Shown here: piece by piece, positions 1 through 64,000 of the stretch | Numbering within the stretch: position 1 is the first letter of the stretch | Layout: each line of letters starts with the position of its first letter | NCBI GenBank assembly: GCA_027035575.1 | Contig: JALVUQ010000024.1 | Span: 1 to 64,000, forward strand | Reading direction: 5' to 3' | DNA: 64,000 nt | Source: Desulfurellales bacterium | Lineage (GTDB): Bacteria; Campylobacterota_A; Desulfurellia; Desulfurellales; Hippeaceae | The notes under the pieces: generated by a model | The model's database searches: none | What the model was told of the DNA's origin: nothing | What the model saw: only the letters and a program-made list of their open reading frames with translations | Made by a program: the position numbers and the translations under genes

Positions 1-587
1 GAAACGATTCAAACGAAAGACTGGAGTTTTTGGGCGATGCCGTTTTGGAGTTGATTGTTACGGAATATTTAATCGACAAATACAGAGACACAGATGAGGG
101 AAAATTGTCCAAAATCAGAGCCGCAACGGTAAATACCGAGGTCTTGTCTTCGATTGCAACAAGACTTGAGATGTACCGTTACATATTTGTCGGTAAAAGT
201 GAACAGAAAGAGGGCATTATGTACAACAAAAGCATTCTTGAGAATACCTTTGAAGCTTTGGTCGGTGCAATCTATTTGGACGGCGGTTTGGATAATGCAA
301 GGGGCTTTGTTATTAGCCAACTTTCTGGTACAATAGATAAGATTGTAGAGACAGGTATGATTTTTGACCACAAAACCTATCTGCAGGAGTTGACTCAAAA
401 GAGGTTTTCATGCCTTCCCGAGTATAAAATTATAAAAGAACTCGGTGAGGAGCACAACAAAACATTTCACTGTGAGGTTTTTATTGACGGCGTGAGTTAC
501 GGAAAAGGAGTCGGAAAAAGTAAAAAGGAGGCGGAGAAAGAAGCCGCCAAAAAAGCCATAGAGAGGATAGAGAAAAGGGATGTTTAA
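1..587 (+). CDS. rnc: Ribonuclease III, 5' end cut off by the window
   Basis: Endoribonuclease that cuts double-stranded RNA in rRNA and mRNA processing. The open frame runs in from the window edge (first full codon at base 3) and shows the family signature NERLEFLGDA at once, so about 40 N-terminal residues lie outside the window. The second acidic active-site segment (ENTFEALVGAIYLDGG) follows, and the last 70 or so residues form the double-stranded RNA binding domain, with its Lys-rich helix near the end (KSKKEAEKEAAKKA). The stop overlaps the era start by 8 bases, so the two are translated together; rnc-era is a common bacterial pairing. Confidence 0.97.
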   Translation, partial: NDSNERLEFLGDAVLELIVTEYLIDKYRDTDEGKLSKIRAATVNTEVLSSIATRLEMYRYIFVGKSEQKEGIMYNKSILENTFEALVGAIYLDGGLDNARGFVISQLSGTIDKIVETGMIFDHKTYLQELTQKRFSCLPEYKIIKELGEEHNKTFHCEVFIDGVSYGKGVGKSKKEAEKEAAKKAIERIEKRDV

Positions 588-1473
588 ATCTGGATTTGTT
601 GCGATTATAGGAAAACCCAATGTTGGAAAATCAACGCTTCTAAATCTTTTAATCGGTGAAAAGATAGCGATAGTGTCACATAAGCCTCAAGCCACAAGAA
701 AGTCTGTCAGGGGAATTTTGACTACGGATGAATACCAGATTATCTTTGTCGATACACCGGGCATACACAAATCGCAAAAAAAGCTAAACGAGGCAATGAT
801 TAAGTATATAGACGAGGCTATCGATGATTTTGATGTTGCACTTGTCATAACGGATAATCAGGGAACGATAGATGACATTATGGAGGAGTATTTGAGAAAA
901 ATAGCCTCCAAAAATAAGAAATCCGTGCTTGTGATAAATAAAATAGATTTGATGGACAGAAAGCGCATTGAAGAGATTAAAAACAGTTTTACCGAGATTG
1001 TAAAGTTTGATGCAATTATAGAAACATCGTTAACATCCTCCGCAGATGCCAAAGAAAAGATTCTTACGGCGCTGCTTTCTTTGCTTGATGAGGGTCCTAA
1101 GTACTATGAAGACGACATAATAAGCACGGAAACCGAGAGATTTATAATCTCTGAAATTATCAGGGAAAAGATAATGAACCTTGTTGCAAAAGAGGTGCCC
1201 TACCATATAGCCGTTGTTGTTGATGAGATGAAATACAGGCAGGAAAAGGGGATTTACTACATCAAAGCGACAATAATAGTTGAAAGAAAAACGCAAAAAA
1301 TGATAGTTATAGGAAAAGACGGCAAGCTAATTAAAGAGATAGGAAAACTTGCCAGGATTGATATAGAGAATTTTTTGGACAGCAGGGTATTTTTGGAGTT
1401 GTGGGTTAAGGTTAAGGAAAATTGGACAAAGAAGGAAAAGGCGATAAAAGAGTATATGAATCCAAGGTATTAA
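580..1473 (+). CDS. era: GTPase Era
   Basis: Ras-like GTPase with a KH domain that binds the 3' end of 16S rRNA and helps mature the small ribosomal subunit. The G1 loop GKPNVGKS is at residues 11-18, DTPG at 58-61 and NKID at 120-123. The C-terminal KH domain shows its GxxG loop (GKDG) near residue 247. The length of 297 residues is normal. The ATG lies inside the end of rnc and the stop directly abuts the mgtE start, so this gene sits in a tightly coupled operon. Confidence 0.97.
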   Translation: MFKSGFVAIIGKPNVGKSTLLNLLIGEKIAIVSHKPQATRKSVRGILTTDEYQIIFVDTPGIHKSQKKLNEAMIKYIDEAIDDFDVALVITDNQGTIDDIMEEYLRKIASKNKKSVLVINKIDLMDRKRIEEIKNSFTEIVKFDAIIETSLTSSADAKEKILTALLSLLDEGPKYYEDDIISTETERFIISEIIREKIMNLVAKEVPYHIAVVVDEMKYRQEKGIYYIKATIIVERKTQKMIVIGKDGKLIKEIGKLARIDIENFLDSRVFLELWVKVKENWTKKEKAIKEYMNPRY

Positions 1474-2847
1474 ATGGCTAAGGAACATTCCAACACAAAG
1501 GTTTTAGTGCAGACCATAAGGAAATTTATAAGAAAAGATGCAATAGACAACGTTTGTAATATAGTAAAGAAATTACATCCCGCAGATATAGCCAAGATTG
1601 CTCAAAATCTTGCTCCTGATGAAAGGGTTGTGCTGATAAAATCCATAAGTGATATTAAATTAAGAGCCGAGACCATAGAATATCTCGACGACTATTCCGT
1701 TGCTGCCGATATATTGAGCAATTTTTCGCCTCAGGAAATTGCAAAGGTTTTGGAGAGCATTTCGGTTGACAAAGCTGTTGACATATTTGACGAGTTGGAC
1801 GAGGAGATTGCCGAAGAGGTTCAAAACCATCTCGATTCTAAAGTAAGGGAAGAGATGATGGCGCTGGCGAAGTATGCCGAGGATACAGCCGGCGGTATAA
1901 TGAACCCCGATTTCTTTGCCATTGATAAGGATATGACGGTTGAAGAGGCTATTGAGGCAATCAGAAAGGCAAGCAAAGAGAAGCGCATAATATATGTTTA
2001 TGTTATAAATAAGCACAGACATCTTATCGGCGTTGTTACGCTGAGGGCTTTGATAACGGCAGATAAAAACGAAAAAATAGAATCCATAACAAATACCAAC
2101 GTTATTTCAGTCAGAACAGATATGGACCAGGAAGAGGTAGCAAAGATAGTCGAAAAATACGACCTGTTGTCCATACCCGTTACTGACAACAAAAACAGAC
2201 TTGTCGGTGTTATTAACGTTGATGATATTATTGATGTTATAAGAGAGGAAACCACTGAGGATATATATAAACTCGCCGGTACATCCGAAGACGAGATGGA
2301 AGAGGTGGGTGTTTTAAGTATTATTAAATACAGAGCGCCCTGGTTGATAATGAGTTTGTTGGGTGAGTCTGTTTCGGGAAGCGTCTTGAAGTTTTTTGAC
2401 GGTACACTGAAAAGCGCCATATCACTCTCATTTTTTATGCCTTTGATTATGGCTTTGGGAGGAAACACGGGGCAGCAGTCTCAAACAATTGTCGTCAGGG
2501 CTTTGGCTATCGGAAAATTTGATGAAAGCGGTATCTGGATTATAATAAAAAAGCAGATAAAAACGGCTCTTTCCATAGGTGCGCTGTTTTCTTTTTTAGG
2601 CTTTGCTATGGCATTTGTTTTCCAGCACAACGTACATCTCGCTGTTGTGGTGGCTCTGTCTTTGTTTTTGTCTATGTTTTTATCGACGATGATTGGCGCT
2701 ATGCTTCCTGTTGGTTTAAAAAAGATAAACGTTGACCCTGCTGTTGCCGCATCGCCTTTTATATCTGCCTTAAACGATATAATGGGTTTGTTTATATATC
2801 TTTTAATAGCCACGCTGATGATAAAATATACGGGAGTTAGGTTATGA
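1474..2847 (+). CDS. mgtE: MgtE-type magnesium channel
   Basis: Inner-membrane Mg2+ channel of the MgtE/SLC41 family, gated by cytosolic Mg2+. Domain order is typical: an acidic helical MgtE_N domain (about 1-130), two CBS domains (about 138-260), then five membrane helices (about 285-457). The pore region has the family motif GGNTGQQ and the DPAVAASPF...D segment before the last helix. The 457 residues match the usual length. There is no gap after era, and the last four bases overlap glmM (ATGA). No room exists for its own leader, so no Mg2+ riboswitch directly precedes it. Confidence 0.95.
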   Translation: MAKEHSNTKVLVQTIRKFIRKDAIDNVCNIVKKLHPADIAKIAQNLAPDERVVLIKSISDIKLRAETIEYLDDYSVAADILSNFSPQEIAKVLESISVDKAVDIFDELDEEIAEEVQNHLDSKVREEMMALAKYAEDTAGGIMNPDFFAIDKDMTVEEAIEAIRKASKEKRIIYVYVINKHRHLIGVVTLRALITADKNEKIESITNTNVISVRTDMDQEEVAKIVEKYDLLSIPVTDNKNRLVGVINVDDIIDVIREETTEDIYKLAGTSEDEMEEVGVLSIIKYRAPWLIMSLLGESVSGSVLKFFDGTLKSAISLSFFMPLIMALGGNTGQQSQTIVVRALAIGKFDESGIWIIIKKQIKTALSIGALFSFLGFAMAFVFQHNVHLAVVVALSLFLSMFLSTMIGAMLPVGLKKINVDPAVAASPFISALNDIMGLFIYLLIATLMIKYTGVRL

Positions 2848-4196
2848 AACTCTTCGGTACGGATGGTATAAGGGGGAAAGCCAATGTCTATCCTATGGTC
2901 GGAGACTTGGCGTATAAGCTGGGTAAAGCACTTGTTTATGCTTTGGGCAACAACACAAAAAACAAAAAGAAAAAAATAATTATAGGCAAAGATACGAGAC
3001 TCTCCTGCTATATGCTTGAAAGTGCATTGACAAGCGGCGTTGTTTCGATGGGTGCTGATGCCTATCTTGTCGGTCCTATGCCTACTCCGGCAATTGCTTT
3101 TTTGGTTAGAAGTATGAGAGCGGATGCGGGAATAGTTATATCGGCAAGTCACAACCCTTTTGACGATAACGGTATAAAAATTTTTTCAAGCAAAGGGCTG
3201 AAACTTGATGATGAGGTTGAAAGCCGCATAGAAAGTATTATTTTTAGCGGAAAGTTGGATAACAAGGGAGAGCTTGGCAAAAACCTGGGCAGGGCGTACA
3301 GAATAAGAGATACATTGGGACGCTACATAGTTTTTGCCAAAGATACGCTGCCATATACGATGAACCTCGAAGGCTTGAGAATAGTGCTTGATTGTGCAAA
3401 CGGAGCCACATATAAGGTTGCTCCTATGATTTTTGAGGAACTCGGAGCCGAGGTTATAGCAATAAACGACGAGCCGAACGGCATAAACATAAATGAAAAG
3501 TGCGGTTCGACCTATCCGAGCACAATCATAGAGGCAAGCAAGCTCTACAGGGCTGATGTGGGTATTGCATTTGACGGCGACGGCGACAGGGTTTTTATGG
3601 TTGATGAGAGGTATAATCTGATTGACGGGGACATTATTTTATCTATTTTGGCTAAGGATATGAAGAAGAAAGGCATTTTAAAGAACGATACCGTTGTCGG
3701 AACGGTTATGACTAATTACGGACTTGAGAGGGTTCTTGCATCGCAGGGTATTAAACTCGAGCGTGTTGATGTCGGTGATAAAAATATAGTAAAAAGAATG
3801 ATAGAGGGAGGATTCAACTTGGGCGGAGAGCAGTCCGGTCATATTGTATTGTCAGATTTGAATACGACGGGGGATGGGATTATTACGGCTTTGGCTGTTC
3901 TGTCCGTTGTCAAGCAGGAAAGAAAAAGTCTTTCTCATTTATACGGTGATTATAAAAAAGCACCTGAAAAGACCGTAAATGTTACTGTTAAAGAGAAACC
4001 TCCTCTTGAGGATATTAAGGAAATTCAGGATGCTGTATCAGAGGCTAAAAAACTTATTGATAACAAGGGCAGGGTTGTTGTCCGATATTCGGGAACCGAG
4101 CCGTTTTTGAGAATAACCGTTGAGTCGGACGATTTTTCTAAAATTGACAGATGTATAGGCAACATAGAAAAAGCCGCAAAAAGAGTTTTATCTTAG
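2844..4196 (+). CDS. glmM: Phosphoglucosamine mutase
   Basis: Converts glucosamine-6-phosphate to glucosamine-1-phosphate on the way to UDP-GlcNAc, for peptidoglycan and LPS. It begins MKLFGTDGIRG, diagnostic for GlmM among hexose-phosphate mutases. The phosphorylated serine is S102 in SASHNP; the metal loop DGDGDR lies near 243-248, the sugar-binding loop GEQSGH further on, and the phosphate-binding RYSGTEPF near the C-terminus. The 450 residues are typical. It overlaps mgtE by four bases and is followed 15 bases later by a thioredoxin-like gene. Confidence 0.97.
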   Translation: MKLFGTDGIRGKANVYPMVGDLAYKLGKALVYALGNNTKNKKKKIIIGKDTRLSCYMLESALTSGVVSMGADAYLVGPMPTPAIAFLVRSMRADAGIVISASHNPFDDNGIKIFSSKGLKLDDEVESRIESIIFSGKLDNKGELGKNLGRAYRIRDTLGRYIVFAKDTLPYTMNLEGLRIVLDCANGATYKVAPMIFEELGAEVIAINDEPNGININEKCGSTYPSTIIEASKLYRADVGIAFDGDGDRVFMVDERYNLIDGDIILSILAKDMKKKGILKNDTVVGTVMTNYGLERVLASQGIKLERVDVGDKNIVKRMIEGGFNLGGEQSGHIVLSDLNTTGDGIITALAVLSVVKQERKSLSHLYGDYKKAPEKTVNVTVKEKPPLEDIKEIQDAVSEAKKLIDNKGRVVVRYSGTEPFLRITVESDDFSKIDRCIGNIEKAAKRVLS

Positions 4197-4211
4197 AAAA
4201 AGGAGAACTCT

Positions 4212-4691
4212 ATGAGAAGAATTGTGGGTTTGTTAGTGGTTTTGGTTTTTATCGCGGGTGTGTTTAACGTTAAAGCAGGCAGTTTTGATATTAAGTTAAA
4301 CGGTGTATATTCCAAGCAAAAAAGTACGAATCTTGCAAATTTCATAGGCAAAAAACCCGTTTTGGTTGTTTTCTTTTATCCTCAATGTCCGCCTTGCGAG
4401 AAGGAGGCTTCCACTATAAATAAGATATATAAAAAATATAAGGACTCCATTTTTGTTCTTGGTATCAGTTTAAGCAAAGACAGGTATGATATTGAAGATT
4501 TTATAGACGATTTGGGTATCAAATATCCGATTTACAGAATAGCAAACAAGAACCAGTTGAGAAATATCGGCGGCATTCTGGCAACACCAACATCCGTTTT
4601 GATAAGTAAAGAAGGAAAAATTGTTTGCAAAGTGCCGGGAGTTGTAGATTATAAGGTTATGTCTGAGAAGATAAGTAGGTGTATCAAGTGA
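4212..4691 (+). CDS. Periplasmic TlpA/ResA-like thiol-disulfide oxidoreductase
   Basis: Thioredoxin-fold protein exported to the periplasm. Residues 1-22 are a signal peptide (MRR followed by a hydrophobic stretch) with a likely cleavage after VKA. The active site is C59-P-P-C62 (YPQCPPCEKE), and the cis-proline loop is seen in ATPTS near the C-terminus. The length of 159 residues fits TlpA/ResA/AhpC-TSA-like proteins. A GGAGA ribosome site precedes the ATG. The partner is not clear: no cytochrome c maturation gene is nearby, so a specific role in heme attachment or protein reduction would be a guess. Confidence 0.85.
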   Translation: MRRIVGLLVVLVFIAGVFNVKAGSFDIKLNGVYSKQKSTNLANFIGKKPVLVVFFYPQCPPCEKEASTINKIYKKYKDSIFVLGISLSKDRYDIEDFIDDLGIKYPIYRIANKNQLRNIGGILATPTSVLISKEGKIVCKVPGVVDYKVMSEKISRCIK

Positions 4692-4704
4692 ATTCGGAGG
4701 TAGT

Positions 4705-6294
4705 ATGTTTAAGGTAGCTGTTTGTGACAGTATTTCTGAGAAAGGAATAGAGCTTCTAAAGGCTGAAAAAGAGATAGAGGTTGAGCTGAAAGCGGGTGTG
4801 GATAAAAAGGAGCTGCCTCTGCAGCTTGCAGATGTTGATGCGGTTATTACAAGAAGTGCAACGACAATAGACAAAGAATTTTTGAGTCACTGCAAAAATC
4901 TTAAGGTGATAGGCAGAGCCGGTGTTGGCGTTGATAATATAGATTTGGACGAAGCATCCAAAAAAGGAATAGTGGTTTTAAATATGCCGACCGGCAACAC
5001 TATTGCCGCAACGGAGCACACTATGACATATATGCTGAACTGCTTAAGATTTATGCCAAACGCAAATTACGAGCTAAAATATAAGCATATTTGGGACAGG
5101 AAGAAGTGGATGGGCATAGAGTTAAGCGGCAAGACGCTCGGTATAATCGGTATGGGCAGGATAGGAAGCCGCGTCGCCGTCAGGGCAATGAGCTTCGGGG
5201 CGGATGTAATAGTTTATGACCCGTATATTAAAAAAGAGAAGGCTACAAGCATAGGAGCCAAAATTACGGACAGTTTGGATGAGCTTTTGAAAGAGTCGGA
5301 TATTATTACGATACACACGCCAAAAACCGACGAAACGTACAATATGATTGGTGAAAAAGAGATAGAGAAGATGAAAGATGGCGTTATTTTGATAAACTGC
5401 GCTCGCGGCGGGCTTTACAACGAAGAGGCTTTGTATAACGGTCTGAAAAAAGGAAAGATAAGAGCTTTGGGTATCGATGTTTTTGAAAACGAGCCCCAGC
5501 CGAACCACCCGCTCCAGGAGTTTGACAATGTGTTTGTGACACCGCATCTCGGAGCCAACACGTATGAATCTCAGATTAAGGTTGCAGAGGGCATAGCAAG
5601 GTCGGTTATAGATGCACTAAAGGGCAGGGGCTATGAAAATGCCGTCAATATAGCAATGCCTGAGGAGGAAATCTCCGATATAGGCAAGCAATTTTTAGGT
5701 TTGGCAGAGAGAATGGGCTCATTTTTATCGCAGTACGTTAAGAGTTTTATAAATAAAGTTACGGTCTATTCTCACGGAGAGATAGAAAATTACAACAACT
5801 CTCTTGCTTTGTTTACATCGGTTGGCGTGCTTAAAAATATGGTTGATGAGCATATAAACTATGTAAACGCACCCTACATTGCCAAAGAGCGCGGAATAGA
5901 GATAGACACGAAGATATACAAACAAAAAACCGAATTTAAAAACTATATGGCTATCAAGGCTGAGTATGACAACAACAAGAGCATAGAGATAGGCGGAACG
6001 GTTTTTGAGCCGAACAAGGCGAGAATCGTCTATATGGACGGTTTTGATATGGAGATAGAGCTAAAAGGTAATATAATCGTGTTTAGAAACACAGATAAAC
6101 CCGGCGTTATCGGTATGGTTGGTGCAATATTGGGCAAGTACAATATAAATATAGCCGATTTCAGACTGGGCAGAAAAGAGAAGATGCAAGAGGCTCTCTC
6201 TTTTATAAAAACAGACGAAGAGGTAACAGACGATATTCTCGATGAACTTTTAAGTATCAACGGGGCTATCGCAGCGTCCAAGGTAAAACTTTAA
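4705..6294 (+). CDS. serA: D-3-phosphoglycerate dehydrogenase, long form with ACT domain
   Basis: First step of serine synthesis: oxidises 3-phosphoglycerate with NAD+. The 529 residues match the long bacterial type: a catalytic/NAD-binding half with GIIGMGRIGSRVA near 145-157, the catalytic Arg in NCARGG, Glu in ENEP and His in PHLGANT, followed by an ASB domain (about 320-450) and an ACT domain (about 455-529) that in this family binds serine for feedback control. The ATG follows a clear GGAGG 5 bases upstream. It closes the rnc-to-serA run; the next gene begins after 89 bases. Confidence 0.96.
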   Translation: MFKVAVCDSISEKGIELLKAEKEIEVELKAGVDKKELPLQLADVDAVITRSATTIDKEFLSHCKNLKVIGRAGVGVDNIDLDEASKKGIVVLNMPTGNTIAATEHTMTYMLNCLRFMPNANYELKYKHIWDRKKWMGIELSGKTLGIIGMGRIGSRVAVRAMSFGADVIVYDPYIKKEKATSIGAKITDSLDELLKESDIITIHTPKTDETYNMIGEKEIEKMKDGVILINCARGGLYNEEALYNGLKKGKIRALGIDVFENEPQPNHPLQEFDNVFVTPHLGANTYESQIKVAEGIARSVIDALKGRGYENAVNIAMPEEEISDIGKQFLGLAERMGSFLSQYVKSFINKVTVYSHGEIENYNNSLALFTSVGVLKNMVDEHINYVNAPYIAKERGIEIDTKIYKQKTEFKNYMAIKAEYDNNKSIEIGGTVFEPNKARIVYMDGFDMEIELKGNIIVFRNTDKPGVIGMVGAILGKYNINIADFRLGRKEKMQEALSFIKTDEEVTDDILDELLSINGAIAASKVKL

Positions 6295-6383
6295 ACAATT
6301 TTTTAACGGCATAAAAAGCGTTTATACTTTAAAATATATTTACCGTGTGATACTGTTTGTGAAATAGTTACGGAGAGAGTAGT

Positions 6384-7268
6384 ATGATAAGGGTATATTT
6401 TGCTCTGTTTATCGGTATAGTATGCGTCTCTTTGGCATCCATATTTATAAAATTGACAGGAGATGTGCCGAGTATAATCATAACCTCTTACAGGCTTGTC
6501 ATATCCTCTTTTTTGCTTTTGTCCTACTCGTTTTTTAAGAGAAAAAACGTTTTTGGAAGTGATAGAAAAGTTCTTTTGACTGCCTCTTTGGGCGGAATTT
6601 TTTTAAGCGCCCATTTTATGTTTTGGATAGCCTCGATTCAATACACATCAATCCCAAGTTCCGTAACTCTTGTTTCAACAAGCCCTATATTTGTCGGGCT
6701 TTTTTCATACTTAATACTTAAAGAGAAACAGGGAAGAGCGATTGTAATAAGCATAGCTTTGTCTGTTTTTGGGAGTATTGTTTTGGCATCTTCAGACGGA
6801 GGGCTGTTTTTTAAAACTTTTGACAAACGGGCTTTGCTTGGCGATATGTTTGCACTGCTCGGTGCTGTGGCGGTTTCGGGTTATTTTATTGTAGGCTCAT
6901 ACTTGAGGCGGTTTATGGATATAATGAGCTACATAACGGTTGTTTATAGTTTTGCGGCGTTTTTTTCATTTATTGCTGCCCTATTTTTTAAAGAACCGTT
7001 TTTCGGCTACAGCGAAAGTTCCTATCTGTATATGGTTTTGCTTGCCGTTGTTCCGCAGCTGATAGGACATACATCTTTTAACTATGCGCTGAAGTATGCA
7101 AAAACAAGCGTTGTTGCCATATCGACACTCGGTGAACCTATCGGGGCAAGCATCCTTGCTTATATCATTTTTAAAGAAAAGATAATCCTTATGCAGGGTT
7201 TCGGTATGGCTGTCGTCTTAATATCCATACTTATTGCCGCTGTGAAGGCAAAAAAAGAGATAGACTAA
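6384..7268 (+). CDS. EamA-family (DMT) transporter
   Basis: Integral inner-membrane protein of the drug/metabolite transporter superfamily, probably ten helices formed by two EamA repeats of five. The 294 residues are almost entirely hydrophobic. Repeat hallmarks are visible: LVSTSPIFVGLFSYLILKE in the first half and ISTLGEPIGASILAYIIFKE in the second, the usual helix 4-5 signature with a trailing KE. The ATG has a GGAGAGAG site upstream. The substrate cannot be read from the sequence; relatives export amino acids or metabolites. It stands alone between serA and glnS. Confidence 0.85.
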   Translation: MIRVYFALFIGIVCVSLASIFIKLTGDVPSIIITSYRLVISSFLLLSYSFFKRKNVFGSDRKVLLTASLGGIFLSAHFMFWIASIQYTSIPSSVTLVSTSPIFVGLFSYLILKEKQGRAIVISIALSVFGSIVLASSDGGLFFKTFDKRALLGDMFALLGAVAVSGYFIVGSYLRRFMDIMSYITVVYSFAAFFSFIAALFFKEPFFGYSESSYLYMVLLAVVPQLIGHTSFNYALKYAKTSVVAISTLGEPIGASILAYIIFKEKIILMQGFGMAVVLISILIAAVKAKKEID

Positions 7269-7363
7269 ACAGCAGAATTTTCCTAACTTTAACAGGCCGT
7301 CCTTGAAATGGACGGGTTGTTGTGGTACTATTTGGCGCTTAAAATTAAAAGCCGGGAGTTTGT

Positions 7364-9037
7364 ATGGTAAAGAAAGAATATTCCAATTTTATAGAGGAAA
7401 TCATCGAAAAGGATATTGAAAGCAACAGATATGAAGGGCGAGTTCATACCAGATTTCCGCCTGAGCCAAACGGTTATCTGCACATAGGTCACGCCAAATC
7501 CATATGTTTGAATTTTGCAACCGCTCAAAAGTATAACGGTAAATGCAACTTGAGATTTGACGATACAAATCCTTTAAAAGAGGATAAGGAGTATGTTGAC
7601 TCAATAACGGAAGATGTTAAGTGGCTCGGTTTTGATTGGGAAGACAGGCTTTTTTTTGCATCCTCCTATTTCGATAAAATGTATGAATACGCCGTTTTGT
7701 TAATCAAAAAGAACAAAGCTTATGTTTGCGATTTGAGTGCAGAAGAGATAAGGCAATACAGAGGAACATTGACTTCGCCCGGAAAAGACAGTCCCTATAG
7801 AAATCGCAGTATTGAAGAGAATCTTGAGCTGTTTGAGAGGATGAAAAACGGAGAATTCGCAGACGGCTCAAAAACGCTGAGAGCAAAAATAGATATGTCA
7901 CACCCGAATCTGAATATGAGAGACCCGGTTATGTACAGGATTCTTCATACCCCTCACCACAAAACGGCGAACAGGTGGTCTATATATCCGACATACGACT
8001 GGGCACACTGTTTGGAGGACTCCATAGAGGGTATAACACATTCGCTCTGTACGCTTGAATTTGCCGACCACAGGATACTCTATGAGTGGTTTTTGGATGA
8101 ACTGGGTATATACAAGCCTCAGCAGATTGAGTTTGCAAGGTTGAATTTAACCTATACGGTGTTGAGCAAGAGGAAACTGACCAGGCTTGTTGAGGGCGGT
8201 TATGTTCAAGGATGGGATGACCCTCGAATGCCTACTTTAGCCGGTTTAAGAAGAAGAGGTTATACGCCTGAGTCGATAAGGGATTTTATCGAAAGAACCG
8301 GTGTGACAAAGAGCGACTCCATCGTGGATTATGCGCTTCTTGAGCACTGCATAAGGGACGAATTGAACAAAAATGCAAAGAGAGTTATGGCTGTTTTGGA
8401 GCCTTTGAAGGTTGTTATTACAAACTACCCCGAAGATAAGGTTGAGGAATTGGACGCAGATAACAACCCGGAAAAGCCTGAAGACGGAGTTAGAAAGATT
8501 CCTTTTTGCAGAGAGCTTTACATAGAAAAAGAGGACTTTAGAGAAAACGCTCCCAAGAAATTTTTCAGGCTTGCACCCGGTAGAGAGGTTAGGTTAAAAC
8601 ACGCATATTATATAACCTGCACGGATGTCATTAAGGATGAAAACGGAAATGTCGTTGAGCTGCGTTGTACATACGACCCCAAATCAAAGGGCGGTTGGAC
8701 AGATGACGGCAGGAAGGTTAGGGGTACTTTGCACTGGGTTTCTGCAAGGCACTGCATAGATATAAAGGTAAGGCTGTACGATCATCTGTTTAAAGATGAG
8801 GAACCGGGTAAAGACGATATTGATTTTATAGAATCTCTAAACCCAGACTCCTGTGTGGAGTTGGATAGCTGCAAAGCCGAACCTTCACTGAAGGGTGCCA
8901 AACTTGAGGATAGATTCCAGTTTTTAAGGAAGGGCTATTTTTGCCTTGATAAGGATTCAAACAAAGACAGTCTCATATTTAACAGAATCGCCACGCTGAA
9001 AGATAGCTGGTCAAAGATAGAAAAGAAAACAAAGTAG
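7364..9037 (+). CDS. glnS: Glutaminyl-tRNA synthetase
   Basis: Class I aminoacyl-tRNA synthetase that charges tRNA-Gln directly with glutamine. HIGH is at residues 40-43 ([13 protein letters not shown]) and the KMSKS-type loop is VLSKRKL. The choice of GlnRS over GluRS rests on the [16 protein letters not shown] block, the KEYVDSI segment and the two-lobed C-terminal anticodon-binding beta-barrel with the [16 protein letters not shown] stretch. At 557 residues it is close to E. coli GlnRS (554). The stop is followed one base later by the alr start, so the two are translationally coupled. Confidence 0.96.
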
Positions 9038-9038
9038 T

Positions 9039-10160
9039 ATGAATTTTAATATAACTGCAACGATACATCTTGACAGGTTACGTTATAATTTTGAAAAGAT
9101 AAGCGATATTGTAGGCAGAAATGTGAGCATAATTCCCGTTATTAAAGCTGACGGATACGGACACGGCATTTTTGAGGTGGCAAATACCCTCCGCGAGTAC
9201 TCCAATGCTGCATATCTCGGTGTTGCGCATACCGAAGAAGCCGTTTTGTTGAGACAAAAAGGTATAAATAAAGATATCCTGGTTATGAGCTGTATGCATG
9301 GTGCGGATTTTGAGGTTATGCACGGTTTGAATATAACGCCGGTTATTCACAGCTTTAAACTGTTAACAGATGCAATCGATTTTGCAAAAAGTAAGGGCAT
9401 TAGGTTTCCCGTGCACTTGAAGTTTAATACGGGTATGTCAAGGCTCGGTATGGATATGGAATTCGCCGAGGAAGTTGTTAAGTTGTGCTCAAAAGAAAAA
9501 GATAGTATTGCACTTGAGGGGCTTATGAGCCATTTCAGCGACTCCGAAAACGACAGTGAGTGGACATTGATGCAGAATGAGAGATTTAAGTCGCTGACAG
9601 AGCTTTTCGAGTCTGCCGATTTTGATGTGAAATACAAACATATAGCAAATACAGGCGCTATTGTGCAGCATAAACAGACCCACTTTAACTGTGTCAGACC
9701 GGGATTGGGTTTATACGGCTACCTACCTTCTGCGCATTTGAAAAAGACGGTTGACTTAAAGCCTATTTTAGATGTAAAATCACAGTTGATTAGTATTCAC
9801 GAACTGAAAAAAGGAGAAGGTATAAGCTACGGCAGGACGTTTAGGGCTGAGCGTGATATGGTTGTGGGTGTTGTGGCTTTCGGATATGCAGACGGATTGT
9901 TCAGAAACCTGTCAAACAAAATGGAGTGTTTAATAAACGGTGTAAGGTGCAGAGGAGTTGGTAGCGTCTGTATGGATATGTTTATGTGCGATATAACGGA
10001 TGCAAATGCATCTGCAGAAGATGAGGTTGTTATTTTGGGTTCATCTTACAAAGAGACCATAACGGCTGACGAGTTGGCGGAAAAAAGCGGAACAATCAGC
10101 TATGAAATTTTGACAAACATAGCAAAAAGCATCAGAGCAAAAAAGGTTTATACGGATTAG
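9039..10160 (+). CDS. alr: Alanine racemase
   Basis: PLP enzyme converting L- to D-alanine for peptidoglycan. The PLP lysine is K36 in VIKADGYGHG, the family signature, and the catalytic tyrosine is in GISYGRTF in the C-terminal domain; the CMDMFMCD segment near the end is also typical. The 373 residues match the usual size. It begins one base after glnS stops, without its own clear ribosome site, and mlaE starts two bases after its stop, so glnS-alr-mlaEFD is probably one transcript. Confidence 0.96.
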   Translation: MNFNITATIHLDRLRYNFEKISDIVGRNVSIIPVIKADGYGHGIFEVANTLREYSNAAYLGVAHTEEAVLLRQKGINKDILVMSCMHGADFEVMHGLNITPVIHSFKLLTDAIDFAKSKGIRFPVHLKFNTGMSRLGMDMEFAEEVVKLCSKEKDSIALEGLMSHFSDSENDSEWTLMQNERFKSLTELFESADFDVKYKHIANTGAIVQHKQTHFNCVRPGLGLYGYLPSAHLKKTVDLKPILDVKSQLISIHELKKGEGISYGRTFRAERDMVVGVVAFGYADGLFRNLSNKMECLINGVRCRGVGSVCMDMFMCDITDANASAEDEVVILGSSYKETITADELAEKSGTISYEILTNIAKSIRAKKVYTD

Positions 10161-10162
10161 TT

Positions 10163-10933
10163 ATGCTGTCGTTTTTTGAGTCTATAGGAAGCGGGTTTTT
10201 AAACTTTCTTAAAGATACGGGCGGCATATTGGAGCTTTTTTTCGGATTTGTCTTGGCTTTTTTGTCCGGTCCTACCAGAATAAGAAAAACGTTCGAACAG
10301 ATGTACTATGTCGGTGTCAAATCGACGCTCATAGTTTTTTTAACCTCTATTTTTGTAGGTATGGTGGAGGCTTTGCAGATATATCACGGATTTCATAAAT
10401 TCGGTGCAGACGATATGATAGGATACACCGTTGCGGTTTCTTTGGGAAGGGAGCTTGCACCTGTTTTGACTGCCTTGATGATAGTTGCAAGAAATGTATC
10501 TGCAATGGCAGCCGAACTCGGCACTATGAAGGTGACGCAGCAGATAGACGCTTTGGAGGTTATGGCTGTAAATCCGATTAACTTTCTTGTTGCACCGAGG
10601 ATTATAGCAATGACGGTTATGCTTCCCGCACTTGTCATAATATCGAATGCTGTCGGAAATATCGGGGGCTACCTTGTGGGTGTGAACATACTGAATTTGA
10701 ACCCTACGGCTTACATAAAAAACATTCAAATATACATCGATTTGAGTGATTTGACATACGGTCTTATTAAAGCGGGGGTTTTCGGATTTATAGTTTCACT
10801 GATAGGATGTTATATGGGCTTAAATACTGACGGAGGGGCAAAGGGAGTCGGTAATTCAACCACAAAAGCCGTTGTTGCGGCAAGCATATCTGTTCTTGTG
10901 GCGGATTATTTCCTGACAGCTTTGCTGTTTTGA
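10163..10933 (+). CDS. mlaE: MlaE-type lipid ABC transporter permease
   Basis: Membrane subunit of an Mla (maintenance of lipid asymmetry) phospholipid transporter in the inner membrane. The 256 residues include the family landmarks: the SLGRELAPVLTALMIVARNVSAMAAELGTM block (about 95-124), with its glutamates facing the ATPase, and five to six hydrophobic segments. It is followed four bases later by the ATPase gene and then the MCE protein. No mlaA, mlaB or mlaC gene lies next to it, unlike the E. coli cluster. Confidence 0.93.
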   Translation: MLSFFESIGSGFLNFLKDTGGILELFFGFVLAFLSGPTRIRKTFEQMYYVGVKSTLIVFLTSIFVGMVEALQIYHGFHKFGADDMIGYTVAVSLGRELAPVLTALMIVARNVSAMAAELGTMKVTQQIDALEVMAVNPINFLVAPRIIAMTVMLPALVIISNAVGNIGGYLVGVNILNLNPTAYIKNIQIYIDLSDLTYGLIKAGVFGFIVSLIGCYMGLNTDGGAKGVGNSTTKAVVAASISVLVADYFLTALLF

Positions 10934-10937
10934 TAAG

Positions 10938-11681
10938 ATGATTAGAGTTGAAGAGTTAAAGAAGAGTTTCCAAACCCAAACGGTTTTGGACGGTGTGAAC
11001 TTATCTATAGAAGACGGTAAAATTACCGTTATAATAGGAAAAAGCGGAACAGGTAAAAGCGTTTTGCTTAAAAATATCATAGGGCTTTTAAAGCCTGACA
11101 GCGGCAGAGTGCTGTATAATGAAGACGATATGGTAACGGCAGGTAAGAAAAAGTTGAATAAGATAAGGATGAACTTCGGTGTTTTGTTTCAAGATGCGGC
11201 TTTGTTTGATTCTTTGAACGTTTTTGAAAACGTAGCGTTTCCCGTTGTGGAACACGGGCTTATTAAAAACAGAAAAAAAATAAAAGAGTCGGTTAAAAAG
11301 ACTCTTGAGCTTGTCGGACTCGGTGAAATATACGATAAAATGCCATCGGAGTTATCCGGCGGAATGAAAAAAAGGGTCGGGTTGGCAAGGGCTATTATAA
11401 CGCAGCCGGAGTTTATATTTTTTGACGAGCCGACAACGGGGCTTGACCCTGTCTCTGCAATGGCAATAGCAGCTCTTATCAAGGATATGCAGATGAAACT
11501 CTCAACGACCTGTTTTATAATAAGTCACGATTTGTCATTGACATTTAAGATTGCAGATAATATAGGATTATTGGATAATGGAAAGATTGTGGAATTCGGG
11601 AGCAAGGAATCTTTTTTAAACTCGGACAATGAATTGGTTAAAGATTTTTTGAAGGCTTATGAAATAGGAGAATCAATATGA
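10938..11681 (+). CDS. mlaF: MlaF-type lipid ABC transporter ATPase
   Basis: ATP-binding subunit that powers the MlaE permease from the cytosolic side. Walker A is GKSGTGKS (about 34-41), the Q-loop is in FGVLFQDAALFD, the ABC signature is LSGGMKKR, Walker B is FIFFDEPTTGLDP, and the switch His is in IISHD. The 247 residues are a standard stand-alone ATPase. The end overlaps mlaD by four bases (ATGA). Confidence 0.94.
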   Translation: MIRVEELKKSFQTQTVLDGVNLSIEDGKITVIIGKSGTGKSVLLKNIIGLLKPDSGRVLYNEDDMVTAGKKKLNKIRMNFGVLFQDAALFDSLNVFENVAFPVVEHGLIKNRKKIKESVKKTLELVGLGEIYDKMPSELSGGMKKRVGLARAIITQPEFIFFDEPTTGLDPVSAMAIAALIKDMQMKLSTTCFIISHDLSLTFKIADNIGLLDNGKIVEFGSKESFLNSDNELVKDFLKAYEIGESI

Positions 11682-13120
11682 GAGGTAAAAATTTTGAGAT
11701 TATAGTCGGTCTGTTTGTGGTTATTGTTTTGATACTGCTTGGATGGCTAACGACGCAGATGGGTAAATTTAGTTTCAAGCATAAGCCTACATATACCATA
11801 TATGCTCCATTTAGCGATGTTTCGGGGCTTGATGTGAACACTAAGGTAAAGGTTGCGGGCGTTACTGTCGGTGTTGTTAGAAACATTCGCCTAAAAGGCG
11901 CAAAAGCCGTTGTAAGCATTGCAATATACAGTAAATATAAAATTCCTGTTGACTCGGTTGCATTGATTAAAAGTAAAAGTTTGCTTGGTGAGAAGTTTTT
12001 AGAGATACGGTTCGGCAATGCACATAAGTATTTAAAGAACGGAGATTATCTTACAAGAACCGAATCCGCTACGGATATAGGCACGCTTGTTAAAAATATA
12101 AACAAGGTGTTTAACAACCAAAACAGGGAGAATATATCAAAAGCCATAGAAAAAATCGGTCAGTTGAGCGAGCATCTCGACGAGATGGTGCAGGAGAACA
12201 GGAAAACGCTCAAAGTTGCAATTCAGCAGGCTAAAGACGCTATGGAGAATTTCAATAAATCTATGGAAGTAATCAAAAATATGGTAAATGAGAATAAGCA
12301 AAACGTTAAGTTGGCAATAGCAAACGCAAGGTATTCTATGGAAAAACTAAATAAAACCCTTGATAATATATATTTTATGACATACAAGATGAGACAGGGC
12401 AAGGGAAGCCTCGGTAAGTTGATAAACGACAATTCTCTTTACAACAATATTAACGCAGCATCAAGCAACATCAAAAATATAACGGGTAAGATTGATAACG
12501 GTCAAGGAACAATAGGCAAGCTTATCAATAACGATTCCGTGTATAACAACCTGGACGAAACTCTCAAATACATAAAAAGATATTTAAGTAAAACAAACAG
12601 AATATTTATTAAAGTTTCGACAGGAAGCGAATATCTTTTCAGAGACGGAGATTCAAAAGGGTTTATAAATGCTGATATCTATACAATGCCGGATAAGTTC
12701 TACAGAATAGGCTTGGTAAGCGAAAAGAATTACGAAGATACGCCGAACCCATCGGGTAACGACTCAAATAAGATGAGATTTACGGCACAGATGGGCAAAA
12801 GATATTACAACTTTGTTTTAAGAGGAGGAATTACGGAATCCACCTTCGGTGTCGGAGCGGATTACTATGCTTTAAACGACAGGGCTAAATTCAGTATAGA
12901 CGCATTTGACTTTAACCACGATAACGATATAAGAGACAAGAATGCTCAGTTAAAAGCGCAGCTTTCATATACGTTTTGGAGACATTTCAGTATCTTTGGT
13001 GGCGTGAACGAAATCCTCAACTCAAGAAGCAGGTCTGCCTATCTTGGCGGGTCAATCGAATTCTCTAACGATGATTTGAAATATTTCATAAGCAACGCCC
13101 CTGTGGGTGCTATTAAATAA
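11678..13120 (+). CDS. mlaD: MlaD-type MCE protein with a C-terminal beta-barrel-like region
   Basis: Substrate-binding MCE subunit of the Mla transporter, but 480 residues long where E. coli MlaD has about 180. Order: one N-terminal membrane helix (8-27), a single MCE domain (about 38-118), a long helical, coiled-coil-like stretch (about 130-235), two copies of a GxLGKLINxxSxYNN-type repeat (241-258 and 275-292), and a final 170 residues (about 308-475) of alternating polar/aromatic strands such as MGKRYYNFVLRGGIT and AQLSYTFWRHFSIFGG, resembling an outer-membrane barrel. A similar plan is known for Veillonella MlaD, where one protein bridges both membranes. The barrel is my reading of strand patterns. 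The end overlaps convergent mqnA by 8 bases. Confidence 0.88.
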   Translation: MRGKNFEIIVGLFVVIVLILLGWLTTQMGKFSFKHKPTYTIYAPFSDVSGLDVNTKVKVAGVTVGVVRNIRLKGAKAVVSIAIYSKYKIPVDSVALIKSKSLLGEKFLEIRFGNAHKYLKNGDYLTRTESATDIGTLVKNINKVFNNQNRENISKAIEKIGQLSEHLDEMVQENRKTLKVAIQQAKDAMENFNKSMEVIKNMVNENKQNVKLAIANARYSMEKLNKTLDNIYFMTYKMRQGKGSLGKLINDNSLYNNINAASSNIKNITGKIDNGQGTIGKLINNDSVYNNLDETLKYIKRYLSKTNRIFIKVSTGSEYLFRDGDSKGFINADIYTMPDKFYRIGLVSEKNYEDTPNPSGNDSNKMRFTAQMGKRYYNFVLRGGITESTFGVGADYYALNDRAKFSIDAFDFNHDNDIRDKNAQLKAQLSYTFWRHFSIFGGVNEILNSRSRSAYLGGSIEFSNDDLKYFISNAPVGAIK

Positions 13121-13874
13121 ACTTGAGTTTCGGATTAGCCGATACGGCGTTGCAGGCATATGCGTATTTAAAGAATGTTTTTATCGATTCAATCTTTTCG
13201 GCGGTTAAATCATACGATATATTTTCTGTAAGATAGCTTTTACACTCGTGTTTATCGATAAGGTCCGTCTTTTTTGCGAAACTTTCACAAATTTTGTCTA
13301 TATTGTTTTTGCCCCACTCTTTTGATTCTATAAACAGACTTTTAATGTCTTCTCCGGGTCTTTTGTTTGTAACCCACGCTGCAAAAACAAAAGGCATAGA
13401 TGTCATATCGTTCCACTCAACAGCCAAATCGAGTTTCTCACCGTTTTGGGTTTTTATCCTTTCAAGCGCTCTGTCTCCGATTACAAGTTCGCAATCGGCA
13501 TCACCTCCATACACATAGTCAACGCTGATGTTGTATTTAAAACGAAACAGAACCTTTGTCAGTGCTACGGAGGTGTTTGAGTTTTTATCAAGTTTGACTC
13601 TCTTAATCTTATTTAAAGGCTTTTTTAGAAACAAAACGACGCTTCTAACCTGTTTGTTGCTTGATATGCAGCAGCCGCTTATTATTCCGTATTTGTCGGA
13701 GTTTGCATACTCCACGATTGGAACATTGCCTATATCAACCTCGTTTTTTCTCAAAAGCAGAGAGCAAACACTCGGCGGATGTGCAGAAAACTCAAAATCG
13801 TTTTCTATTATTCTGTTTTTAAGCGCAAAATACAGAGGATATGCGTTTAAAAATTCAACTAAAGCTATCTTCAT
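13113..13874 (-). CDS. mqnA: Chorismate dehydratase of the futalosine menaquinone pathway
   Basis: MqnA removes water from chorismate to give 3-enolpyruvylbenzoate, the first step of menaquinone synthesis by the futalosine route. The periplasmic-binding-protein-like fold begins MKIALVEFLNAYPLYFAL, and further family segments are seen: VDIGNVPIVEY, the NTSVALTKVL block, VIGDRAL, and the MPFVFAAWV strand. The 253 residues are slightly short for the family. It follows ilvE by 22 bases with no evident Shine-Dalgarno, so it probably relies on coupling. MqnD is similar in fold, but the GDRAL and PFVFAAW motifs favour MqnA. Confidence 0.88.
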   Translation of the reverse strand: MKIALVEFLNAYPLYFALKNRIIENDFEFSAHPPSVCSLLLRKNEVDIGNVPIVEYANSDKYGIISGCCISSNKQVRSVVLFLKKPLNKIKRVKLDKNSNTSVALTKVLFRFKYNISVDYVYGGDADCELVIGDRALERIKTQNGEKLDLAVEWNDMTSMPFVFAAWVTNKRPGEDIKSLFIESKEWGKNNIDKICESFAKKTDLIDKHECKSYLTENISYDLTAEKIESIKTFFKYAYACNAVSANPKLKFI

Positions 13875-13896
13875 ATGGTTTTGGTTTATATTTAAC

Positions 13897-14985
13897 CTAT
13901 ACTTTTCTTTCCACTTTTTTAAGCCAGCCTTCGGGTGCTTCTACTCTGCCTGTTTGGATGCCGGTGTAGTATTCGTATATTTTTCTTGTGTTAGGACCTA
14001 TGTTGCCGTCTCCTACAACGAGCGTGCTTCCGTCTTCAAAGGCATACTCACCGACAGGTGATATGACGGCAGCCGTACCCAATCCTCCCGCCTCTGTTAT
14101 ATTTTTGGCCTTAACGTCTTCTATAAACTCTTTGATTTTAACCCTTTTTTGTGTAACTTTTATGTTGAGTCTGTCGGATAACTCCATAATCGATTCGGAT
14201 GTTATGGAACGCAAGACGGAATCAACAAATTCAGGGATAACAACCTCTCCCTCTTTTGTTATGTGGAAATGGTTCATTGCTCCGGCTTCTTCGATGTAGG
14301 TGTTTGTCGTATCGAGATAAAGCACCTGGCTTGCTCCGAACTTCTTTGCAAACTCTCCGGCTCTCAAAGATGCCGCATAGTTTCCCGCTGCCTTGGATGA
14401 GCCTGTTCCTCCCGGCGCGGCTCTGTGAAATCTTTCGGTGATTAACAGCTTTATAGGTTTTGTGAAGCCTGCCGGATAGTACGGTCCGCTTGGAGATATA
14501 ATAACCATAAATTTATATGAGCTGCTCGGATGAACGCCCAAAGAGTCCTGTGTTGCAAATATAAACGGCCTTATGTATAAGGATGCTCCCTCCTGTTTTG
14601 GAAACCACAACCTGTCAACATCTATGAGGGAGTGAACAGCCTCTATTTGAATCTCTTCCGGTATGTTTGGAATACACAGTATATCTGCGGATTTATTCAT
14701 CCTTTTTGCGTTTTTATCGATTCTAAATGTATATATCTCTCCGTCATCGTGGCAAAAAGCCTTTGCGCCCTCAAAAATCGCCTGTCCGTAGTGCAGGGTG
14801 ATGGCTCCGGGGGCTATGGGTATGTCGCCGTATGGTACTATCCGCGCATTTTTCCACTCACCATCTTCATAGTCCATAATAAACATATGGTCTGTTCTTA
14901 AAACGCCAAAAGGCAGGGGTTCGCTTGGCTGCAGCGGCTCGCTTCTTCTTTCCTTTTTACTTTTAAGTTCGTATTTTATCTCCAT
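13897..14985 (-). CDS. ilvE: Branched-chain amino acid aminotransferase
   Basis: PLP fold-type IV transaminase interconverting leucine, isoleucine and valine with their 2-oxo acids. The 362 residues and the N-terminal layout (LPFGVLRTDHMF, then ALTLHYGQ-like ITLHYGQAIFEGAKAF) are those of the longer BCAT group. The PLP lysine lies in SSKAAGNYAAS, and EAGAMNHF and LGTAAVISPV are further family segments. A strong GGAGG lies just upstream of the ATG, and a good promoter candidate lies at 15010-15037. mqnA follows on the same strand. Confidence 0.94.
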   Translation of the reverse strand: MEIKYELKSKKERRSEPLQPSEPLPFGVLRTDHMFIMDYEDGEWKNARIVPYGDIPIAPGAITLHYGQAIFEGAKAFCHDDGEIYTFRIDKNAKRMNKSADILCIPNIPEEIQIEAVHSLIDVDRLWFPKQEGASLYIRPFIFATQDSLGVHPSSSYKFMVIISPSGPYYPAGFTKPIKLLITERFHRAAPGGTGSSKAAGNYAASLRAGEFAKKFGASQVLYLDTTNTYIEEAGAMNHFHITKEGEVVIPEFVDSVLRSITSESIMELSDRLNIKVTQKRVKIKEFIEDVKAKNITEAGGLGTAAVISPVGEYAFEDGSTLVVGDGNIGPNTRKIYEYYTGIQTGRVEAPEGWLKKVERKV

Positions 14986-15009
14986 TCTCTCACCTCCGAT
15001 TTTTTTACA

Positions 15010-15037
15010 AATATAGCTTTTTGTATAAAAAAGTCAA
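15010..15037 (-). promoter_or_regulatory. Putative sigma-70 promoter of ilvE-mqnA
   Basis: Read on the minus strand: TTGACT (15037-15032), a 16-base spacer, then TATATT (15015-15010). It lies about 25 bases upstream of the ilvE ATG, in the 148-base divergent region shared with aroK. Confidence 0.55.
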
Positions 15038-15076
15038 AAACTAATATCAAAATTCTCTCATATTTTTTAATTTTGC

Positions 15077-15104
15077 TTTACAAAATCACGATAATCGGTA
15101 TATT
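15077..15104 (+). promoter_or_regulatory. Putative sigma-70 promoter of the aroK-like gene
   Basis: TTTACA (15077-15082), a 16-base spacer, TATATT (15099-15104), followed by an AAGGGGGTGAGG ribosome site and the ATG at 15134. It is divergent from the ilvE promoter. The spacer contains the small palindrome CGATAATCG. Confidence 0.45.
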
Positions 15105-15133
15105 TCAACCGCTAAGGGGGTGAGGCTTTTTAA

Positions 15134-15673
15134 ATGAATTTAACGCTTATAGGAATGCCCGGTGCCGGAAAAAGCACGGTGGGGGTAGTATTGGCAAAGA
15201 TGATTTCCTATGAATTTATCGATACGGATATTTTAATTCAGTTAAAAAAAGGGTTGAGCCTTCAGGAAATTGTTGATGCTGACGGATATATTGCACTAAG
15301 ACAAATAGAAGAAGAGACAGTATATTCTCTCGATGTAGATAACAGCGTTATTTCAACAGGCGGAAGCGTTGTGTACAGCAGAAAAGCTATGGAGCATTTG
15401 AAGCGTATCTCAAAAGTTATTTTCTTAAAGACAACCTACGCTACTCTGCTTAAAAGGATTAACGATTTTAATACAAGAGGGCTTGCAAAAGCCAAAAACC
15501 AGACTTTTGAGGATTTGTTTAAAGAGAGGATGCCGTTTTATGAACAGTATGCCGATTTATCGATAGATTGCGACAATCTGTCTCAGGAGGATGCTGCCAA
15601 AACGATTATCAGGCTTGCTTTGCACGATAAAAAAGATACAATCCGTTTTGGGTTTACAAAAAAAGATTTTTAG
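15134..15673 (+). CDS. aroK: Shikimate kinase-like protein
   Basis: P-loop kinase of the shikimate kinase family, which phosphorylates shikimate in aromatic amino acid (and chorismate) synthesis. Walker A is GMPGAGKST (7-15), the substrate Asp pair is in FIDTDILIQ, and LRQIEEE corresponds to the FRxxE segment. The substrate loop is STGGSVVY, with Ser where most shikimate kinases have a third Gly (GGG), so either a divergent AroK or a related small-molecule kinase is possible. The 179 residues are normal. The ribosome site AAGGGGGTGAGG is strong; uppP follows eight bases after the stop. Confidence 0.78.
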   Translation: MNLTLIGMPGAGKSTVGVVLAKMISYEFIDTDILIQLKKGLSLQEIVDADGYIALRQIEEETVYSLDVDNSVISTGGSVVYSRKAMEHLKRISKVIFLKTTYATLLKRINDFNTRGLAKAKNQTFEDLFKERMPFYEQYADLSIDCDNLSQEDAAKTIIRLALHDKKDTIRFGFTKKDF

Positions 15674-15681
15674 GAGTTCTT

Positions 15682-16461
15682 ATGAGCATATTTGATGCTG
15701 TAATCTTAGGTATCATCGAGGGTTTAACGGAGTTTTTGCCTATCTCCTCGACCGGACATTTGATTTTGGTTTCCACATTGCTCGGCATTCCGCAGTCGAG
15801 CTTTAACAAAACGTTTGAGATTGTCATACAGTTGGGTGCGATTTTAAGTGTTGTTTTTTTGTATTTTAACAGGATAAAAAACAATATGGAGCTCTGGAAA
15901 AAAATAGCAGCCGCATTCATTCCGACGGGGATTATAGGTTTTGCCCTTTACAAGATTATCAAACAATATCTTTTTAATCCTTATATTGTGGTGATTTCTT
16001 TGATAGTTGGAGGTATTTTAATCATAATAATAGAAAAGATAATGAGTTCAAAAAGTGCTGTCATAGATAAAATGGAGAATGTAAGCTATAAAAAATCTGT
16101 TTTTATCGGTATTATGCAGTCGTTGGCGGTTATACCGGGAACATCCCGTTCGGCAGCAACAATTATAGGCGGGCTTTTTGCCGGTATGGACAGAAAAACG
16201 GCTGTCGAGTTTTCTTTTTTGCTTGCCATTCCGACAATGTTTGCAGCAACGGGCTACGATTTGTTTAAAAGCGGTGTCCACCTTGACGCCTCTCAGTGGC
16301 ATCTCATAGCCATAGGTTTTATCGTATCTTTTTTATCTGCCATTGTTGCGGTTAAATCGTTCATAGCTTTTATCAGCCGATTCAGCTTAATAAGTTTTGG
16401 TGTTTATAGAATTATAATAGGTGTGTTGTTTCTATTTTTGGTGCTGAAAGTTAATATTTGA
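15682..16461 (+). CDS. uppP: Undecaprenyl-diphosphatase
   Basis: Integral membrane phosphatase (BacA/UppP) that recycles undecaprenyl pyrophosphate, the lipid carrier for peptidoglycan and other glycans; overexpression gives bacitracin resistance in relatives. Both active-site motifs are present: EGLTEFLPISSTGHL (about 13-27) and PGTSRSAAT (about 152-160). The 259 residues carry seven to eight hydrophobic segments. It lies eight bases after the aroK-like gene and 57 bases before accB. Confidence 0.95.
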   Translation: MSIFDAVILGIIEGLTEFLPISSTGHLILVSTLLGIPQSSFNKTFEIVIQLGAILSVVFLYFNRIKNNMELWKKIAAAFIPTGIIGFALYKIIKQYLFNPYIVVISLIVGGILIIIIEKIMSSKSAVIDKMENVSYKKSVFIGIMQSLAVIPGTSRSAATIIGGLFAGMDRKTAVEFSFLLAIPTMFAATGYDLFKSGVHLDASQWHLIAIGFIVSFLSAIVAVKSFIAFISRFSLISFGVYRIIIGVLFLFLVLKVNI

Positions 16462-16518
16462 ATTATTATTTAAACTTTGCTATCCTTAAAAGTGTTATAA
16501 AAAATTGGAGGTTGTCGT

Positions 16519-16998
16519 ATGGATGTTAAAACCATTGAAGAGGTTATCAAGATTGTCGAAGAAAGTAATTTTGTAGAATTTGATTATAAGGATGAGGACG
16601 TTCATCTTATTTTGAAAAAGAAAGAGGCATTTGTCGGTGATAATATCGTAACTCACACCACTGCCGCTCCTCAAACGGAGGTTTTGAGCATAAGTGCTCC
16701 TGCAAAGGAAAAACAGAAGACTCAAACCGAGCAAACCGCAGAGCAGGACAAAAGCCTGATTGAGATTAAGTCACCTATGGTTGCAACGTTTTACAGAGCG
16801 CCTTCTCCAACCTCTCCCCCTTATGTGGAGGTAGGTGATGAGGTGAAAAAGGGAGATGTTTTGTGTATCCTTGAGGCTATGAAGATAATGAATGAGCTTG
16901 AGGCTGAATTTCCGTGCAAGATAGAGAAGATACTGGTAGAGAATGCCGAGAAGGTTGAATACGACCAGCCTCTGTTTTTAGTTAAAAAACTGGGTTAG
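16519..16998 (+). CDS. accB: Biotin carboxyl carrier protein of acetyl-CoA carboxylase
   Basis: Carries the biotin that shuttles CO2 between AccC and the carboxyltransferase in fatty-acid synthesis. The N-terminal part is charged, residues about 55-80 are an Ala/Thr/Gln-rich linker, and the C-terminal biotinyl domain holds the modified lysine in EAMKIMNE (near residue 121). The AccB-type thumb is seen as [14 protein letters not shown]. At 159 residues it is normal. A GGAGG site precedes the ATG; accC begins three bases after the stop. Confidence 0.96.
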
Positions 16999-17001
16999 CC
17001 T

Positions 17002-18342
17002 ATGTTTAAAAAGATTCTTATAGCAAACAGGTCTGAAATAGCCTTGCGTATAATAAGGGCTGCAAAGGAGCTTGGCATTAAAACCGTAGCAATTTACTCA
17101 ACGGAGGATAAAGACTCAATGCCGGTTCAATTGGCTGATGAAGCCATCTGCATAGGGCCTGCCGCAGCAAAGGACAGCTACCTAAACCTGTTCAATGTGG
17201 CTCAGGCAATAGAAGCCTCAGGGTGCGATGCCGTTCATCCGGGTTACGGTTTTTTATCGGAAAACCCGACATTTGCAAACATCTGTTCCGATTTAGGCGT
17301 TACATTTATCGGTCCTGATGCTTTAACTATGGAGCGTTTGGCTGACAAGGCAAAGGTAAAGTCCATTCTAAAACAGTTCGATATACCTACGATACCCGGA
17401 AGTGACGGCTCGATTGAAGATGAAGAGACTCTCAAAAAAACGGCTTCTATGGTTGGATACCCTATACTGCTAAAAGCTGCCTGGGGCGGCGGCGGCAAGG
17501 GTATGAGAATAGTAAGAAACGAAAAGGAGCTAATAAGGGAGTTTAAAGCTGCCCAACTGGAGGCAAAAATATCCTTCGGAAGGGATGAAATATATCTTGA
17601 AAAGTTCATAGAGCACCCAAGGCACATTGAGGTGCAGGTTTTGGGCGACAATTACGGTGATATTATACACATAGGAGAGAGGGACTGCACGCTTCAAAGG
17701 AGACATCAGAAGCTGTTGGAGGAGTCCCCTTCGGGTGTTTTAAACGGTGAAAAGAGGGAGCGTCTGCACGAAACGGCTGTTATGGCAGCAAAAGCTTTGG
17801 GTTATAGAAATGCCGGAACGCTGGAGTTTTTGTTTGACGGTGAAGATTTTTATTTTATTGAGATAAATACGAGAATTCAGGTTGAGCATCCCGTAAGCGA
17901 GATGGCATACGGCGTTGACTTGATTAAAGAACAGATAGCAATAGCTTCAAAAGAGCCGCTTAGTTTGAAACAGAGCGACATATCGCTTAAATTTCATACG
18001 ATGGAGTGCAGGATAAATGCCGAAGACCCGGAACGTTTTTATCCCTCACCGGGAAGACTGGAAAAGCTCTTTATACCCGGAGGTCCTGGCGTTAGGGTTG
18101 ATACGGCAATTTACGGAAGTATGAGTATAAGCCCGAGTTACGACTCGCTCATTGCCAAATTGATAGTCAGAGGCAGCGACAGGGAAGAGGCAAGGCTTAG
18201 GATGTTGCGATGTTTGGATGAATTTGTTGTTGAGGGTATAAAAACAAGCATTCCGTTTTTTAGAAAGATATTAACGAGCAACGAGTTTATATCCAATTCA
18301 TACGATACGAACTTTATAGATAAAAAGTTTTTAAATAAATAA
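17002..18342 (+). CDS. accC: Acetyl-CoA carboxylase, biotin carboxylase subunit
   Basis: ATP-grasp enzyme that carboxylates the biotin on AccB, the committed step of fatty-acid synthesis. The N-terminal MFKKILIANRSEIALRII, the ATP-grasp glycine loop GGGGKGMR, ERDCTLQRRHQK and the catalytic EINTRIQVEHPVSE are all present. The 446 residues are the size of a stand-alone AccC, not a pyruvate carboxylase. It forms an accBC pair. The nearby degradative genes are at the other end of the window. A diguanylate cyclase converges on its 3' end. Confidence 0.97.
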   Translation: MFKKILIANRSEIALRIIRAAKELGIKTVAIYSTEDKDSMPVQLADEAICIGPAAAKDSYLNLFNVAQAIEASGCDAVHPGYGFLSENPTFANICSDLGVTFIGPDALTMERLADKAKVKSILKQFDIPTIPGSDGSIEDEETLKKTASMVGYPILLKAAWGGGGKGMRIVRNEKELIREFKAAQLEAKISFGRDEIYLEKFIEHPRHIEVQVLGDNYGDIIHIGERDCTLQRRHQKLLEESPSGVLNGEKRERLHETAVMAAKALGYRNAGTLEFLFDGEDFYFIEINTRIQVEHPVSEMAYGVDLIKEQIAIASKEPLSLKQSDISLKFHTMECRINAEDPERFYPSPGRLEKLFIPGGPGVRVDTAIYGSMSISPSYDSLIAKLIVRGSDREEARLRMLRCLDEFVVEGIKTSIPFFRKILTSNEFISNSYDTNFIDKKFLNK

Positions 18343-18391
18343 AGATTTTAATTTTTAGTTTTTTCTCGGTAAGTTGTTAAAAGTGGAGTAA

Positions 18392-20695
18392 TTATATTTC
18401 AACTATTTCAACCCTGTTTCTTCCGCTGTTTTTTGCTTTATAGAGTGCATCGTCGGCTTTTTTGTATATCTCCTCAGGCAGCGCCGAGCTTTGCGGTGAA
18501 ATAAGAACAACGCCCATAGAGATGGTTAAAAACGGTTTTGCGCTGTTTCCCTTATGCTCAATATTCAATTTTTTAACACCCTGCCTTATTCTTTCACATA
18601 TTTCTATAGTTCCCTGTTTTGTTTTTGATTTAAAAAGCAGTCCGAACTCCTCACCGCCCAACCTAAACGAGTAGTCATCGGCTCTTTTTAGTCCGTTTTT
18701 AAGTATGTTGGCAACTGCTTTAAGCGCACTGTCACCCTCTTGATGTCCGTAAATATCGTTGTACTGTTTAAACTTGTCTATATCCACCATAGCAAAAGCG
18801 AGATATGAATTTTGCCTTTTTGCTATTTTTAGCTGTTTTGGGAAAATTTCATCAAAATGTCGTCTGTTGTAGAGGGATGTTAAGCCGTCCGTTATGGAAA
18901 TCTGCTCAATATACTTTTTGTCGGTTATGTCGCTTCTTATTGCAGTGAAACCTATTATATTGCCGTTTATATCCAAATCCGGCGTAATAACTGTGTAGAG
19001 CCAAAAGGATTCTCCCGATTTCTTTTTATTTTTTATCTCTCCCCTCCACACCCTTTTTTGCTTAATAGTTTCCCACAACTCTTTTATTTTTTCATCGGGC
19101 GTGTCGGAATGGCGCATCAATGCATGGGTGCTGCCTATCAATTCGCTTCTTGTGTACCCCGAAAGTTCGCAAAAATAGCTGCTGACCTGCGTTATAATCC
19201 CGTTGTAGTCCGTTTTTGATATCAGCACGTATTTGTCTATGAGCTCAAAATAGTTTTTGGAAATTTCGTCTTTTTGAGATTTGTAGATGTATGACGAGAC
19301 AAGATTAGCCATCTCTTCGAGAAAGTTTAAATCAACGTTTTTGAATCTGTCGTCAAAAAAAAGCTGCATTGCGCCGGTGCACTGATTAAGCTCAATCATA
19401 GGTATCGTTACGAGTTTTGAGCTTTCAATGTTTATATTGCCGAGATTTATGCTTTGATTAACGGTTATTATCTTTGTCTTTTTCTCTTTAACAACCTCTC
19501 CTATTATATTTTCGTGCATAGTCAGGGTTTTTTTGACTTTCTTTTCGTCTATTCCGTAAACAGCCCCGAGATATAGCTTGTCGTTATTGCTGTCATAGAT
19601 ATACATTGAGCCGTTAAGAGCGCAAAAGTAATCGGTTATTTTGGACAGAAACACATAGCACAACTCTTTTAAAGAGCTGTTTTTCATAAACTCGTCTCTT
19701 ATGGTGTTCCTGAGATGCCACTTACTTCTATTTTTTTCATCCTCAAGCATTTCATTATACGATTTTTTGTAAAATCTGTATGTTGCATAGGAAGCAAGAA
19801 GGATAAGCAGTAGGTATATTGCAGCATTAATCCAGATTTTAACCAGTATGTTGTGTTTGGTTTTTTCCAAATTGTCTATAAGCATATTTTCGGTTACACT
19901 AAAAAGTTCGTTCAGACTTTCGATGAGTTTGGATGTGTTTAGGAAGTACTCTTTTGCACTGATTGAGTGTTTGTTTTCTGAGATATCTGTTATCTCACTT
20001 TTTAGTTTATAAAAGCTATTGCTAATCTCATTGATTTTTAGGCTTAAAATTTCAGCTTTGTTTTGCGGAAGTTTTGATGTTATGTATTTTATCGTGTCAA
20101 TTTGTTCCAAGAAGTATCCCATATTTATTGCCGTTTGAGTTTTAACCGTCTCGTAGCTGTTTTTGCCGCTTAAAACACCTGCAATTAATCCCCTCAACCT
20201 GCCTATATACTCAATTGCTTCGGGTATTTTTATGGATGTGAGCATCATCAGATAGTATGATTCTTTGTCGTGTTCAAAAAACAGAAAGTATTTTTGAGAT
20301 GTTTCAACACGCAGTCTGTCCAATTTCTTTATGAGATTTGTGTATTTGTTAAAAAGTTCGAGGCTTGAGTAGCTTTTGTTTGCAATAATTGATTTGAAGT
20401 CTTTTGTTATGGTTTTGTCGGTCAATTTCTCCATATTGTTCAAAACAGTTTGCTCATTGACAGAGAGTATGTTTTTCAGCTCTTTTGCATCTTTGTCGTT
20501 AAGCTGGCTTAAACCCCTCAGTGTTTTTAAGGATATGTTAAGGTTGTGCAGCCTAATGATTTTATGTATGCCTGTTAACTCGTTGTTTATGGTTTTGATA
20601 CTTGATTCGTACTCTCTAAAGATGTTAAGAAACAGCAAAGTGGCGACAAAAATAAAGAACAAACCCGAAAAAAGTATATATTTGGGAGACTTCAT
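18392..20695 (-). CDS. Membrane sensor diguanylate cyclase (GAF-PAS-GGDEF)
   Basis: Makes c-di-GMP from two GTP. Order in 767 residues: membrane helix (about 6-23), a large helical periplasmic region (about 24-280), a second membrane helix (about 285-305), a GAF domain (about 345-470), a PAS domain with the usual GYTRSELIG segment and a PAC tail (about 490-600), and a GGDEF domain (about 605-765). The catalytic loop is GGEEF, and an RADD inhibitory I-site sits five residues before it, so it should be active and product-inhibited. The ligand of the periplasmic region is unknown. It converges on accC and diverges from rarA. Confidence 0.93.
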   Translation of the reverse strand: MKSPKYILFSGLFFIFVATLLFLNIFREYESSIKTINNELTGIHKIIRLHNLNISLKTLRGLSQLNDKDAKELKNILSVNEQTVLNNMEKLTDKTITKDFKSIIANKSYSSLELFNKYTNLIKKLDRLRVETSQKYFLFFEHDKESYYLMMLTSIKIPEAIEYIGRLRGLIAGVLSGKNSYETVKTQTAINMGYFLEQIDTIKYITSKLPQNKAEILSLKINEISNSFYKLKSEITDISENKHSISAKEYFLNTSKLIESLNELFSVTENMLIDNLEKTKHNILVKIWINAAIYLLLILLASYATYRFYKKSYNEMLEDEKNRSKWHLRNTIRDEFMKNSSLKELCYVFLSKITDYFCALNGSMYIYDSNNDKLYLGAVYGIDEKKVKKTLTMHENIIGEVVKEKKTKIITVNQSINLGNINIESSKLVTIPMIELNQCTGAMQLFFDDRFKNVDLNFLEEMANLVSSYIYKSQKDEISKNYFELIDKYVLISKTDYNGIITQVSSYFCELSGYTRSELIGSTHALMRHSDTPDEKIKELWETIKQKRVWRGEIKNKKKSGESFWLYTVITPDLDINGNIIGFTAIRSDITDKKYIEQISITDGLTSLYNRRHFDEIFPKQLKIAKRQNSYLAFAMVDIDKFKQYNDIYGHQEGDSALKAVANILKNGLKRADDYSFRLGGEEFGLLFKSKTKQGTIEICERIRQGVKKLNIEHKGNSAKPFLTISMGVVLISPQSSALPEEIYKKADDALYKAKNSGRNRVEIVEI

Positions 20696-20913
20696 TTTAT
20701 CTATCCGTAAAAATTGTCATTTTTAAAGCGTTTGACAAACTGCACATCCTTTAAGCTCAAATTCGCTTAACAATAAAACCTCTTTAACGCTAACTAACAA
20801 CAAACATATACGTTAACGGATAAATTGTCAATAGAGAATAAATGTAGAAAAAATGATTTATGTTTGCGTCTCAAAAAAGACACTCTCGCTGATAAAGTTA
20901 AACAATATTGATA

Positions 20914-20936
20914 ATATTACTAAAAAATAGTAATAT
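20914..20936. promoter_or_regulatory. Perfect inverted repeat upstream of the rarA operon
   Basis: ATATTACTA, five A residues, TAGTAATAT: a perfect 9-base inverted repeat 27 bases before the GTG of rarA. In an AT-rich gap it could be an operator or a weak hairpin in the leader. The rest of the 267-base gap (20696-20962) holds no gene that I can see; a CGTTAACG palindrome lies near 20813. Confidence 0.45.
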
Positions 20937-20962
20937 GCCGTCTATGGAAGCCACATTTAACG

Positions 20963-22099
20963 GTGTTTCTTATGGATGACGATAGCGATAGTTGTTTTAA
21001 GCCGCATAATTTGGAAGGGCTGTTTGGTCAAGAGCATCTGTTTGGGGAAAATAAACCGCTGTATGAGTTCTATTATGCGGATAAACTCCCACCCTCTTTG
21101 ATTTTATACGGACCTCCTGGCTGCGGTAAAACAAGCTATGCGAAAATGTTATCTGAGAAGCATAATACACACTTTGTTCATATCAATGCCACATCTTCGT
21201 CTTCTGCTCGCTTGAGAGATGCCTTAAAAATTAAACCGCTTCTGCTTGTTATAGATGAGATTCACAGATTTGACAAAAGACAGCAGGATATTCTCCTTCC
21301 TTTTTTGGAGGGCGAGGGGGTTGTTATGGTGGGAACATCAACCTACAATCCCTATTTTAAACTTACAAAAGCCCTGCGCTCCAGATGCTTTGTGTATGAG
21401 TTTAAACCGCTTGACAGTCTGTCATTAAAAAAGATTGCCAAAAAGGGGGTTGACTGCCTTGGTTTGGAAGTTGATGACGATTTTTTGGATAGAATTGTTA
21501 TGTATGCCTCCAAGGATGCAAGAAGGCTTGTAAATATAGTGAAAATGGTTGCGGATTTTCATATAACCAAGGATAATCTTAACGATTTTTTTAATGTTGA
21601 TGTCGGGTTTGACAACGAGACACAACGCTACGATTTGATTAGCGCTTTTATAAAGAGCTTGAGAGGAAGCAGCGTTGATGCTGCTTTGTATTACCTTGCG
21701 AGGTTGATAAAGGCAAACGAAGACCCCGAATTCATAGCAAGAAGAATGTGCATTTTTGCAAGTGAGGATGTGGGATTAGCGGACAGTAACGCCATAAACA
21801 TAGCATCAAGCACGCTTAACATAGTTAAGGATATAGGTTTGCCGGAGTGCTATATCAATCTTGCTCACTGCTGCGTCTATTTGGCTAAAACAAAGAAATC
21901 AAACTCAAGCTATGCTGCCGTAAAGAAGGCGATTAAAGATGTTGAAAACGGTGTAATCCTCGATGTTCCGCCGCATTTGAAATCTCATCCGACAAAACCT
22001 TATCTCTACCCCCACAACTATAAGAACTCAAGAGTGGAGCAGGAATATACCACAAAAAAAGTTAAATATTTTGAAAAAAGGGAAAACGATACTCTATGA
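20963..22099 (+). CDS. rarA: RarA/MgsA-family AAA+ ATPase
   Basis: Clamp-loader-like ATPase that acts at stalled replication forks with SSB. Residues 1-30 resemble the RarA N-terminus (GLFGQEHLFGENKPL), Walker A is YGPPGCGKTS, Walker B is LLVIDEIHRF, sensor 1 is in VGTSTYNP, and the C-terminal half has the MgsA tetramerisation segment (SALIKSLRGSSVDAALYYLA, ARRMCIFASEDVGLAD). At 378 residues it is shorter than E. coli RarA (about 447). Start is uncertain: GTG at 20963 or ATG at 20972; neither has a strong ribosome site. It heads an eight-gene run whose members overlap or nearly touch. Confidence 0.9.
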   Translation: MFLMDDDSDSCFKPHNLEGLFGQEHLFGENKPLYEFYYADKLPPSLILYGPPGCGKTSYAKMLSEKHNTHFVHINATSSSSARLRDALKIKPLLLVIDEIHRFDKRQQDILLPFLEGEGVVMVGTSTYNPYFKLTKALRSRCFVYEFKPLDSLSLKKIAKKGVDCLGLEVDDDFLDRIVMYASKDARRLVNIVKMVADFHITKDNLNDFFNVDVGFDNETQRYDLISAFIKSLRGSSVDAALYYLARLIKANEDPEFIARRMCIFASEDVGLADSNAINIASSTLNIVKDIGLPECYINLAHCCVYLAKTKKSNSSYAAVKKAIKDVENGVILDVPPHLKSHPTKPYLYPHNYKNSRVEQEYTTKKVKYFEKRENDTL

Positions 22100-23016
22100 A
22101 AATATCTGAAGTCGGCGAATTCGGCTTGATAGAAATTATTAAGAATATGGCAAACCGTAAGTTGGTCGGAGGAATTGGCGATGATTGTGCTGTAATTGAT
22201 ATTGCTAAAGAGAAGGAACTTCTTGTAACCACCGACACGCTTGTTGAAGGTGTTCATTTTTTAAAAGATACGGATGCTTACAAGCTGGGAAGAAAATCTC
22301 TTGCTGTCAGCGTAAGTGATGTGGCTGCTATGGCTGCTTTGCCGAGGTGGGCATTTTTGTCAATCTCTTTGAGAGATATGGAGCTTGGGTATGTAAAGGC
22401 ATTTATGGAGGGGTTTTACTCGCTTGCCGATGAGTTTGGAATTGATTTGCTTGGAGGTGACACGACAAAAAGCTCGGTTTTTTCCGTAACCGTGACACTT
22501 ATCGGTGTAGATGATAAAGGGAAATCCGTAAAAAGAGGCGGCGCCAAGGTGAAAGACAACGTCTATGTGACAGGTAAGATAGGCTGTTCGTATGCCGGGT
22601 TTGAAGCTGTAATAAAAAAAATTGACGGATATGAGGAGTGCAAAGAGAGGCACAACAACCCCTATCCGAGGCTTAAAGAAGCGCTTAGTGTCAAAAATTA
22701 CGCAAATGCTATGATAGATGTGAGCGACGGGCTTTTACAGGATTGTTTGCATATATGTGAGCTTAGCGGGGTTGCCATTGAAATCGATTTGGATAAAATA
22801 CCGTTTTGTGATGCGGATTTTGTTGATAAAGAGGAGATGCTTTCTGGCGGTGAAGATTATGAGCTTGTGTTTTGTGCACCGAAAGAATATGAAAATGCGT
22901 TAAATGACATTGATAACATAACAAAAATAGGTGAAGTGAAAGAGGGTTTTGGCGTTAGCGTTATTAAAAATTCAAAACAGTTGAATATTAAACGGCTCGG
23001 TTTTAAACATTTTTAA
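22096..23016 (+). CDS. thiL: Thiamine-monophosphate kinase
   Basis: Phosphorylates thiamine monophosphate to the active cofactor thiamine diphosphate. The N-terminal AIRS-like domain shows GIGDDCAVID, TTDTLVEGVHF and AVSVSDVAAM, which bind Mg-ATP, and the central GGDTTKS and the C-terminal LSGGEDYELVF are also family hallmarks. The 306 residues are typical. It overlaps rarA by four bases. yjbQ at 38.1 kb, proposed in some bacteria to have thiamine-phosphate synthase activity, is the only other gene here with a possible link. Confidence 0.95.
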   Translation: MKISEVGEFGLIEIIKNMANRKLVGGIGDDCAVIDIAKEKELLVTTDTLVEGVHFLKDTDAYKLGRKSLAVSVSDVAAMAALPRWAFLSISLRDMELGYVKAFMEGFYSLADEFGIDLLGGDTTKSSVFSVTVTLIGVDDKGKSVKRGGAKVKDNVYVTGKIGCSYAGFEAVIKKIDGYEECKERHNNPYPRLKEALSVKNYANAMIDVSDGLLQDCLHICELSGVAIEIDLDKIPFCDADFVDKEEMLSGGEDYELVFCAPKEYENALNDIDNITKIGEVKEGFGVSVIKNSKQLNIKRLGFKHF

Positions 23017-23028
23017 AGGAGAGGAAAT

Positions 23029-24300
23029 TTGGAGGTTAATACCGAAATTATTTTAATTGTTCTATCGTTGATTGTATCCGCTTTTTTCTCATCTTCCGAA
23101 ACGGCTTTGACATCTCTTAGCAAAATCAAGGTTGCTCAAATAGTTAAAAGCGGCTCAAAAAACGCCAAGTACTTCAATTTATGGATGAAGCACCCCAACA
23201 AGATGCTCAACACTATTTTAATAGGAAATAACGTTGCCAACATATTTGCTTCGGTTTTGGCAGGCAGCTTGGCAAATAAGCTCTCAGGCTCATCGCAGAT
23301 AGCTATTACCACAGCCGTTATGACAATTTTAATTCTGTTTTTCGGCGAGATAACTCCGAAAACGTTTGCCAAACACAACGCCGAGGCTATTTCCGCCTTT
23401 TTTATCAGACCTTTGGTTTTGCTCTACTATCTGTTTTATCCGTTTACCTATGTTATTAATGTATTCGTTAAGGTTGTCATAAAAATTATGGGCGGGAAGA
23501 TAGACAAAGAGCAGCCTTTAATAACAGAGGACGAGATTGAGTTTATGATTAATGTGGGTGAAGAAGAGGGTATTTTGGAAGACGAAACAAAAGAGATGAT
23601 GCACAACATAATGGATATAAAGGATATTTCGGTCAAAGAAATTATGGTGCCGAGAACGGAAATGGTTGCCGTCTCCATAGACTCGACTATTGACGATGTT
23701 CTAAAGGTTATAGAGGAGTATGAATTTTCGAGAATTCCGGTGTATGAAAACGATTTAGACCATATTGCAGGTATTCTTTATGTTAAGGATTTGATTATGT
23801 ACGCCAAAGAAGGTTTGAAAAATTTAAATATTGACCTTAAAAATATGATAAAGGAGCCGTTTTTTGTCCCTGAAACCAAAAATATATACGACCTTTTTAA
23901 GGAATTTCAGTCAAAAAGGGTTCATTTGGCAATTGTTATTGATGAGTATGGTGGTGTGGCGGGTATTGCCACAATGGAGGATATACTTGAAGAGATTGTA
24001 GGGGAAATCAGGGATGAGTATGACTCGGCGGAAGAAGATGAATTCGTTGAGGTGAATGAAAACACATTTCTTGTCGATGCGGGAATGGATTTGGACGATT
24101 TTTGCGAGAAATTGGGTATTGAAAAAACAGAGGATATGGAGGATTATGAGACCGTAGGCGGTCTTATTTACGATTTGGCTGATAAAATACCCTCTGAGGG
24201 CGAGGAACTTGATTTTGGAGATAAATTTAGAATAAAAGTTTTAAAAACCGAAGGAAACAAGATAGTGAAAGTTGAGGTGAAGAGGATTGAAAACGAATAA
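23029..24300 (+). CDS. CorC/HlyC-family CNNM membrane protein with CBS domains
   Basis: Member of the CNNM/CorC family linked to Mg2+ or Co2+ export. N-terminal DUF21 membrane domain (about 1-190, with SSSETALTSLSKIK and the FGEITPKTFAKHNAE segment), a CBS pair (about 205-325), and a CorC_HlyC domain at the C-terminus (about 340-420). It starts with TTG at 23029 after a good AAGGAGAGG site; there is no closer ATG. The 423 residues are typical. The substrate is not fixed by sequence. Confidence 0.9.
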   Translation: MEVNTEIILIVLSLIVSAFFSSSETALTSLSKIKVAQIVKSGSKNAKYFNLWMKHPNKMLNTILIGNNVANIFASVLAGSLANKLSGSSQIAITTAVMTILILFFGEITPKTFAKHNAEAISAFFIRPLVLLYYLFYPFTYVINVFVKVVIKIMGGKIDKEQPLITEDEIEFMINVGEEEGILEDETKEMMHNIMDIKDISVKEIMVPRTEMVAVSIDSTIDDVLKVIEEYEFSRIPVYENDLDHIAGILYVKDLIMYAKEGLKNLNIDLKNMIKEPFFVPETKNIYDLFKEFQSKRVHLAIVIDEYGGVAGIATMEDILEEIVGEIRDEYDSAEEDEFVEVNENTFLVDAGMDLDDFCEKLGIEKTEDMEDYETVGGLIYDLADKIPSEGEELDFGDKFRIKVLKTEGNKIVKVEVKRIENE

Positions 24301-24949
24301 AAAATTAATAGCTCCGTCCATACTGTCTGCGGATTTTTTGCATCTTGAAGAGGAGATTGTCAATGTGTGTTCAGCCGGGGCGGATTTGATACATATCGAT
24401 GTTATGGACGGTCATTTTGTCAAGAACCTTACGTTCGGACCTTTTATAATAAAACAGATAAAAAAGATAAGCAGCGTGGAGCTTGACGTTCACCTGATGA
24501 TAGAAAAACCTGACGACTGGATTGATGTTTATGCGGATGCCGGAGCGGACTATATAACTATACATTCGGAAGCCTGCATTCATCTGCACAGAGCCGTTCA
24601 ACATATCAAGCAGCTCGGTTTAAAAGCCTGCGTTTCTTTGAATCCTGCAACTCATCCGAGCGTAATAGAGTATGTAGCAAAAGATTTGGATATGGTTTTG
24701 GTTATGAGCGTTAATCCCGGATTCGGAGGGCAGAAATATATAGATAGTGTGAACTCTAAAATAAAATATTTGAATGATTTGAGAAAACGAAATAACTATA
24801 AATATTTAATTGAGGTTGACGGAGGAGTTAATACCGACAATATAAAAACCCTTTCAAACCTCGGAGTTGATGTTTTTGTTGCAGGAAGTGCCATATTTAA
24901 AGAAAAGGATTACGATAAGACAATAAAAAAATTTAGGAGCCTGATGTGA
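24287..24949 (+). CDS. rpe: Ribulose-phosphate 3-epimerase
   Basis: TIM-barrel enzyme interconverting ribulose-5-phosphate and xylulose-5-phosphate in the pentose phosphate pathway. Motifs: APSILSADF (strand 1), HIDVMDGHFV with the metal/catalytic residues, LDVHLMIEKP, VMSVNPGFGGQ, EVDGGVN and FVAGSAIF. The 220 residues are typical. The start is a TTG inside the end of the preceding gene (14-base overlap) behind AAGAGGA; the sequence before IAPSIL leaves no better choice. Confidence 0.95.
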   Translation: MKTNKKLIAPSILSADFLHLEEEIVNVCSAGADLIHIDVMDGHFVKNLTFGPFIIKQIKKISSVELDVHLMIEKPDDWIDVYADAGADYITIHSEACIHLHRAVQHIKQLGLKACVSLNPATHPSVIEYVAKDLDMVLVMSVNPGFGGQKYIDSVNSKIKYLNDLRKRNNYKYLIEVDGGVNTDNIKTLSNLGVDVFVAGSAIFKEKDYDKTIKKFRSLM

Positions 24950-25896
24950 AAATATCTGTTGTTGTGCCCATATACAACGAGAAGGATAACGTTGCTATAC
25001 TGCATAAAAAGATTAAAGACGTTATGGTTAAAAACAGCTATGATTATGAGATTATCTTTGTTGACGACGGCAGCAGCGACGGAACGTTTGAGGTTATGCA
25101 GCAGCTCGCAAAAGAAGATAAAAATCTGAAGATTATAAGATTCAGAAGAAATTTCGGTCAGACGGCAGCTATGGCTGCGGGATTCGATTATGCGAAAGGC
25201 GATGTTATAGTCAGTCTTGACGGGGATTTGCAAAACGACCCGGAGGATATACCTGCATTGCTTAAAAAGATTGAAGAGGGTTACGATGTTGTGAGCGGGT
25301 GGAGGAAAAATCGACAGGATGAAAAGAAACGTGTGGCGTTTTCCAAGGTTGCAAACTGGCTGATAGGAAAGATTACCAAGGTCAACCTGCACGATTACGG
25401 ATGTTCCTTGAAAGCATACAGAAGTGATGTTGCCAAAAACTTACATATGTACGGTGAGCTGCACAGATTCATACCTGTTTTGGCAAATATTTACGGTGCA
25501 AGCATAACCGAGATTCCGGTTAAACACCATCCGAGGCAGTTTGGTGAAAGTAAATACAACCTGTCAAGGACATTTAGGGTTATAGTTGACCTCATTTTAA
25601 TGTATTTTATGCAAAAGTTCATTACACGCCCGATACATTTTTTTGGAATAATAGGCTTTTTCCTTTTTGCTTTGGGTTTTGGAATAGATTCGTACCTTGC
25701 CGCGGAGAAGATTTTTTTCGGTATGAGCATAGGAAACAGACCTCTGCTTTTGATGGGAGTACTGCTCATTTTGACCGGAATAAACTTAGGCGGCATAGGC
25801 ATAATCAGCGAGTTTTTAACCAGGATTTATTACGAAAGCCAGAATAAAAAGATTTATAACATAAAAACTATGATAAACTTTGATGATAAAACATAG
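24946..25896 (+). CDS. Membrane-anchored family 2 glycosyltransferase
   Basis: GT2 enzyme of the polyprenyl-phosphate sugar transferase type (DPM1/ArnC/GtrB-like). The N-terminal catalytic domain (about 1-225) has SVVVPIYNE, VDDGSSDGT, and SLDGDLQNDPEDI with the metal-binding aspartates; two membrane helices follow (about 232-255 and 268-295). The usual product is a lipid-linked sugar used for surface glycans, but the sugar cannot be told. It starts with GTG overlapping the rpe stop by four bases and overlaps the next gene by 17. Confidence 0.88.
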   Translation: MKISVVVPIYNEKDNVAILHKKIKDVMVKNSYDYEIIFVDDGSSDGTFEVMQQLAKEDKNLKIIRFRRNFGQTAAMAAGFDYAKGDVIVSLDGDLQNDPEDIPALLKKIEEGYDVVSGWRKNRQDEKKRVAFSKVANWLIGKITKVNLHDYGCSLKAYRSDVAKNLHMYGELHRFIPVLANIYGASITEIPVKHHPRQFGESKYNLSRTFRVIVDLILMYFMQKFITRPIHFFGIIGFFLFALGFGIDSYLAAEKIFFGMSIGNRPLLLMGVLLILTGINLGGIGIISEFLTRIYYESQNKKIYNIKTMINFDDKT

Positions 25897-27199
25897 AAAC
25901 CCCTTACAAACGATAATTCTTGGTTTTTTGTCGGTTATAATTTTAGGCAGCATTGTTCTTATGCTCCCTTTTTCGGCAAAAAACAACCTCTCTTTTATAA
26001 ACGCCCTTTTTATGTCAACCTCTGCCGTTTGTGTGACCGGTTTGAGTGTTGTAAGCTTGTCTAAATTGACACTAATCGGACAGTTGACAATCCTTTTTTT
26101 AATTCAAGTGGGCGGTTTGGGGTATATGAGCGTTACCTCCTTCCTTCTTTTGAGTTTCAGAAAAAAACTATCTTACGAAGATAAATTGATTTTGAAGGAG
26201 TCGTTAAACTATCCTACGATGTACGATTTACTGGGTTTTTTCAAAAGAATTTTAATTTTTGTTTTGCTGTGTGAAATTGCAGGCGCTGTTTTGCTTTCTG
26301 CTGTTTTTTATAATAAGTTCGGAGCCGTAGGCATATACTACGGTATATTTCACTCCATTAGCGCCTTCAACAATGCCGGGTTTTCTCTATTTAATACATC
26401 CTTGGCTGCCTTTAAGTACAACATAATCGTTAATTTTGTTGTTATGGGGCTTATAGTTCTCGGCGGTATAGGTTTTTTGGTTATTGATGAGATAATTTTA
26501 TTTAGGGCAAAAAAGGTTAAAAGACTGTCTCTTCATACGAAGATTGTGTTGAGCTCAACAGCTTTTTTAATTGTTTTCGGTGCACTTTTCATATTTTTTA
26601 TTGAAAGAAACGGAATACTGCAGCACCACGGGATTTTTAAGGATATGCTTGTAAGTTTGTTTCAGAGCGTTACAACAAGAACAGCCGGCTTTAACACGAT
26701 TGATATCAGTTATATGCACTCATCAACTCTGTTTTTGTTTGTGATTCTTATGTTTATAGGTGCATCTCCCTCGGGAACAGGCGGAGGAATAAAAACAACC
26801 ACGGCTTTTGTTGTGTTTTTGTCCATATATTCCTACATTCGAGGCGAGGAAGAAACAACCGCTTTTAGGAGAAAAATTCCGCCTGAGGTGATACAGAGGG
26901 CTTTTGTTATATTTTCTTTATCGTCCATAGCGGTTGTGTTTACATCTTTTGTACTGAGTGATGTGGAAAAATTCCCTTTTTTAAACGTTCTGTTTGAGGT
27001 GGTGTCCGCTATATCAACGGTCGGCTTGTCGATGGGTAAACATTTGAGTTTGTCTTCCGAGTTCAACGATTTGGGTAAATTTATAATAATTGTTTTGATG
27101 TTTTTGGGAAGGGTAGGACTGTTTACATTCTCCATAGCTCTATTGAAAAAAAGAAAATCGAGAAGCTATAAACTACCTGAGGGGAGGGTGTTTTTATGA
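25880..27199 (+). CDS. ktrB: Potassium uptake protein, KtrB/TrkH family
   Basis: Membrane pore subunit of a K+ uptake system. The four selectivity-filter P-loops characteristic of the superfamily are visible: VCVTGLSVV, FNNAGFSLF, TRTAGFNTID and ISTVGLSMG. The 439 residues fit KtrB better than the longer TrkH. The start lies 17 bases inside the preceding glycosyltransferase, and the end overlaps the RCK-domain gene by four bases, its regulatory partner. Calling it Ktr over Trk rests on length only. Confidence 0.92.
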   Translation: MMIKHRNPLQTIILGFLSVIILGSIVLMLPFSAKNNLSFINALFMSTSAVCVTGLSVVSLSKLTLIGQLTILFLIQVGGLGYMSVTSFLLLSFRKKLSYEDKLILKESLNYPTMYDLLGFFKRILIFVLLCEIAGAVLLSAVFYNKFGAVGIYYGIFHSISAFNNAGFSLFNTSLAAFKYNIIVNFVVMGLIVLGGIGFLVIDEIILFRAKKVKRLSLHTKIVLSSTAFLIVFGALFIFFIERNGILQHHGIFKDMLVSLFQSVTTRTAGFNTIDISYMHSSTLFLFVILMFIGASPSGTGGGIKTTTAFVVFLSIYSYIRGEEETTAFRRKIPPEVIQRAFVIFSLSSIAVVFTSFVLSDVEKFPFLNVLFEVVSAISTVGLSMGKHLSLSSEFNDLGKFIIIVLMFLGRVGLFTFSIALLKKRKSRSYKLPEGRVFL

Positions 27200-27843
27200 G
27201 CAAACTGTACGGAATAGTAGGTTTGGGCAGGTTTGGAAGAAGCGTTGCACAGCGTTTGATTGAATTGAATAAAGATGTGATATGTATTGATAAAAACGAA
27301 AATATTGTAAAGGATATGGCAGATGAGATAGAAAATATATATCAGGCTGACTGCCTCGACGAAAAGGCTTTAAAGGAAATCGGTATGGCTGAAGCCGATA
27401 CCGTTGTTGTTTCCATAGGCGAAAACATTGAAGCGAGTGTTATGGCTGTTGCAATACTGCACAGCCTCGGTATAAAGAATATATATGCAAAAGCCATAAC
27501 GCCTTTGCACGGCAGGATTCTTGCAAAGGTCGGAGCAAACAAGGTGATATTCCCTGAAAAAGAGATGGGCATAAATTTGGGGAATAGTTTGGCAGGTATT
27601 GATATAATACAGACGCTTGCCGCAGGAAAAAGCTATGTATTTGCCAAAATAAAAGCGCCGAGTGTATTTTTTGATAAGAGTATAAAAGAGCTTGATGTAA
27701 GAAATAGGTATGCTTTGAATATAATAGGCATTGAAAGGAAGGACGATTTGAATATAAATCCGATGCCTGATGAGATTATTAGAGAAAACGACACGCTGAT
27801 GGTTGTTGGAAGGCGTGAGGATGTGGAGAAGGTATCCAAATGA
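27196..27843 (+). CDS. ktrA: Potassium uptake regulatory subunit, KtrA/TrkA family
   Basis: Cytosolic gating ring protein that binds nucleotide and controls the adjacent K+ pore. RCK_N (TrkA-N) domain with a Rossmann GLGRFGRSVA at about 7-16 and an acidic residue at the end of strand 2 (VICIDKN); TrkA-C domain over the last 75 residues. Single-repeat, 215 residues, as in KtrA. Overlaps both neighbours by four bases. Confidence 0.93.
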   Translation: MSKLYGIVGLGRFGRSVAQRLIELNKDVICIDKNENIVKDMADEIENIYQADCLDEKALKEIGMAEADTVVVSIGENIEASVMAVAILHSLGIKNIYAKAITPLHGRILAKVGANKVIFPEKEMGINLGNSLAGIDIIQTLAAGKSYVFAKIKAPSVFFDKSIKELDVRNRYALNIIGIERKDDLNINPMPDEIIRENDTLMVVGRREDVEKVSK

Positions 27844-28874
27844 ACGGTTTTGAATTGAAATGGCTTGCGTTTGAGATTACGCCAAGATGCAATCTCAACT
27901 GTGTGCACTGCAGAACAAACGCATCTATGAACTTAAAAGATAAGTTAAGCTATGATGAAATCATCACTGTAATAGATGAAATATCAAAGGAGTTTAAACC
28001 GGTTGTGGTTTTAACCGGAGGAGAGCCCCTTTTGAGAAGCGATGTGTTTGATATAGCTCGATACATAAGAAAAAATGGGATGAGGGTTGGTCTTGCAACA
28101 AACGGAACACTTGTTAATGAGAGAAACGTAAGAAAGATAAAGGAAAATTTCGATGTTGCTTCTTTAAGTATAGACGGTTCAACTGCTTTGGTTCATGATA
28201 ACTTCAGAGGCGTTGAGGGTGCGTTTGATTCGACCTTGAAAGCGGCGGAATTGTTTAAAAAAGAGGGTTTGAGTTTTATTATAAATTCCTCCTTTACGAA
28301 ACGCAATCAACACGATATTGAAAATACGTACAAACTTGCCAAAGAGATAGGAGCAGACGCCTGGTATATGTTTATAATCGTGCCCACGGGAAGGGGCAAG
28401 GATATATTTGGCGAGCTTATATCAAAAGAAGACTATCGTGAGATATTAAAATGGCATTTTTATCTTGAGCTTAAAGAAAAAGAGATGTTTATCAGACCTA
28501 CCTGCGCGCCGGAATATTATGCGCTGTGCGATATGGAGGCAAAAAGACAAAAAATAGATTTCAAAAGGAGGAACCTAAAATTTTCAACCGGCGGTGCAAA
28601 GGGGTGTATAGCGGGTCAAAAGATTGCTTTTATAGGATATGACGGCGAGGTAAAACCTTGCAGCTATTTTTTGAGGAGTGCGGGAAGTGTGCTTGAGACA
28701 GGATTTTTGGAGATTTGGCACAATTCAAAGATATTTAAGGATATGAGAGATTTTCAAAACTATAACAAAAAGTGTGCAACCTGCAGGTATATAAATGTTT
28801 GCGGGGGCTGCAGGGCAAGAGCCGATGCCTATTTCGGCGACTATATGGCTGTTGACCCGTATTGTTTTGTTTAA
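27840..28874 (+). CDS. Radical SAM/SPASM protein, AhbC/AhbD/NirJ-like
   Basis: Radical SAM enzyme with an extra Fe-S SPASM domain. The SAM cluster motif is C17-x3-C21-x2-C24 (TPRCNLNCVHC) with the SAM-binding LTGGEPLLR. The C-terminal domain contains KGCIAG, VKPCSYF, CATC, and CGGCRARADAYFGD ending DPYCF, the pattern seen in the heme-pathway enzymes AhbC, AhbD and NirJ. The 344 residues fit. Whether it makes heme (siroheme route) or modifies something else cannot be decided; no other heme gene is nearby. It is the last gene of the rarA run, overlapping ktrA by four bases. Confidence 0.82.
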   Translation: MNGFELKWLAFEITPRCNLNCVHCRTNASMNLKDKLSYDEIITVIDEISKEFKPVVVLTGGEPLLRSDVFDIARYIRKNGMRVGLATNGTLVNERNVRKIKENFDVASLSIDGSTALVHDNFRGVEGAFDSTLKAAELFKKEGLSFIINSSFTKRNQHDIENTYKLAKEIGADAWYMFIIVPTGRGKDIFGELISKEDYREILKWHFYLELKEKEMFIRPTCAPEYYALCDMEAKRQKIDFKRRNLKFSTGGAKGCIAGQKIAFIGYDGEVKPCSYFLRSAGSVLETGFLEIWHNSKIFKDMRDFQNYNKKCATCRYINVCGGCRARADAYFGDYMAVDPYCFV

Positions 28875-28897
28875 CTGCTATGATTAAGTGTCAGTCT

Positions 28898-31186
28898 TTA
28901 ACCGCTTTCTTTTTTGTAGGCTGAAAATTTCATACTTTCTATTTGCATTTCGGCAAAATATATCAGTTCTTCGGCATTTTTTATGTTATGCGATGTCAAA
29001 TAGGTTACAAAATACCCTATTTTCTGGTTATCAATTTCAATGGAATTCAGTCGTTTTTCAAGCTCTTTTTTAATTTCCAACGGTTTTTTACCCATATACA
29101 CAAATGCGAAATAGTTTGAACCCACCCTTGTTTTGTAGTGTGCGTCTTTTATTTCATTTATGGTTTTTGCAAACTTTAGAATCATCTCGTCGCCCTTTTC
29201 GTATCCGAATATGTAGTTTATCTTTTTAAGATATTTTATGTCTATCATAAATAGATAAAATTCAATATTATTATCTATTAAATCGTTGATATACTCTATT
29301 AAAAGCTTAATTTTGTATAAACCGGTAAATGTATCTGTTTCAAAAATAGTGATTCTACTTTCTTCAATGTCTGCAATCTTGGATGAAAGGCTGTTCTGTT
29401 CAATCTTTTCTTCAAAGTATATATCACTTAGATGAGGCTCTATTTTATTGATAATTGACTGGTCTAAAGGCATATTTTTCATAATTGCTATTGCTTGGGA
29501 GATGCTGAACTGCTTTCTGTAGGGTCTTGTTGTGACAAGTGCGTCAAATGCATCTGCTATAGCCAATATTTTTCCCTCAAGAGTAATTTCCTCACATTTT
29601 AAGCCGTCAGGATAGCCGCTGCCGTCGCAGCGTTCGTGATGCTGTTTGATGAATGTTGAGATATATTGAAAAAATTCGATATTTTTTACCAAGTCGTATG
29701 AAAATTCAGGATGATACTTCATTATTTTATACTCATATTCGCTAAGTTTGCCCGGTTTTAATAAAATGCTGTCGGGTATTGCAACCTTGCCTATATCGTG
29801 CAGAAGACCTGAGACGTATAAATCGTACTGATTTTGTTTGGATAAATTTAAGATTTTGCCTATTTCTTGAGCATATTTTGCAACCCTTTGAGAATGTCCC
29901 TTCGTGTATATGTCTCTGATTTCAACGATATTTATAAATGTTTTTAAGAACTCAATCCTGTTTTGTTCTATCTTATCTTCTTTTAACTGCAGCGTCTTTG
30001 AAAAATTGTTTAGAGTAATTGCTATGGTTTTAAATCTTTCAAAATGCAGACTATCTATATCAATAGGCTTAATCTCAGCTATTTTTTCTGATATCTTGCT
30101 TGTAATGTTTTCCGTATCTTCGTTGGCAACTGAGAAAAATTCTGTATTAATTATGTAGATTGTAAGCAGTGTTAATACGTATAAAACAAAAAGTGCAATT
30201 TGAAAAGTTTTAATGTAATTTAACATACCCTCTGTAAATATGCCTGTTTTCATCTTTATCCTGTTAACATAAAAGCCTGTTCCTACCATCCATTGAAGAG
30301 GCTTATAGTATTTTCTAAATGATATTTTAAGTTGAGGTTTGTTTGTTGTGGGTGATGAATACCAGTATTCGGAGTATGTTTCGCCGTATTTCTTTAAACC
30401 CTGTATATACTTTTCTCTGTAGTGATTACCTTTTGCATCAGTACCTGCCGATGATTCTACTTTTCCTATACGGACTCCGAGCGACTTGTTGTATATGTTC
30501 ATAGCAAAGTTTTTCCCGCCGTTTAGATTTAGTATTTTCACAACAAAAAAATAGCTGTCTTTATTTTTATCTTTAAAGATGAAGTTTTTTAATTTAGGAA
30601 AAACGTAATCCATAATTTTATTTTCTATCTCAAGCATAGGTTTGTAGGCAATAAGAGTTGTGCTGTTATCCAATTTCGTGGAGGCAACAAGAAATTTCCC
30701 GGAGTTTTGATCAGCTTTTATTGTTGGAGAAAAACATATCTTTAATGCTACATCTCCGAAGTTTGATATTATATTATTTTTATACGGTTTACAGTTTTTC
30801 AAAGATATAAAATCTATATTGGAACTCCCGTTATCATTAAATACGGCTAATCTTACCCCGTTTTCTTTACTTAGACGCTCCAATTGACTGTTTGAGACGG
30901 GCTGTGTTATCTCTTTTTTTATTATCCTCAAGCTGTCTCTTAGTTTTACGTATGTGTCTGATATAAATAATTTTGTGTAACTGTCAATGAAAGAGATGGC
31001 AGCATATGTTTCAAGCCTGATATCCTTTTTATTTTGTTCGATTTTTTGATTATATACAAAGTTATAGAGGGCTTTTTTCTGCTTGTTTTCCACATAGTTA
31101 AAAGCAAAAAACATAGCTGCAAACACTATGATGCTCACAACATATATAGCTATTAAGTAGTGCTTTTCTTTAATTTTTTTAAACAT
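28898..31186 (-). CDS. Membrane Cache sensor with HD-GYP domain and degenerate GGDEF tail
   Basis: Predicted c-di-GMP phosphodiesterase. Order in 762 residues: membrane helix (about 10-30), periplasmic Cache-type sensor (about 31-325, ending with a YKPLQWMVGTGFYVN segment typical of Cache domains), second helix (about 330-350), linker, HD-GYP domain (about 415-590) with GHSQRV, LLHDIGKVAIPD, HHERCDGSGYP, and then a GGDEF-like domain (about 605-755) whose active loop has decayed to GSNYF. The HD-GYP core residues look intact, so hydrolysis is likely; the tail cannot be a normal cyclase and may bind GTP or serve as a scaffold. Confidence 0.9.
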   Translation of the reverse strand: MFKKIKEKHYLIAIYVVSIIVFAAMFFAFNYVENKQKKALYNFVYNQKIEQNKKDIRLETYAAISFIDSYTKLFISDTYVKLRDSLRIIKKEITQPVSNSQLERLSKENGVRLAVFNDNGSSNIDFISLKNCKPYKNNIISNFGDVALKICFSPTIKADQNSGKFLVASTKLDNSTTLIAYKPMLEIENKIMDYVFPKLKNFIFKDKNKDSYFFVVKILNLNGGKNFAMNIYNKSLGVRIGKVESSAGTDAKGNHYREKYIQGLKKYGETYSEYWYSSPTTNKPQLKISFRKYYKPLQWMVGTGFYVNRIKMKTGIFTEGMLNYIKTFQIALFVLYVLTLLTIYIINTEFFSVANEDTENITSKISEKIAEIKPIDIDSLHFERFKTIAITLNNFSKTLQLKEDKIEQNRIEFLKTFINIVEIRDIYTKGHSQRVAKYAQEIGKILNLSKQNQYDLYVSGLLHDIGKVAIPDSILLKPGKLSEYEYKIMKYHPEFSYDLVKNIEFFQYISTFIKQHHERCDGSGYPDGLKCEEITLEGKILAIADAFDALVTTRPYRKQFSISQAIAIMKNMPLDQSIINKIEPHLSDIYFEEKIEQNSLSSKIADIEESRITIFETDTFTGLYKIKLLIEYINDLIDNNIEFYLFMIDIKYLKKINYIFGYEKGDEMILKFAKTINEIKDAHYKTRVGSNYFAFVYMGKKPLEIKKELEKRLNSIEIDNQKIGYFVTYLTSHNIKNAEELIYFAEMQIESMKFSAYKKESG

Positions 31187-31313
31187 ATAAAAATTCTAAA
31201 TAAAAAATGATAAAAAATCAAATATTTTATAATGTCTCAATTGTTATGTATTCTTAATTTATGCACTATCTTATTTTAGAGTGATGTTTATAATAAAAAT
31301 TCAAGCAAGCTTA

Positions 31314-31341
31314 TTGCACTTGATTTTTTTACGCTTATAAG
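31314..31341 (+). promoter_or_regulatory. Putative promoter of tRNA-Gly
   Basis: TTGCAC (31314-31319), a 16-base spacer, TATAAG (31336-31341), 19 bases before the tRNA 5' end. The 174-base region upstream is strongly AT-rich and holds no gene I can support. Confidence 0.4.
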
Positions 31342-31360
31342 ATATTTTTAGACTAAAGAT

Positions 31361-31436
31361 GCGGATGTAGCTCAGATGGTAGAGCGCAAGCTTCCCAAGC
31401 TTGAAGTCGCGGGTTCGAGACCCGTCATCCGCTCCA
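31361..31436 (+). tRNA. tRNA-Gly (anticodon CCC)
   Basis: All four arms fold: acceptor GCGGATG pairs with CATCCGC, the anticodon stem CAAGC/GCTTG encloses the loop TTCCCAA (anticodon CCC), and the T arm is GCGGGTTCGAGACCCGT. CCA is encoded. It reads GGG codons. The acyltransferase gene begins 21 bases downstream, so the two may share a transcript. Confidence 0.95.
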
Positions 31437-31457
31437 CTTTTTTTGAGGGGATACAGT

Positions 31458-32465
31458 GTGGATATAGTTCGTTTTGTAAATGAGGCACATCTAAACCCGA
31501 TTCCGTACGGGCAGTTATTTATAGGAGAAACATTTCTTTTGCCCGTCTATTTTTTTAAAAAGCTCAAAATAGTTTTTGAAGGTGTGGAAAATTTGCAGGA
31601 GAGACCGGTTATATTTGCTATGAACCATACGGACAGATACAACTACTGGCCATTTCAGTTCTACCTTTGGAAAAATAAGGACAGATTAAAGATAAAACAT
31701 CCGTTTACTGCAACGTGGGTTAAAGGTAAGTACTATGAAAGCAAGTTCGTTGCAAGTTTTATGAAGTGGACGGGCAATATACCGGTTCCGTCCAAAGGAT
31801 ATTTAATTGCCAAAGATTTTGTAGATATGTTCGGCAAAAAAGACAAGCTGAAAGAGACGGATTTTAGGCTCTTAAAGGCGTATGTAGAGGGTAAAGAGGA
31901 TGAAGAGGCGCTTGAAAAATGCAGCGATAAAAGGGTGTTGAAGTTAATTAAAACCCCACACGATGAGTTCGACCCGTCGGTTAACTCCTACAAAGAGTAT
32001 ATAAACAACCTGTTTTACGGTTTAATGGAGAAAGTGAGGGAGCTAAACAGGGATGCCGTTTACAACAAAGGTCTCAATCTTATAATATTCCCTGAAGGCA
32101 CACGCTCCAAAAAACTGATAAAGGGAAAACCCGGAATAGCACAGATGGCTTTGAGTTTAAAGGTTCCGGTTGTTCCTGTCGGCTGCAACGGAAGCGATAA
32201 GGCATACGACGGAAACTTACCCTTTCCAAAAAGCAACAAAACCATTGTTTATAGGATAGGAAAGCCAATAATGCTCAATGAGATTTCAAAAGAGTTTGAC
32301 ATATCGGAAAATTTTGTACCCTTTACCGAGCAAAGCAGAGAGTTAAACGAGGTTTTTGAGAGGGCTACCAATATAATTATGGAGCGTATATCGGAACTTC
32401 TTGATGAAGAGTACAGAGGAGATTACAGCAAAAAAAACGAATCGTCGGTATCTTCTTTTATCTAA
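31458..32465 (+). CDS. PlsC-like lysophospholipid acyltransferase family protein
   Basis: Glycerolipid acyltransferase fold: transfers an acyl chain to a lysophospholipid or related acceptor at the inner membrane. Motif I is AMNHTDRYNYWPFQF, in which NH is kept but the Asp of the usual HX4D is displaced; motif III FPEGTRSKK and the following VPVVPVGCNGSD are clear. I place the start at GTG 31458 (GAGGGG site seven bases upstream), since the open frame upstream runs back into the tRNA. This gives about 335 residues, longer than typical PlsC because of an insert between motifs. Acceptor unknown. Confidence 0.82.
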   Translation: MDIVRFVNEAHLNPIPYGQLFIGETFLLPVYFFKKLKIVFEGVENLQERPVIFAMNHTDRYNYWPFQFYLWKNKDRLKIKHPFTATWVKGKYYESKFVASFMKWTGNIPVPSKGYLIAKDFVDMFGKKDKLKETDFRLLKAYVEGKEDEEALEKCSDKRVLKLIKTPHDEFDPSVNSYKEYINNLFYGLMEKVRELNRDAVYNKGLNLIIFPEGTRSKKLIKGKPGIAQMALSLKVPVVPVGCNGSDKAYDGNLPFPKSNKTIVYRIGKPIMLNEISKEFDISENFVPFTEQSRELNEVFERATNIIMERISELLDEEYRGDYSKKNESSVSSFI

Positions 32466-32535
32466 ATTTCTTGATTTTTCCAAAAAATTAGAGCTTTCTG
32501 ACGATAATGGAATGTTCTTTGTCGTAAGTTTAAAC

Positions 32536-32564
32536 TTGAAAAAGCTCAAGAAGTTTGTTAATTT
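32536..32564 (+). promoter_or_regulatory. Putative promoter of the tRNA-Ser pair
   Basis: TTGAAA (32536-32541), 17-base spacer, TAATTT (32559-32564), 16 bases before the tRNA-Ser(TGA) 5' end. Confidence 0.4.
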
Positions 32565-32580
32565 ACTCTATGAAAATCGA

Positions 32581-32670
32581 GGAGGAGTGGCCGAGTGGTT
32601 GAAGGCGGCGGTCTTGAAAACCGTTGAACTCGTGAGGGTTCCGTGGGTTCGAATCCTACCTCCTCCGCCA
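32581..32670 (+). tRNA. tRNA-Ser (anticodon TGA)
   Basis: Class II tRNA of 90 bases with encoded CCA. Acceptor GGAGGAG pairs with CTCCTCC, the anticodon loop is CTTGAAA (TGA), and a long variable arm (around ACTCGTGAGGGTT) is typical of serine tRNAs; the T arm contains GGGTTCGAATCC. A second serine tRNA follows eight bases later. Confidence 0.96.
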
Positions 32671-32678
32671 CATTTAAA

Positions 32679-32772
32679 GGAGAGATGGCCGAGCTGGCTG
32701 AAGGCGCTCGCCTGCTAAGCGAGTGTGTGGGCAAAACCTGCACCGAGGGTTCGAATCCCTCTCTCTCCGCCA
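32679..32772 (+). tRNA. tRNA-Ser (anticodon GCT)
   Basis: Class II tRNA of 94 bases with encoded CCA. Acceptor GGAGAGA pairs with TCTCTCC, the anticodon stem CTCGC/GCGAG encloses CTGCTAA (GCT, for AGC/AGU codons), with a long variable arm. The convergent panE-like gene stops two bases beyond its 3' end. Confidence 0.96.
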
Positions 32773-32774
32773 TT

Positions 32775-33704
32775 TTATCTTATGTTCATATTTGCAAAAT
32801 AGCCTGTTTTTTCTACTGTTTTTACCATTGATGTCAGTGATTTGTTGAGAGGAACTTCAATATTTAATTTTTCTGCGAGCTTAACAATATATCCGTTTAG
32901 ATAATCAATCTCTGTTTTTTTGCCTTTTCTTAAATCCTCGCCCACACTCGCACTCCAGCTTTTTGGCTTAAAACTCATTAGAAATTCAAAAACCTCGCTT
33001 GAAAGTTTCTCTGCATCAAAATCGAGGTTTAAGGCTTTTAAAACCCTAGTTATTTCACTTAAAACAGCCTCAACCATCCATTTTATATTCTCATCCTCCA
33101 GATTCTTTGTTCCGGTTAGGCTGTTCAGCGTTGCACCTGCGCAGTAAAACATCATCTTGTGCCACTTCTGCCTCATAATGTCATCGCTTAAAACGCTTTT
33201 TATGCCGCATTCGTTTAACACGCTATTTATCTTTTTTGCCTTTTCTTTGGATTTTTTGCTCAAATACCCGATTTTCATACCTTCGTTTAAAAACTCTTCA
33301 ATTGTATGGCTGTTTATCGTTTTGGAGCCTATCATAACATAAGCCGGCAGCACGTTTTCTTTGCCGAGACTCTTTTTAGCTGCACTTTCCGCATAAACGC
33401 CGTTTTGAATCGTTATAACCGGTATGTCTTTAAAAAAGGCTGATATATCCGATAAAGAGTTGTCAATATCAAAAGATTTGACAGATAAAATAATGAATTC
33501 CGGTTTAAGGGAAACCTCTTTTATGTTTGTGTATAGTGTTAACTCTGATAGTTCTTTTTTTGAGCCTTTAATGAATGTAAGACCTTTTTTATCAACTGCC
33601 TCTTTTTTTTCTTTTTTGGATACGATTTCCACATCGTGCTTTTTTGAGAGGTATCTTGCAAACAACAAGCCCAAAGAGCCCCCTCCGTATATCAAAATAT
33701 TCAT
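32775..33704 (-). CDS. panE: 2-Dehydropantoate 2-reductase-like (ketopantoate reductase)
   Basis: NADPH-dependent ketopantoate reductase fold, for pantothenate/CoA synthesis. The N-terminal nucleotide loop is IYGGGSLGLLFA, ILSVKSFD and TIQNGV are family segments, and the catalytic Lys region is MRQKWHKMMFYCAGATLNSLTG; Lys and Asn are present. Start is ATG at 33704 behind GGAGGG; an upstream in-frame TTG overlaps that ribosome site and is rejected. Other members of this family act on different 2-oxo acids, so the substrate is probable, not certain. Confidence 0.82.
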   Translation of the reverse strand: MNILIYGGGSLGLLFARYLSKKHDVEIVSKKEKKEAVDKKGLTFIKGSKKELSELTLYTNIKEVSLKPEFIILSVKSFDIDNSLSDISAFFKDIPVITIQNGVYAESAAKKSLGKENVLPAYVMIGSKTINSHTIEEFLNEGMKIGYLSKKSKEKAKKINSVLNECGIKSVLSDDIMRQKWHKMMFYCAGATLNSLTGTKNLEDENIKWMVEAVLSEITRVLKALNLDFDAEKLSSEVFEFLMSFKPKSWSASVGEDLRKGKKTEIDYLNGYIVKLAEKLNIEVPLNKSLTSMVKTVEKTGYFANMNIR

Positions 33705-33820
33705 AACGCCCTCCAAAATTAAGTTACCATATTTATTTTAAGATTATGCGTTTTGTCAAGTTTTTGCATAAACTGCAAATGTTGTTGAATTATGGCAAAT
33801 TATATGATATTTATTTTCAG

Positions 33821-34489
33821 ATGGGAAAAGTTTTAATAAAAGGAAAGAATTTTTTAGGCTTCGAAATCGAAATTAAAGCCGAAGATATTAACAAGATAAA
33901 AAAAGAGCTTGATATAGTAATATCAAGCAGCGCCCATTTTTTGAAAAACACCATAGTGACGCTTAAATTAACCGAGAAAAACAAACTCTACGCAAAAGAT
34001 GTAATAAAGTTTTTAAATGAAAAAGATATTGACATTAACGCCGTTGTTGTGGCTAATAAGAAAAACTGCGCAGCCGATGTCCCTATCATAGAGACGAGAA
34101 ATATACATCTTTTGGCTGAAAGGGAAGGAGAACAGGCGGCAACCTTTAAAGGTAATTTGAGAAACGGTCAAACGATAAGGGTGGACGGTGATTTGATAGT
34201 TGCGGGGAATGTCAACTCAAACTCCTATATATATGCAACCGGCAATATATTTGTTCTCGGTAATTTGGACGGAATACCCCACGCAGGATACGGCGGCAAT
34301 AATGAAGCGGTAATTTTTGCATTTTCTATGAATCCTCCGCAGATAAGAATAGGAGACTTTATAACCCGTTCTCCTGAGGAGGGTGTAAAGATAAAGAATA
34401 GAAACGCTGCTTTTTCTGAGGTAGCGTATGTCAGTGAGGGGAATATTGTTATAAGCACCTATGAGGAGTGGTTAAAATTAAAGAGATAA
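33821..34489 (+). CDS. minC: Septum site-determining protein MinC
   Basis: Inhibits FtsZ assembly away from mid-cell together with MinD. The C-terminal beta-helix domain is well conserved: GNLRNGQTIRVDGDLIVAGNVNSNSYIYATGNIFVLGNLDG, with AGYGGN and the RIGDF end. The N-terminal domain starts at about VLIKGKNFLGFEIEI, so I place the start at ATG 33821; an in-frame ATG exists at 33746 but adds a stretch unlike the family. Neither has a good ribosome site. Followed by minD after 11 bases. Confidence 0.92.
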   Translation: MGKVLIKGKNFLGFEIEIKAEDINKIKKELDIVISSSAHFLKNTIVTLKLTEKNKLYAKDVIKFLNEKDIDINAVVVANKKNCAADVPIIETRNIHLLAEREGEQAATFKGNLRNGQTIRVDGDLIVAGNVNSNSYIYATGNIFVLGNLDGIPHAGYGGNNEAVIFAFSMNPPQIRIGDFITRSPEEGVKIKNRNAAFSEVAYVSEGNIVISTYEEWLKLKR

Positions 34490-34500
34490 CGGAGTAAATT

Positions 34501-35298
34501 ATGTCTGGAAAAGTTTTGACAATTACATCGGGTAAAGGGGGTGTCGGTAAATCTACCTCTTCTGCCAACCTGGCGCTTGGGCTGGCTCTATCTGGCAAAA
34601 AGGTCGTTACGATAGATTTGGATATCGGTTTGAGAAATCTCGATATGATATTGGGTCTTGAAAACAGGATAGTGTATGATGTCGTGAATGTCGTTGAAAA
34701 AGCCTGTAAAATCAATCAGGCTCTTATTAAAGACAAGAGAACCGACAACCTGTTTTTAATAGCGGCGGCTCAAACGAGGGATAAATCGGCTGTAACATCC
34801 GAGCAAATCATAGGTTTGACAAATGAGTTAAAGAAAGATTTTGATTATGTGATTCTTGATTCGCCTGCGGGAATAGAAAGCGGGTTTAGGAACGCTATGC
34901 TGCCGGCTGATGAAATTATAATTGTGACAACGCCGGAAATATCTGCGGTTAGGGATGCAGACAGAGTTATAGGCATATTGGAATCGAACGACAAAACACA
35001 GGTGAGCCTGATTATAAACAGAATAAATCCGACTTTGGTAAAAAAGGGAGATATGATGAGCAAAGACGATGTACTGCAGGTATTGAGTATTCCCTTAATT
35101 GGTGTTGTTCCCGAAGACAGCAACATAGTCAGCTACACAAATATAGGAGAACCGTCTGTTTTGCATAAGGACTCCAACTCCGGCGCTGCGTATAAAAATA
35201 TAGTTAAAAGGATTTTGGGCGAAGATGTGCCGTTTATGGAAATTACGGAAGAAAAGAAGGGATTTTTACAAAGCATAATAAACTTTTTTAAGGAATAA
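34501..35298 (+). CDS. minD: Septum site-determining ATPase MinD
   Basis: Membrane-associated ATPase that recruits MinC and oscillates with MinE. Deviant Walker A is GKGGVGKST (about 11-19), the second conserved Asp block is TIDLDIGLRNLDMILGLE, Walker B-like is VILDSPAGIE, and the C-terminus carries an amphipathic membrane-targeting helix (KKGFLQSIINFFKE). 265 residues, typical. Five bases separate it from minE. Confidence 0.97.
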   Translation: MSGKVLTITSGKGGVGKSTSSANLALGLALSGKKVVTIDLDIGLRNLDMILGLENRIVYDVVNVVEKACKINQALIKDKRTDNLFLIAAAQTRDKSAVTSEQIIGLTNELKKDFDYVILDSPAGIESGFRNAMLPADEIIIVTTPEISAVRDADRVIGILESNDKTQVSLIINRINPTLVKKGDMMSKDDVLQVLSIPLIGVVPEDSNIVSYTNIGEPSVLHKDSNSGAAYKNIVKRILGEDVPFMEITEEKKGFLQSIINFFKE

Positions 35299-35303
35299 CG
35301 GAT

Positions 35304-35543
35304 ATGTTTTTTGATTTTTTTAAGAAACGAAAGAAAACAAGTGCCACCAAAGCTAAAGAGAGATTGCAGATAATTCTTGCCCACGAAAGAGCGGCAAACA
35401 AAGCACCGTTTTTGGATGATTTGAGGCAGGATATTATAAAGGTTATATCTAAATATGTGGATATAGACCCGAAAACAATCAATGTGAATCTTCAAAAAGA
35501 CAACTCTATGGAAGTGCTTGAGATTAATATTCCGATTAAATAG
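35304..35543 (+). CDS. minE: Cell division topological specificity factor MinE
   Basis: Small protein that displaces MinC and stimulates MinD ATPase. 79 residues with the N-terminal FFDFFKKRK membrane-targeting segment, the anti-MinCD helix AKERLQIILAHERA, and a beta C-terminal half. The 3' end overlaps the convergent exporter gene by 8 bases. Confidence 0.95.
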   Translation: MFFDFFKKRKKTSATKAKERLQIILAHERAANKAPFLDDLRQDIIKVISKYVDIDPKTINVNLQKDNSMEVLEINIPIK

Positions 35544-36432
35544 CTTTTGTTTTGGTCAAGCTGTGGCTTAAAACCTGCAGCAAAATCCCCGACACTATGA
35601 ATGTTAAAGCAACAAGAGAGTATAAATATATTTTCTCTTTCAAAAAAAGGCTTATAAACAATAAAGCGACAAAAGGCGTAAGATATACGGCATTTGATAC
35701 TATGTGTATGCTGCCTTTTTTGAGTGCATAAAACCAAAAAATATAGGATATGCCGTTTGAAAATATACCGTTTATAACAAGCCAAACAATTATATTGGTA
35801 TTTACCTTTTCTATGCTTGAAAACGGAACAAATACCAAGGATACGACAAACGCTGCAAGGAAATATATAAAAACAGCTATTGTTTCGTCATACTTTGCAC
35901 CTTTACCCATAACACTGAAAAGAGAGAAGCTGACTGCACCGAAAAAAGCCATTATATCCCCTTTTATGCTACCAAAACTGATTGAGAGCATATTGCCCTT
36001 TGTAACGATAATTACAACACCCGTAAAACTTATCAGTATGGATATGATTTTTATTGGTGTAAGACGTTCTTTGAGTATAAAAAAGGCAAAAATAACTATC
36101 AAAACAGGCCAGAGATAATTTATTATAAATACCTCTTGGGCTGTTGCCATAGAGAAAGCTCCGTAGAGAAATATGTAGTAAACAAAAGAACCGAGAATAC
36201 CCAAAAAAGACATATACAGGTAGTCTTTTGTTGTGTAGCTTTTTAAAATACTCCATTTTTTTGCAAATGTTATATATATTCCGAGTGTTATAAACGATAT
36301 GAAGTTTGAAAAAAGGAGCATTGCAAAGTTGTTCATCCCGATTAACACCTTTTTTGAGCATACGGGTATCAACGCCCAGGAAATAATACATAAAATTACA
36401 TAGACGTAGGCTCTAATCTTTGTTTTGTTCAA
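35536..36432 (-). CDS. EamA-family (DMT) transporter
   Basis: Ten-helix inner-membrane transporter with two EamA repeats; the end of each repeat shows the usual signature (FIINYLWPVLIVIFAFFILKE, and NAVYLTPFVALLFISLFLKE). I place the start at TTG 36432, with GAGGGA upstream; the open frame extends to another TTG at 36453, deeper in the next gene. About 298 residues. Substrate unknown. It overlaps the 3' end of the Trm112-like gene by 20 bases. It is a different protein from the exporter at 6.4 kb. Confidence 0.83.
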   Translation of the reverse strand: MNKTKIRAYVYVILCIISWALIPVCSKKVLIGMNNFAMLLFSNFISFITLGIYITFAKKWSILKSYTTKDYLYMSFLGILGSFVYYIFLYGAFSMATAQEVFIINYLWPVLIVIFAFFILKERLTPIKIISILISFTGVVIIVTKGNMLSISFGSIKGDIMAFFGAVSFSLFSVMGKGAKYDETIAVFIYFLAAFVVSLVFVPFSSIEKVNTNIIVWLVINGIFSNGISYIFWFYALKKGSIHIVSNAVYLTPFVALLFISLFLKEKIYLYSLVALTFIVSGILLQVLSHSLTKTKAI

Positions 36433-36595
36433 TCCTGATTCCCTCTTCTGCAATTAAAACCGGTATGCCGTCTTTTACGGGGTACTTTATTTTGCAGGCT
36501 TCACATATTAAAAATTGACCGTTTTCTTCCTCTTTAAGGCTGCCCTTGCAGACAGGACAGCATATAATCTCAAGAAGATTTTTATTTATGCTCAT
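36413..36595 (-). CDS. Trm112-family zinc protein
   Basis: 60-residue protein with a zinc-knuckle pattern: CPVC near the N-terminus and CEAC in the middle, followed by YPVKDGIPVLI, the signature of the Trm112/YcaR (UPF0434) family. In eukaryotes and archaea Trm112 activates methyltransferases; the bacterial role is poorly known. It overlaps both neighbours on the same strand. Confidence 0.88.
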   Translation of the reverse strand: MSINKNLLEIICCPVCKGSLKEEENGQFLICEACKIKYPVKDGIPVLIAEEGIRIEQNKD

Positions 36596-37082
36596 AATAT
36601 TCCTCCATATTTTTCTTTATTATATCATTTAACTCGTTTTGTTTGAATACTATTTTTGACGGTATGTTTATAAGTTTTATGTTGGCTGACTTTAGAGCAG
36701 GAGATATTACGTTTAAAGAAAACATCTTAGATTTGTTGTCATCATTTATTATAAAAACCGCAGCAACAGGATTCATATGCGGTTTTTCCACTATCAAAAA
36801 ATCTACGAATTTTCCGTTTATTCTCAAATATGCGTTTCTGTCATTTTTGGGTGACCAGAGAAAATCGGTTAATCTCATTTTGGGGAATACCTTTAAATTC
36901 AAAGCGTTGTTTTGTATGTAGGAGTGCATTGCATCATATACGGTTTTTTCCGTTTTGGACAGCAAAAACTCTTTGGGTTTGTATGCCGTTTTATCGTCCT
37001 TAATTACGCACTCCTTATTTTTTATGAAAAAGTAGTAAATTATTATTAAAATCACCAAGGAAACGACAATAATAAGCCACAT
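36582..37082 (-). CDS. Membrane-anchored DUF2726-like protein
   Basis: 166 residues: one N-terminal membrane helix (2-20), then a domain resembling DUF2726, a restriction-endonuclease-like fold. Matching pieces are LLSKTEKTVYDAM, VFPKMRLTDFLW, GKFVDFLIVEKPHMNPVAAVFI and the final SANIKLINIPSK. In DUF2726 the strand after the DF motif usually reads ELDD; here it is IINDD, so the nuclease-like site may be altered. Function unknown. A GGAGG ribosome site precedes the ATG. It overlaps the Trm112-like gene by 14 bases. Confidence 0.6.
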   Translation of the reverse strand: MWLIIVVSLVILIIIYYFFIKNKECVIKDDKTAYKPKEFLLSKTEKTVYDAMHSYIQNNALNLKVFPKMRLTDFLWSPKNDRNAYLRINGKFVDFLIVEKPHMNPVAAVFIINDDNKSKMFSLNVISPALKSANIKLINIPSKIVFKQNELNDIIKKNMEEYYEHK

Positions 37083-37179
37083 ACAACCTCCTTTTTTAAA
37101 GAATAAAATATTTTGTAAATTTTATCCAGTAAAAACAAGGTTTACGGTAAATAACGGGGTAGGGCAAGGGAAAGAATGT

Positions 37180-38031
37180 TCAATTTTTATTTGCGGCTTG
37201 AAAAAGATTTATAAAAGCAAAAATCACTATGCCCACGACTATGCCCACGATAAATTCCGATATGATAACGGGCAAAAGTGAAAATGTATCGTGAATGAAG
37301 CGTATATTGTGCAGATATATGCTTCCTGAAACCAAAATCATCGCAATAGTTCCAAGATAGGATAAAACTTTTATAACAACCGGCATAGAACGAATGAGAA
37401 ATACGCCCGCCTTTTTTAAGTGCCTGTTTTTGTTGTTGTCCATCTCAATCAACTTTATGCCGAAATCATCCATCCTTACGATAATTGTAACTATGCCGTA
37501 GACCCCAATTGTTGCAATAAAAGAAACCAAAGCCACAACGGGCAGTTGAATATACAGCGGGGAATCTTTAACGCTTCCGAGTGCCATTATGACAATTTCT
37601 ATCGATAGAATAAAATCGGTTCTTATGGCGGATTTTATCTTGCTCTTTTCGTCATATTTTTTATTCGGTTTGCTGCCTTTTGAGTCTTCGGAGCGCGGAT
37701 GAAAGATATATTCATATATTTTTTCGACGCCTTCAAATGCCAAATATGCACCGCCTAAAACAAGAAGCGGCGTTATGGCTTGAGGAATGAAGGCGCTTAA
37801 CAAAAAGACAATCGGTAGCAGTATGAGCTTGTTTATGAAAGAGCCTTTGGTTATGGCTATCAATATAGGTATTTCTCTTGACGAGATAAAGCCGGACGCA
37901 TTTTTGGCATTGATAGCCAAATCGTCTCCGAGAATCCCCACTGTCTTTTGAGTGGCTATTTTGGTAGTTGCGGCTATATCGTCCATAAGTGTTGAAATGT
38001 CGTCTAAAAGCGCAAAAAAACCTGAAGCCAC
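37180..38031 (-). CDS. DUF808 (YedI-like) membrane protein
   Basis: 283-residue inner-membrane protein of the DUF808 family (E. coli YedI). The N-terminal signature SGFFALLDDISTLMDDIAATTKIATQKTVGILGDDLAINA is highly conserved in the family, followed by hydrophobic segments including LLVLGGAYLAFEGVEKI. Role not established. No clear gene partner; the 97 bases downstream before the DUF2726-like gene hold no feature I can support. Confidence 0.88.
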   Translation of the reverse strand: MASGFFALLDDISTLMDDIAATTKIATQKTVGILGDDLAINAKNASGFISSREIPILIAITKGSFINKLILLPIVFLLSAFIPQAITPLLVLGGAYLAFEGVEKIYEYIFHPRSEDSKGSKPNKKYDEKSKIKSAIRTDFILSIEIVIMALGSVKDSPLYIQLPVVALVSFIATIGVYGIVTIIVRMDDFGIKLIEMDNNKNRHLKKAGVFLIRSMPVVIKVLSYLGTIAMILVSGSIYLHNIRFIHDTFSLLPVIISEFIVGIVVGIVIFAFINLFQAANKN

Positions 38032-38134
38032 ACCTGCCTCCTCTAATATTTTTACCCTTAATTATTACATTGTTGTGCCTATTTTCAAAATTTTTGCTCA
38101 ATTGTCATAAAATTTTGACTTTTTTTCTATTTTG

Positions 38135-38140
38135 TATAAA
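38135..38140 (+). promoter_or_regulatory. Putative -10 element of yjbQ, suggesting a leaderless transcript
   Basis: TATAAA at 38135-38140, with TTTTGA (38113-38118) 16 bases upstream or TTGACT at 38115-38120 with a short spacer. The yjbQ ATG follows only nine bases after the -10, and no Shine-Dalgarno is present. Confidence 0.4.
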
Positions 38141-38149
38141 TTTTATTAG

Positions 38150-38548
38150 ATGGGTAAAACAGTTATAGTATCGATTGAGACGCATAAGCGAAAAGAAGCG
38201 CTGGATATAACAAAAACAATTAAGGATAGCATAGGTAGTGTAAAGAGCGGATTGGTTGTCGTTTATGTTCCGCATACAACAGCAGGAGTTATAGTCAATG
38301 AGGCATACGATAGTGATGTGGCAAGTGATATTTTGGATAAATTGAGCAGTCTTGTCCCGTATTCGGATAGATACAAGCACCTTGAGGGTAATGCAGATGC
38401 CCATATCCAAGCGAGTATGGCGGGTTCGAGCGTATCGATTATTGTTGAAAACTCAAAGCTGATGCTCGGCAGGTGGCAGGGCGTATTTTTTATGGAGTTT
38501 GACGGACCGAGAAGAAGAGAGATTTATATAAAAATTATCGAAGGGTAG
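38150..38548 (+). CDS. yjbQ: YjbQ / UPF0047 family protein
   Basis: 132-residue member of the UPF0047 family. Conserved features: VYVPHTTAGVIVNEA, the PYSDRYKHLEGNADAHIQASMAGSS block with several conserved His/Asp/Glu residues, and GRWQGVFFMEFDGPRRRE. E. coli YjbQ is reported to have weak thiamine phosphate synthase activity, but the true role is unsettled. The ATG lacks a ribosome site (see the -10 entry). apgM begins eight bases after the stop. Confidence 0.9.
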   Translation: MGKTVIVSIETHKRKEALDITKTIKDSIGSVKSGLVVVYVPHTTAGVIVNEAYDSDVASDILDKLSSLVPYSDRYKHLEGNADAHIQASMAGSSVSIIVENSKLMLGRWQGVFFMEFDGPRRREIYIKIIEG

Positions 38549-38556
38549 GTATTGTA

Positions 38557-39711
38557 ATGAAGTATATAATTTTGCTCGGAGACGGTATGGCGGATTGGCA
38601 GATAGACGAGTTAGACTCCAAAACACCGCTTGAGTATGCAAAAACGCCGAATATGGACATAATTGCCTCAGGTATTAAAGGTATGGTTAAAACCGTGCCC
38701 GATACTCTAAATCCGGGAAGCGACGTGGCAAACCTCAGCGTTTTGGGATACGACCCGCTTAAATATTATACAGGCAGAGCCCCTCTTGAGGCAATCAGCA
38801 AATCCATAGAGATGGGCGAAAACGATGTTGCATACAGATGTAATTTTGTAAATATTGAAAACGGAATAATGAAGGATTTTGCAGCGGGTCACATATCAAC
38901 ACAAAAGGCGTCTTTGTTGATAAAGTTGTTAAACGACAACAGGGAATTTGATGATATTGAGTTTTTTGCCGGTGTGAGTTACAGAAATTTAATGATATGG
39001 CGAAACGGAATGAGTGATAAAACTACACCTCCGCACGATATATCCGATAAAAAGATAGAGGAGTATTTACCGAAAGGGGAGGGCAGAGCAAAGCTATTGA
39101 AGATTATGGAGAAAGCCTCATCCGTTTTAAAGGATAACGATATACACAAACAGGCAAATGCAATTTGGCTTTGGGGAGAGGGTAAAAAACCCTCGATGCC
39201 GCTTTTTAGCGAGAAGTTTAACAAAAGCGGATGTATGATTAGCGCTGTTGATTTGATGGTTGGCATAGGAAAATTGACAGGTTGTCACATACCCGAAGTT
39301 GAGGGAATGACTGGCTTTCTGGATACGAACTATTACGGTAAAATCAATGCCGCTTTTGATTTTTTCAGTGACGGTGGGGATTTTGCATATGTTCACGTTG
39401 AGGCAACGGATGAAACCGGACATATGGGAGATTTAAACGCCAAGATTGAAGCCATAGAGCTTTTCGATAAAAAGATAGTCGGTGAATGTCTGAAGATGTC
39501 TTCGGATATAGAAGAGGGGTTGAAGATAGCAGTGCTGCCGGACCACCCCACGCCGATAAAAATCAAAACGCACACAAGCGAACCTGTTCCGTTTGCCGTA
39601 TTGGATACTGCAAAAGAGGAAAAAAAGAGAGATTCATATAGCGAAAGTTCCTGTAAGGAGGGTATCTTTATAGAAAAAGGGCACGAATTTATCTCTAAAA
39701 TGCTGTTTTGA
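38557..39711 (+). CDS. apgM: Cofactor-independent phosphoglycerate mutase, ApgM type
   Basis: Interconverts 3- and 2-phosphoglycerate in glycolysis/gluconeogenesis; the ApgM branch, related to alkaline phosphatases, is usual in archaea and found in some bacteria. It opens IILLGDGMADWQIDELDSKTPLEYAKTPNMD and has the catalytic Ser/Thr block NPGSDVANLSVLGYDP, with metal-binding HVEATDETGHMGD and VLPDHPTP near the C-terminus. At 384 residues it matches ApgM, not the longer GpmI. Confidence 0.93.
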   Translation: MKYIILLGDGMADWQIDELDSKTPLEYAKTPNMDIIASGIKGMVKTVPDTLNPGSDVANLSVLGYDPLKYYTGRAPLEAISKSIEMGENDVAYRCNFVNIENGIMKDFAAGHISTQKASLLIKLLNDNREFDDIEFFAGVSYRNLMIWRNGMSDKTTPPHDISDKKIEEYLPKGEGRAKLLKIMEKASSVLKDNDIHKQANAIWLWGEGKKPSMPLFSEKFNKSGCMISAVDLMVGIGKLTGCHIPEVEGMTGFLDTNYYGKINAAFDFFSDGGDFAYVHVEATDETGHMGDLNAKIEAIELFDKKIVGECLKMSSDIEEGLKIAVLPDHPTPIKIKTHTSEPVPFAVLDTAKEEKKRDSYSESSCKEGIFIEKGHEFISKMLF

Positions 39712-39723
39712 AAGAGGTTTGTT

Positions 39724-39972
39724 TTGGTAGGTCCTATTGATGTCCAGAATGTCATACTAAACGCTACGGCACAAAGTCAAATTAACAGCAATGCTTTGGC
39801 TCAAGCTGCGGTCGGTGAAGCCTTTAGAGGTATAATGAACAAGAAGGAAGAAGAGGTTAAAGCAACTCAGGTAAAAGAGACCGAAAACGATGTACACAAC
39901 ACGATTGACGAAAAGAAAGAGAGACAAAGAAAAAAGGGTGATACAAAAGGGCACATTGACCTTAAAGCTTGA
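39724..39972 (+). CDS. Small hypothetical protein
   Basis: 82 residues from a TTG at 39724, six bases after AAAGAGG, and 12 bases after apgM. The first half is uncharged and Asn/Gln/Ala-rich (VILNATAQSQINSNALAQAAVG), the second half is strongly charged with Lys/Glu repeats, likely unstructured. I do not recognise a family. Codon use looks coding and it fits tightly after apgM, but nothing indicates its role. Confidence 0.5.
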   Translation: MVGPIDVQNVILNATAQSQINSNALAQAAVGEAFRGIMNKKEEEVKATQVKETENDVHNTIDEKKERQRKKGDTKGHIDLKA

Positions 39973-39985
39973 TGCGTGCTTACAT

Positions 39986-40014
39986 TTGACATTAAAGATG
40001 TAAAGTAATATATT
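39986..40014 (+). promoter_or_regulatory. Strong promoter with a flanking inverted repeat
   Basis: Consensus TTGACA (39986-39991), 17-base spacer, TATATT (40009-40014), ahead of the 88-residue gene at 40051. An inverted repeat TTACAT (39980-39985) / ATGTAA (39998-40003) brackets the -35 box and could be an operator. Confidence 0.6.
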
Positions 40015-40050
40015 GCCATAAAATAATAGAAACGGACGGGAGGTATGCGT

Positions 40051-40317
40051 ATGTCTCATACTGCTGAGAACAACAACAAAAAACTGATGGGTTTTTACAA
40101 CGCCGCTAAGTGGTCGATGGACGGAGAGTGCTATCTTGATGTGTATGCCGACAATATATCCTCAGAAGAAGAGGAAAAATTAAAAAGGCATCTTGAAGAT
40201 TTGGGTATAGTTTTTGATGTGTCCAAAAAAGGTGTTATCAAGGGTTATTTCGAGGGGACTTACGACAAGGTATTTCCTGTTATGAGACAGCTTCTTGAAG
40301 AGGGTTGGAGTTGGTAG
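40051..40317 (+). CDS. Small hypothetical protein upstream of rnpB
   Basis: 88 residues, acidic, no membrane segment, no family that I recognise; it appears to fold as a small alpha/beta domain (CYLDVYADN strand, EEEEKLKRHLEDLG helix, GVIKGYFEGTYDKV, then a C-terminal helix ending EEGWSW). ATG at 40051 sits seven bases after GGGAGG; the in-frame ATG six bases earlier is too close to that site. It has its own near-consensus promoter and lies 46 bases before rnpB. Confidence 0.6.
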   Translation: MSHTAENNNKKLMGFYNAAKWSMDGECYLDVYADNISSEEEEKLKRHLEDLGIVFDVSKKGVIKGYFEGTYDKVFPVMRQLLEEGWSW

Positions 40318-40328
40318 TTTAAGGTATC

Positions 40329-40357
40329 TTGAAAAAATTTATTTTTGGTATTATTGT
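40329..40357 (+). promoter_or_regulatory. Putative promoter of rnpB
   Basis: TTGAAA (40329-40334), 17-base spacer, TATTGT (40352-40357), seven bases before the start of the RNase P RNA. Confidence 0.5.
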
Positions 40358-40363
40358 ATCTTT

Positions 40364-40839
40364 GAGAGTGAATCGGGTGGTCGCTCGAAAAAGGCTTTGT
40401 GCCTTTTTCGGGAGGAAAGTCCGGGCTCCGTTAGGGCTTTGAGCGCCGATTGAAAAGTCGGTTGGGGTGACCCAAAGGAAAGTGCCGCAGAAAAGAAACC
40501 GCCCTGCACCTATCTTTTAATTGATTTATTCGTTAGTTTGAGCTTCATTTGATGTAAAAATTGCCTTTACCTTAAAAATAAAATCATTAGAAGATGGGTG
40601 CAGGGTAAGGGTGAAAAGGTGGGGTAAGAGCCCACCGCTTGAGTGTAGCAATACCTCAAGGCACGGTAAACCCCGCTTTGGAGCAAGACCAAATAGGAAA
40701 GCCTTAGGGTTAGCCCTACCCAATCTCGGATTCTTTTTTGAGATGGGCTTTCGGGTAGGTCGCTTAGATAAATGGCCACCGCCGAGTTTTGTTTTTATTG
40801 ACAAGCTCGGTACAGAACCCGGCTTATAGATTCACTCTC
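40364..40839 (+). ncRNA. rnpB: RNase P RNA (catalytic RNA of tRNA 5' maturation), class A
   Basis: Both ends pair as helix P1: GAGAGTGAATC at 40364 and GATTCACTCTC at 40829-40839, followed by a T-run (from 40840) acting as terminator. Conserved cores are visible: GAGGAAAGTCCGGGCTCC (CR I), GCCGCAGAAA, AGGGTGAAAAGG with GGTAAGAGCCCACCG, and the 3' ACAGAACCCGGCTTA (CR V). P12 is unusually long: 40502-40527 pairs with 40581-40605 almost perfectly, enclosing a 53-base apical loop. The total of about 476 bases is longer than usual (350-400). The end points are estimates to within a few bases. Confidence 0.95.
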
Positions 40840-40852
40840 TTTTTTTATTGTC

Positions 40853-41674
40853 TTATAGCGGTTTTTGGTATGCTATAGCCATTTTGAAGTGGCACAATTT
40901 GAAGTTGGTTTTTAGTCTTGAGATAGACTCTGTTGCACCGAGAATCAGGTATCCGCCCGGATTTAGTATGTCGTTATAAAATTTATCAACGACTTTCTGA
41001 CGGGATACGTTGTCAAAGTAGATAAGGACGTTTCTGCAAAAGATAGTATCCATCCTGCCCACGGTTCTTAACTGCCTGTCATCTGTGAGATTTATATTTT
41101 TAAATACGCACTTTCTTTTTATGGCATCCTTAATTTTGTATTTACCGGGAGCTATGTTATCGAAGTACTTCTTTTTCATTTCAAAAGAGAGCTCTTTAAG
41201 CGAATATTCACCGTATATTCCCTCTTTGGCTTTTTCTAAAATTTCATTACTTATGTCCGATGCAAGAATTCTAGCCGGTATATTTGAGCCGTATTTTTCC
41301 ATTAAGGCTATAACTATGGTGTAGGGCTCCTCACCACTTGAACAGGCTGCGCTCCAGATATTGATACCTCTTTTCCTTTTCAGCATCTCAGGAACCATAG
41401 CATCAACAAACGCATTGATTTGATTTATATGCCTGAAAAAATATGTTTCGTTTATGGTTATGGCGTCAAACAGATTGGGAAGCTCTTTTGAGCCGGATAC
41501 GGATTTTATATATCTTAAATAATCCTCAAAACTCGAAAGTTTGAGAGCCTCTATTCTCTTTCTCAGTCTATTTGTAAGCAGGTACTCTTTGTTCTTTTCA
41601 AAAAAAATACCGGATTTATCATAGATAAATTTTCTAATTTCTTCAAATGTCTTTGGGTCCATTTTTTCTGGCAC
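40853..41674 (-). CDS. cheR: CheR chemotaxis methyltransferase
   Basis: Methylates glutamates on chemoreceptors using SAM. The N-terminal helical domain (about 1-75) and Rossmann methyltransferase domain carry the family marks: NETYFFRHINQI, INIWSAACSSGEEPYTI (SAM loop), the FCRNVLIYFDN segment, and GGYLILGATES near the end. 273 residues, typical. GTG start at 41674, with ATG at 41662 as an alternative. It follows the HDOD gene by six bases; receptors and CheB are not in the window. Confidence 0.94.
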   Translation of the reverse strand: MPEKMDPKTFEEIRKFIYDKSGIFFEKNKEYLLTNRLRKRIEALKLSSFEDYLRYIKSVSGSKELPNLFDAITINETYFFRHINQINAFVDAMVPEMLKRKRGINIWSAACSSGEEPYTIVIALMEKYGSNIPARILASDISNEILEKAKEGIYGEYSLKELSFEMKKKYFDNIAPGKYKIKDAIKRKCVFKNINLTDDRQLRTVGRMDTIFCRNVLIYFDNVSRQKVVDKFYNDILNPGGYLILGATESISRLKTNFKLCHFKMAIAYQKPL

Positions 41675-41680
41675 TTTTTA

Positions 41681-42556
41681 TCAATTCCCCTTAAAATATA
41701 ATTCTTTAACCGCAGCTATCTCTTCGTACAGCTTAAACGTGAACAGTTCCAAATCAACTTTATCCGACAACGTTACGTTATTTATGATTATTTTCCATCC
41801 TTCGTCCTCTTCAAGCGTGAATTTTGCGTAGTTTCCGCCAAATCCTATGCCTTCGGAATATGTTAGTAAGTCTGCGACGTGGACGATTGATACTAAAAGT
41901 TTATTATTAGCCTCTTTGGGATTGTGATGATATTCAACAATATCCATAAGTTCATTGGGCAAACCCCAAATCGAAAGCAACTTTGCGCCTAAAAGCGAAT
42001 GGTTCATATCGTATAACTCCATCTCGGAGTCGTAAAAAGATAACCCTTTTTTATATGCATTTTCGAGTATCTCATCAAGGGCATCGGGAGCATACAAATC
42101 CAGAAGAACCTTACCGATGTCATGCATAACCCCACCGCTGAATTCGGAAGAGCTGAAATTTAAATTCAGCATATTTGCTATTATTTTTGCGGTAACACCG
42201 CATCCGAAAGAGTGTTCCAAAAATTTATCCCTGTTGAAATGTTTATGTAAGGGCAATTTTTTAACGCTTGTCAGCATCACGGAAATCATTACGATATTCT
42301 CAACCTGCACGAATCCAAGAAGGTTTATGGCGTGATTGAGGGAGTTGACCTCTCTTGATAAGCCGTAAAACGACGAATTAGCCATTTTTAAAATCTGGCT
42401 GACAAGGTTTGGGTCTTTTTCGATGATTTTCTCTATATCTTTGGATGTGGATGATGAGTCTCTAGTAAGTTTTATAACCTCAAACGCTATTGCAGGGAAA
42501 GCCGGCAGACTCTCTATTTTATCTAAGTTGTCGTAGAGCTCTTTCAATCTGTTCAT
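41681..42556 (-). CDS. HDOD-domain signalling protein
   Basis: HDOD proteins are catalytically degenerate relatives of HD phosphohydrolases, found in signalling and motility operons. ESLPAFPAIAFEVIKLT, the IIEKDPNLVSQILKMANSSFYG block and LNHAINLLG are typical of the N-terminal half; GVMHDIGKVLLD and EYHHNPKEA lie further on. About 291 residues. I take ATG 42556; the open frame extends two codons to a TTG. No clear ribosome site. It leads an operon with cheR, which suggests a link to chemotaxis. Confidence 0.88.
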   Translation of the reverse strand: MNRLKELYDNLDKIESLPAFPAIAFEVIKLTRDSSSTSKDIEKIIEKDPNLVSQILKMANSSFYGLSREVNSLNHAINLLGFVQVENIVMISVMLTSVKKLPLHKHFNRDKFLEHSFGCGVTAKIIANMLNLNFSSSEFSGGVMHDIGKVLLDLYAPDALDEILENAYKKGLSFYDSEMELYDMNHSLLGAKLLSIWGLPNELMDIVEYHHNPKEANNKLLVSIVHVADLLTYSEGIGFGGNYAKFTLEEDEGWKIIINNVTLSDKVDLELFTFKLYEEIAAVKELYFKGN

Positions 42557-42626
42557 AGCCAAATTTTATAGACATAATGCGCCCGTTTGTCAAGATAATT
42601 TTTTATGTAGGCGTAAAAGGTTTGCG

Positions 42627-42655
42627 TTGCATTTTTTACTCTCCTCGTATATAAA
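42627..42655 (+). promoter_or_regulatory. Putative promoter of the MBL-fold gene
   Basis: TTGCAT (42627-42632), 17-base spacer, TATAAA (42650-42655), then GGAGG and ATG 42680. Confidence 0.45.
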
Positions 42656-42679
42656 ACGTATTGTTTTTCGGAGGTGCTT

Positions 42680-43663
42680 ATGGTTGAAGAAGTTTGGGAT
42701 GGTATCTTTAAGATTGAGATTCCGCTTCCTAAAAACCCGCTTAAATACATAAATTCATACATAATCAAATCAAAGGAAGTTTTTCTTATAATAGATACCG
42801 GATTGAGGAGTGAGTTGAGTTTCTCGGTACTTTCCGACGGTTTAAGGCAGCTTGGAGCGGACTTAAACAGGTCTGCATTTTTCATAACTCATATGCACGC
42901 CGACCACTGCGGACTGCTTGGAGAGTTAAGCAGCAGCAGCTCTACTTTGTATTTTTCAAAAGAGGATGAACCGTTTATAACAGGCTCTTTGGATTGGAAT
43001 AGATTTTGGGAGCAGGCAAGGCTTTTTGCAGAAGAGCACGGATTTCCGAGGCAGCTTTCTCATCAAGCCATATTTAAACATCCTGGCTATCTATATTCAA
43101 CCAAAAACAGACCGAAAGGCAGTGTGGTTAATGTTGAAAGCGGATATGAAATTACGGTTGGGAAATATACGTTTGAGTGCATAAAAACGCCGGGTCATAC
43201 AAAAGGTCATATGTGTTTGTATGAAAAAAACAGCAAAATACTGTTTTCGGGAGACCACGTTTTGTACGACATAACTCCGAACATTTCCTCAGGATATGAA
43301 AATAGAAACCCTCTTGGGGCTTACTTAAAAAGCCTTGAAAATATTGAAAAGTTGGATGTTGAAATTGTTCTTCCGGGTCACAGAAATTCGTTTAGGGATT
43401 TGAAGAAACGCATAAATCAACTCAAAAAACACCACGAAGACAGGCTTGATGAGGTTGTTGAAATATTGAAAAATTCTCCCAAAAATGCCTATGAGACGGC
43501 TGAGCTTATGAGTTGGGACATAGATTGCGATAATTTTGAAGACTACCCTGTTGCCCAAAAGTGGTTTGCACACTCAGAGGCTTTGGCTCATCTTTTTTGG
43601 TTATACGAGCAGGGGAAAATCACTCAATTTAAAAAAGACGGTGTTTATATATTTGAAATTTAG
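42680..43663 (+). CDS. MBL-fold metallo-hydrolase
   Basis: Metallo-beta-lactamase fold hydrolase of the LACTB2/glyoxalase II-like group. The metal site THMHADHCG (HxHxDH) is present, with further metal ligands in TPGHTKGH, FSGDHVL and LPGHR. The last 70 residues form a winged-helix-like tail, as in the group with a C-terminal BLACT_WH domain. About 327 residues from ATG 42680, five bases after GGAGG. Substrate unknown; relatives hydrolyse thioesters or act on nucleic acid. The end overlaps the convergent alcohol dehydrogenase. Confidence 0.85.
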   Translation: MVEEVWDGIFKIEIPLPKNPLKYINSYIIKSKEVFLIIDTGLRSELSFSVLSDGLRQLGADLNRSAFFITHMHADHCGLLGELSSSSSTLYFSKEDEPFITGSLDWNRFWEQARLFAEEHGFPRQLSHQAIFKHPGYLYSTKNRPKGSVVNVESGYEITVGKYTFECIKTPGHTKGHMCLYEKNSKILFSGDHVLYDITPNISSGYENRNPLGAYLKSLENIEKLDVEIVLPGHRNSFRDLKKRINQLKKHHEDRLDEVVEILKNSPKNAYETAELMSWDIDCDNFEDYPVAQKWFAHSEALAHLFWLYEQGKITQFKKDGVYIFEI

Positions 43664-44835
43664 TTGTTTGCCGCATCTATCATATTTTTTGCCCTTTCTT
43701 TTGTCAGTGCGACCTTGCTGAATATGCTTGAGCCGTCTCTTGTTGCCAGTTTGATGATTTCATCTTCTTGCTCTTTTGTAAAGCCGGCGTCTTTAAGTGT
43801 TAACGGTAAACCTGCTTCTTGCTTTATCTGATTCACGAATTTTTCAAGAAAATAGATAAACCTTTCGGCTCTTTGTTTTGTTGTGCCTCTGTATTCGTTC
43901 ATATACGCCACCGCATTTAAAAGTTCCGATAGCTCTTTTGCCGATGCAACCGCATTTTCCTTAACACCGGCAACGAGAAACAAAGAAACGGCAACTCCGT
44001 GAGGTATGTGCAAAACCGAGCCGGCTGAATGAGCCAAACTATGGACAATGCCTACCATTGAGTTTGAGAAAGCCATTCCTGCAATAAGCGAGGCATTAAG
44101 CATATTTTCTCTTGCCTGTTTGTTTTCTTTGTCTTTAACCGCAGCAGGCAAACTTTCCCATATTATTTTAACCGCTTCAAAAGCCAAAGCCCTGCTTATC
44201 GGGTTGCTTTGGATGCTTATATATGCTTCTATTGCATGAGACAGAGCGTCTATACCCGATGATGCCGTCAGCTTTTTCGGTAAGGTTTGCGTGGCTGCAG
44301 GGTCGATGATTGCAGCATCAGGCATTAATAGGGATGATGCAAACGCCATTTTGCTTTTGGAATCCTCATCAAATATGACTGCAACCGATGTGACCTCCGC
44401 ACCCGTGCCGGCAGTTGTTGGAATGACGACAAACGGCACACCTCTGTTTTTTATTATGTCAACGCCGGCAAGTTCTTGAAGCGAGTCTCTGTTTTCCGCA
44501 ATGAGCATATTTAAAGCTTTCGAGCTGTCTATAACAGAGCCTCCTCCGACGGCAATAATCGAGTCGCAGCCGTTTTGTTTAAAGAAGTTCAATAATTTCT
44601 CAACAGCCTTTGTTGAGGATTCAACCGGTATCTCGCTGAATATCAAAGGCATAGGCTTTTTTAACTCATCAAACGCCATTTTTATTACCGAGTCTATAAT
44701 ACCGGATTTTTTTATTCCGTCATCCGTTACTATTAACGGTTTTTTTGCTTTCAGTCTGTCGAGCTCGTTCGGCAGGTTGAAGATGGCATTATCTCCCGAT
44801 ATGATTTTTACCGGGCAGTAGAATTCGTAATACAT
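43660..44835 (-). CDS. Iron-containing alcohol dehydrogenase
   Basis: NAD(P)-dependent group III alcohol dehydrogenase. The nucleotide-binding GGGSVIDSSKAL lies in the N-terminal domain; the metal ligands are in GIDALSHAIEAY (Asp, His) and IVHSLAHSAGSVLHIPHGVA (two His). 391 residues, usual length. The alcohol it uses is not fixed by sequence. It begins four bases after the small unknown gene at 44840-45337, whose own start diverges from an aldehyde dehydrogenase, so a joint alcohol/aldehyde role is possible. Confidence 0.93.
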   Translation of the reverse strand: MYYEFYCPVKIISGDNAIFNLPNELDRLKAKKPLIVTDDGIKKSGIIDSVIKMAFDELKKPMPLIFSEIPVESSTKAVEKLLNFFKQNGCDSIIAVGGGSVIDSSKALNMLIAENRDSLQELAGVDIIKNRGVPFVVIPTTAGTGAEVTSVAVIFDEDSKSKMAFASSLLMPDAAIIDPAATQTLPKKLTASSGIDALSHAIEAYISIQSNPISRALAFEAVKIIWESLPAAVKDKENKQARENMLNASLIAGMAFSNSMVGIVHSLAHSAGSVLHIPHGVAVSLFLVAGVKENAVASAKELSELLNAVAYMNEYRGTTKQRAERFIYFLEKFVNQIKQEAGLPLTLKDAGFTKEQEDEIIKLATRDGSSIFSKVALTKERAKNMIDAANN

Positions 44836-44839
44836 AGTT

Positions 44840-45337
44840 TCACCTCAACAAAAGTAGTGCATAAAGATAAAATTTTGCAAATAGCGATTTTTCTTTTAAA
44901 CTCGAACCTTCAAACTCCTTTATAAGTTTTTTTGATATAATGTCTGGGAAGATAACCGCTTGAAGTCTGTTTATCGCATCCGTCAAGCACAAGGCATCGG
45001 ATATATTGCCCTTTATTGACAGCCTGTGTTCTGAAAATGCTTGATATTGAGGCATAAATCCGGCAAAGACCAAAAAAGCCGAACATAAATTGGAGAATTC
45101 TAAAATCAGGTCAAACTCTTTTTGGTTTTTGGCATAAATCAAAACACCGTTTGATTTTTTCATAGACACCCTCAAGTTTGTATTTCTCACGGTCATTAAA
45201 AAGCTGAAGCGCTCAGGCAAATCTTTTATGAGTTTTATAAATTCCGTGTCATTTTTCGATAAAAAAACCATACCCCTTTTAAATACAAACATAAGAAGCG
45301 AAAGGATAAGCTCCTTTTTTATGAATTTAGAGCACAT
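44840..45337 (-). CDS. Hypothetical protein, possibly SCP2-like
   Basis: 165 residues; no family recognised with certainty. The central part (FSFLMTVRNTNLRVSM...KSNGVLIY, then LILEFSNLCSAFLVFAG and LSIKGNISDALCLTDAINRLQA) resembles the SCP2 sterol-carrier fold, which binds lipids or acyl chains, but the match is by eye. ATG 45337 has AAGGA about nine bases upstream. It shares an operon with the iron alcohol dehydrogenase and diverges from the aldehyde dehydrogenase across 79 bases. Confidence 0.55.
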   Translation of the reverse strand: MCSKFIKKELILSLLMFVFKRGMVFLSKNDTEFIKLIKDLPERFSFLMTVRNTNLRVSMKKSNGVLIYAKNQKEFDLILEFSNLCSAFLVFAGFMPQYQAFSEHRLSIKGNISDALCLTDAINRLQAVIFPDIISKKLIKEFEGSSLKEKSLFAKFYLYALLLLR

Positions 45338-45363
45338 AAACGCACTTCCTTATACGGTATTTC

Positions 45364-45392
45364 TTGACAATTGTACGAGAATACACTTAAAT
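45364..45392 (+). promoter_or_regulatory. Putative promoter of the aldehyde dehydrogenase
   Basis: Consensus TTGACA (45364-45369), 17-base spacer, TTAAAT (45387-45392), followed by AAGGAGG and ATG 45417. The palindrome ACAATTGT overlaps the end of the -35 box. Confidence 0.5.
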
Positions 45393-45416
45393 TTCAAGAA
45401 AAAAAGGAGGCGTGTT

Positions 45417-46778
45417 ATGTTTTATATTGAAGAGCTCTTATCCTCACAGAAGGATTTTTTTAGAAGCGGCGCCACGCAGGGGTATGATTTCAGATTAAAG
45501 GCTCTTAAAAGACTGAAAAAGTGCATAAAAAAGAATGAAAAAGCCATATACAACGCGTTAAAGCTGGATTTAAACAAACCGAAATTTGAGTCGTTTGTCG
45601 GAGAGGTAGGTTTTGTTATAAAGGAGATTGAATTTGTCATAGACAATTTAAAGACGTGGATGAAACCTAAAAGGGTGCTGACCGATATTGTGAATATGCC
45701 TGCAAAGAGCTTTATTTACAGTCAACCGTATGGCACAGTTTTAATAATAAGCCCCTGGAACTATCCTTTTCATTTGTCAATAATGCCACTTATAGGCGCA
45801 ATCTCAGCCGGTAATACCGCTGTTTTGAAACCGTCGGAATTTGCTGAAAATACGGCGGTTTTGATTGATAATATTATTTCGGAGTGCTTTGATGAAGAAT
45901 ACATTGCCGTTGTAAACGGCGGTAGAGATGTAGCAGAAGAGCTCCTTGAACATAGGTTTGATAAAATATTTTATACCGGAAATTCAACTGTGGGACGGGT
46001 GGTTATGCAAAAAGCCGCAAAATATTTAACGCCGGTTTGTCTGGAGTTGGGCGGCAAAACGCCTGCGATAGTGTTGAAGGATGCAAACATAAAGATGGCT
46101 GCAAAGCGTATAGTGTGGGGTAAATTCTTTAATGCGGGACAGACTTGTGTTGCCGTTGACTATCTTGCCGTGGAAGAGGCTGTTTACGATACGTTTATTG
46201 ATGTGTTGAGAAATGAAGTAAAAAAATATGTTTCTATGAAAAATTTTGAGGAAAATTATTCGAAAATAATTAACGCAAGACATTTTGAAAGGATACTTTC
46301 TTTGATAGATAAGAACAAAATTATTTTTGGCGGTGAGTATTCAAAAGAGAGATTGACTATATATCCGACTGTTGTTGTTGCAAATCCCGATGATAAGATT
46401 ATGGAGGATGAAATTTTCGGCCCTGTTTTGCCCGTGTTACGCTTTAGAGATTATGAAAGCATAAGAAAATTCGTTGTTTCAAAAGAAAAACCGCTTGCTT
46501 TGTATCTTTTTACGCAAGATAGAGATATGAAAAGGAAGGTATTGAGCCAAATACAATCGGGCGGAGTTACGATTAACGATACTTTGGTGCATCTGTCGAG
46601 CAACTATCTGCCGTTTGGAGGCATAGGAGAAAGCGGAATGGGCTCATATCACGGGATTTACTCCTTTAACGAATTCAGTCAGAAAAGGGCGGTGATGGAG
46701 CGCTCTACAAAAATAGACATTCCGCTTCGGTATCCGCCGTATAAGGGAAAACTTCCCATTGTCAAGCGTTTTTTCTAA
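45417..46778 (+). CDS. Aldehyde dehydrogenase (ALDH3-like)
   Basis: NAD(P)-dependent oxidation of aldehydes to acids. The catalytic Cys is in FNAGQTCVAVDY, the general-base Glu in LELGGKTPAIV, and SPWNYPFHLS and FTGNSTVGR bind the cofactor. The 453 residues without the N-terminal arm of other ALDHs, and the C-terminal FPPYKGK-like RYPPYKGKL, point to the ALDH3 (fatty aldehyde) type. The start is ATG 45417 behind AAGGAGG; the longer open frame upstream crosses the promoter. Together with the neighbouring alcohol dehydrogenase it could oxidise fatty alcohols; that is inference. Confidence 0.92.
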   Translation: MFYIEELLSSQKDFFRSGATQGYDFRLKALKRLKKCIKKNEKAIYNALKLDLNKPKFESFVGEVGFVIKEIEFVIDNLKTWMKPKRVLTDIVNMPAKSFIYSQPYGTVLIISPWNYPFHLSIMPLIGAISAGNTAVLKPSEFAENTAVLIDNIISECFDEEYIAVVNGGRDVAEELLEHRFDKIFYTGNSTVGRVVMQKAAKYLTPVCLELGGKTPAIVLKDANIKMAAKRIVWGKFFNAGQTCVAVDYLAVEEAVYDTFIDVLRNEVKKYVSMKNFEENYSKIINARHFERILSLIDKNKIIFGGEYSKERLTIYPTVVVANPDDKIMEDEIFGPVLPVLRFRDYESIRKFVVSKEKPLALYLFTQDRDMKRKVLSQIQSGGVTINDTLVHLSSNYLPFGGIGESGMGSYHGIYSFNEFSQKRAVMERSTKIDIPLRYPPYKGKLPIVKRFF

Positions 46779-46808
46779 ATATTTAAGTAATAGGTACCGC
46801 CCGAAAAA

Positions 46809-47594
46809 TTACTTTTTAACGTTGCTCAAAAATCTGTTTTTAACCGTGTCGTAATCAAAGAGATTTGCGTTAAATCGGGCAGCAAATCTCAAAGACTCTT
46901 CCGTTGAGTGGGTTAGCCCGTAATTCAGAGCCGTTTTTGTGCCCAAGACAGCCTCTTTGGGTTTTGATACGATTTCTCTTGCTATCTCAAAAGCTCCGTT
47001 AAGCATCTCGTCTTTGTTTTTGTAAATTTCGTTTACAAGACCTATAGACAAAGCTTTTTTTGCATCTATCTTCATAGATGTGTATGCAAGAAGTCTCACA
47101 TTGCCCTCTCCTATAATTCTCGGTAGTCTTTGGATGGAGCCCAAATCGGCAACAACACCTATCTGCGTTTCCAATATGGAAAAAACGGCATCTTGAGAGG
47201 CTACCCTCATATCGCAGGTTGATGCCAAGTCAAGCCCGCCTCCTACGCAGTATCCGTGAACTGCTGCGATGTATATCTTTTTGGAGTTTTCTATTGAGCT
47301 TATGCTGTCCTGCATAAATATAACGTTCTCGTTTAAGAACTCTTCGTCGGTTTTACCCTGTTTGTTGTTTTTGAAATTTTGCAAAAAGTCGTAAAAATCC
47401 AGTCCTGAAGAAAACGCTTTTCCTTCGCCTTTTATTATTACAACAACAACATCGTCGTTATCATCCATCTCTTTTGTGGCAGATAAGAGCTCCGCAAAAA
47501 ATTTCTGTGACATAGCGTTTAGTTTATCGGGTCTGTTAAACGTAATGATGCCTATCTTATCCTTGTAACTTAATTTCAGCGTTTCATACTCCAT
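46809..47594 (-). CDS. Enoyl-CoA hydratase/isomerase family, ECH1-like dienoyl-CoA isomerase
   Basis: Crotonase-fold protein of 261 residues. The oxyanion-hole segments are AFSSGLDFYDF and GYCVGGGLDLAS. Unlike hydratases it has Asp where the first catalytic Glu would be (GGGLDL), keeps a Glu (LETQIG) and adds Asp in VVADLGSIQRLPRIIG; this trio matches delta3,5-delta2,4-dienoyl-CoA isomerase (ECH1), which reshapes double bonds so that unsaturated fatty acids can be oxidised. Start overlaps the Nudix gene by 11 bases. Confidence 0.83.
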   Translation of the reverse strand: MEYETLKLSYKDKIGIITFNRPDKLNAMSQKFFAELLSATKEMDDNDDVVVVIIKGEGKAFSSGLDFYDFLQNFKNNKQGKTDEEFLNENVIFMQDSISSIENSKKIYIAAVHGYCVGGGLDLASTCDMRVASQDAVFSILETQIGVVADLGSIQRLPRIIGEGNVRLLAYTSMKIDAKKALSIGLVNEIYKNKDEMLNGAFEIAREIVSKPKEAVLGTKTALNYGLTHSTEESLRFAARFNANLFDYDTVKNRFLSNVKK

Positions 47595-48162
47595 TTTTTC
47601 CTCCGAAATCCATAGCCTTTTTTATTTTTTTTATCAGCATATCGGTTATTCTCGCTGTGGCGCCCCAAACCGTCTCGTTGTTGTATTCTATTATCAACGT
47701 GGTATAAATACCGTTTTTATATGTGTATGGGCGTTGTTCGAACGGGTGAATTTTAATCAGATAATCAAGCGGTATATCGAACAAATTTTCTACCTCCTGC
47801 TTGTTGATATTAAAATTGCCGCTTTTAAGAACTCCGACAAACGGATAAACAGCAAAATCGGAACGCAGTGTAACGGTTGCATCCAGAGCACCCAAGATTT
47901 CTATTTCACTCATATTGATGCCGATTTCTTCTTCCGTTTCTCTCAAAGCGGCGTACTCTATGCTTATGTCTGTCGGTTCTATGGAGCCGCCGGGGAAAGA
48001 TATCTGACCGCCGTGCAGAGAGCCGTTATCAACCCTTTTTTCGTATAAAAGACTGAAATTATCGCCCTTTTTTATAAGCGGCAGCACAACGGCAGCCTGC
48101 TTTTCTTTTTCTTTAATTATTTTAATATCTTTGTTGAGAACGGATTTTAGTTTCTCTATCAT
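47584..48162 (-). CDS. Nudix hydrolase, CoA pyrophosphatase-like
   Basis: 192 residues. The Nudix box is GGSIEPTD...AALRETEEEIGI, preceded by LHGGQISFPGG, the CoA-diphosphatase (NudL/UPF0035) signature. Such enzymes cut CoA or acyl-CoA to phosphopantetheine derivatives and adenosine 3',5'-bisphosphate. Pairing with an isomerase of acyl-CoA metabolism suits a CoA-directed role. It lies 47 bases from the convergent-side terminator of the EMO operon, on the same strand. Confidence 0.87.
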   Translation of the reverse strand: MIEKLKSVLNKDIKIIKEKEKQAAVVLPLIKKGDNFSLLYEKRVDNGSLHGGQISFPGGSIEPTDISIEYAALRETEEEIGINMSEIEILGALDATVTLRSDFAVYPFVGVLKSGNFNINKQEVENLFDIPLDYLIKIHPFEQRPYTYKNGIYTTLIIEYNNETVWGATARITDMLIKKIKKAMDFGGKNGV

Positions 48163-48183
48163 CTTTTAATTTCTCAAGAGAGT

Positions 48184-48211
48184 AAAAAAGGGGAGCCTAA
48201 AGCCCCCTTTT
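48184..48211 (-). terminator. Rho-independent terminator of the thl-to-EMO operon
   Basis: On the minus strand AAAAGGGG, a GC-containing loop, CCCCTTTTTT: a strong stem followed by T residues, overlapping the stop codon of the EMO-like gene. Confidence 0.75.
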
Positions 48212-50231
48212 AATTTTCAAGCTCTTTTTCAACAATTTGAGCTATATCTTCAACCTGTATGTTATCGTAAGACAAATCCTTGACGCCGTCGTCCAGCATA
48301 ATCATACAAAACGGACAGGCGGTTGCTATAACATCCGGGTCTGTTTGAGCAAGTTCTTTGGTTCTGACCTTGTTTATCCTTTCTCCTTCTTCCTCAACCC
48401 ACATCATACCGCCGCCGGCTCCGCAGCAAAAGCTCTTTTGACGAGAATTTTCTGTTTCCACGAGGTTTGCACCGGCTTTTTTAAGTATGCTTCTCGGGTC
48501 GTCGTATATTCCGCTGTGTCTTCCGAGATAACAGGAATCGTGAAACACAACCTTGTTGTTAAAATCGCTCTTAACATTTAGACGCCCCGAATCGATAAGC
48601 TCTTTTATGAATTGAGTGTGGTGAACAACCTCAAAAAAATCACCGCCGAGTTTAGGATATTCGTTTTTAAGCGTATAATATCCGTGAGGGCAGGTTACAA
48701 CTATCTTTTTTATGTTGTGAGCCTTAAATGTTTCTATGTTTTCCATTGCCAGGTTATAAAACAGATACTCATTTCCGAGCCTCCTGGCACTGTCTCCGCA
48801 GCACTTCTCTTGTTTGCCGAGAATGGCATAATTTACTTTTGCTTTGTTCAATATCTTTGCAAAAGACCTCGCTATTGCTTTTCCTCTGTCGTCGAAGGCT
48901 CCCGCACACCCGACAAAGTATAAAATTTCAGGCTCGGGTTCATCCTCAATTGTTTTAACATCCAAATCTTTTGCCCAATCTGCTCTGTAATCCCTGTTTA
49001 TTCCCCAAGGATTGGCGTTTATCTCCATATTGTTGAAAGCTTCCATAAGTTTTTCAGGAAATCGCCCCTCGGTCATAACGAGGTATCTTTTCATATCTAT
49101 CATATTTCTGATGTGCTCGTTGCTAACAGGGCAGACAGCTTGACAGGCTCCGCAGGTTGTACATTGGAAAAGAGCTTTTTCGGGAATGCTTGCCTGGTAT
49201 TCAACGTAGGTTTTTTCAGGCAGCTCAAGTTCGTAGTCTTTAAACAGAGGAACCCTTTTTTCGTCGCTGTCTTCCTCTTTTCCGAGAACGATGTTGGCAT
49301 TTTCAAGGATATTGTCTTTTGCTGCCAGTATGACCTCTTTGGGAACCAGCAGTTTACCCGTATTTGCAGCAGGGCACAGACTTGAGCACCTTCCGCACTC
49401 CGTACAGGCATATCCGTCAAATACCTGTTTCCAGGTCAGTTCTTCAACCTTTCCTACGCCGTAGGATTCGAGTGACTCATCTTCAAAATCTATCTGTCTC
49501 AAATTTATGGATTCGTCAAGGTTAACAAAATAGTTGTTCGGAATGCCCGCAAGTATATGCAGATGTTTCGAGTGGGGTATGAAATCCAGAAATGCCAACA
49601 GCGAAATTATATGAATCCAGTAAGCAATTTCATATCCGACAAAAGAATATTTAGGATGAAAAATGTTGTATAGAAATTGAGAAAAAATCATCCAGTTGTC
49701 GGGTTTTCCTTCTTTTGCTATCTCCATCATTCCCATATAAAACAGCGTGAGCATAAGAATGGTGATTAATCCCAAAATAAAATAGGCGGATAAATGATAG
49801 TTCTCTTTCTTCGGATGCCATACGAGCCTTCTAAACAAACTCATACCTACTGCAACAAGGACTATAAATGTAAACAGGTCTTCCAAAAACAGATAAATAT
49901 GATATCCGGTGTATCCCAAAAACGAGAAATCAAAACCCGGTATTAAACCCTTTAAAATCAGCTCTATCTCACCGAAAAGAAGAACAATGAAGCCAAAGAA
50001 TAACATAGAGTGGAAAATTCCGGTGTAGTTAATGTCGGGGTCTTTTATCTTAAAGTGACATAACTGCAAAAGTCCCTTGTCTATTGCGGATTTTATACGC
50101 TCGCCAACCCTGTCGTATCTGTTTTCGGGCTGGAGTTTCTTTAAAAGGGAATAGAGATAGAAAACCCTTTGAAAAAATATGGCAAGGCTGACTATTAAAA
50201 CAACAGCCAAAACAACGGATTGAATGTGCAT
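48210..50231 (-). CDS. Membrane-bound Fe-S oxidoreductase, EtfAB:menaquinone oxidoreductase-like (EMO)
   Basis: 673 residues. N-terminal membrane part of about six helices (residues 5-25, 70-95, 112-133, 147-168, 200-220) similar to cytochrome b-type NarI/HdrE subunits; then two 4Fe-4S clusters (Cys 276, 279, 282, 286 and 357, 360, 363, 367) and two CCG domains (Cys-Cys pairs at 477-478 and 602-603), as in HdrD. This fusion matches the EMO family, shown in syntrophic and related bacteria to pass electrons from ETF to menaquinone. Being in an operon with thiolase, Hbd, Crt and acyl-CoA dehydrogenase, beside etfBA, strongly supports that role. Confidence 0.9.
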   Translation of the reverse strand: MHIQSVVLAVVLIVSLAIFFQRVFYLYSLLKKLQPENRYDRVGERIKSAIDKGLLQLCHFKIKDPDINYTGIFHSMLFFGFIVLLFGEIELILKGLIPGFDFSFLGYTGYHIYLFLEDLFTFIVLVAVGMSLFRRLVWHPKKENYHLSAYFILGLITILMLTLFYMGMMEIAKEGKPDNWMIFSQFLYNIFHPKYSFVGYEIAYWIHIISLLAFLDFIPHSKHLHILAGIPNNYFVNLDESINLRQIDFEDESLESYGVGKVEELTWKQVFDGYACTECGRCSSLCPAANTGKLLVPKEVILAAKDNILENANIVLGKEEDSDEKRVPLFKDYELELPEKTYVEYQASIPEKALFQCTTCGACQAVCPVSNEHIRNMIDMKRYLVMTEGRFPEKLMEAFNNMEINANPWGINRDYRADWAKDLDVKTIEDEPEPEILYFVGCAGAFDDRGKAIARSFAKILNKAKVNYAILGKQEKCCGDSARRLGNEYLFYNLAMENIETFKAHNIKKIVVTCPHGYYTLKNEYPKLGGDFFEVVHHTQFIKELIDSGRLNVKSDFNNKVVFHDSCYLGRHSGIYDDPRSILKKAGANLVETENSRQKSFCCGAGGGMMWVEEEGERINKVRTKELAQTDPDVIATACPFCMIMLDDGVKDLSYDNIQVEDIAQIVEKELEN

Positions 50232-50257
50232 TAAAGCCTTCCCCCTTAGAGATTAAA

Positions 50258-51397
50258 TTATTTTGTAAGCAATTTGCTTATAACTATTCTTTGAACCTCG
50301 TTTGTTCCTTCGTATATCTCGGTTATTTTTGCGTCTCTGTAAAATCTTTCCATTTCGTATTCAGTTATGTAACCGTATCCGCCGTAAACCTGCAAAGCCT
50401 CTTTTGTGACGTATGTGGCAGCCTCTGAAGCCACGGCTTTTGCTACGGAAGATTCCATTATAAACGGCCTTTTTGCATCCTTTAACCAAGCAGCCTGGTA
50501 TGTGACCCATTTTGCCTGGTCTATTTTCATCTTCATATCGGCAAGTTTAAATTGAACGGCTTGGAAAGCGCTTATCGGCTTACCGAACTGCTTTCTTTCT
50601 TTGGAGTACTCAACGGCTCTTTCAAAGGCTCCCTCTGCTATTCCCAAAGCCTGAGATGCGATTCCGACCCTTCCGCCATCAAGCGTATCCATAGCTATTT
50701 TAAAACCCTCACCCTCTTTGCCGAGGAGGTTTTCTTTCGGAATTTTAACATTGTCAAGGGCAAATGCGGATGTGTATGTTCCCCTTATTCCCATTTTGTC
50801 CTCATTTCTCAAAAGCTCTATACCTTCGGAGTCAAGCTCTAAAATAAAGGCACAAATCCCTTTATGTCTTAGAGATTTGTCTTTTGTTGCAAACAGTATT
50901 CCTATATCCCTAAATCCGCCGTTTGTGACAAAAATTTTGTTTCCGTTTGCCACGTAGCAGTCGTCTTTTTCTTCAATGGTTGTTTGAACGTTTGCCGCAT
51001 CACTTCCTGCATCTGGTTCCGTTAAGAGAATGCAGCCGATTTTCTCTCCGCTGCATAAGGGCGGCAGGTATTTCTTTTTCTGCTCTTCGCTTCCGAACTG
51101 TAGGATAGGGTTCACAGCAAGAGATGTATGAGCGGAAATCAGAACACCGGTTGATGCACATACCTTTGAAATCTCCTCAACAACGAGAGCATATGACACA
51201 AAACTCAAACCTGCTCCGCCGTACTCCTCCGGTACATAAACACCGAAAAACCCGAGTTCACCCATTTTTTTGAGTATTTCATCCGGTATCTTATGGTTTT
51301 TATCTATTTCTGCGGCTATCGGTTTTAGCTCCTTTTGAGCAAAATCCCTTGCGGTGTCTCTAACCAGTTTTTCCTCATCCGTTAAGTCAAAATTCAT
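50258..51397 (-). CDS. bcd: Short-chain (butyryl-CoA type) acyl-CoA dehydrogenase
   Basis: FAD enzyme that oxidises short acyl-CoA and gives electrons to ETF. N-terminal MNFDLTDEEKLVRDTARDFA, the FAD loop LTEPDAGSDA, and the catalytic Glu in the canonical place (EIYEGTNEVQR) with the GGYGYITEYEMERFYRDAK block show it. About 379 residues. I take ATG 51397 after GGAGG; the open frame starts four codons upstream. It is fourth in the thl-hbd-crt-bcd-EMO run. The exact chain length of substrate is inferred from the operon. Confidence 0.93.
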   Translation of the reverse strand: MNFDLTDEEKLVRDTARDFAQKELKPIAAEIDKNHKIPDEILKKMGELGFFGVYVPEEYGGAGLSFVSYALVVEEISKVCASTGVLISAHTSLAVNPILQFGSEEQKKKYLPPLCSGEKIGCILLTEPDAGSDAANVQTTIEEKDDCYVANGNKIFVTNGGFRDIGILFATKDKSLRHKGICAFILELDSEGIELLRNEDKMGIRGTYTSAFALDNVKIPKENLLGKEGEGFKIAMDTLDGGRVGIASQALGIAEGAFERAVEYSKERKQFGKPISAFQAVQFKLADMKMKIDQAKWVTYQAAWLKDAKRPFIMESSVAKAVASEAATYVTKEALQVYGGYGYITEYEMERFYRDAKITEIYEGTNEVQRIVISKLLTK

Positions 51398-51411
51398 AAT
51401 ATCCTCCAAAA

Positions 51412-52191
51412 CTACTTATTTTTAAATTCGGGTTTTCTTTTTTCGATAAATGCCGAAAGCCCTTCTTTTGCATCCTTTGTTGCAAATAAAACGCCAAACA
51501 GCGTGCCTTCGTATTTATATGCCTCATCGGGTGTCAGATTATATCCGTTGTTTATGGCTTTTTTTGCCATTGCAACACCTATAGGTCCGTTATTTGCAAT
51601 CTTGGCGGCTGTTTTTTGAGCAAGTGCCAACAGCTCTTCCTTATTTTCTTTAACATCCACCACAACGCCGACAGATTTTGCATAATCTGCGTCAATCATA
51701 CTGCCTGTGAATATGAGTTGTCTCGCTATGTTTTTGCCGGTTATCCTTGCAAGCGTCTGGGTTCCGCCAAAACCGGGCATTATACCGAGAGTTACCTCCG
51801 GGAAGCCGAACTTAGCGTTTTTTGAGGCATATATAAAATCGCAAGCCAAAGCCATCTCAAAACCGCCGCCGAGAGCATATCCGTTAACGGCAGCTATATA
51901 AACCTTTTTTGAATCCGATATGGCTTGCAGGATTTTGTGCCCCTTTCTCGAAAACTCATACGCTTCAATTGAATTTAAGTTTTTCATAAACTCGATGTCT
52001 GCACCGGCGATAAACGCCTTGTCGCCTGCTCCCGTTACGATAACGCATCTGATATCATTGTTTTCTTCAATAGAGGCTATTGCTTCGTCAAACTCTTTAA
52101 TGGTTTCCAAATCCAAGGCATTAAGTTTGTCGGGTCTGTTTATTGTCAAGGTTGTTATGTTACCTTCTGTTTCAAGCAGCAAATTTTTCAT
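51412..52191 (-). CDS. crt: Enoyl-CoA hydratase (crotonase, short-chain)
   Basis: Adds water to 2-enoyl-CoA. 259 residues with oxyanion-hole segments AFIAGADIEF and GYALGGGFEMALACD, and both catalytic glutamates (GGGFE and FGFPEVTLGIMPGFGGTQ). It lies 14 bases upstream of bcd and nine bases after hbd, as in clostridial and related short-chain operons. Confidence 0.94.
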   Translation of the reverse strand: MKNLLLETEGNITTLTINRPDKLNALDLETIKEFDEAIASIEENNDIRCVIVTGAGDKAFIAGADIEFMKNLNSIEAYEFSRKGHKILQAISDSKKVYIAAVNGYALGGGFEMALACDFIYASKNAKFGFPEVTLGIMPGFGGTQTLARITGKNIARQLIFTGSMIDADYAKSVGVVVDVKENKEELLALAQKTAAKIANNGPIGVAMAKKAINNGYNLTPDEAYKYEGTLFGVLFATKDAKEGLSAFIEKRKPEFKNK

Positions 52192-52200
52192 ATCGACCTC

Positions 52201-53049
52201 CTATTTGTAGTCGTAAAAACCTTTGCCGGTTTTTCTTCCGAGATACCCGGCTTCAACCATTTTAACAAGCAGCGGAGCAGGTCTGTATTTTGAGTCTTTA
52301 AAATTTTCATAAAGAACGTTTTGCACCGCAAGCACCGTATCAAGCCCGATAAAATCAGCCAAAGTCAGTGGTCCCATAGGTTGATTCGTGCCGAGCTTCA
52401 TAGCTTTGTCAATATCCTCAACGGACGCTATACCCTCATAAAGAACATATATTGCCTCGTTAATCATCGGTATCAATATGCGGTTTACGATAAACCCGGC
52501 ATAATCTTTTGACAAAACGGGTTTTTTATCGAGGGATTTTGCAAGCTCTATGGCTGTCTCGTATGTTTCGTCACTTGTTGTAAGCCCTTTTATCATCTCA
52601 ACAAGCTCCATAACCGGAACAGGGTTCATAAAATGCATACCAAGCACTTTGTCCGGTCTTTTTGTTGAAATAGCTATTTTCGTTATTGAGATAGACGATG
52701 TGTTGGATGCTAAGATGGCATCGGGTTTAACAATTGAGTCGAGTTTTTTAAACAGCTCCAGTTTTACGGCTTCGTCTTCCGGTGATGCCTCTACCAAAAA
52801 ATCCACATCTTTAACATCCTCAAGATTTGTTGTAGGTTTTATGTTTGAGAGTGTATTTTTGATGTCCGATTCGTTAATGATACCCTTTTTTGCCTGTCTT
52901 TGCAGGTTTTTTTCTATCGTATTTTTAGCTTTCTCAAGCTGGCTTTCGGATACGTCATACATAGTAACATCAAAATTATGCAAAGCGAAAACGTGGGTTA
53001 TTCCGTTTCCCATCTGCCCCGCACCGACAACCGCAACCTTTTTAATCAT
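52201..53049 (-). CDS. hbd: 3-Hydroxybutyryl-CoA dehydrogenase
   Basis: NAD(P)-dependent oxidation of 3-hydroxyacyl-CoA. The 282 residues are the small stand-alone form: [12 protein letters not shown] at the N-terminus, the acidic end of strand 2 (VTMYDVSE), SNTSSISIT, catalytic [13 protein letters not shown] and [15 protein letters not shown], with a C-terminal [12 protein letters not shown]. Second gene of its operon, 16 bases after thl. Confidence 0.95.
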
Positions 53050-53065
53050 CGATTTGCCTCCTTAT

Positions 53066-54235
53066 TTAAACCTTTTCAAATATTACGGCAACGGCTTCAC
53101 CGCCACCTATACACAGCGTTGCAAGTCCGTATTGAACGTTTTGTCTTTGCATCTGTTTAACTAACGTTGCGGCAAGCCTTCCTCCGCTTGCACCTATCGG
53201 GTGACCTATCGAAACCGCACCGCCGTTAACGTTAACCTTGTTTATATCGAGGCTCAGTTCTTTTACTGCAATCAAAACAACAACGGCAAACGCCTCGTTT
53301 ATCTCAAAAAGACCTATATCGTCTATGGAAAGATTTGCTCTTTCCAAGACTCTTTTAATTGCGCCGACGGGTGCTTCGGGGAATAGAGTAGGTTTTGTAG
53401 AGTATGTGGAGTATGCCACAACCCTTGCAAGAGGTTTTAAGTTATGCTTTTTTACAGCGTCTTCGTTAGCCAAAAGTCCTATTGCCGCACCGTCTGAAAT
53501 GGTTGAGGAGTTTGCAGCCGTAACCGTTCCCTCTTTATCGAAAGCTCCTCTTAATTGAGGTATTTTATCAAATTTCACTTTAAACGGGTCTTCGTCTTTA
53601 TCGATTATTATTTCACCCTTTTTTTGCTTAATTGTCAGAGGGACAATTTCGTCTTTGAAAATCTTTTCCTGAGCGTTTTGAGCAAGTTTGTAAGAACGAA
53701 CTGCAAAATCGTCTTGCTCCTGCCTTGTTATGTTGTGTTTTTTTGCGATATTTTCGGTTATTAACCCCATATGTATGTTGTCGTAGGGGTCCCACAGCCC
53801 GTCATAGACCATTCCGTCGGTTACCGAGCCGTTTCCCATTCTGTAGCCGAATCTTGCTTTTTTGAGGTAGTATGGAATTGAAGACATATTTTCCATACCT
53901 CCGGCAATGACCATATCGGCGTCACCGAGTTTTATCGAACCGACCGCAAGCATCATAGATTTTAACCCGGAACCACAAACCTTATTTATCGTCATAGCCG
54001 GAACACTGACCGGAATGCCTCCGTATATTGCAGCCTGTCTTGCGGGAGCTTGACCTTCTCCTGCGGTAACAACGTTTCCTATTATAACCTCATCAACATC
54101 TTCACCTTTTAAACCTGTTTTATCAAGCAGAGCCTTAATAACATAAGCTGCAAGATGAGGTGCGTCTATACCGGATAAAGCTCCGCCGAATGAACCGAAA
54201 GGTGTTCTTAAAGCATCAACCAAAAACACATCCAT
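53066..54235 (-). CDS. thlA: Acetyl-CoA acetyltransferase (thiolase)
   Basis: Cleaves acetoacetyl-CoA to two acetyl-CoA (or condenses). Active-site Cys is in INKVCGSGLKSM, the catalytic His and second Cys are in GHPIGASGGR and CIGGGEAVAV. The 389 residues are the biosynthetic/degradative acetyl-CoA thiolase length; a chain-length preference cannot be fixed. It is first in a minus-strand operon; the 116 bases before it show no promoter I would commit to (TTGGTA-16-TATCTT is a weak candidate on the minus strand). Confidence 0.94.
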   Translation of the reverse strand: MDVFLVDALRTPFGSFGGALSGIDAPHLAAYVIKALLDKTGLKGEDVDEVIIGNVVTAGEGQAPARQAAIYGGIPVSVPAMTINKVCGSGLKSMMLAVGSIKLGDADMVIAGGMENMSSIPYYLKKARFGYRMGNGSVTDGMVYDGLWDPYDNIHMGLITENIAKKHNITRQEQDDFAVRSYKLAQNAQEKIFKDEIVPLTIKQKKGEIIIDKDEDPFKVKFDKIPQLRGAFDKEGTVTAANSSTISDGAAIGLLANEDAVKKHNLKPLARVVAYSTYSTKPTLFPEAPVGAIKRVLERANLSIDDIGLFEINEAFAVVVLIAVKELSLDINKVNVNGGAVSIGHPIGASGGRLAATLVKQMQRQNVQYGLATLCIGGGEAVAVIFEKV

Positions 54236-54351
54236 TTTCTACCTCCGAAAAAAACCGTTTGAAATCAACAAAAAACCCGATTATTTTTCAATATAAATAC
54301 CGCTTTTTAACCAAGATATGACTGCCCATAGATTTACCAAACATAAACAAC

Positions 54352-54379
54352 AAAAAAGGGCGCATAAACGCCCTTTTTT
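54352..54379 (-). terminator. Rho-independent terminator after etfA
   Basis: AAAAAAGGGCG, loop CATAAA, CGCCCTTTTTT: a near-perfect hairpin with T residues on both strands' reading, abutting the etfA stop. It separates etfBA from the thl operon. Confidence 0.85.
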
Positions 54380-55294
54380 CTAAGCACTTTTGAGTTTTTT
54401 TGTCAAAATTGGAACAAACTCGTTAACATCAGCCACAACAAACACATCTGCCACTTCACCTATGGGTGCATCTTTGTCTTTGTTAATTGCAACAACAAAG
54501 CCGGATTTTTTCATACCGGCAAGATGCTGTATGGCTCCTGAAATACCGCAAGCAATGTACAGTTTGGGAGCAACGGTCTGTCCTGTGGTTCCGACCTGGT
54601 GAGACTGGTCTAACCATTCGGCATCCACAACGGGTCTGCTTGCACCGAGCTCTCCGCCCAAGGTTTCAGCCAGCTCTTTCTCAAATTCAATGTTTTCTTT
54701 TTTGCCGACGCCTCTTCCGACGCTCACTATTACCTCCGCTTTTGTCAAATCAACGCCGGTTTTTTCCTGAACTTCATAGTCTATAAACTCAACGGAGGGT
54801 TCGACATCTCCAATATCAAGAGTTTCCACTTGAGGTGTCCCTTCAATAACAGGATTGAAGGCGCCGCCCTGCAGGGTTAAAACAGCCTTATCCGTTTTGG
54901 GTTTAACCTCTCTTCTGAATTTTGAGTTGCAGCAGGGGACGACGAACGTTCCGTCTTTATAGTCAACAACCTCCGATATTGGAGCAACCTTTAAATCTGC
55001 CGCCACTCTGAATGCCATATCCCAGCCGTATGAAGAGTGGCTGAATATGATATAGTCGGGATTCTCTTTATTTATTGCCTCTTCAATCAATTTTTTATGG
55101 GCATCGGGGTTGTACTCTTTGTATTTATCGGAATCCGCAAGATATACTTTACCGTCATAGGCTATTTGAGAGTCGCTTTTTGCCACGATAAACATTGCGC
55201 TTTCCATACCGAACTGCTTTGCAAAACCTACCAACTCATAGGTAGAATCTTCGATTTTTCCCTGTTTGCTTTCACCTATCAATAAAGCTTTCAT
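54380..55294 (-). CDS. etfA: Electron transfer flavoprotein, alpha subunit
   Basis: Larger subunit of ETF, which takes electrons from acyl-CoA dehydrogenases. 304 residues. The C-terminal FAD-binding domain shows [55 protein letters not shown], all diagnostic. It follows etfB by 19 bases. A strong terminator lies at its end. Confidence 0.97.
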
Positions 55295-55313
55295 TATTAA
55301 CCTCCAAATTTAC

Positions 55314-56087
55314 CTATTTAACAACCTGTGTTTTTTCTTTCAGTATCTTAATCAACTCGTCAGCCATCTCGTCAGCTTTACCCTCAAGCACAATTCCTCC
55401 GGCTTTTCTTTCGGGGAAATAGACCTTTTCGGTTTCAATCAACGGCTCTACCTTCAGCAGTTCTTCTATATTTACCGTTTTTAGTTCTTTTCTTTTTGCT
55501 TTCATTATGTTCGGCAGTGTCGGATATCTCGGAGTGTTTAACCCTAACTGGCAGGCAACGACTGCCGGTAGTTTGACTTTTACTTTTGCCCTTAAACCGC
55601 CCTCAAGCTCTCTTGCAACCTCAACATACCCCTCTTTATTCTCAAAGGCAACCACGGTACTTACAAACGAGTAGTTTAACATTCCGGCAAGAAGAGGAGC
55701 AAGTTGAGCTGAGCCTCTGTCTTGAGATTGAAGCCCCGTAAAGATAATGTCGAAGTTTTCGGATTTTGCATATTCGGCAATGGCAGATGCTTTTTGGAAC
55801 GGGTCTTTTAAGTGTTCTTCGTTGTCGAGTATGTGGATACCCTTGTCCGCACCCATTGCCAAGACCTTTCTGATTGCGTCTTTGACCCTCTCAGGACCGA
55901 TTGATAGAACCGTCAGTTCCGAACCCGACACCTTTTCCTTTAGTCTGACCGCTTCTTCTGCCGCATACTCGTCATACTCATTGATTTTATAGACCAAATC
56001 GCTTTGGTCATACCATTTGGAAGAAGAGTCAATCTTAAACTTGGATTCCATATCGGGAACCTGTTTCACACACACCAGAATCTTCAT
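55314..56087 (-). CDS. etfB: Electron transfer flavoprotein, beta subunit
   Basis: AMP-binding partner of EtfA. MKILVCVKQVPDMESKFKID at the start, and VLSIGPERVKDAIRKVLAMGADKGIHI and TGLQSQDRGSAQLAPLLA further on, are family hallmarks. 257 residues. AGGAGG lies before the ATG, and a promoter with an operator-like palindrome lies about 40 bases upstream. Confidence 0.97.
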   Translation of the reverse strand: MKILVCVKQVPDMESKFKIDSSSKWYDQSDLVYKINEYDEYAAEEAVRLKEKVSGSELTVLSIGPERVKDAIRKVLAMGADKGIHILDNEEHLKDPFQKASAIAEYAKSENFDIIFTGLQSQDRGSAQLAPLLAGMLNYSFVSTVVAFENKEGYVEVARELEGGLRAKVKVKLPAVVACQLGLNTPRYPTLPNIMKAKRKELKTVNIEELLKVEPLIETEKVYFPERKAGGIVLEGKADEMADELIKILKEKTQVVK

Positions 56088-56124
56088 TTAAGCCTCCTGT
56101 AAATGTTTTAAATTTCTAATCTAC

Positions 56125-56152
56125 ATCATAAACTTATTTACGTAAAAGTCAA
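56125..56152 (-). promoter_or_regulatory. Promoter of etfBA with palindromic operator
   Basis: On the minus strand TTGACT (56152-56147), a 16-base spacer, TATGAT (56130-56125). The spacer begins with the perfect palindrome TTTACGTAAA (56146-56137). The divergent fadD promoter has the same palindrome in the same place, also with a 16-base spacer. Confidence 0.75.
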
Positions 56153-56506
56153 GCTATTTTTGTTAACTAATTTCAAAAATGTAAAAAATCCGTTTGTTAT
56201 CTTTTTTGTTGAAGGAACAGAACTTGTCGGTCTGCAAGGGCAATGAAGCTTATTTGCATCTTTGATTTTATATGGCTGAAACAACAAAAGTTCTCTTTTA
56301 TAGGTGCTTTCAATAAGTTCTTGCTTATTTATATATCTTTTAAACTCGGTGCTACCGTTTTTTTGAGTTTGTTTAAAAAAATTTTCTTTAAGACTTGAAT
56401 AATAGTCCGTTATAACCTAATATTATATTGAAAAGAGAAACATAGTTAACAGGTTTGTATGTGGAGTAATGTTAAATGGTGGTTATAAAAACAGGTTGAA
56501 AAATGC
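56153..56506. other. Intergenic stretch between etfB and fadD promoters
   Basis: About 350 bases of AT-rich DNA between the two divergent promoters, within the 476-base gap between genes. I see no gene, RNA or terminator. A 51-codon open frame (56243-56398) is present but unconvincing. Confidence 0.4.
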
Positions 56507-56534
56507 TTGACATTTACGTAAAATGGTATATGCT
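56507..56534 (+). promoter_or_regulatory. Promoter of the long-chain fatty-acid operon with palindromic operator
   Basis: Consensus TTGACA (56507-56512), 16-base spacer, TATGCT (56529-56534), then AAGGGGG and the GTG start at 56564. The spacer begins with TTTACGTAAA (56513-56522), identical in sequence and position to the etfBA promoter. Confidence 0.78.
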
Positions 56535-56563
56535 AATAGTGAACGTATAAAAGGGGGTGTGTC

Positions 56564-58426
56564 GTGGCGGATAAAACAAGTTATCCTTTTAGGTCTATTC
56601 CCGAACTATTGATGAAGAACGCTTCGGTCTTCAAAAACGAAACTGCCGTGCTGTATAAGAAGGACGGGAAGTACATATCGATAACCTACGAAGAGCTTTA
56701 CCATAGGGGGCTGCAGGTTTCAAGAGGCTTGAAAAAGATGGGAATCAAAAAGGGCGATAAGGTTGCCATCTTGTCAGAAACCCGCCCTATGTGGATGTTA
56801 GCCGATTTTGGTATTCTCAATTTGGGATGTATAGAGGTTCCGATTTACCATACCGATTCTCCGGAGCAGATAGCCTATATATTGAACCATTCGGAGGCAA
56901 AGGTTGTTTTTGTGTCAACCAAAGCTCAGTATCAGAAGCTGCTTGATGTTGTCGATAAAATAAATATTGAATTTGTAGTATCGCACGACAGATTTTTGGG
57001 TGACCCTAAACTGCCGGTTTTGACACTGTTTCAACTTTCCGAGATTTCGGAAGATATATCCGAAGCCGAAAAAAAAGAGATTGAGGAGTCCATAAAAAGC
57101 ATAGAGCCTGATGAAATATACACGATTTTATACACCTCAGGAACAACCGGAAAACCAAAAGGCGTTTTGTTAACACATAAAAATATCATTTCAAATCTCT
57201 ACTACACGGAGAGAAAAACAGGAAAAATACTTACAAAAGACGACATATTTTTGACGTTTTTGCCGTTTTCCCACGTTTTGGGCAAGACCGACAGCTGCTA
57301 TCTTCCTATGTATGTAGGAGCCAAAATTGCTTTTGCGGAAAGCATAGAGACGATAGCTGACAATATGAAAGAGGTCAGACCTACAATAATGGTTACCGTG
57401 CCGAGATTGCTCGAAAAAATCTATGCGAGAATTATGGATGTTACGCACAATATGAGCGATACCAAAAAAGCACTTGTGCACTGGGCGATAGATGTCGGTA
57501 AAAATTACGTAGTTAAAAAATATGTAGAAAAGAAAGAACCGTCGGTTCTGAGATACTCAATTGCCGATAAGATTGTGTTTCAAAAGTTAAGAGGAAGTAT
57601 GGGGCTTGACAGGCTTAAATTTTTTGTTTCCGGAGGAGCGCCTCTTGATAAGGATTTGAATATATTCTATTGGGCTTGCGGACTCAAGGTTCTTGAGGGC
57701 TACGGCTTAACTGAAACATCACCCGTGTTGTGCGTTAATGAGCCCGATAACTTTAAATTCGGTTCCGTCGGCACGCTTCTTGAAGAAACAGAGGTTAAAA
57801 TTGCAGAAGACGGAGAATTGATATTCAGAGGTCCTCAGGTTGCAAAGGGGTATTATAAAATGCCCGAGGCAACAAAGGAGTCGTTTACCGAAGACGGTTG
57901 GTTTAAAACAGGCGATATAGGGCACATTGACGAGGACGGTTTCGTTTATATAACCGACAGAAAAAAAGAGATAATAATAACGGCGGGTGGAAAAAACGTT
58001 GCTCCTCAAGCCATAGAAAATGCCCTTAAATTCTCGAAATACATATCGAACGCCTGTTTGTATGGTGATAAAAAACCCTACATCGTTGCTCTTGTAACGC
58101 TTAATATCGAAAGAATTATAGACTATGCCAAAGAGCATAAGCTGAGATATCTCGATGTCTCCGATTTGGCAAAGAACGAAAAAATCATAAAGTTGATAAA
58201 AAACGAGATAGAGAAGGTCAATAAGAATCTTGCAAAAGTTGAAACCATTAAAAAATTTGCGATATTGCCGCAGGATTTCTCTATAGAGACAGGCGAATTG
58301 ACATCTACCTTGAAGCTAAAAAGAAGGGTAGTTTATCAAAAATACAAAGATATTATAGAGTGCCTCTATACAGACGAGGGAACCTGCTTTACCTGTGCCG
58401 AGGCTTCTTCCTCATCAAAATCCTAA
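56564..58426 (+). CDS. fadD: Long-chain acyl-CoA synthetase (fatty-acid CoA ligase)
   Basis: AMP-forming enzyme that activates fatty acids with ATP and CoA. 620 residues. YTSGTTGKPKGV (AMP-binding P-loop), YGLTETSPVL, GDIGHIDEDGFVYITDRKKE and the C-terminal lysine region are visible. Length and the VSGGAPLD and LPFSHV segments fit the long-chain (FAA1/FadD15-like) group. The C-terminal tail is odd: after the last domain comes CLYTDEGTCFTCAEASSSSKS, with three cysteines. GTG start after AAGGGGG. First gene of the plus-strand operon. Confidence 0.93.
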   Translation: MADKTSYPFRSIPELLMKNASVFKNETAVLYKKDGKYISITYEELYHRGLQVSRGLKKMGIKKGDKVAILSETRPMWMLADFGILNLGCIEVPIYHTDSPEQIAYILNHSEAKVVFVSTKAQYQKLLDVVDKINIEFVVSHDRFLGDPKLPVLTLFQLSEISEDISEAEKKEIEESIKSIEPDEIYTILYTSGTTGKPKGVLLTHKNIISNLYYTERKTGKILTKDDIFLTFLPFSHVLGKTDSCYLPMYVGAKIAFAESIETIADNMKEVRPTIMVTVPRLLEKIYARIMDVTHNMSDTKKALVHWAIDVGKNYVVKKYVEKKEPSVLRYSIADKIVFQKLRGSMGLDRLKFFVSGGAPLDKDLNIFYWACGLKVLEGYGLTETSPVLCVNEPDNFKFGSVGTLLEETEVKIAEDGELIFRGPQVAKGYYKMPEATKESFTEDGWFKTGDIGHIDEDGFVYITDRKKEIIITAGGKNVAPQAIENALKFSKYISNACLYGDKKPYIVALVTLNIERIIDYAKEHKLRYLDVSDLAKNEKIIKLIKNEIEKVNKNLAKVETIKKFAILPQDFSIETGELTSTLKLKRRVVYQKYKDIIECLYTDEGTCFTCAEASSSSKS

Positions 58427-58434
58427 GGAGATGA

Positions 58435-59685
58435 ATGATGATTTCCGATGTGCTTTTGGGCGAAACTCAAAAAGAGGTCAGGGCACGCACAATTGAGTTT
58501 GTGAAGAGTATTCCGACATCTCTGCTTTTGGATATGGATGAGGAAAAGGTAATATACCCCAAAGAGTTTTTAAAAAAGGCAGCCGAATACGGACTGTTGG
58601 GTTTAAGGTTTCCTAAGGAGTATGAAGGAAAAGGTCTTGGATGGACATCTGAGGTTGTTGCGATAGAGGAGATAGGCATTTTGGGCACAGCCCTAGCTTG
58701 TCTTTACTCCCTTGTTTCGATTGTAGGAGAGGCAATTAACACATTCGGAACAAAGCAGCAAAAAGAGAAGTTTCTAAAACCCACCATACAAGCAAAAATC
58801 GCTACGGCTGAGGGCTTGACAGAGCCAAGAGGTGGTTCGGACTTTTTTGCAGCTACAACAACGGCTGAAAGAAAAGGTGATTACTTCATTTTAAGAGGAC
58901 AGAAAAGATTTATTGTAGGCGGTGAAGGAGCGGACTACTTCCTTGTGTATGCCAAAACAGACAAAAATGCAAAACCCCATAAATCTATGACTGCTTTTCT
59001 GGTTGAAAGGGATGAGAATGTTAAAGTCAAGCATATATACGGGCTTATGGGAACAAGGGGCGGTGGTACTGCAAGGATATCGTTTGACAGTGTCAAGGTT
59101 CCGATTGAAAACGTGCTTGGCGGTGAAGATGGTATAAACAGAGGGGCTGACGTTTTTTATCAAATGATGATACCTGAGCGTATGACCTCGGCAGCCGGAG
59201 CTTTGGGTATGGCACAGGCGGCATTGGATATTGCAGCGGACTATTCTACAAAAAGAAAATCGTTTTCAAGACCGATAAAAAGCTATCAGGGTGTTTCTTT
59301 TAAGGTAGCCGATAGTTTAATTGAGCTCGATGCCGCAAGGGCGTTGGTATATGAAACGGCACAAGCCATAGATAGAAATGAGGAAGCGGGAAAAATCAGA
59401 AGACTTGTTTCGGAAAGTAAAGCCTATGCTACCGATATGGCTTGGAGGGTTGTCAACAGCTCTATGCAAATAATGGGCGGAATAGGCTATACGAATATAT
59501 ATCCCATAGAAAGACTTTTAAGGGATACGAGATTAATTATGATATGGACAGGTACAAATGAAATTATGAAGCTGATTATACAGCACGAATTCTATAAGGA
59601 GGTGAGCGAAAGAGGGATTGAAAGAAGAGATTTGGAGAAAGACGCAATAAATAGCGATTTGGAAGAAGAAAAGATTTACGAGTAG
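58435..59685 (+). CDS. fadE: Acyl-CoA dehydrogenase with Glu in the isovaleryl/long-chain position
   Basis: FAD-dependent first oxidation step. 416 residues. [22 protein letters not shown] and [19 protein letters not shown] mark the family. The usual catalytic Glu before GTNE is replaced by Thr (IWTGTNE), but [13 protein letters not shown] supplies a Glu at the position used by isovaleryl-CoA and long-chain dehydrogenases. Hence probably active with long or branched substrates. ATG 58435 or 58438; AAGGAG is upstream. Nine bases after fadD. Confidence 0.88.
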
Positions 59686-59693
59686 GAGGAAGT

Positions 59694-62090
59694 ATGAAGG
59701 ATATTAGAAAGGTTGCTGTTTTAGGAGCAGGCGTTATGGGTTCGACCATAGCCGCACATATGGCTAACGCCGGTCTCGATGTGCTTCTGCTTGACATTGT
59801 CCCGAACAAGCTAACCGAAGAGGAAGAAAAGAAAGGGCTGACTCTGGAGGATAAGGCGGTAAGAAACAGAATTGTAATAAACGCCTTAAACAACTTAAAG
59901 AAGATGAAACCCGCAGCTTTGTATGTGAAAGACTACATTAAAAACATCGAAATCGGCAACTTTGAAGACGATATGCACAAAATAAAAGATTGCGATTGGG
60001 TCATTGAGGTTGTTGTCGAAAATTTGGATATTAAGAAATCTCTGCTTAAAGAGAAGGTCGTTCCGAATATAGGGCAGGATACGATACTCACATCAAACAC
60101 AAGCGGTCTGTCGATAAACGCTATGGCAGAAAGCGTTCCCGAGGATTTAAGAAAGAGATTCCTTATCACGCACTTTTTTAATCCGCCGAGATATATGAGG
60201 TTGATGGAGATTGTTCCGTCAAAATATACAGACCCCGAAATTGTCAAATTTATGGCTGACTTTATCTCATTTAGGCTTGGAAAGGGCATCGTATATGCCA
60301 AAGATACACCTAACTTCATAGGTAACAGAATCGGCGTTTATTTGATGTTTGCAGCCATAAAACATATGAAAGAGCTTGGGTTGAATGTTGAAGAGGTTGA
60401 TGCGGTTGCCGGACCTGTTATGGGATTTCCAAAAACGGCTGTTTTTAAATTGGCTGACCTTGTCGGCATAGACACACTTGTTCATGTCGGCAAAAATACA
60501 TACGAATTGATAGATTCGTCTGTTGATGATGAAAAGGATATATACAAGGTTCCAGAATTTCTCGACAATATGATTAAAAACAAATTGTTGGGCAATAAAA
60601 CAAAGAGGGGATTTTATTACAAAGAAAAGAAAGACGGAAAAAGAATTACCTACTACTACGATATAGAGACCGGTGAATACAAAGAGTCAAAGAAACCCAA
60701 ATTTGCATCCGTTCAAGCTGCATCTCAAGGCAAATCCCTTGCTGAAAAAATAAATATTTTGATAAACGGCAAGGATAAGGCTGCCGAGTTTGCCTGGAGA
60801 CTTTTAAGGGATGCGCTTTTGTATTCGTTTAAAAGAATTCCCGAAATTGCAGACGATGTTGTCAATATAGACAACGCTATGAAGTGGGGATACAACTGGA
60901 AGATGGGTCCTTTTGAGCTTTTTGATGCAATTGGCGTAAAAAGATTTGTAAAAAGGCTTGAAAAAGAGGGAACGGAAATACCGGAGAAACTGAAGAATAT
61001 TGAGAAGTTTTATAAGTTTGAAAACGGCAAGGAGTTTTATTTTGACATCTTAAAGGGTGAATTCAAAGAGATAGAAAAGCCGAAAAGCTATATAAAATTG
61101 GATATTCTCAAAAAGACAGGCTCACTTGTTGAAGAAAACAGCTCTGCTTCCATTATTGATTTGGGTGATGGTGTTTTCAATCTTGAATTCCACACAAAGA
61201 TGAACGCCATAGGCGCAGGTATAATATCTATGGCAAAGAAAGCCGTTCAAAGAGCGGAAAACGAGGGTGTGGCACTTGTTATATCAAACCAGGGAAAAAT
61301 TTTCTCAGCGGGAGCGAATCTTGCTTTAATAGCTACATCCATAGCCGAAGGTGCATTTGACGATATCTATATGGCTGTTAAGCAGTTTCAAAATATGACA
61401 ATGGGCTTTAAGTATGCAAAGGTTCCCGTTGTTTCGGCTCCGTTTAATATCACTGTAGGTGGGGGCTGCGAAACCTGTCTGCATTCCGATGCCATTGTAG
61501 CCCACGCAGAAACCTATATGGGTCTTGTAGAGGTTGGAGTCGGCTTAATTCCGGCAGGCGGAGGAACAAAAGAGATGGCGCTGAGGGCTATCCGGACGGT
61601 TCAGAACTTCAAAGCCCCGGATGTTACTCCCTTTATTGGAAAATATTTTGAAAATATAGCTATGGCTAAGGTTTCTATGTCGGCAAGAGAGGCTTTTGGG
61701 TTGGGGTATATGGACGATAGCGACTCCGTGACTATGGACATAGACAATCTCGTTTATGATGCAAAACAGGTTGCTCTGGCTTTGGCAAGAAACTACAGAC
61801 CGTCAAAACCGGTTACCGATGTTCCGGCACCCGGGCGTGATGTTTTTGCTACTATTAAAAACCTTTTATGGACGATGTATCAAGGAAAATTCATAAGCGA
61901 ATACGATATGAAGGTTGCCGAGAAGGTAGCATATGTTATGACAGGCGGAGATGTTTTACCGGCTACGATGATTTCGGAAGAGTATCTGCTTGAGTTGGAA
62001 AGAGAGGCATTCTTGCAGCTTTGCGGAGAAAAGAAAACAATTGAAAGAATACAACATATGCTAAAAACCGGAAAACCTTTAAGGAATTAG
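59694..62090 (+). CDS. fadN: FadN-type fused 3-hydroxyacyl-CoA dehydrogenase / enoyl-CoA hydratase
   Basis: Bifunctional beta-oxidation enzyme of 798 residues, domain order dehydrogenase then hydratase, as in Bacillus FadN and opposite to E. coli FadB. The N-terminal NAD fold has VLGAGVMGSTIA; SNTSGLSINAM and HFFNPPRYMRLMEIV follow; two C-terminal hydroxyacyl dehydrogenase segments (KRGFYYKEK, and NAMKWGYNWKMGPFELFD); then the crotonase domain with FSAGANLA, GGGCETCLHSD and LVEVGVGLIPAGGGT, both catalytic Glu present. GGAGG precedes the ATG; fadA follows after nine bases. Confidence 0.95.
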   Translation: MKDIRKVAVLGAGVMGSTIAAHMANAGLDVLLLDIVPNKLTEEEEKKGLTLEDKAVRNRIVINALNNLKKMKPAALYVKDYIKNIEIGNFEDDMHKIKDCDWVIEVVVENLDIKKSLLKEKVVPNIGQDTILTSNTSGLSINAMAESVPEDLRKRFLITHFFNPPRYMRLMEIVPSKYTDPEIVKFMADFISFRLGKGIVYAKDTPNFIGNRIGVYLMFAAIKHMKELGLNVEEVDAVAGPVMGFPKTAVFKLADLVGIDTLVHVGKNTYELIDSSVDDEKDIYKVPEFLDNMIKNKLLGNKTKRGFYYKEKKDGKRITYYYDIETGEYKESKKPKFASVQAASQGKSLAEKINILINGKDKAAEFAWRLLRDALLYSFKRIPEIADDVVNIDNAMKWGYNWKMGPFELFDAIGVKRFVKRLEKEGTEIPEKLKNIEKFYKFENGKEFYFDILKGEFKEIEKPKSYIKLDILKKTGSLVEENSSASIIDLGDGVFNLEFHTKMNAIGAGIISMAKKAVQRAENEGVALVISNQGKIFSAGANLALIATSIAEGAFDDIYMAVKQFQNMTMGFKYAKVPVVSAPFNITVGGGCETCLHSDAIVAHAETYMGLVEVGVGLIPAGGGTKEMALRAIRTVQNFKAPDVTPFIGKYFENIAMAKVSMSAREAFGLGYMDDSDSVTMDIDNLVYDAKQVALALARNYRPSKPVTDVPAPGRDVFATIKNLLWTMYQGKFISEYDMKVAEKVAYVMTGGDVLPATMISEEYLLELEREAFLQLCGEKKTIERIQHMLKTGKPLRN

Positions 62091-62099
62091 GAGGAGAAT

Positions 62100-63317
62100 A
62101 TGAGAAATCTTAGAAGTGCATATATAGTTGCCGCATACAGAACACCCGGATGCAGAACGGGGCGTGCGGCGAGACTGGGCAAGGGACAGTTTAAGGATTT
62201 CAGACCTGATGATTTGGCTGCCATAGCCATTAAAAGTGTTGTTGAAAAAACAGAAGTTGACCCAATGAGCATAGACGACGTTATCTTGGGCTGTGCTTTC
62301 CCTGAGGGTGAGCAGGGAATGAACGTTGCAAGAATAGCATCTCACAAAGCCGGACTGCCTTATCAGGTGCCGGGTATGACAATAAACAGATTTTGCTCAT
62401 CCGGTCTTCAGAGCATCACCATCGCAGCAGAAAAAATAATGGCGGGATTTGCAGATTGCGTTATAGCCGGCGGTACGGAATCTATGACTATGGTTCCTAT
62501 GGGAGGAATTAAATACTCGGCTAATCCTTATTTAATAGAAAACTGGCCTGAAACGTACACGCCTATGGGATTAACTGCCGAGTTTGTTGCTCAAAAACAC
62601 AATATCACAAGAGAGGCTCAGGATGAGTTTTCTTACTACTCACATATGAAAGCTGCAAAAGCCATCCAAGAGGGGAAGTTTAAAGACGAAATCATACCTG
62701 TTGAGGTTGAAAAAACGGTTGTTGAGGGAAACAAGGTTAAAAAGGTTAAGAAGATTGTTGATATTGACGACGGAGTGAGACCGGATACAACGATAGAGGG
62801 ACTTGCAAAATTGAAGCCTGTTTTTAAAGCCGACGGCACAATAACGGCTGGTAACTCGTCTCAAATGACGGATGCTGCTGCCGCTGTGATGGTTGTTTCA
62901 GAGGATTATCTCAAAAAGATGGGCAAAGACCCGATAGCAAGATTTGTTGTGTATGCCGTTGCCGGTGTTGAGCCGCATATGATGGGAGAGGGTCCTATTG
63001 CAGCCGTTCCGAAAGCTATGGAGTTGGCTAAAAAATTAGAAGGAATAAATATGGACGACATAGGCTTAATTGAGCTCAACGAAGCGTTTGCAGCTCAGTC
63101 GTTGGCTTGTATCAACGCATTGGGATGGAACGATATTAAAGACATAATTAATGTTAACGGCGGAGCTATAGCTTTGGGTCACCCGCTTGGAGCTACAGGC
63201 GCCAAGTTAACGGCAACGCTTTTAAATGAAATGAAAAGAAGAAATGTTAAATACGGACTTGAAACTATGTGTATCGGCGGCGGAATGGGCGCAGCCGGAA
63301 TATATGAATTAATGTAA
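62100..63317 (+). CDS. fadA: Acetyl-CoA acyltransferase (3-ketoacyl-CoA thiolase)
   Basis: Last step of beta-oxidation: releases acetyl-CoA and shortens the acyl chain. 405 residues. Active-site Cys in [20 protein letters not shown] with the catalytic His, and second Cys in CIGGGMG. GGAGG just before the ATG. Its place after fadN and before another acyl-CoA dehydrogenase gives an order like the Bacillus fadNAE operon. Confidence 0.95.
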
Positions 63318-63334
63318 TCAGGAGGAGATTTGTA

Positions 63335-64000
63335 ATGAGCGAATTGTTAAAAGGCGGAGAATTTCTAATAAGAGAGGTTTCAAAGGATGAGGTTTTTACA
63401 CCTGAGGATTTGTCTTCCGAACAAAAGCAGATGATGGAGACAACCGAACAGTTCATAAAAAACGAGGTTATGCCGGATGTTGATGCTATGGATAACAGCA
63501 ACCACAACTTCGATTTGTTAGTGAGCCATATGAAACAGGCTGGCGAGTTGGGACTGTTTTCCATTTATGCACCCGAGGAGTATGACGGACTTGATTTGGG
63601 ATTGACAACGGGGGCTTGTGTTGTTGAAAAAATCGCACCTGCCGGTTCTTTTTCGGTTGCTTATGCGGCACACGTCGGAATAGGTTCGCTTCCTCTGATA
63701 TATTACGGAACAAAAGAACAAAAGGAAAAATATTTACCCAAGCTTGTTAGCGGTGAATGGATAGCTGCATATTGTTTAACCGAGCCGGATGCCGGAACAG
63801 ATGCTCTTGGAATGAGAGCTGTTGCCAAGCTGTCTGATGACGGTAAATACTATATCCTAAACGGTACGAAACAGTTTATTACAAACGGAAGTATAGCCGA
63901 TTTATACACGGTATTTGCCAAAACACCGGAAGGTGAGTATGTGGCATTCCTTGTTGAGCGTAATTTTGAAGGCGTAAGCGTAGGAAGAGAAGAAGACAAG
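63335..64000 (+). CDS. Acyl-CoA dehydrogenase, cut off by the window end
   Basis: ATG 63335 lies seven bases after GGAGGAG; 222 codons are visible and the frame is still open at the last base. The N-terminal part (LLKGGEFLIREV) precedes the usual acyl-CoA dehydrogenase helices, then SLPLIYYGTKEQKEKYLP, the FAD loop LTEPDAGTDALGM and LNGTKQFITNG. The catalytic Glu lies outside the window. The N-terminal KGGEFLI opening resembles the longer FadE of Bacillus (about 590 residues), so the full gene may be large. Confidence 0.93.
   Translation, partial: MSELLKGGEFLIREVSKDEVFTPEDLSSEQKQMMETTEQFIKNEVMPDVDAMDNSNHNFDLLVSHMKQAGELGLFSIYAPEEYDGLDLGLTTGACVVEKIAPAGSFSVAYAAHVGIGSLPLIYYGTKEQKEKYLPKLVSGEWIAAYCLTEPDAGTDALGMRAVAKLSDDGKYYILNGTKQFITNGSIADLYTVFAKTPEGEYVAFLVERNFEGVSVGREEDK

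Follow-up and report, generated by a model that had tools for sequence, protein, structure and literature searches.

Paired operator sites in the divergent etfBA and fadD promoters of a Desulfurellales bacterium and a probable MerR-family repressor

The window (the whole stretch of 64,000 nucleotides that was analysed) contains a pair of divergent transcription units, headed by etfB and fadD and separated by a gap of 476 bp. The genes and the feature that closes the minus-strand unit are as follows:

54352..54379, minus strand: terminator-like hairpin with a T-run, directly after etfA (from a consensus scan only)
54380..55294, minus strand: etfA, electron transfer flavoprotein alpha subunit
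55314..56087, minus strand: etfB, electron transfer flavoprotein beta subunit; its ortholog has the operator site in all 12 genomes that carry the merR gene described below
56564..58426, plus strand: long-chain acyl-CoA synthetase of fadD type, which heads the plus-strand unit
58435..59685, plus strand: acyl-CoA dehydrogenase
59694..62090, plus strand: 3-hydroxyacyl-CoA dehydrogenase / enoyl-CoA hydratase fusion (FadB-like)
62100..63317, plus strand: acetyl-CoA C-acyltransferase (thiolase)
63335..64000, plus strand: second acyl-CoA dehydrogenase, running past the end of the window

From fadD to the second acyl-CoA dehydrogenase the intergenic gaps of the plus-strand unit measure 8–17 bp. The fusion protein has its dehydrogenase part first, which is the reverse of the order in E. 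coli FadB. On the minus strand a strong terminator-like hairpin sits between etfA and a thiolase gene (within 54236–54379), and the operator-led unit probably consists of etfBA only, ending at this hairpin. Beyond it, on the same strand, lie genes for the thiolase, a hydroxybutyryl-CoA dehydrogenase, a crotonase, an acyl-CoA dehydrogenase and an Fe-S oxidoreductase; no third operator was found in the etfA–thiolase gap, and none of these genes has a recognisable site in front. Given the probable terminator, these downstream beta-oxidation genes are not clearly under the control of the etfBA site: the genes from thiolase to Fe-S protein seem to form a separate unit lacking this operator. The last of this minus-strand beta-oxidation cluster (48210–50231, minus strand) encodes a membrane Fe-S protein of 673 aa that has a pair of CCG domains of heterodisulfide-reductase type and is a candidate ETF:quinone oxidoreductase.

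The gap between etfB and fadD holds two promoters of ordinary sigma-70 type, each consisting of TTGAC(T/A) followed directly by TTTACGTAAA:

56125..56130, minus strand: -10 box TATGAT of the etfBA promoter, 16 bp from TTGACT (56152–56147)
56137..56152, minus strand: putative operator 1 (etfBA), TTGACTTTTACGTAAA on the minus strand, comprising the 10-bp palindrome (56137–56146) and the -35 box (56147–56152)
56507..56522, plus strand: putative operator 2 (fadD), TTGACATTTACGTAAA, comprising the -35 box (56507–56512) and the 10-bp palindrome (56513–56522)
56529..56534, plus strand: -10 box TATGCT of the fadD promoter, 16 bp from TTGACA (56507–56512)

The preliminary description of this DNA had reported the same 10-base palindrome immediately behind both -35 boxes, with 16-base spacers and no third copy in the window. 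Both observations hold: the palindromes lie at 56137–56146 and 56513–56522, and they are the only exact occurrences of TTTACGTAAA in the window. The 476-bp gap gave no Rfam match, and the idea that it contains a riboswitch or another kind of RNA element was rejected on that ground.

Across the 1.72-Mb genome there are four exact copies of TTTACGTAAA, two of them in the window; the remaining two are located inside the gene of a GGDEF protein and inside a molybdopterin-oxidoreductase-like gene (both names assigned by inspecting translations). A control pattern also gave four matches, a number not unusual for a 10-mer, and the count in this genome alone therefore proves nothing. Apart from the two window sites no further strong operator was found in the genome at 0–1 mismatches, and the hits with 2–3 mismatches (80 + 78, against 61 + 62 for the control) are near control level.

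The significance of the motif derives instead from comparison among relatives. The extended pattern TTGACNTTTACGTAAA was searched for in 19 genomes of the order, with the reversed pattern as control. It gave 25 listed matches in 12 of the 19 genomes (24 distinct ones, since two are the two ends of a single contig break in G017), while the control gave none. Every match lies at most a few tens of bases before the start codon of the gene behind it, which is etfB or fadD or, in two genomes, a gene for an aldehyde dehydrogenase. With up to one mismatch allowed, a site is present before the main etfB and before fadD in each of the 12 genomes; the ten positions past the -35 box are conserved almost base by base. 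The congener G018 is instructive: in its etfB–fadD gap both promoter/operator blocks are conserved and the ∼300 bp between them are not. The named relatives reached through FadD are too distant for intergenic comparison. Matches in G011 (contig C29), in G015 (contig C97, within rpoB) and in G028 were discounted, all being within coding regions. A second etfB copy in G001 (L148, G001:C1:1277511-1278278), 66% identical, has no operator in front.

Zero control matches and a conserved gene context lead us to reject a chance origin of the motif. Random scatter through the genome, or lack of conservation in relatives, had been named in the preliminary description as findings that would speak against an operator. 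In its promoter context the motif is not randomly scattered, and it recurs in 12 of 19 genomes, with both blocks retained in G018. The same data bear on the view that TTGACNTTTACGTAAA is a promoter feature only – a strong -35 box with an extended spacer preference, typical of highly expressed genes and serving no dedicated regulator. TTGAC does belong to the motif, and the 10-mer is no commoner than the control pattern in this genome; however, the genome has no other match at 0 or 1 mismatch, the positions beyond the -35 box are nearly invariant, and no exact match to TTGACNTTTACGTAAA was found in the seven genomes of the order that do not have a merR ortholog. We give this view hardly any weight.

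Comparison also bears on the extent of the site. In an Alcanivorax genome a LiuR-like MerR gene adjoins an acyl-CoA dehydrogenase gene and TTTACGTTAACGTAAA stands just upstream of merR; in a betaproteobacterium the same two kinds of gene are neighbours, with TTTACGTAAACGTCAA between them. Read on the minus strand, operator 2 is TTTACGTAAATGTCAA, one base off the betaproteobacterial sequence, a near-identity that supports a 16-bp register, TTnACGTnnnnGTnAA. Judged against the sites beside these two LiuR-like genes, both window sites fit this pattern; at the eleventh position they have A/T in place of the C of the two LiuR-like sites. At the fadD site of G018 (TTAACGTAAATGTCAA) the 10-bp palindrome is broken and the 16-bp pattern intact. 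The operator is thus better read as a 16-bp element, TTTACGTAAAnGTCAA, that overlaps the -35 box, a reading well supported by these comparisons: TTGAC would be both -35 box and operator half-site, and the 10-bp palindrome one end of the operator. This falls short of proof, because TTGAC would be retained anyway as a promoter element. The palindrome is thus where it was first described, while its status as a separate element behind the -35 box gives way, on the comparative data, to a larger operator that includes that box.

The genome encodes a candidate regulator outside the window:

C27:12298-12711, own genome: merR, single-domain MerR-family regulator of 138 aa that contains no cysteine

The product has an N-terminal MerR winged helix-turn-helix domain (PF13411, 78.4 bits against a cut-off of 21.6), and its PDB matches are to MerR-family regulators. 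Orthologs (E <= 7e-45) occur in exactly the 12 site-bearing genomes of the 19; in the remaining seven nothing closer than an HspR-like paralog turned up. Orthologs of etfB have this same distribution, and so the co-occurrence of merR and site is not independent of the pathway. Adjacency to the operator is the stronger argument: in eight relatives (G001, G002, G003 and G009–G013) merR and etfBA are transcribed divergently from either side of the site. In the present genome merR lies away from the operators, on another contig. In five of the relatives (L116-L123, G009–G013) the merR–etfB gap contains two ACGTAA sites 84–86 bp apart, about eight helical turns, and looping between them is conceivable.

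A different regulator might bind these sites, for example the single TetR-family protein of the genome (C8:42564-42695, L087), in which case the adjacency of merR would be coincidental. Proteobacteria use TetR-family proteins (FadP, PsrA) to control the breakdown of fatty acids (PMC5343134), one TetR-family gene is at hand in this genome, and a 10-bp palindrome alone would fit many helix-turn-helix dimers. Against this, the MerR gene accompanies the operator in 12 of 12 genomes and adjoins it in eight, and LiuR-like MerR genes elsewhere have a near-identical site alongside; we consider binding by another regulator very unlikely. The expectation that the regulator is encoded elsewhere, with TetR, MerR and FadR types as candidates, is therefore borne out as to location (another contig) and narrows to the MerR family, the sequence comparisons favouring neither TetR nor FadR.

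The genes around merR are consistent with such a regulon. In this genome (contig C27, L113/L005), in its genus and in G001 and G002, merR is followed by a gene for a chalcone-isomerase-like secreted protein and a 4HBT thioesterase. In G006 an aldehyde dehydrogenase gene precedes merR and a thioesterase and a crotonase follow; aldehyde dehydrogenases resembling this one have the operator in G011 and G012, and a similar crotonase carries TTTACGTAAATGT(A/T)AA in G001 and G003 (likeness judged by eye from translations). Neighbours of merR in one genome thus carry the operator in another. A nitronate-monooxygenase-family gene in G001, with TTTACGTAAACGTTAA just before it (L230, G001:C1:1594540-1594555), is a possible extra member of the regulon.

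A weaker operator-like copy stands just before the merR start codon in 12 of 12 genomes; in the present genome it is TTATCGTAAAGGTGAA (C27:12707-12722). This copy overlaps the ribosome-binding region, and part of its conservation may therefore be translational.

Together the above analyses make it probable that both sites are operators of a LiuR-like MerR repressor that blocks RNA polymerase and is released by an acyl-CoA or fatty acid of the pathway. Comparison of genomes establishes the sites, their targets, their conservation and the co-occurrence and adjacency of merR; binding by MerR, repression rather than activation, autoregulation and the ligand we infer. A MerR dimer would bind the 16-bp pseudo-palindrome TTTACGTAAnnGTnAA, which occupies the -35 box together with the adjoining upstream stretch of spacer, and so shut RNA polymerase out of the etfBA and fadD promoters. 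When fatty acids are present an intermediate of the pathway, most likely an acyl-CoA (a ligand suggested by the target genes), would release the repressor; activation by FadD, beta-oxidation and the electron carrier ETF would then come on together. By way of the weaker copy just before its start codon, the repressor may also limit its own synthesis. A shared repressor operator coordinating ETF with fatty-acid activation and oxidation had been the central proposal of the preliminary description, and the conservation and non-random placement of the motif lend it support.

The MerR protein could instead be a classical activator: permanently bound in the spacer, it would distort the DNA on binding ligand and so switch the promoters on. 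Its family membership and the position of the operator between or over the promoter elements would suit such a role. MerR activators, however, work at promoters with spacers of 19–20 bp (PMC9909328; PMC5045206). Spacers of 16–17 bp fit every promoter of the relatives (established in part by inspection; at five of the sites before fadD the automatic choice settled on 15 or 19 bp), and the operator here lies over the -35 box and not at the centre of the spacer. We regard activation as unlikely: short spacers combined with an operator on the -35 box make simple exclusion of RNA polymerase, that is repression, the likely mode. A metal-sensing MerR activator in particular was rejected, as the protein has no cysteine and both window promoters have 16-bp spacers.

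In the tree the 12 merR orthologs form one clade (100/99), whose joining to a LiuR-like pair is not well supported (forks of 97/74 and 88/67, in a small sample with long branches). Behind the sites stand etfBA and the fadD operon, joined in relatives by genes for an aldehyde dehydrogenase and a crotonase, and not the branched-chain operons liu, ivd or bkd. With an operator of LiuR type, targets other than branched-chain ones and a poorly supported joining to the LiuR-like pair, the regulator is named LiuR-like and not LiuR. More speculatively, it may represent a separate MerR subfamily, not orthologous to LiuR: in Desulfurellales it would be the master repressor of fatty-acid oxidation under anaerobic conditions, sensing straight-chain acyl-CoA by means other than a dedicated ligand domain and regulating itself from a site in the mRNA leader overlapping the ribosome-binding region. 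We hold this to be possible rather than probable.

Desulfurellales are anaerobes, often thermophilic; one of them is Hippea, a sulfur reducer from the same family as the present bacterium and from another genus. A search of open-access papers turned up no fatty-acid regulon published for the order. What is described here is a conventional metabolic on/off circuit, apparently not described before in this lineage. For the oxidation of fatty acids in Desulfurellales it supplies a complete candidate set, from regulator through operator to targets, and it would carry a DNA code of LiuR type over to ETF and straight-chain beta-oxidation.

Among known systems LiuR is the closest parallel. In Proteobacteria it governs the degradation of branched-chain amino acids and acyl-CoAs. 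It is a MerR-family protein described as a repressor (PMC3223726), and in Rhodospirillum rubrum a link between a LiuR regulon and butyrate assimilation has been reported as well (PMC7238569). The present system shares with it a small MerR-family protein (here devoid of metal-binding cysteines), the operator TTnACGTnnnnGTnAA and acyl-CoA-oxidising targets; it differs in the genes controlled, which are fadD, a beta-oxidation operon and etfBA in place of liu/ivd operons. FadR (GntR family) and PsrA and FadP (TetR family), the repressors of fatty-acid degradation in Proteobacteria (PMC5343134), have the same physiological role, repressing fad and etf-type genes and presumably relieved by acyl-CoA or fatty acid, but belong to other protein families, and there is no sign of them at these sites. 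CueR, CadR, ZntR and MerR have the same DNA-binding fold and supply the best NCBIfam and PDB matches of the protein, although its NCBIfam scores for classical activators are all far below the cut-offs; a search of plasmids with the MerR protein returned mostly cadmium/lead regulators. Unlike these, the present protein has no cysteine ligands and is thus not a metal sensor of CueR/CadR type (three of the 12 ortholog listings, L116 and L119 among them, show a single cysteine, only upstream of the probable start codon), its promoters have spacers of 16–17 rather than 19–20 bp, and its targets are catabolic.
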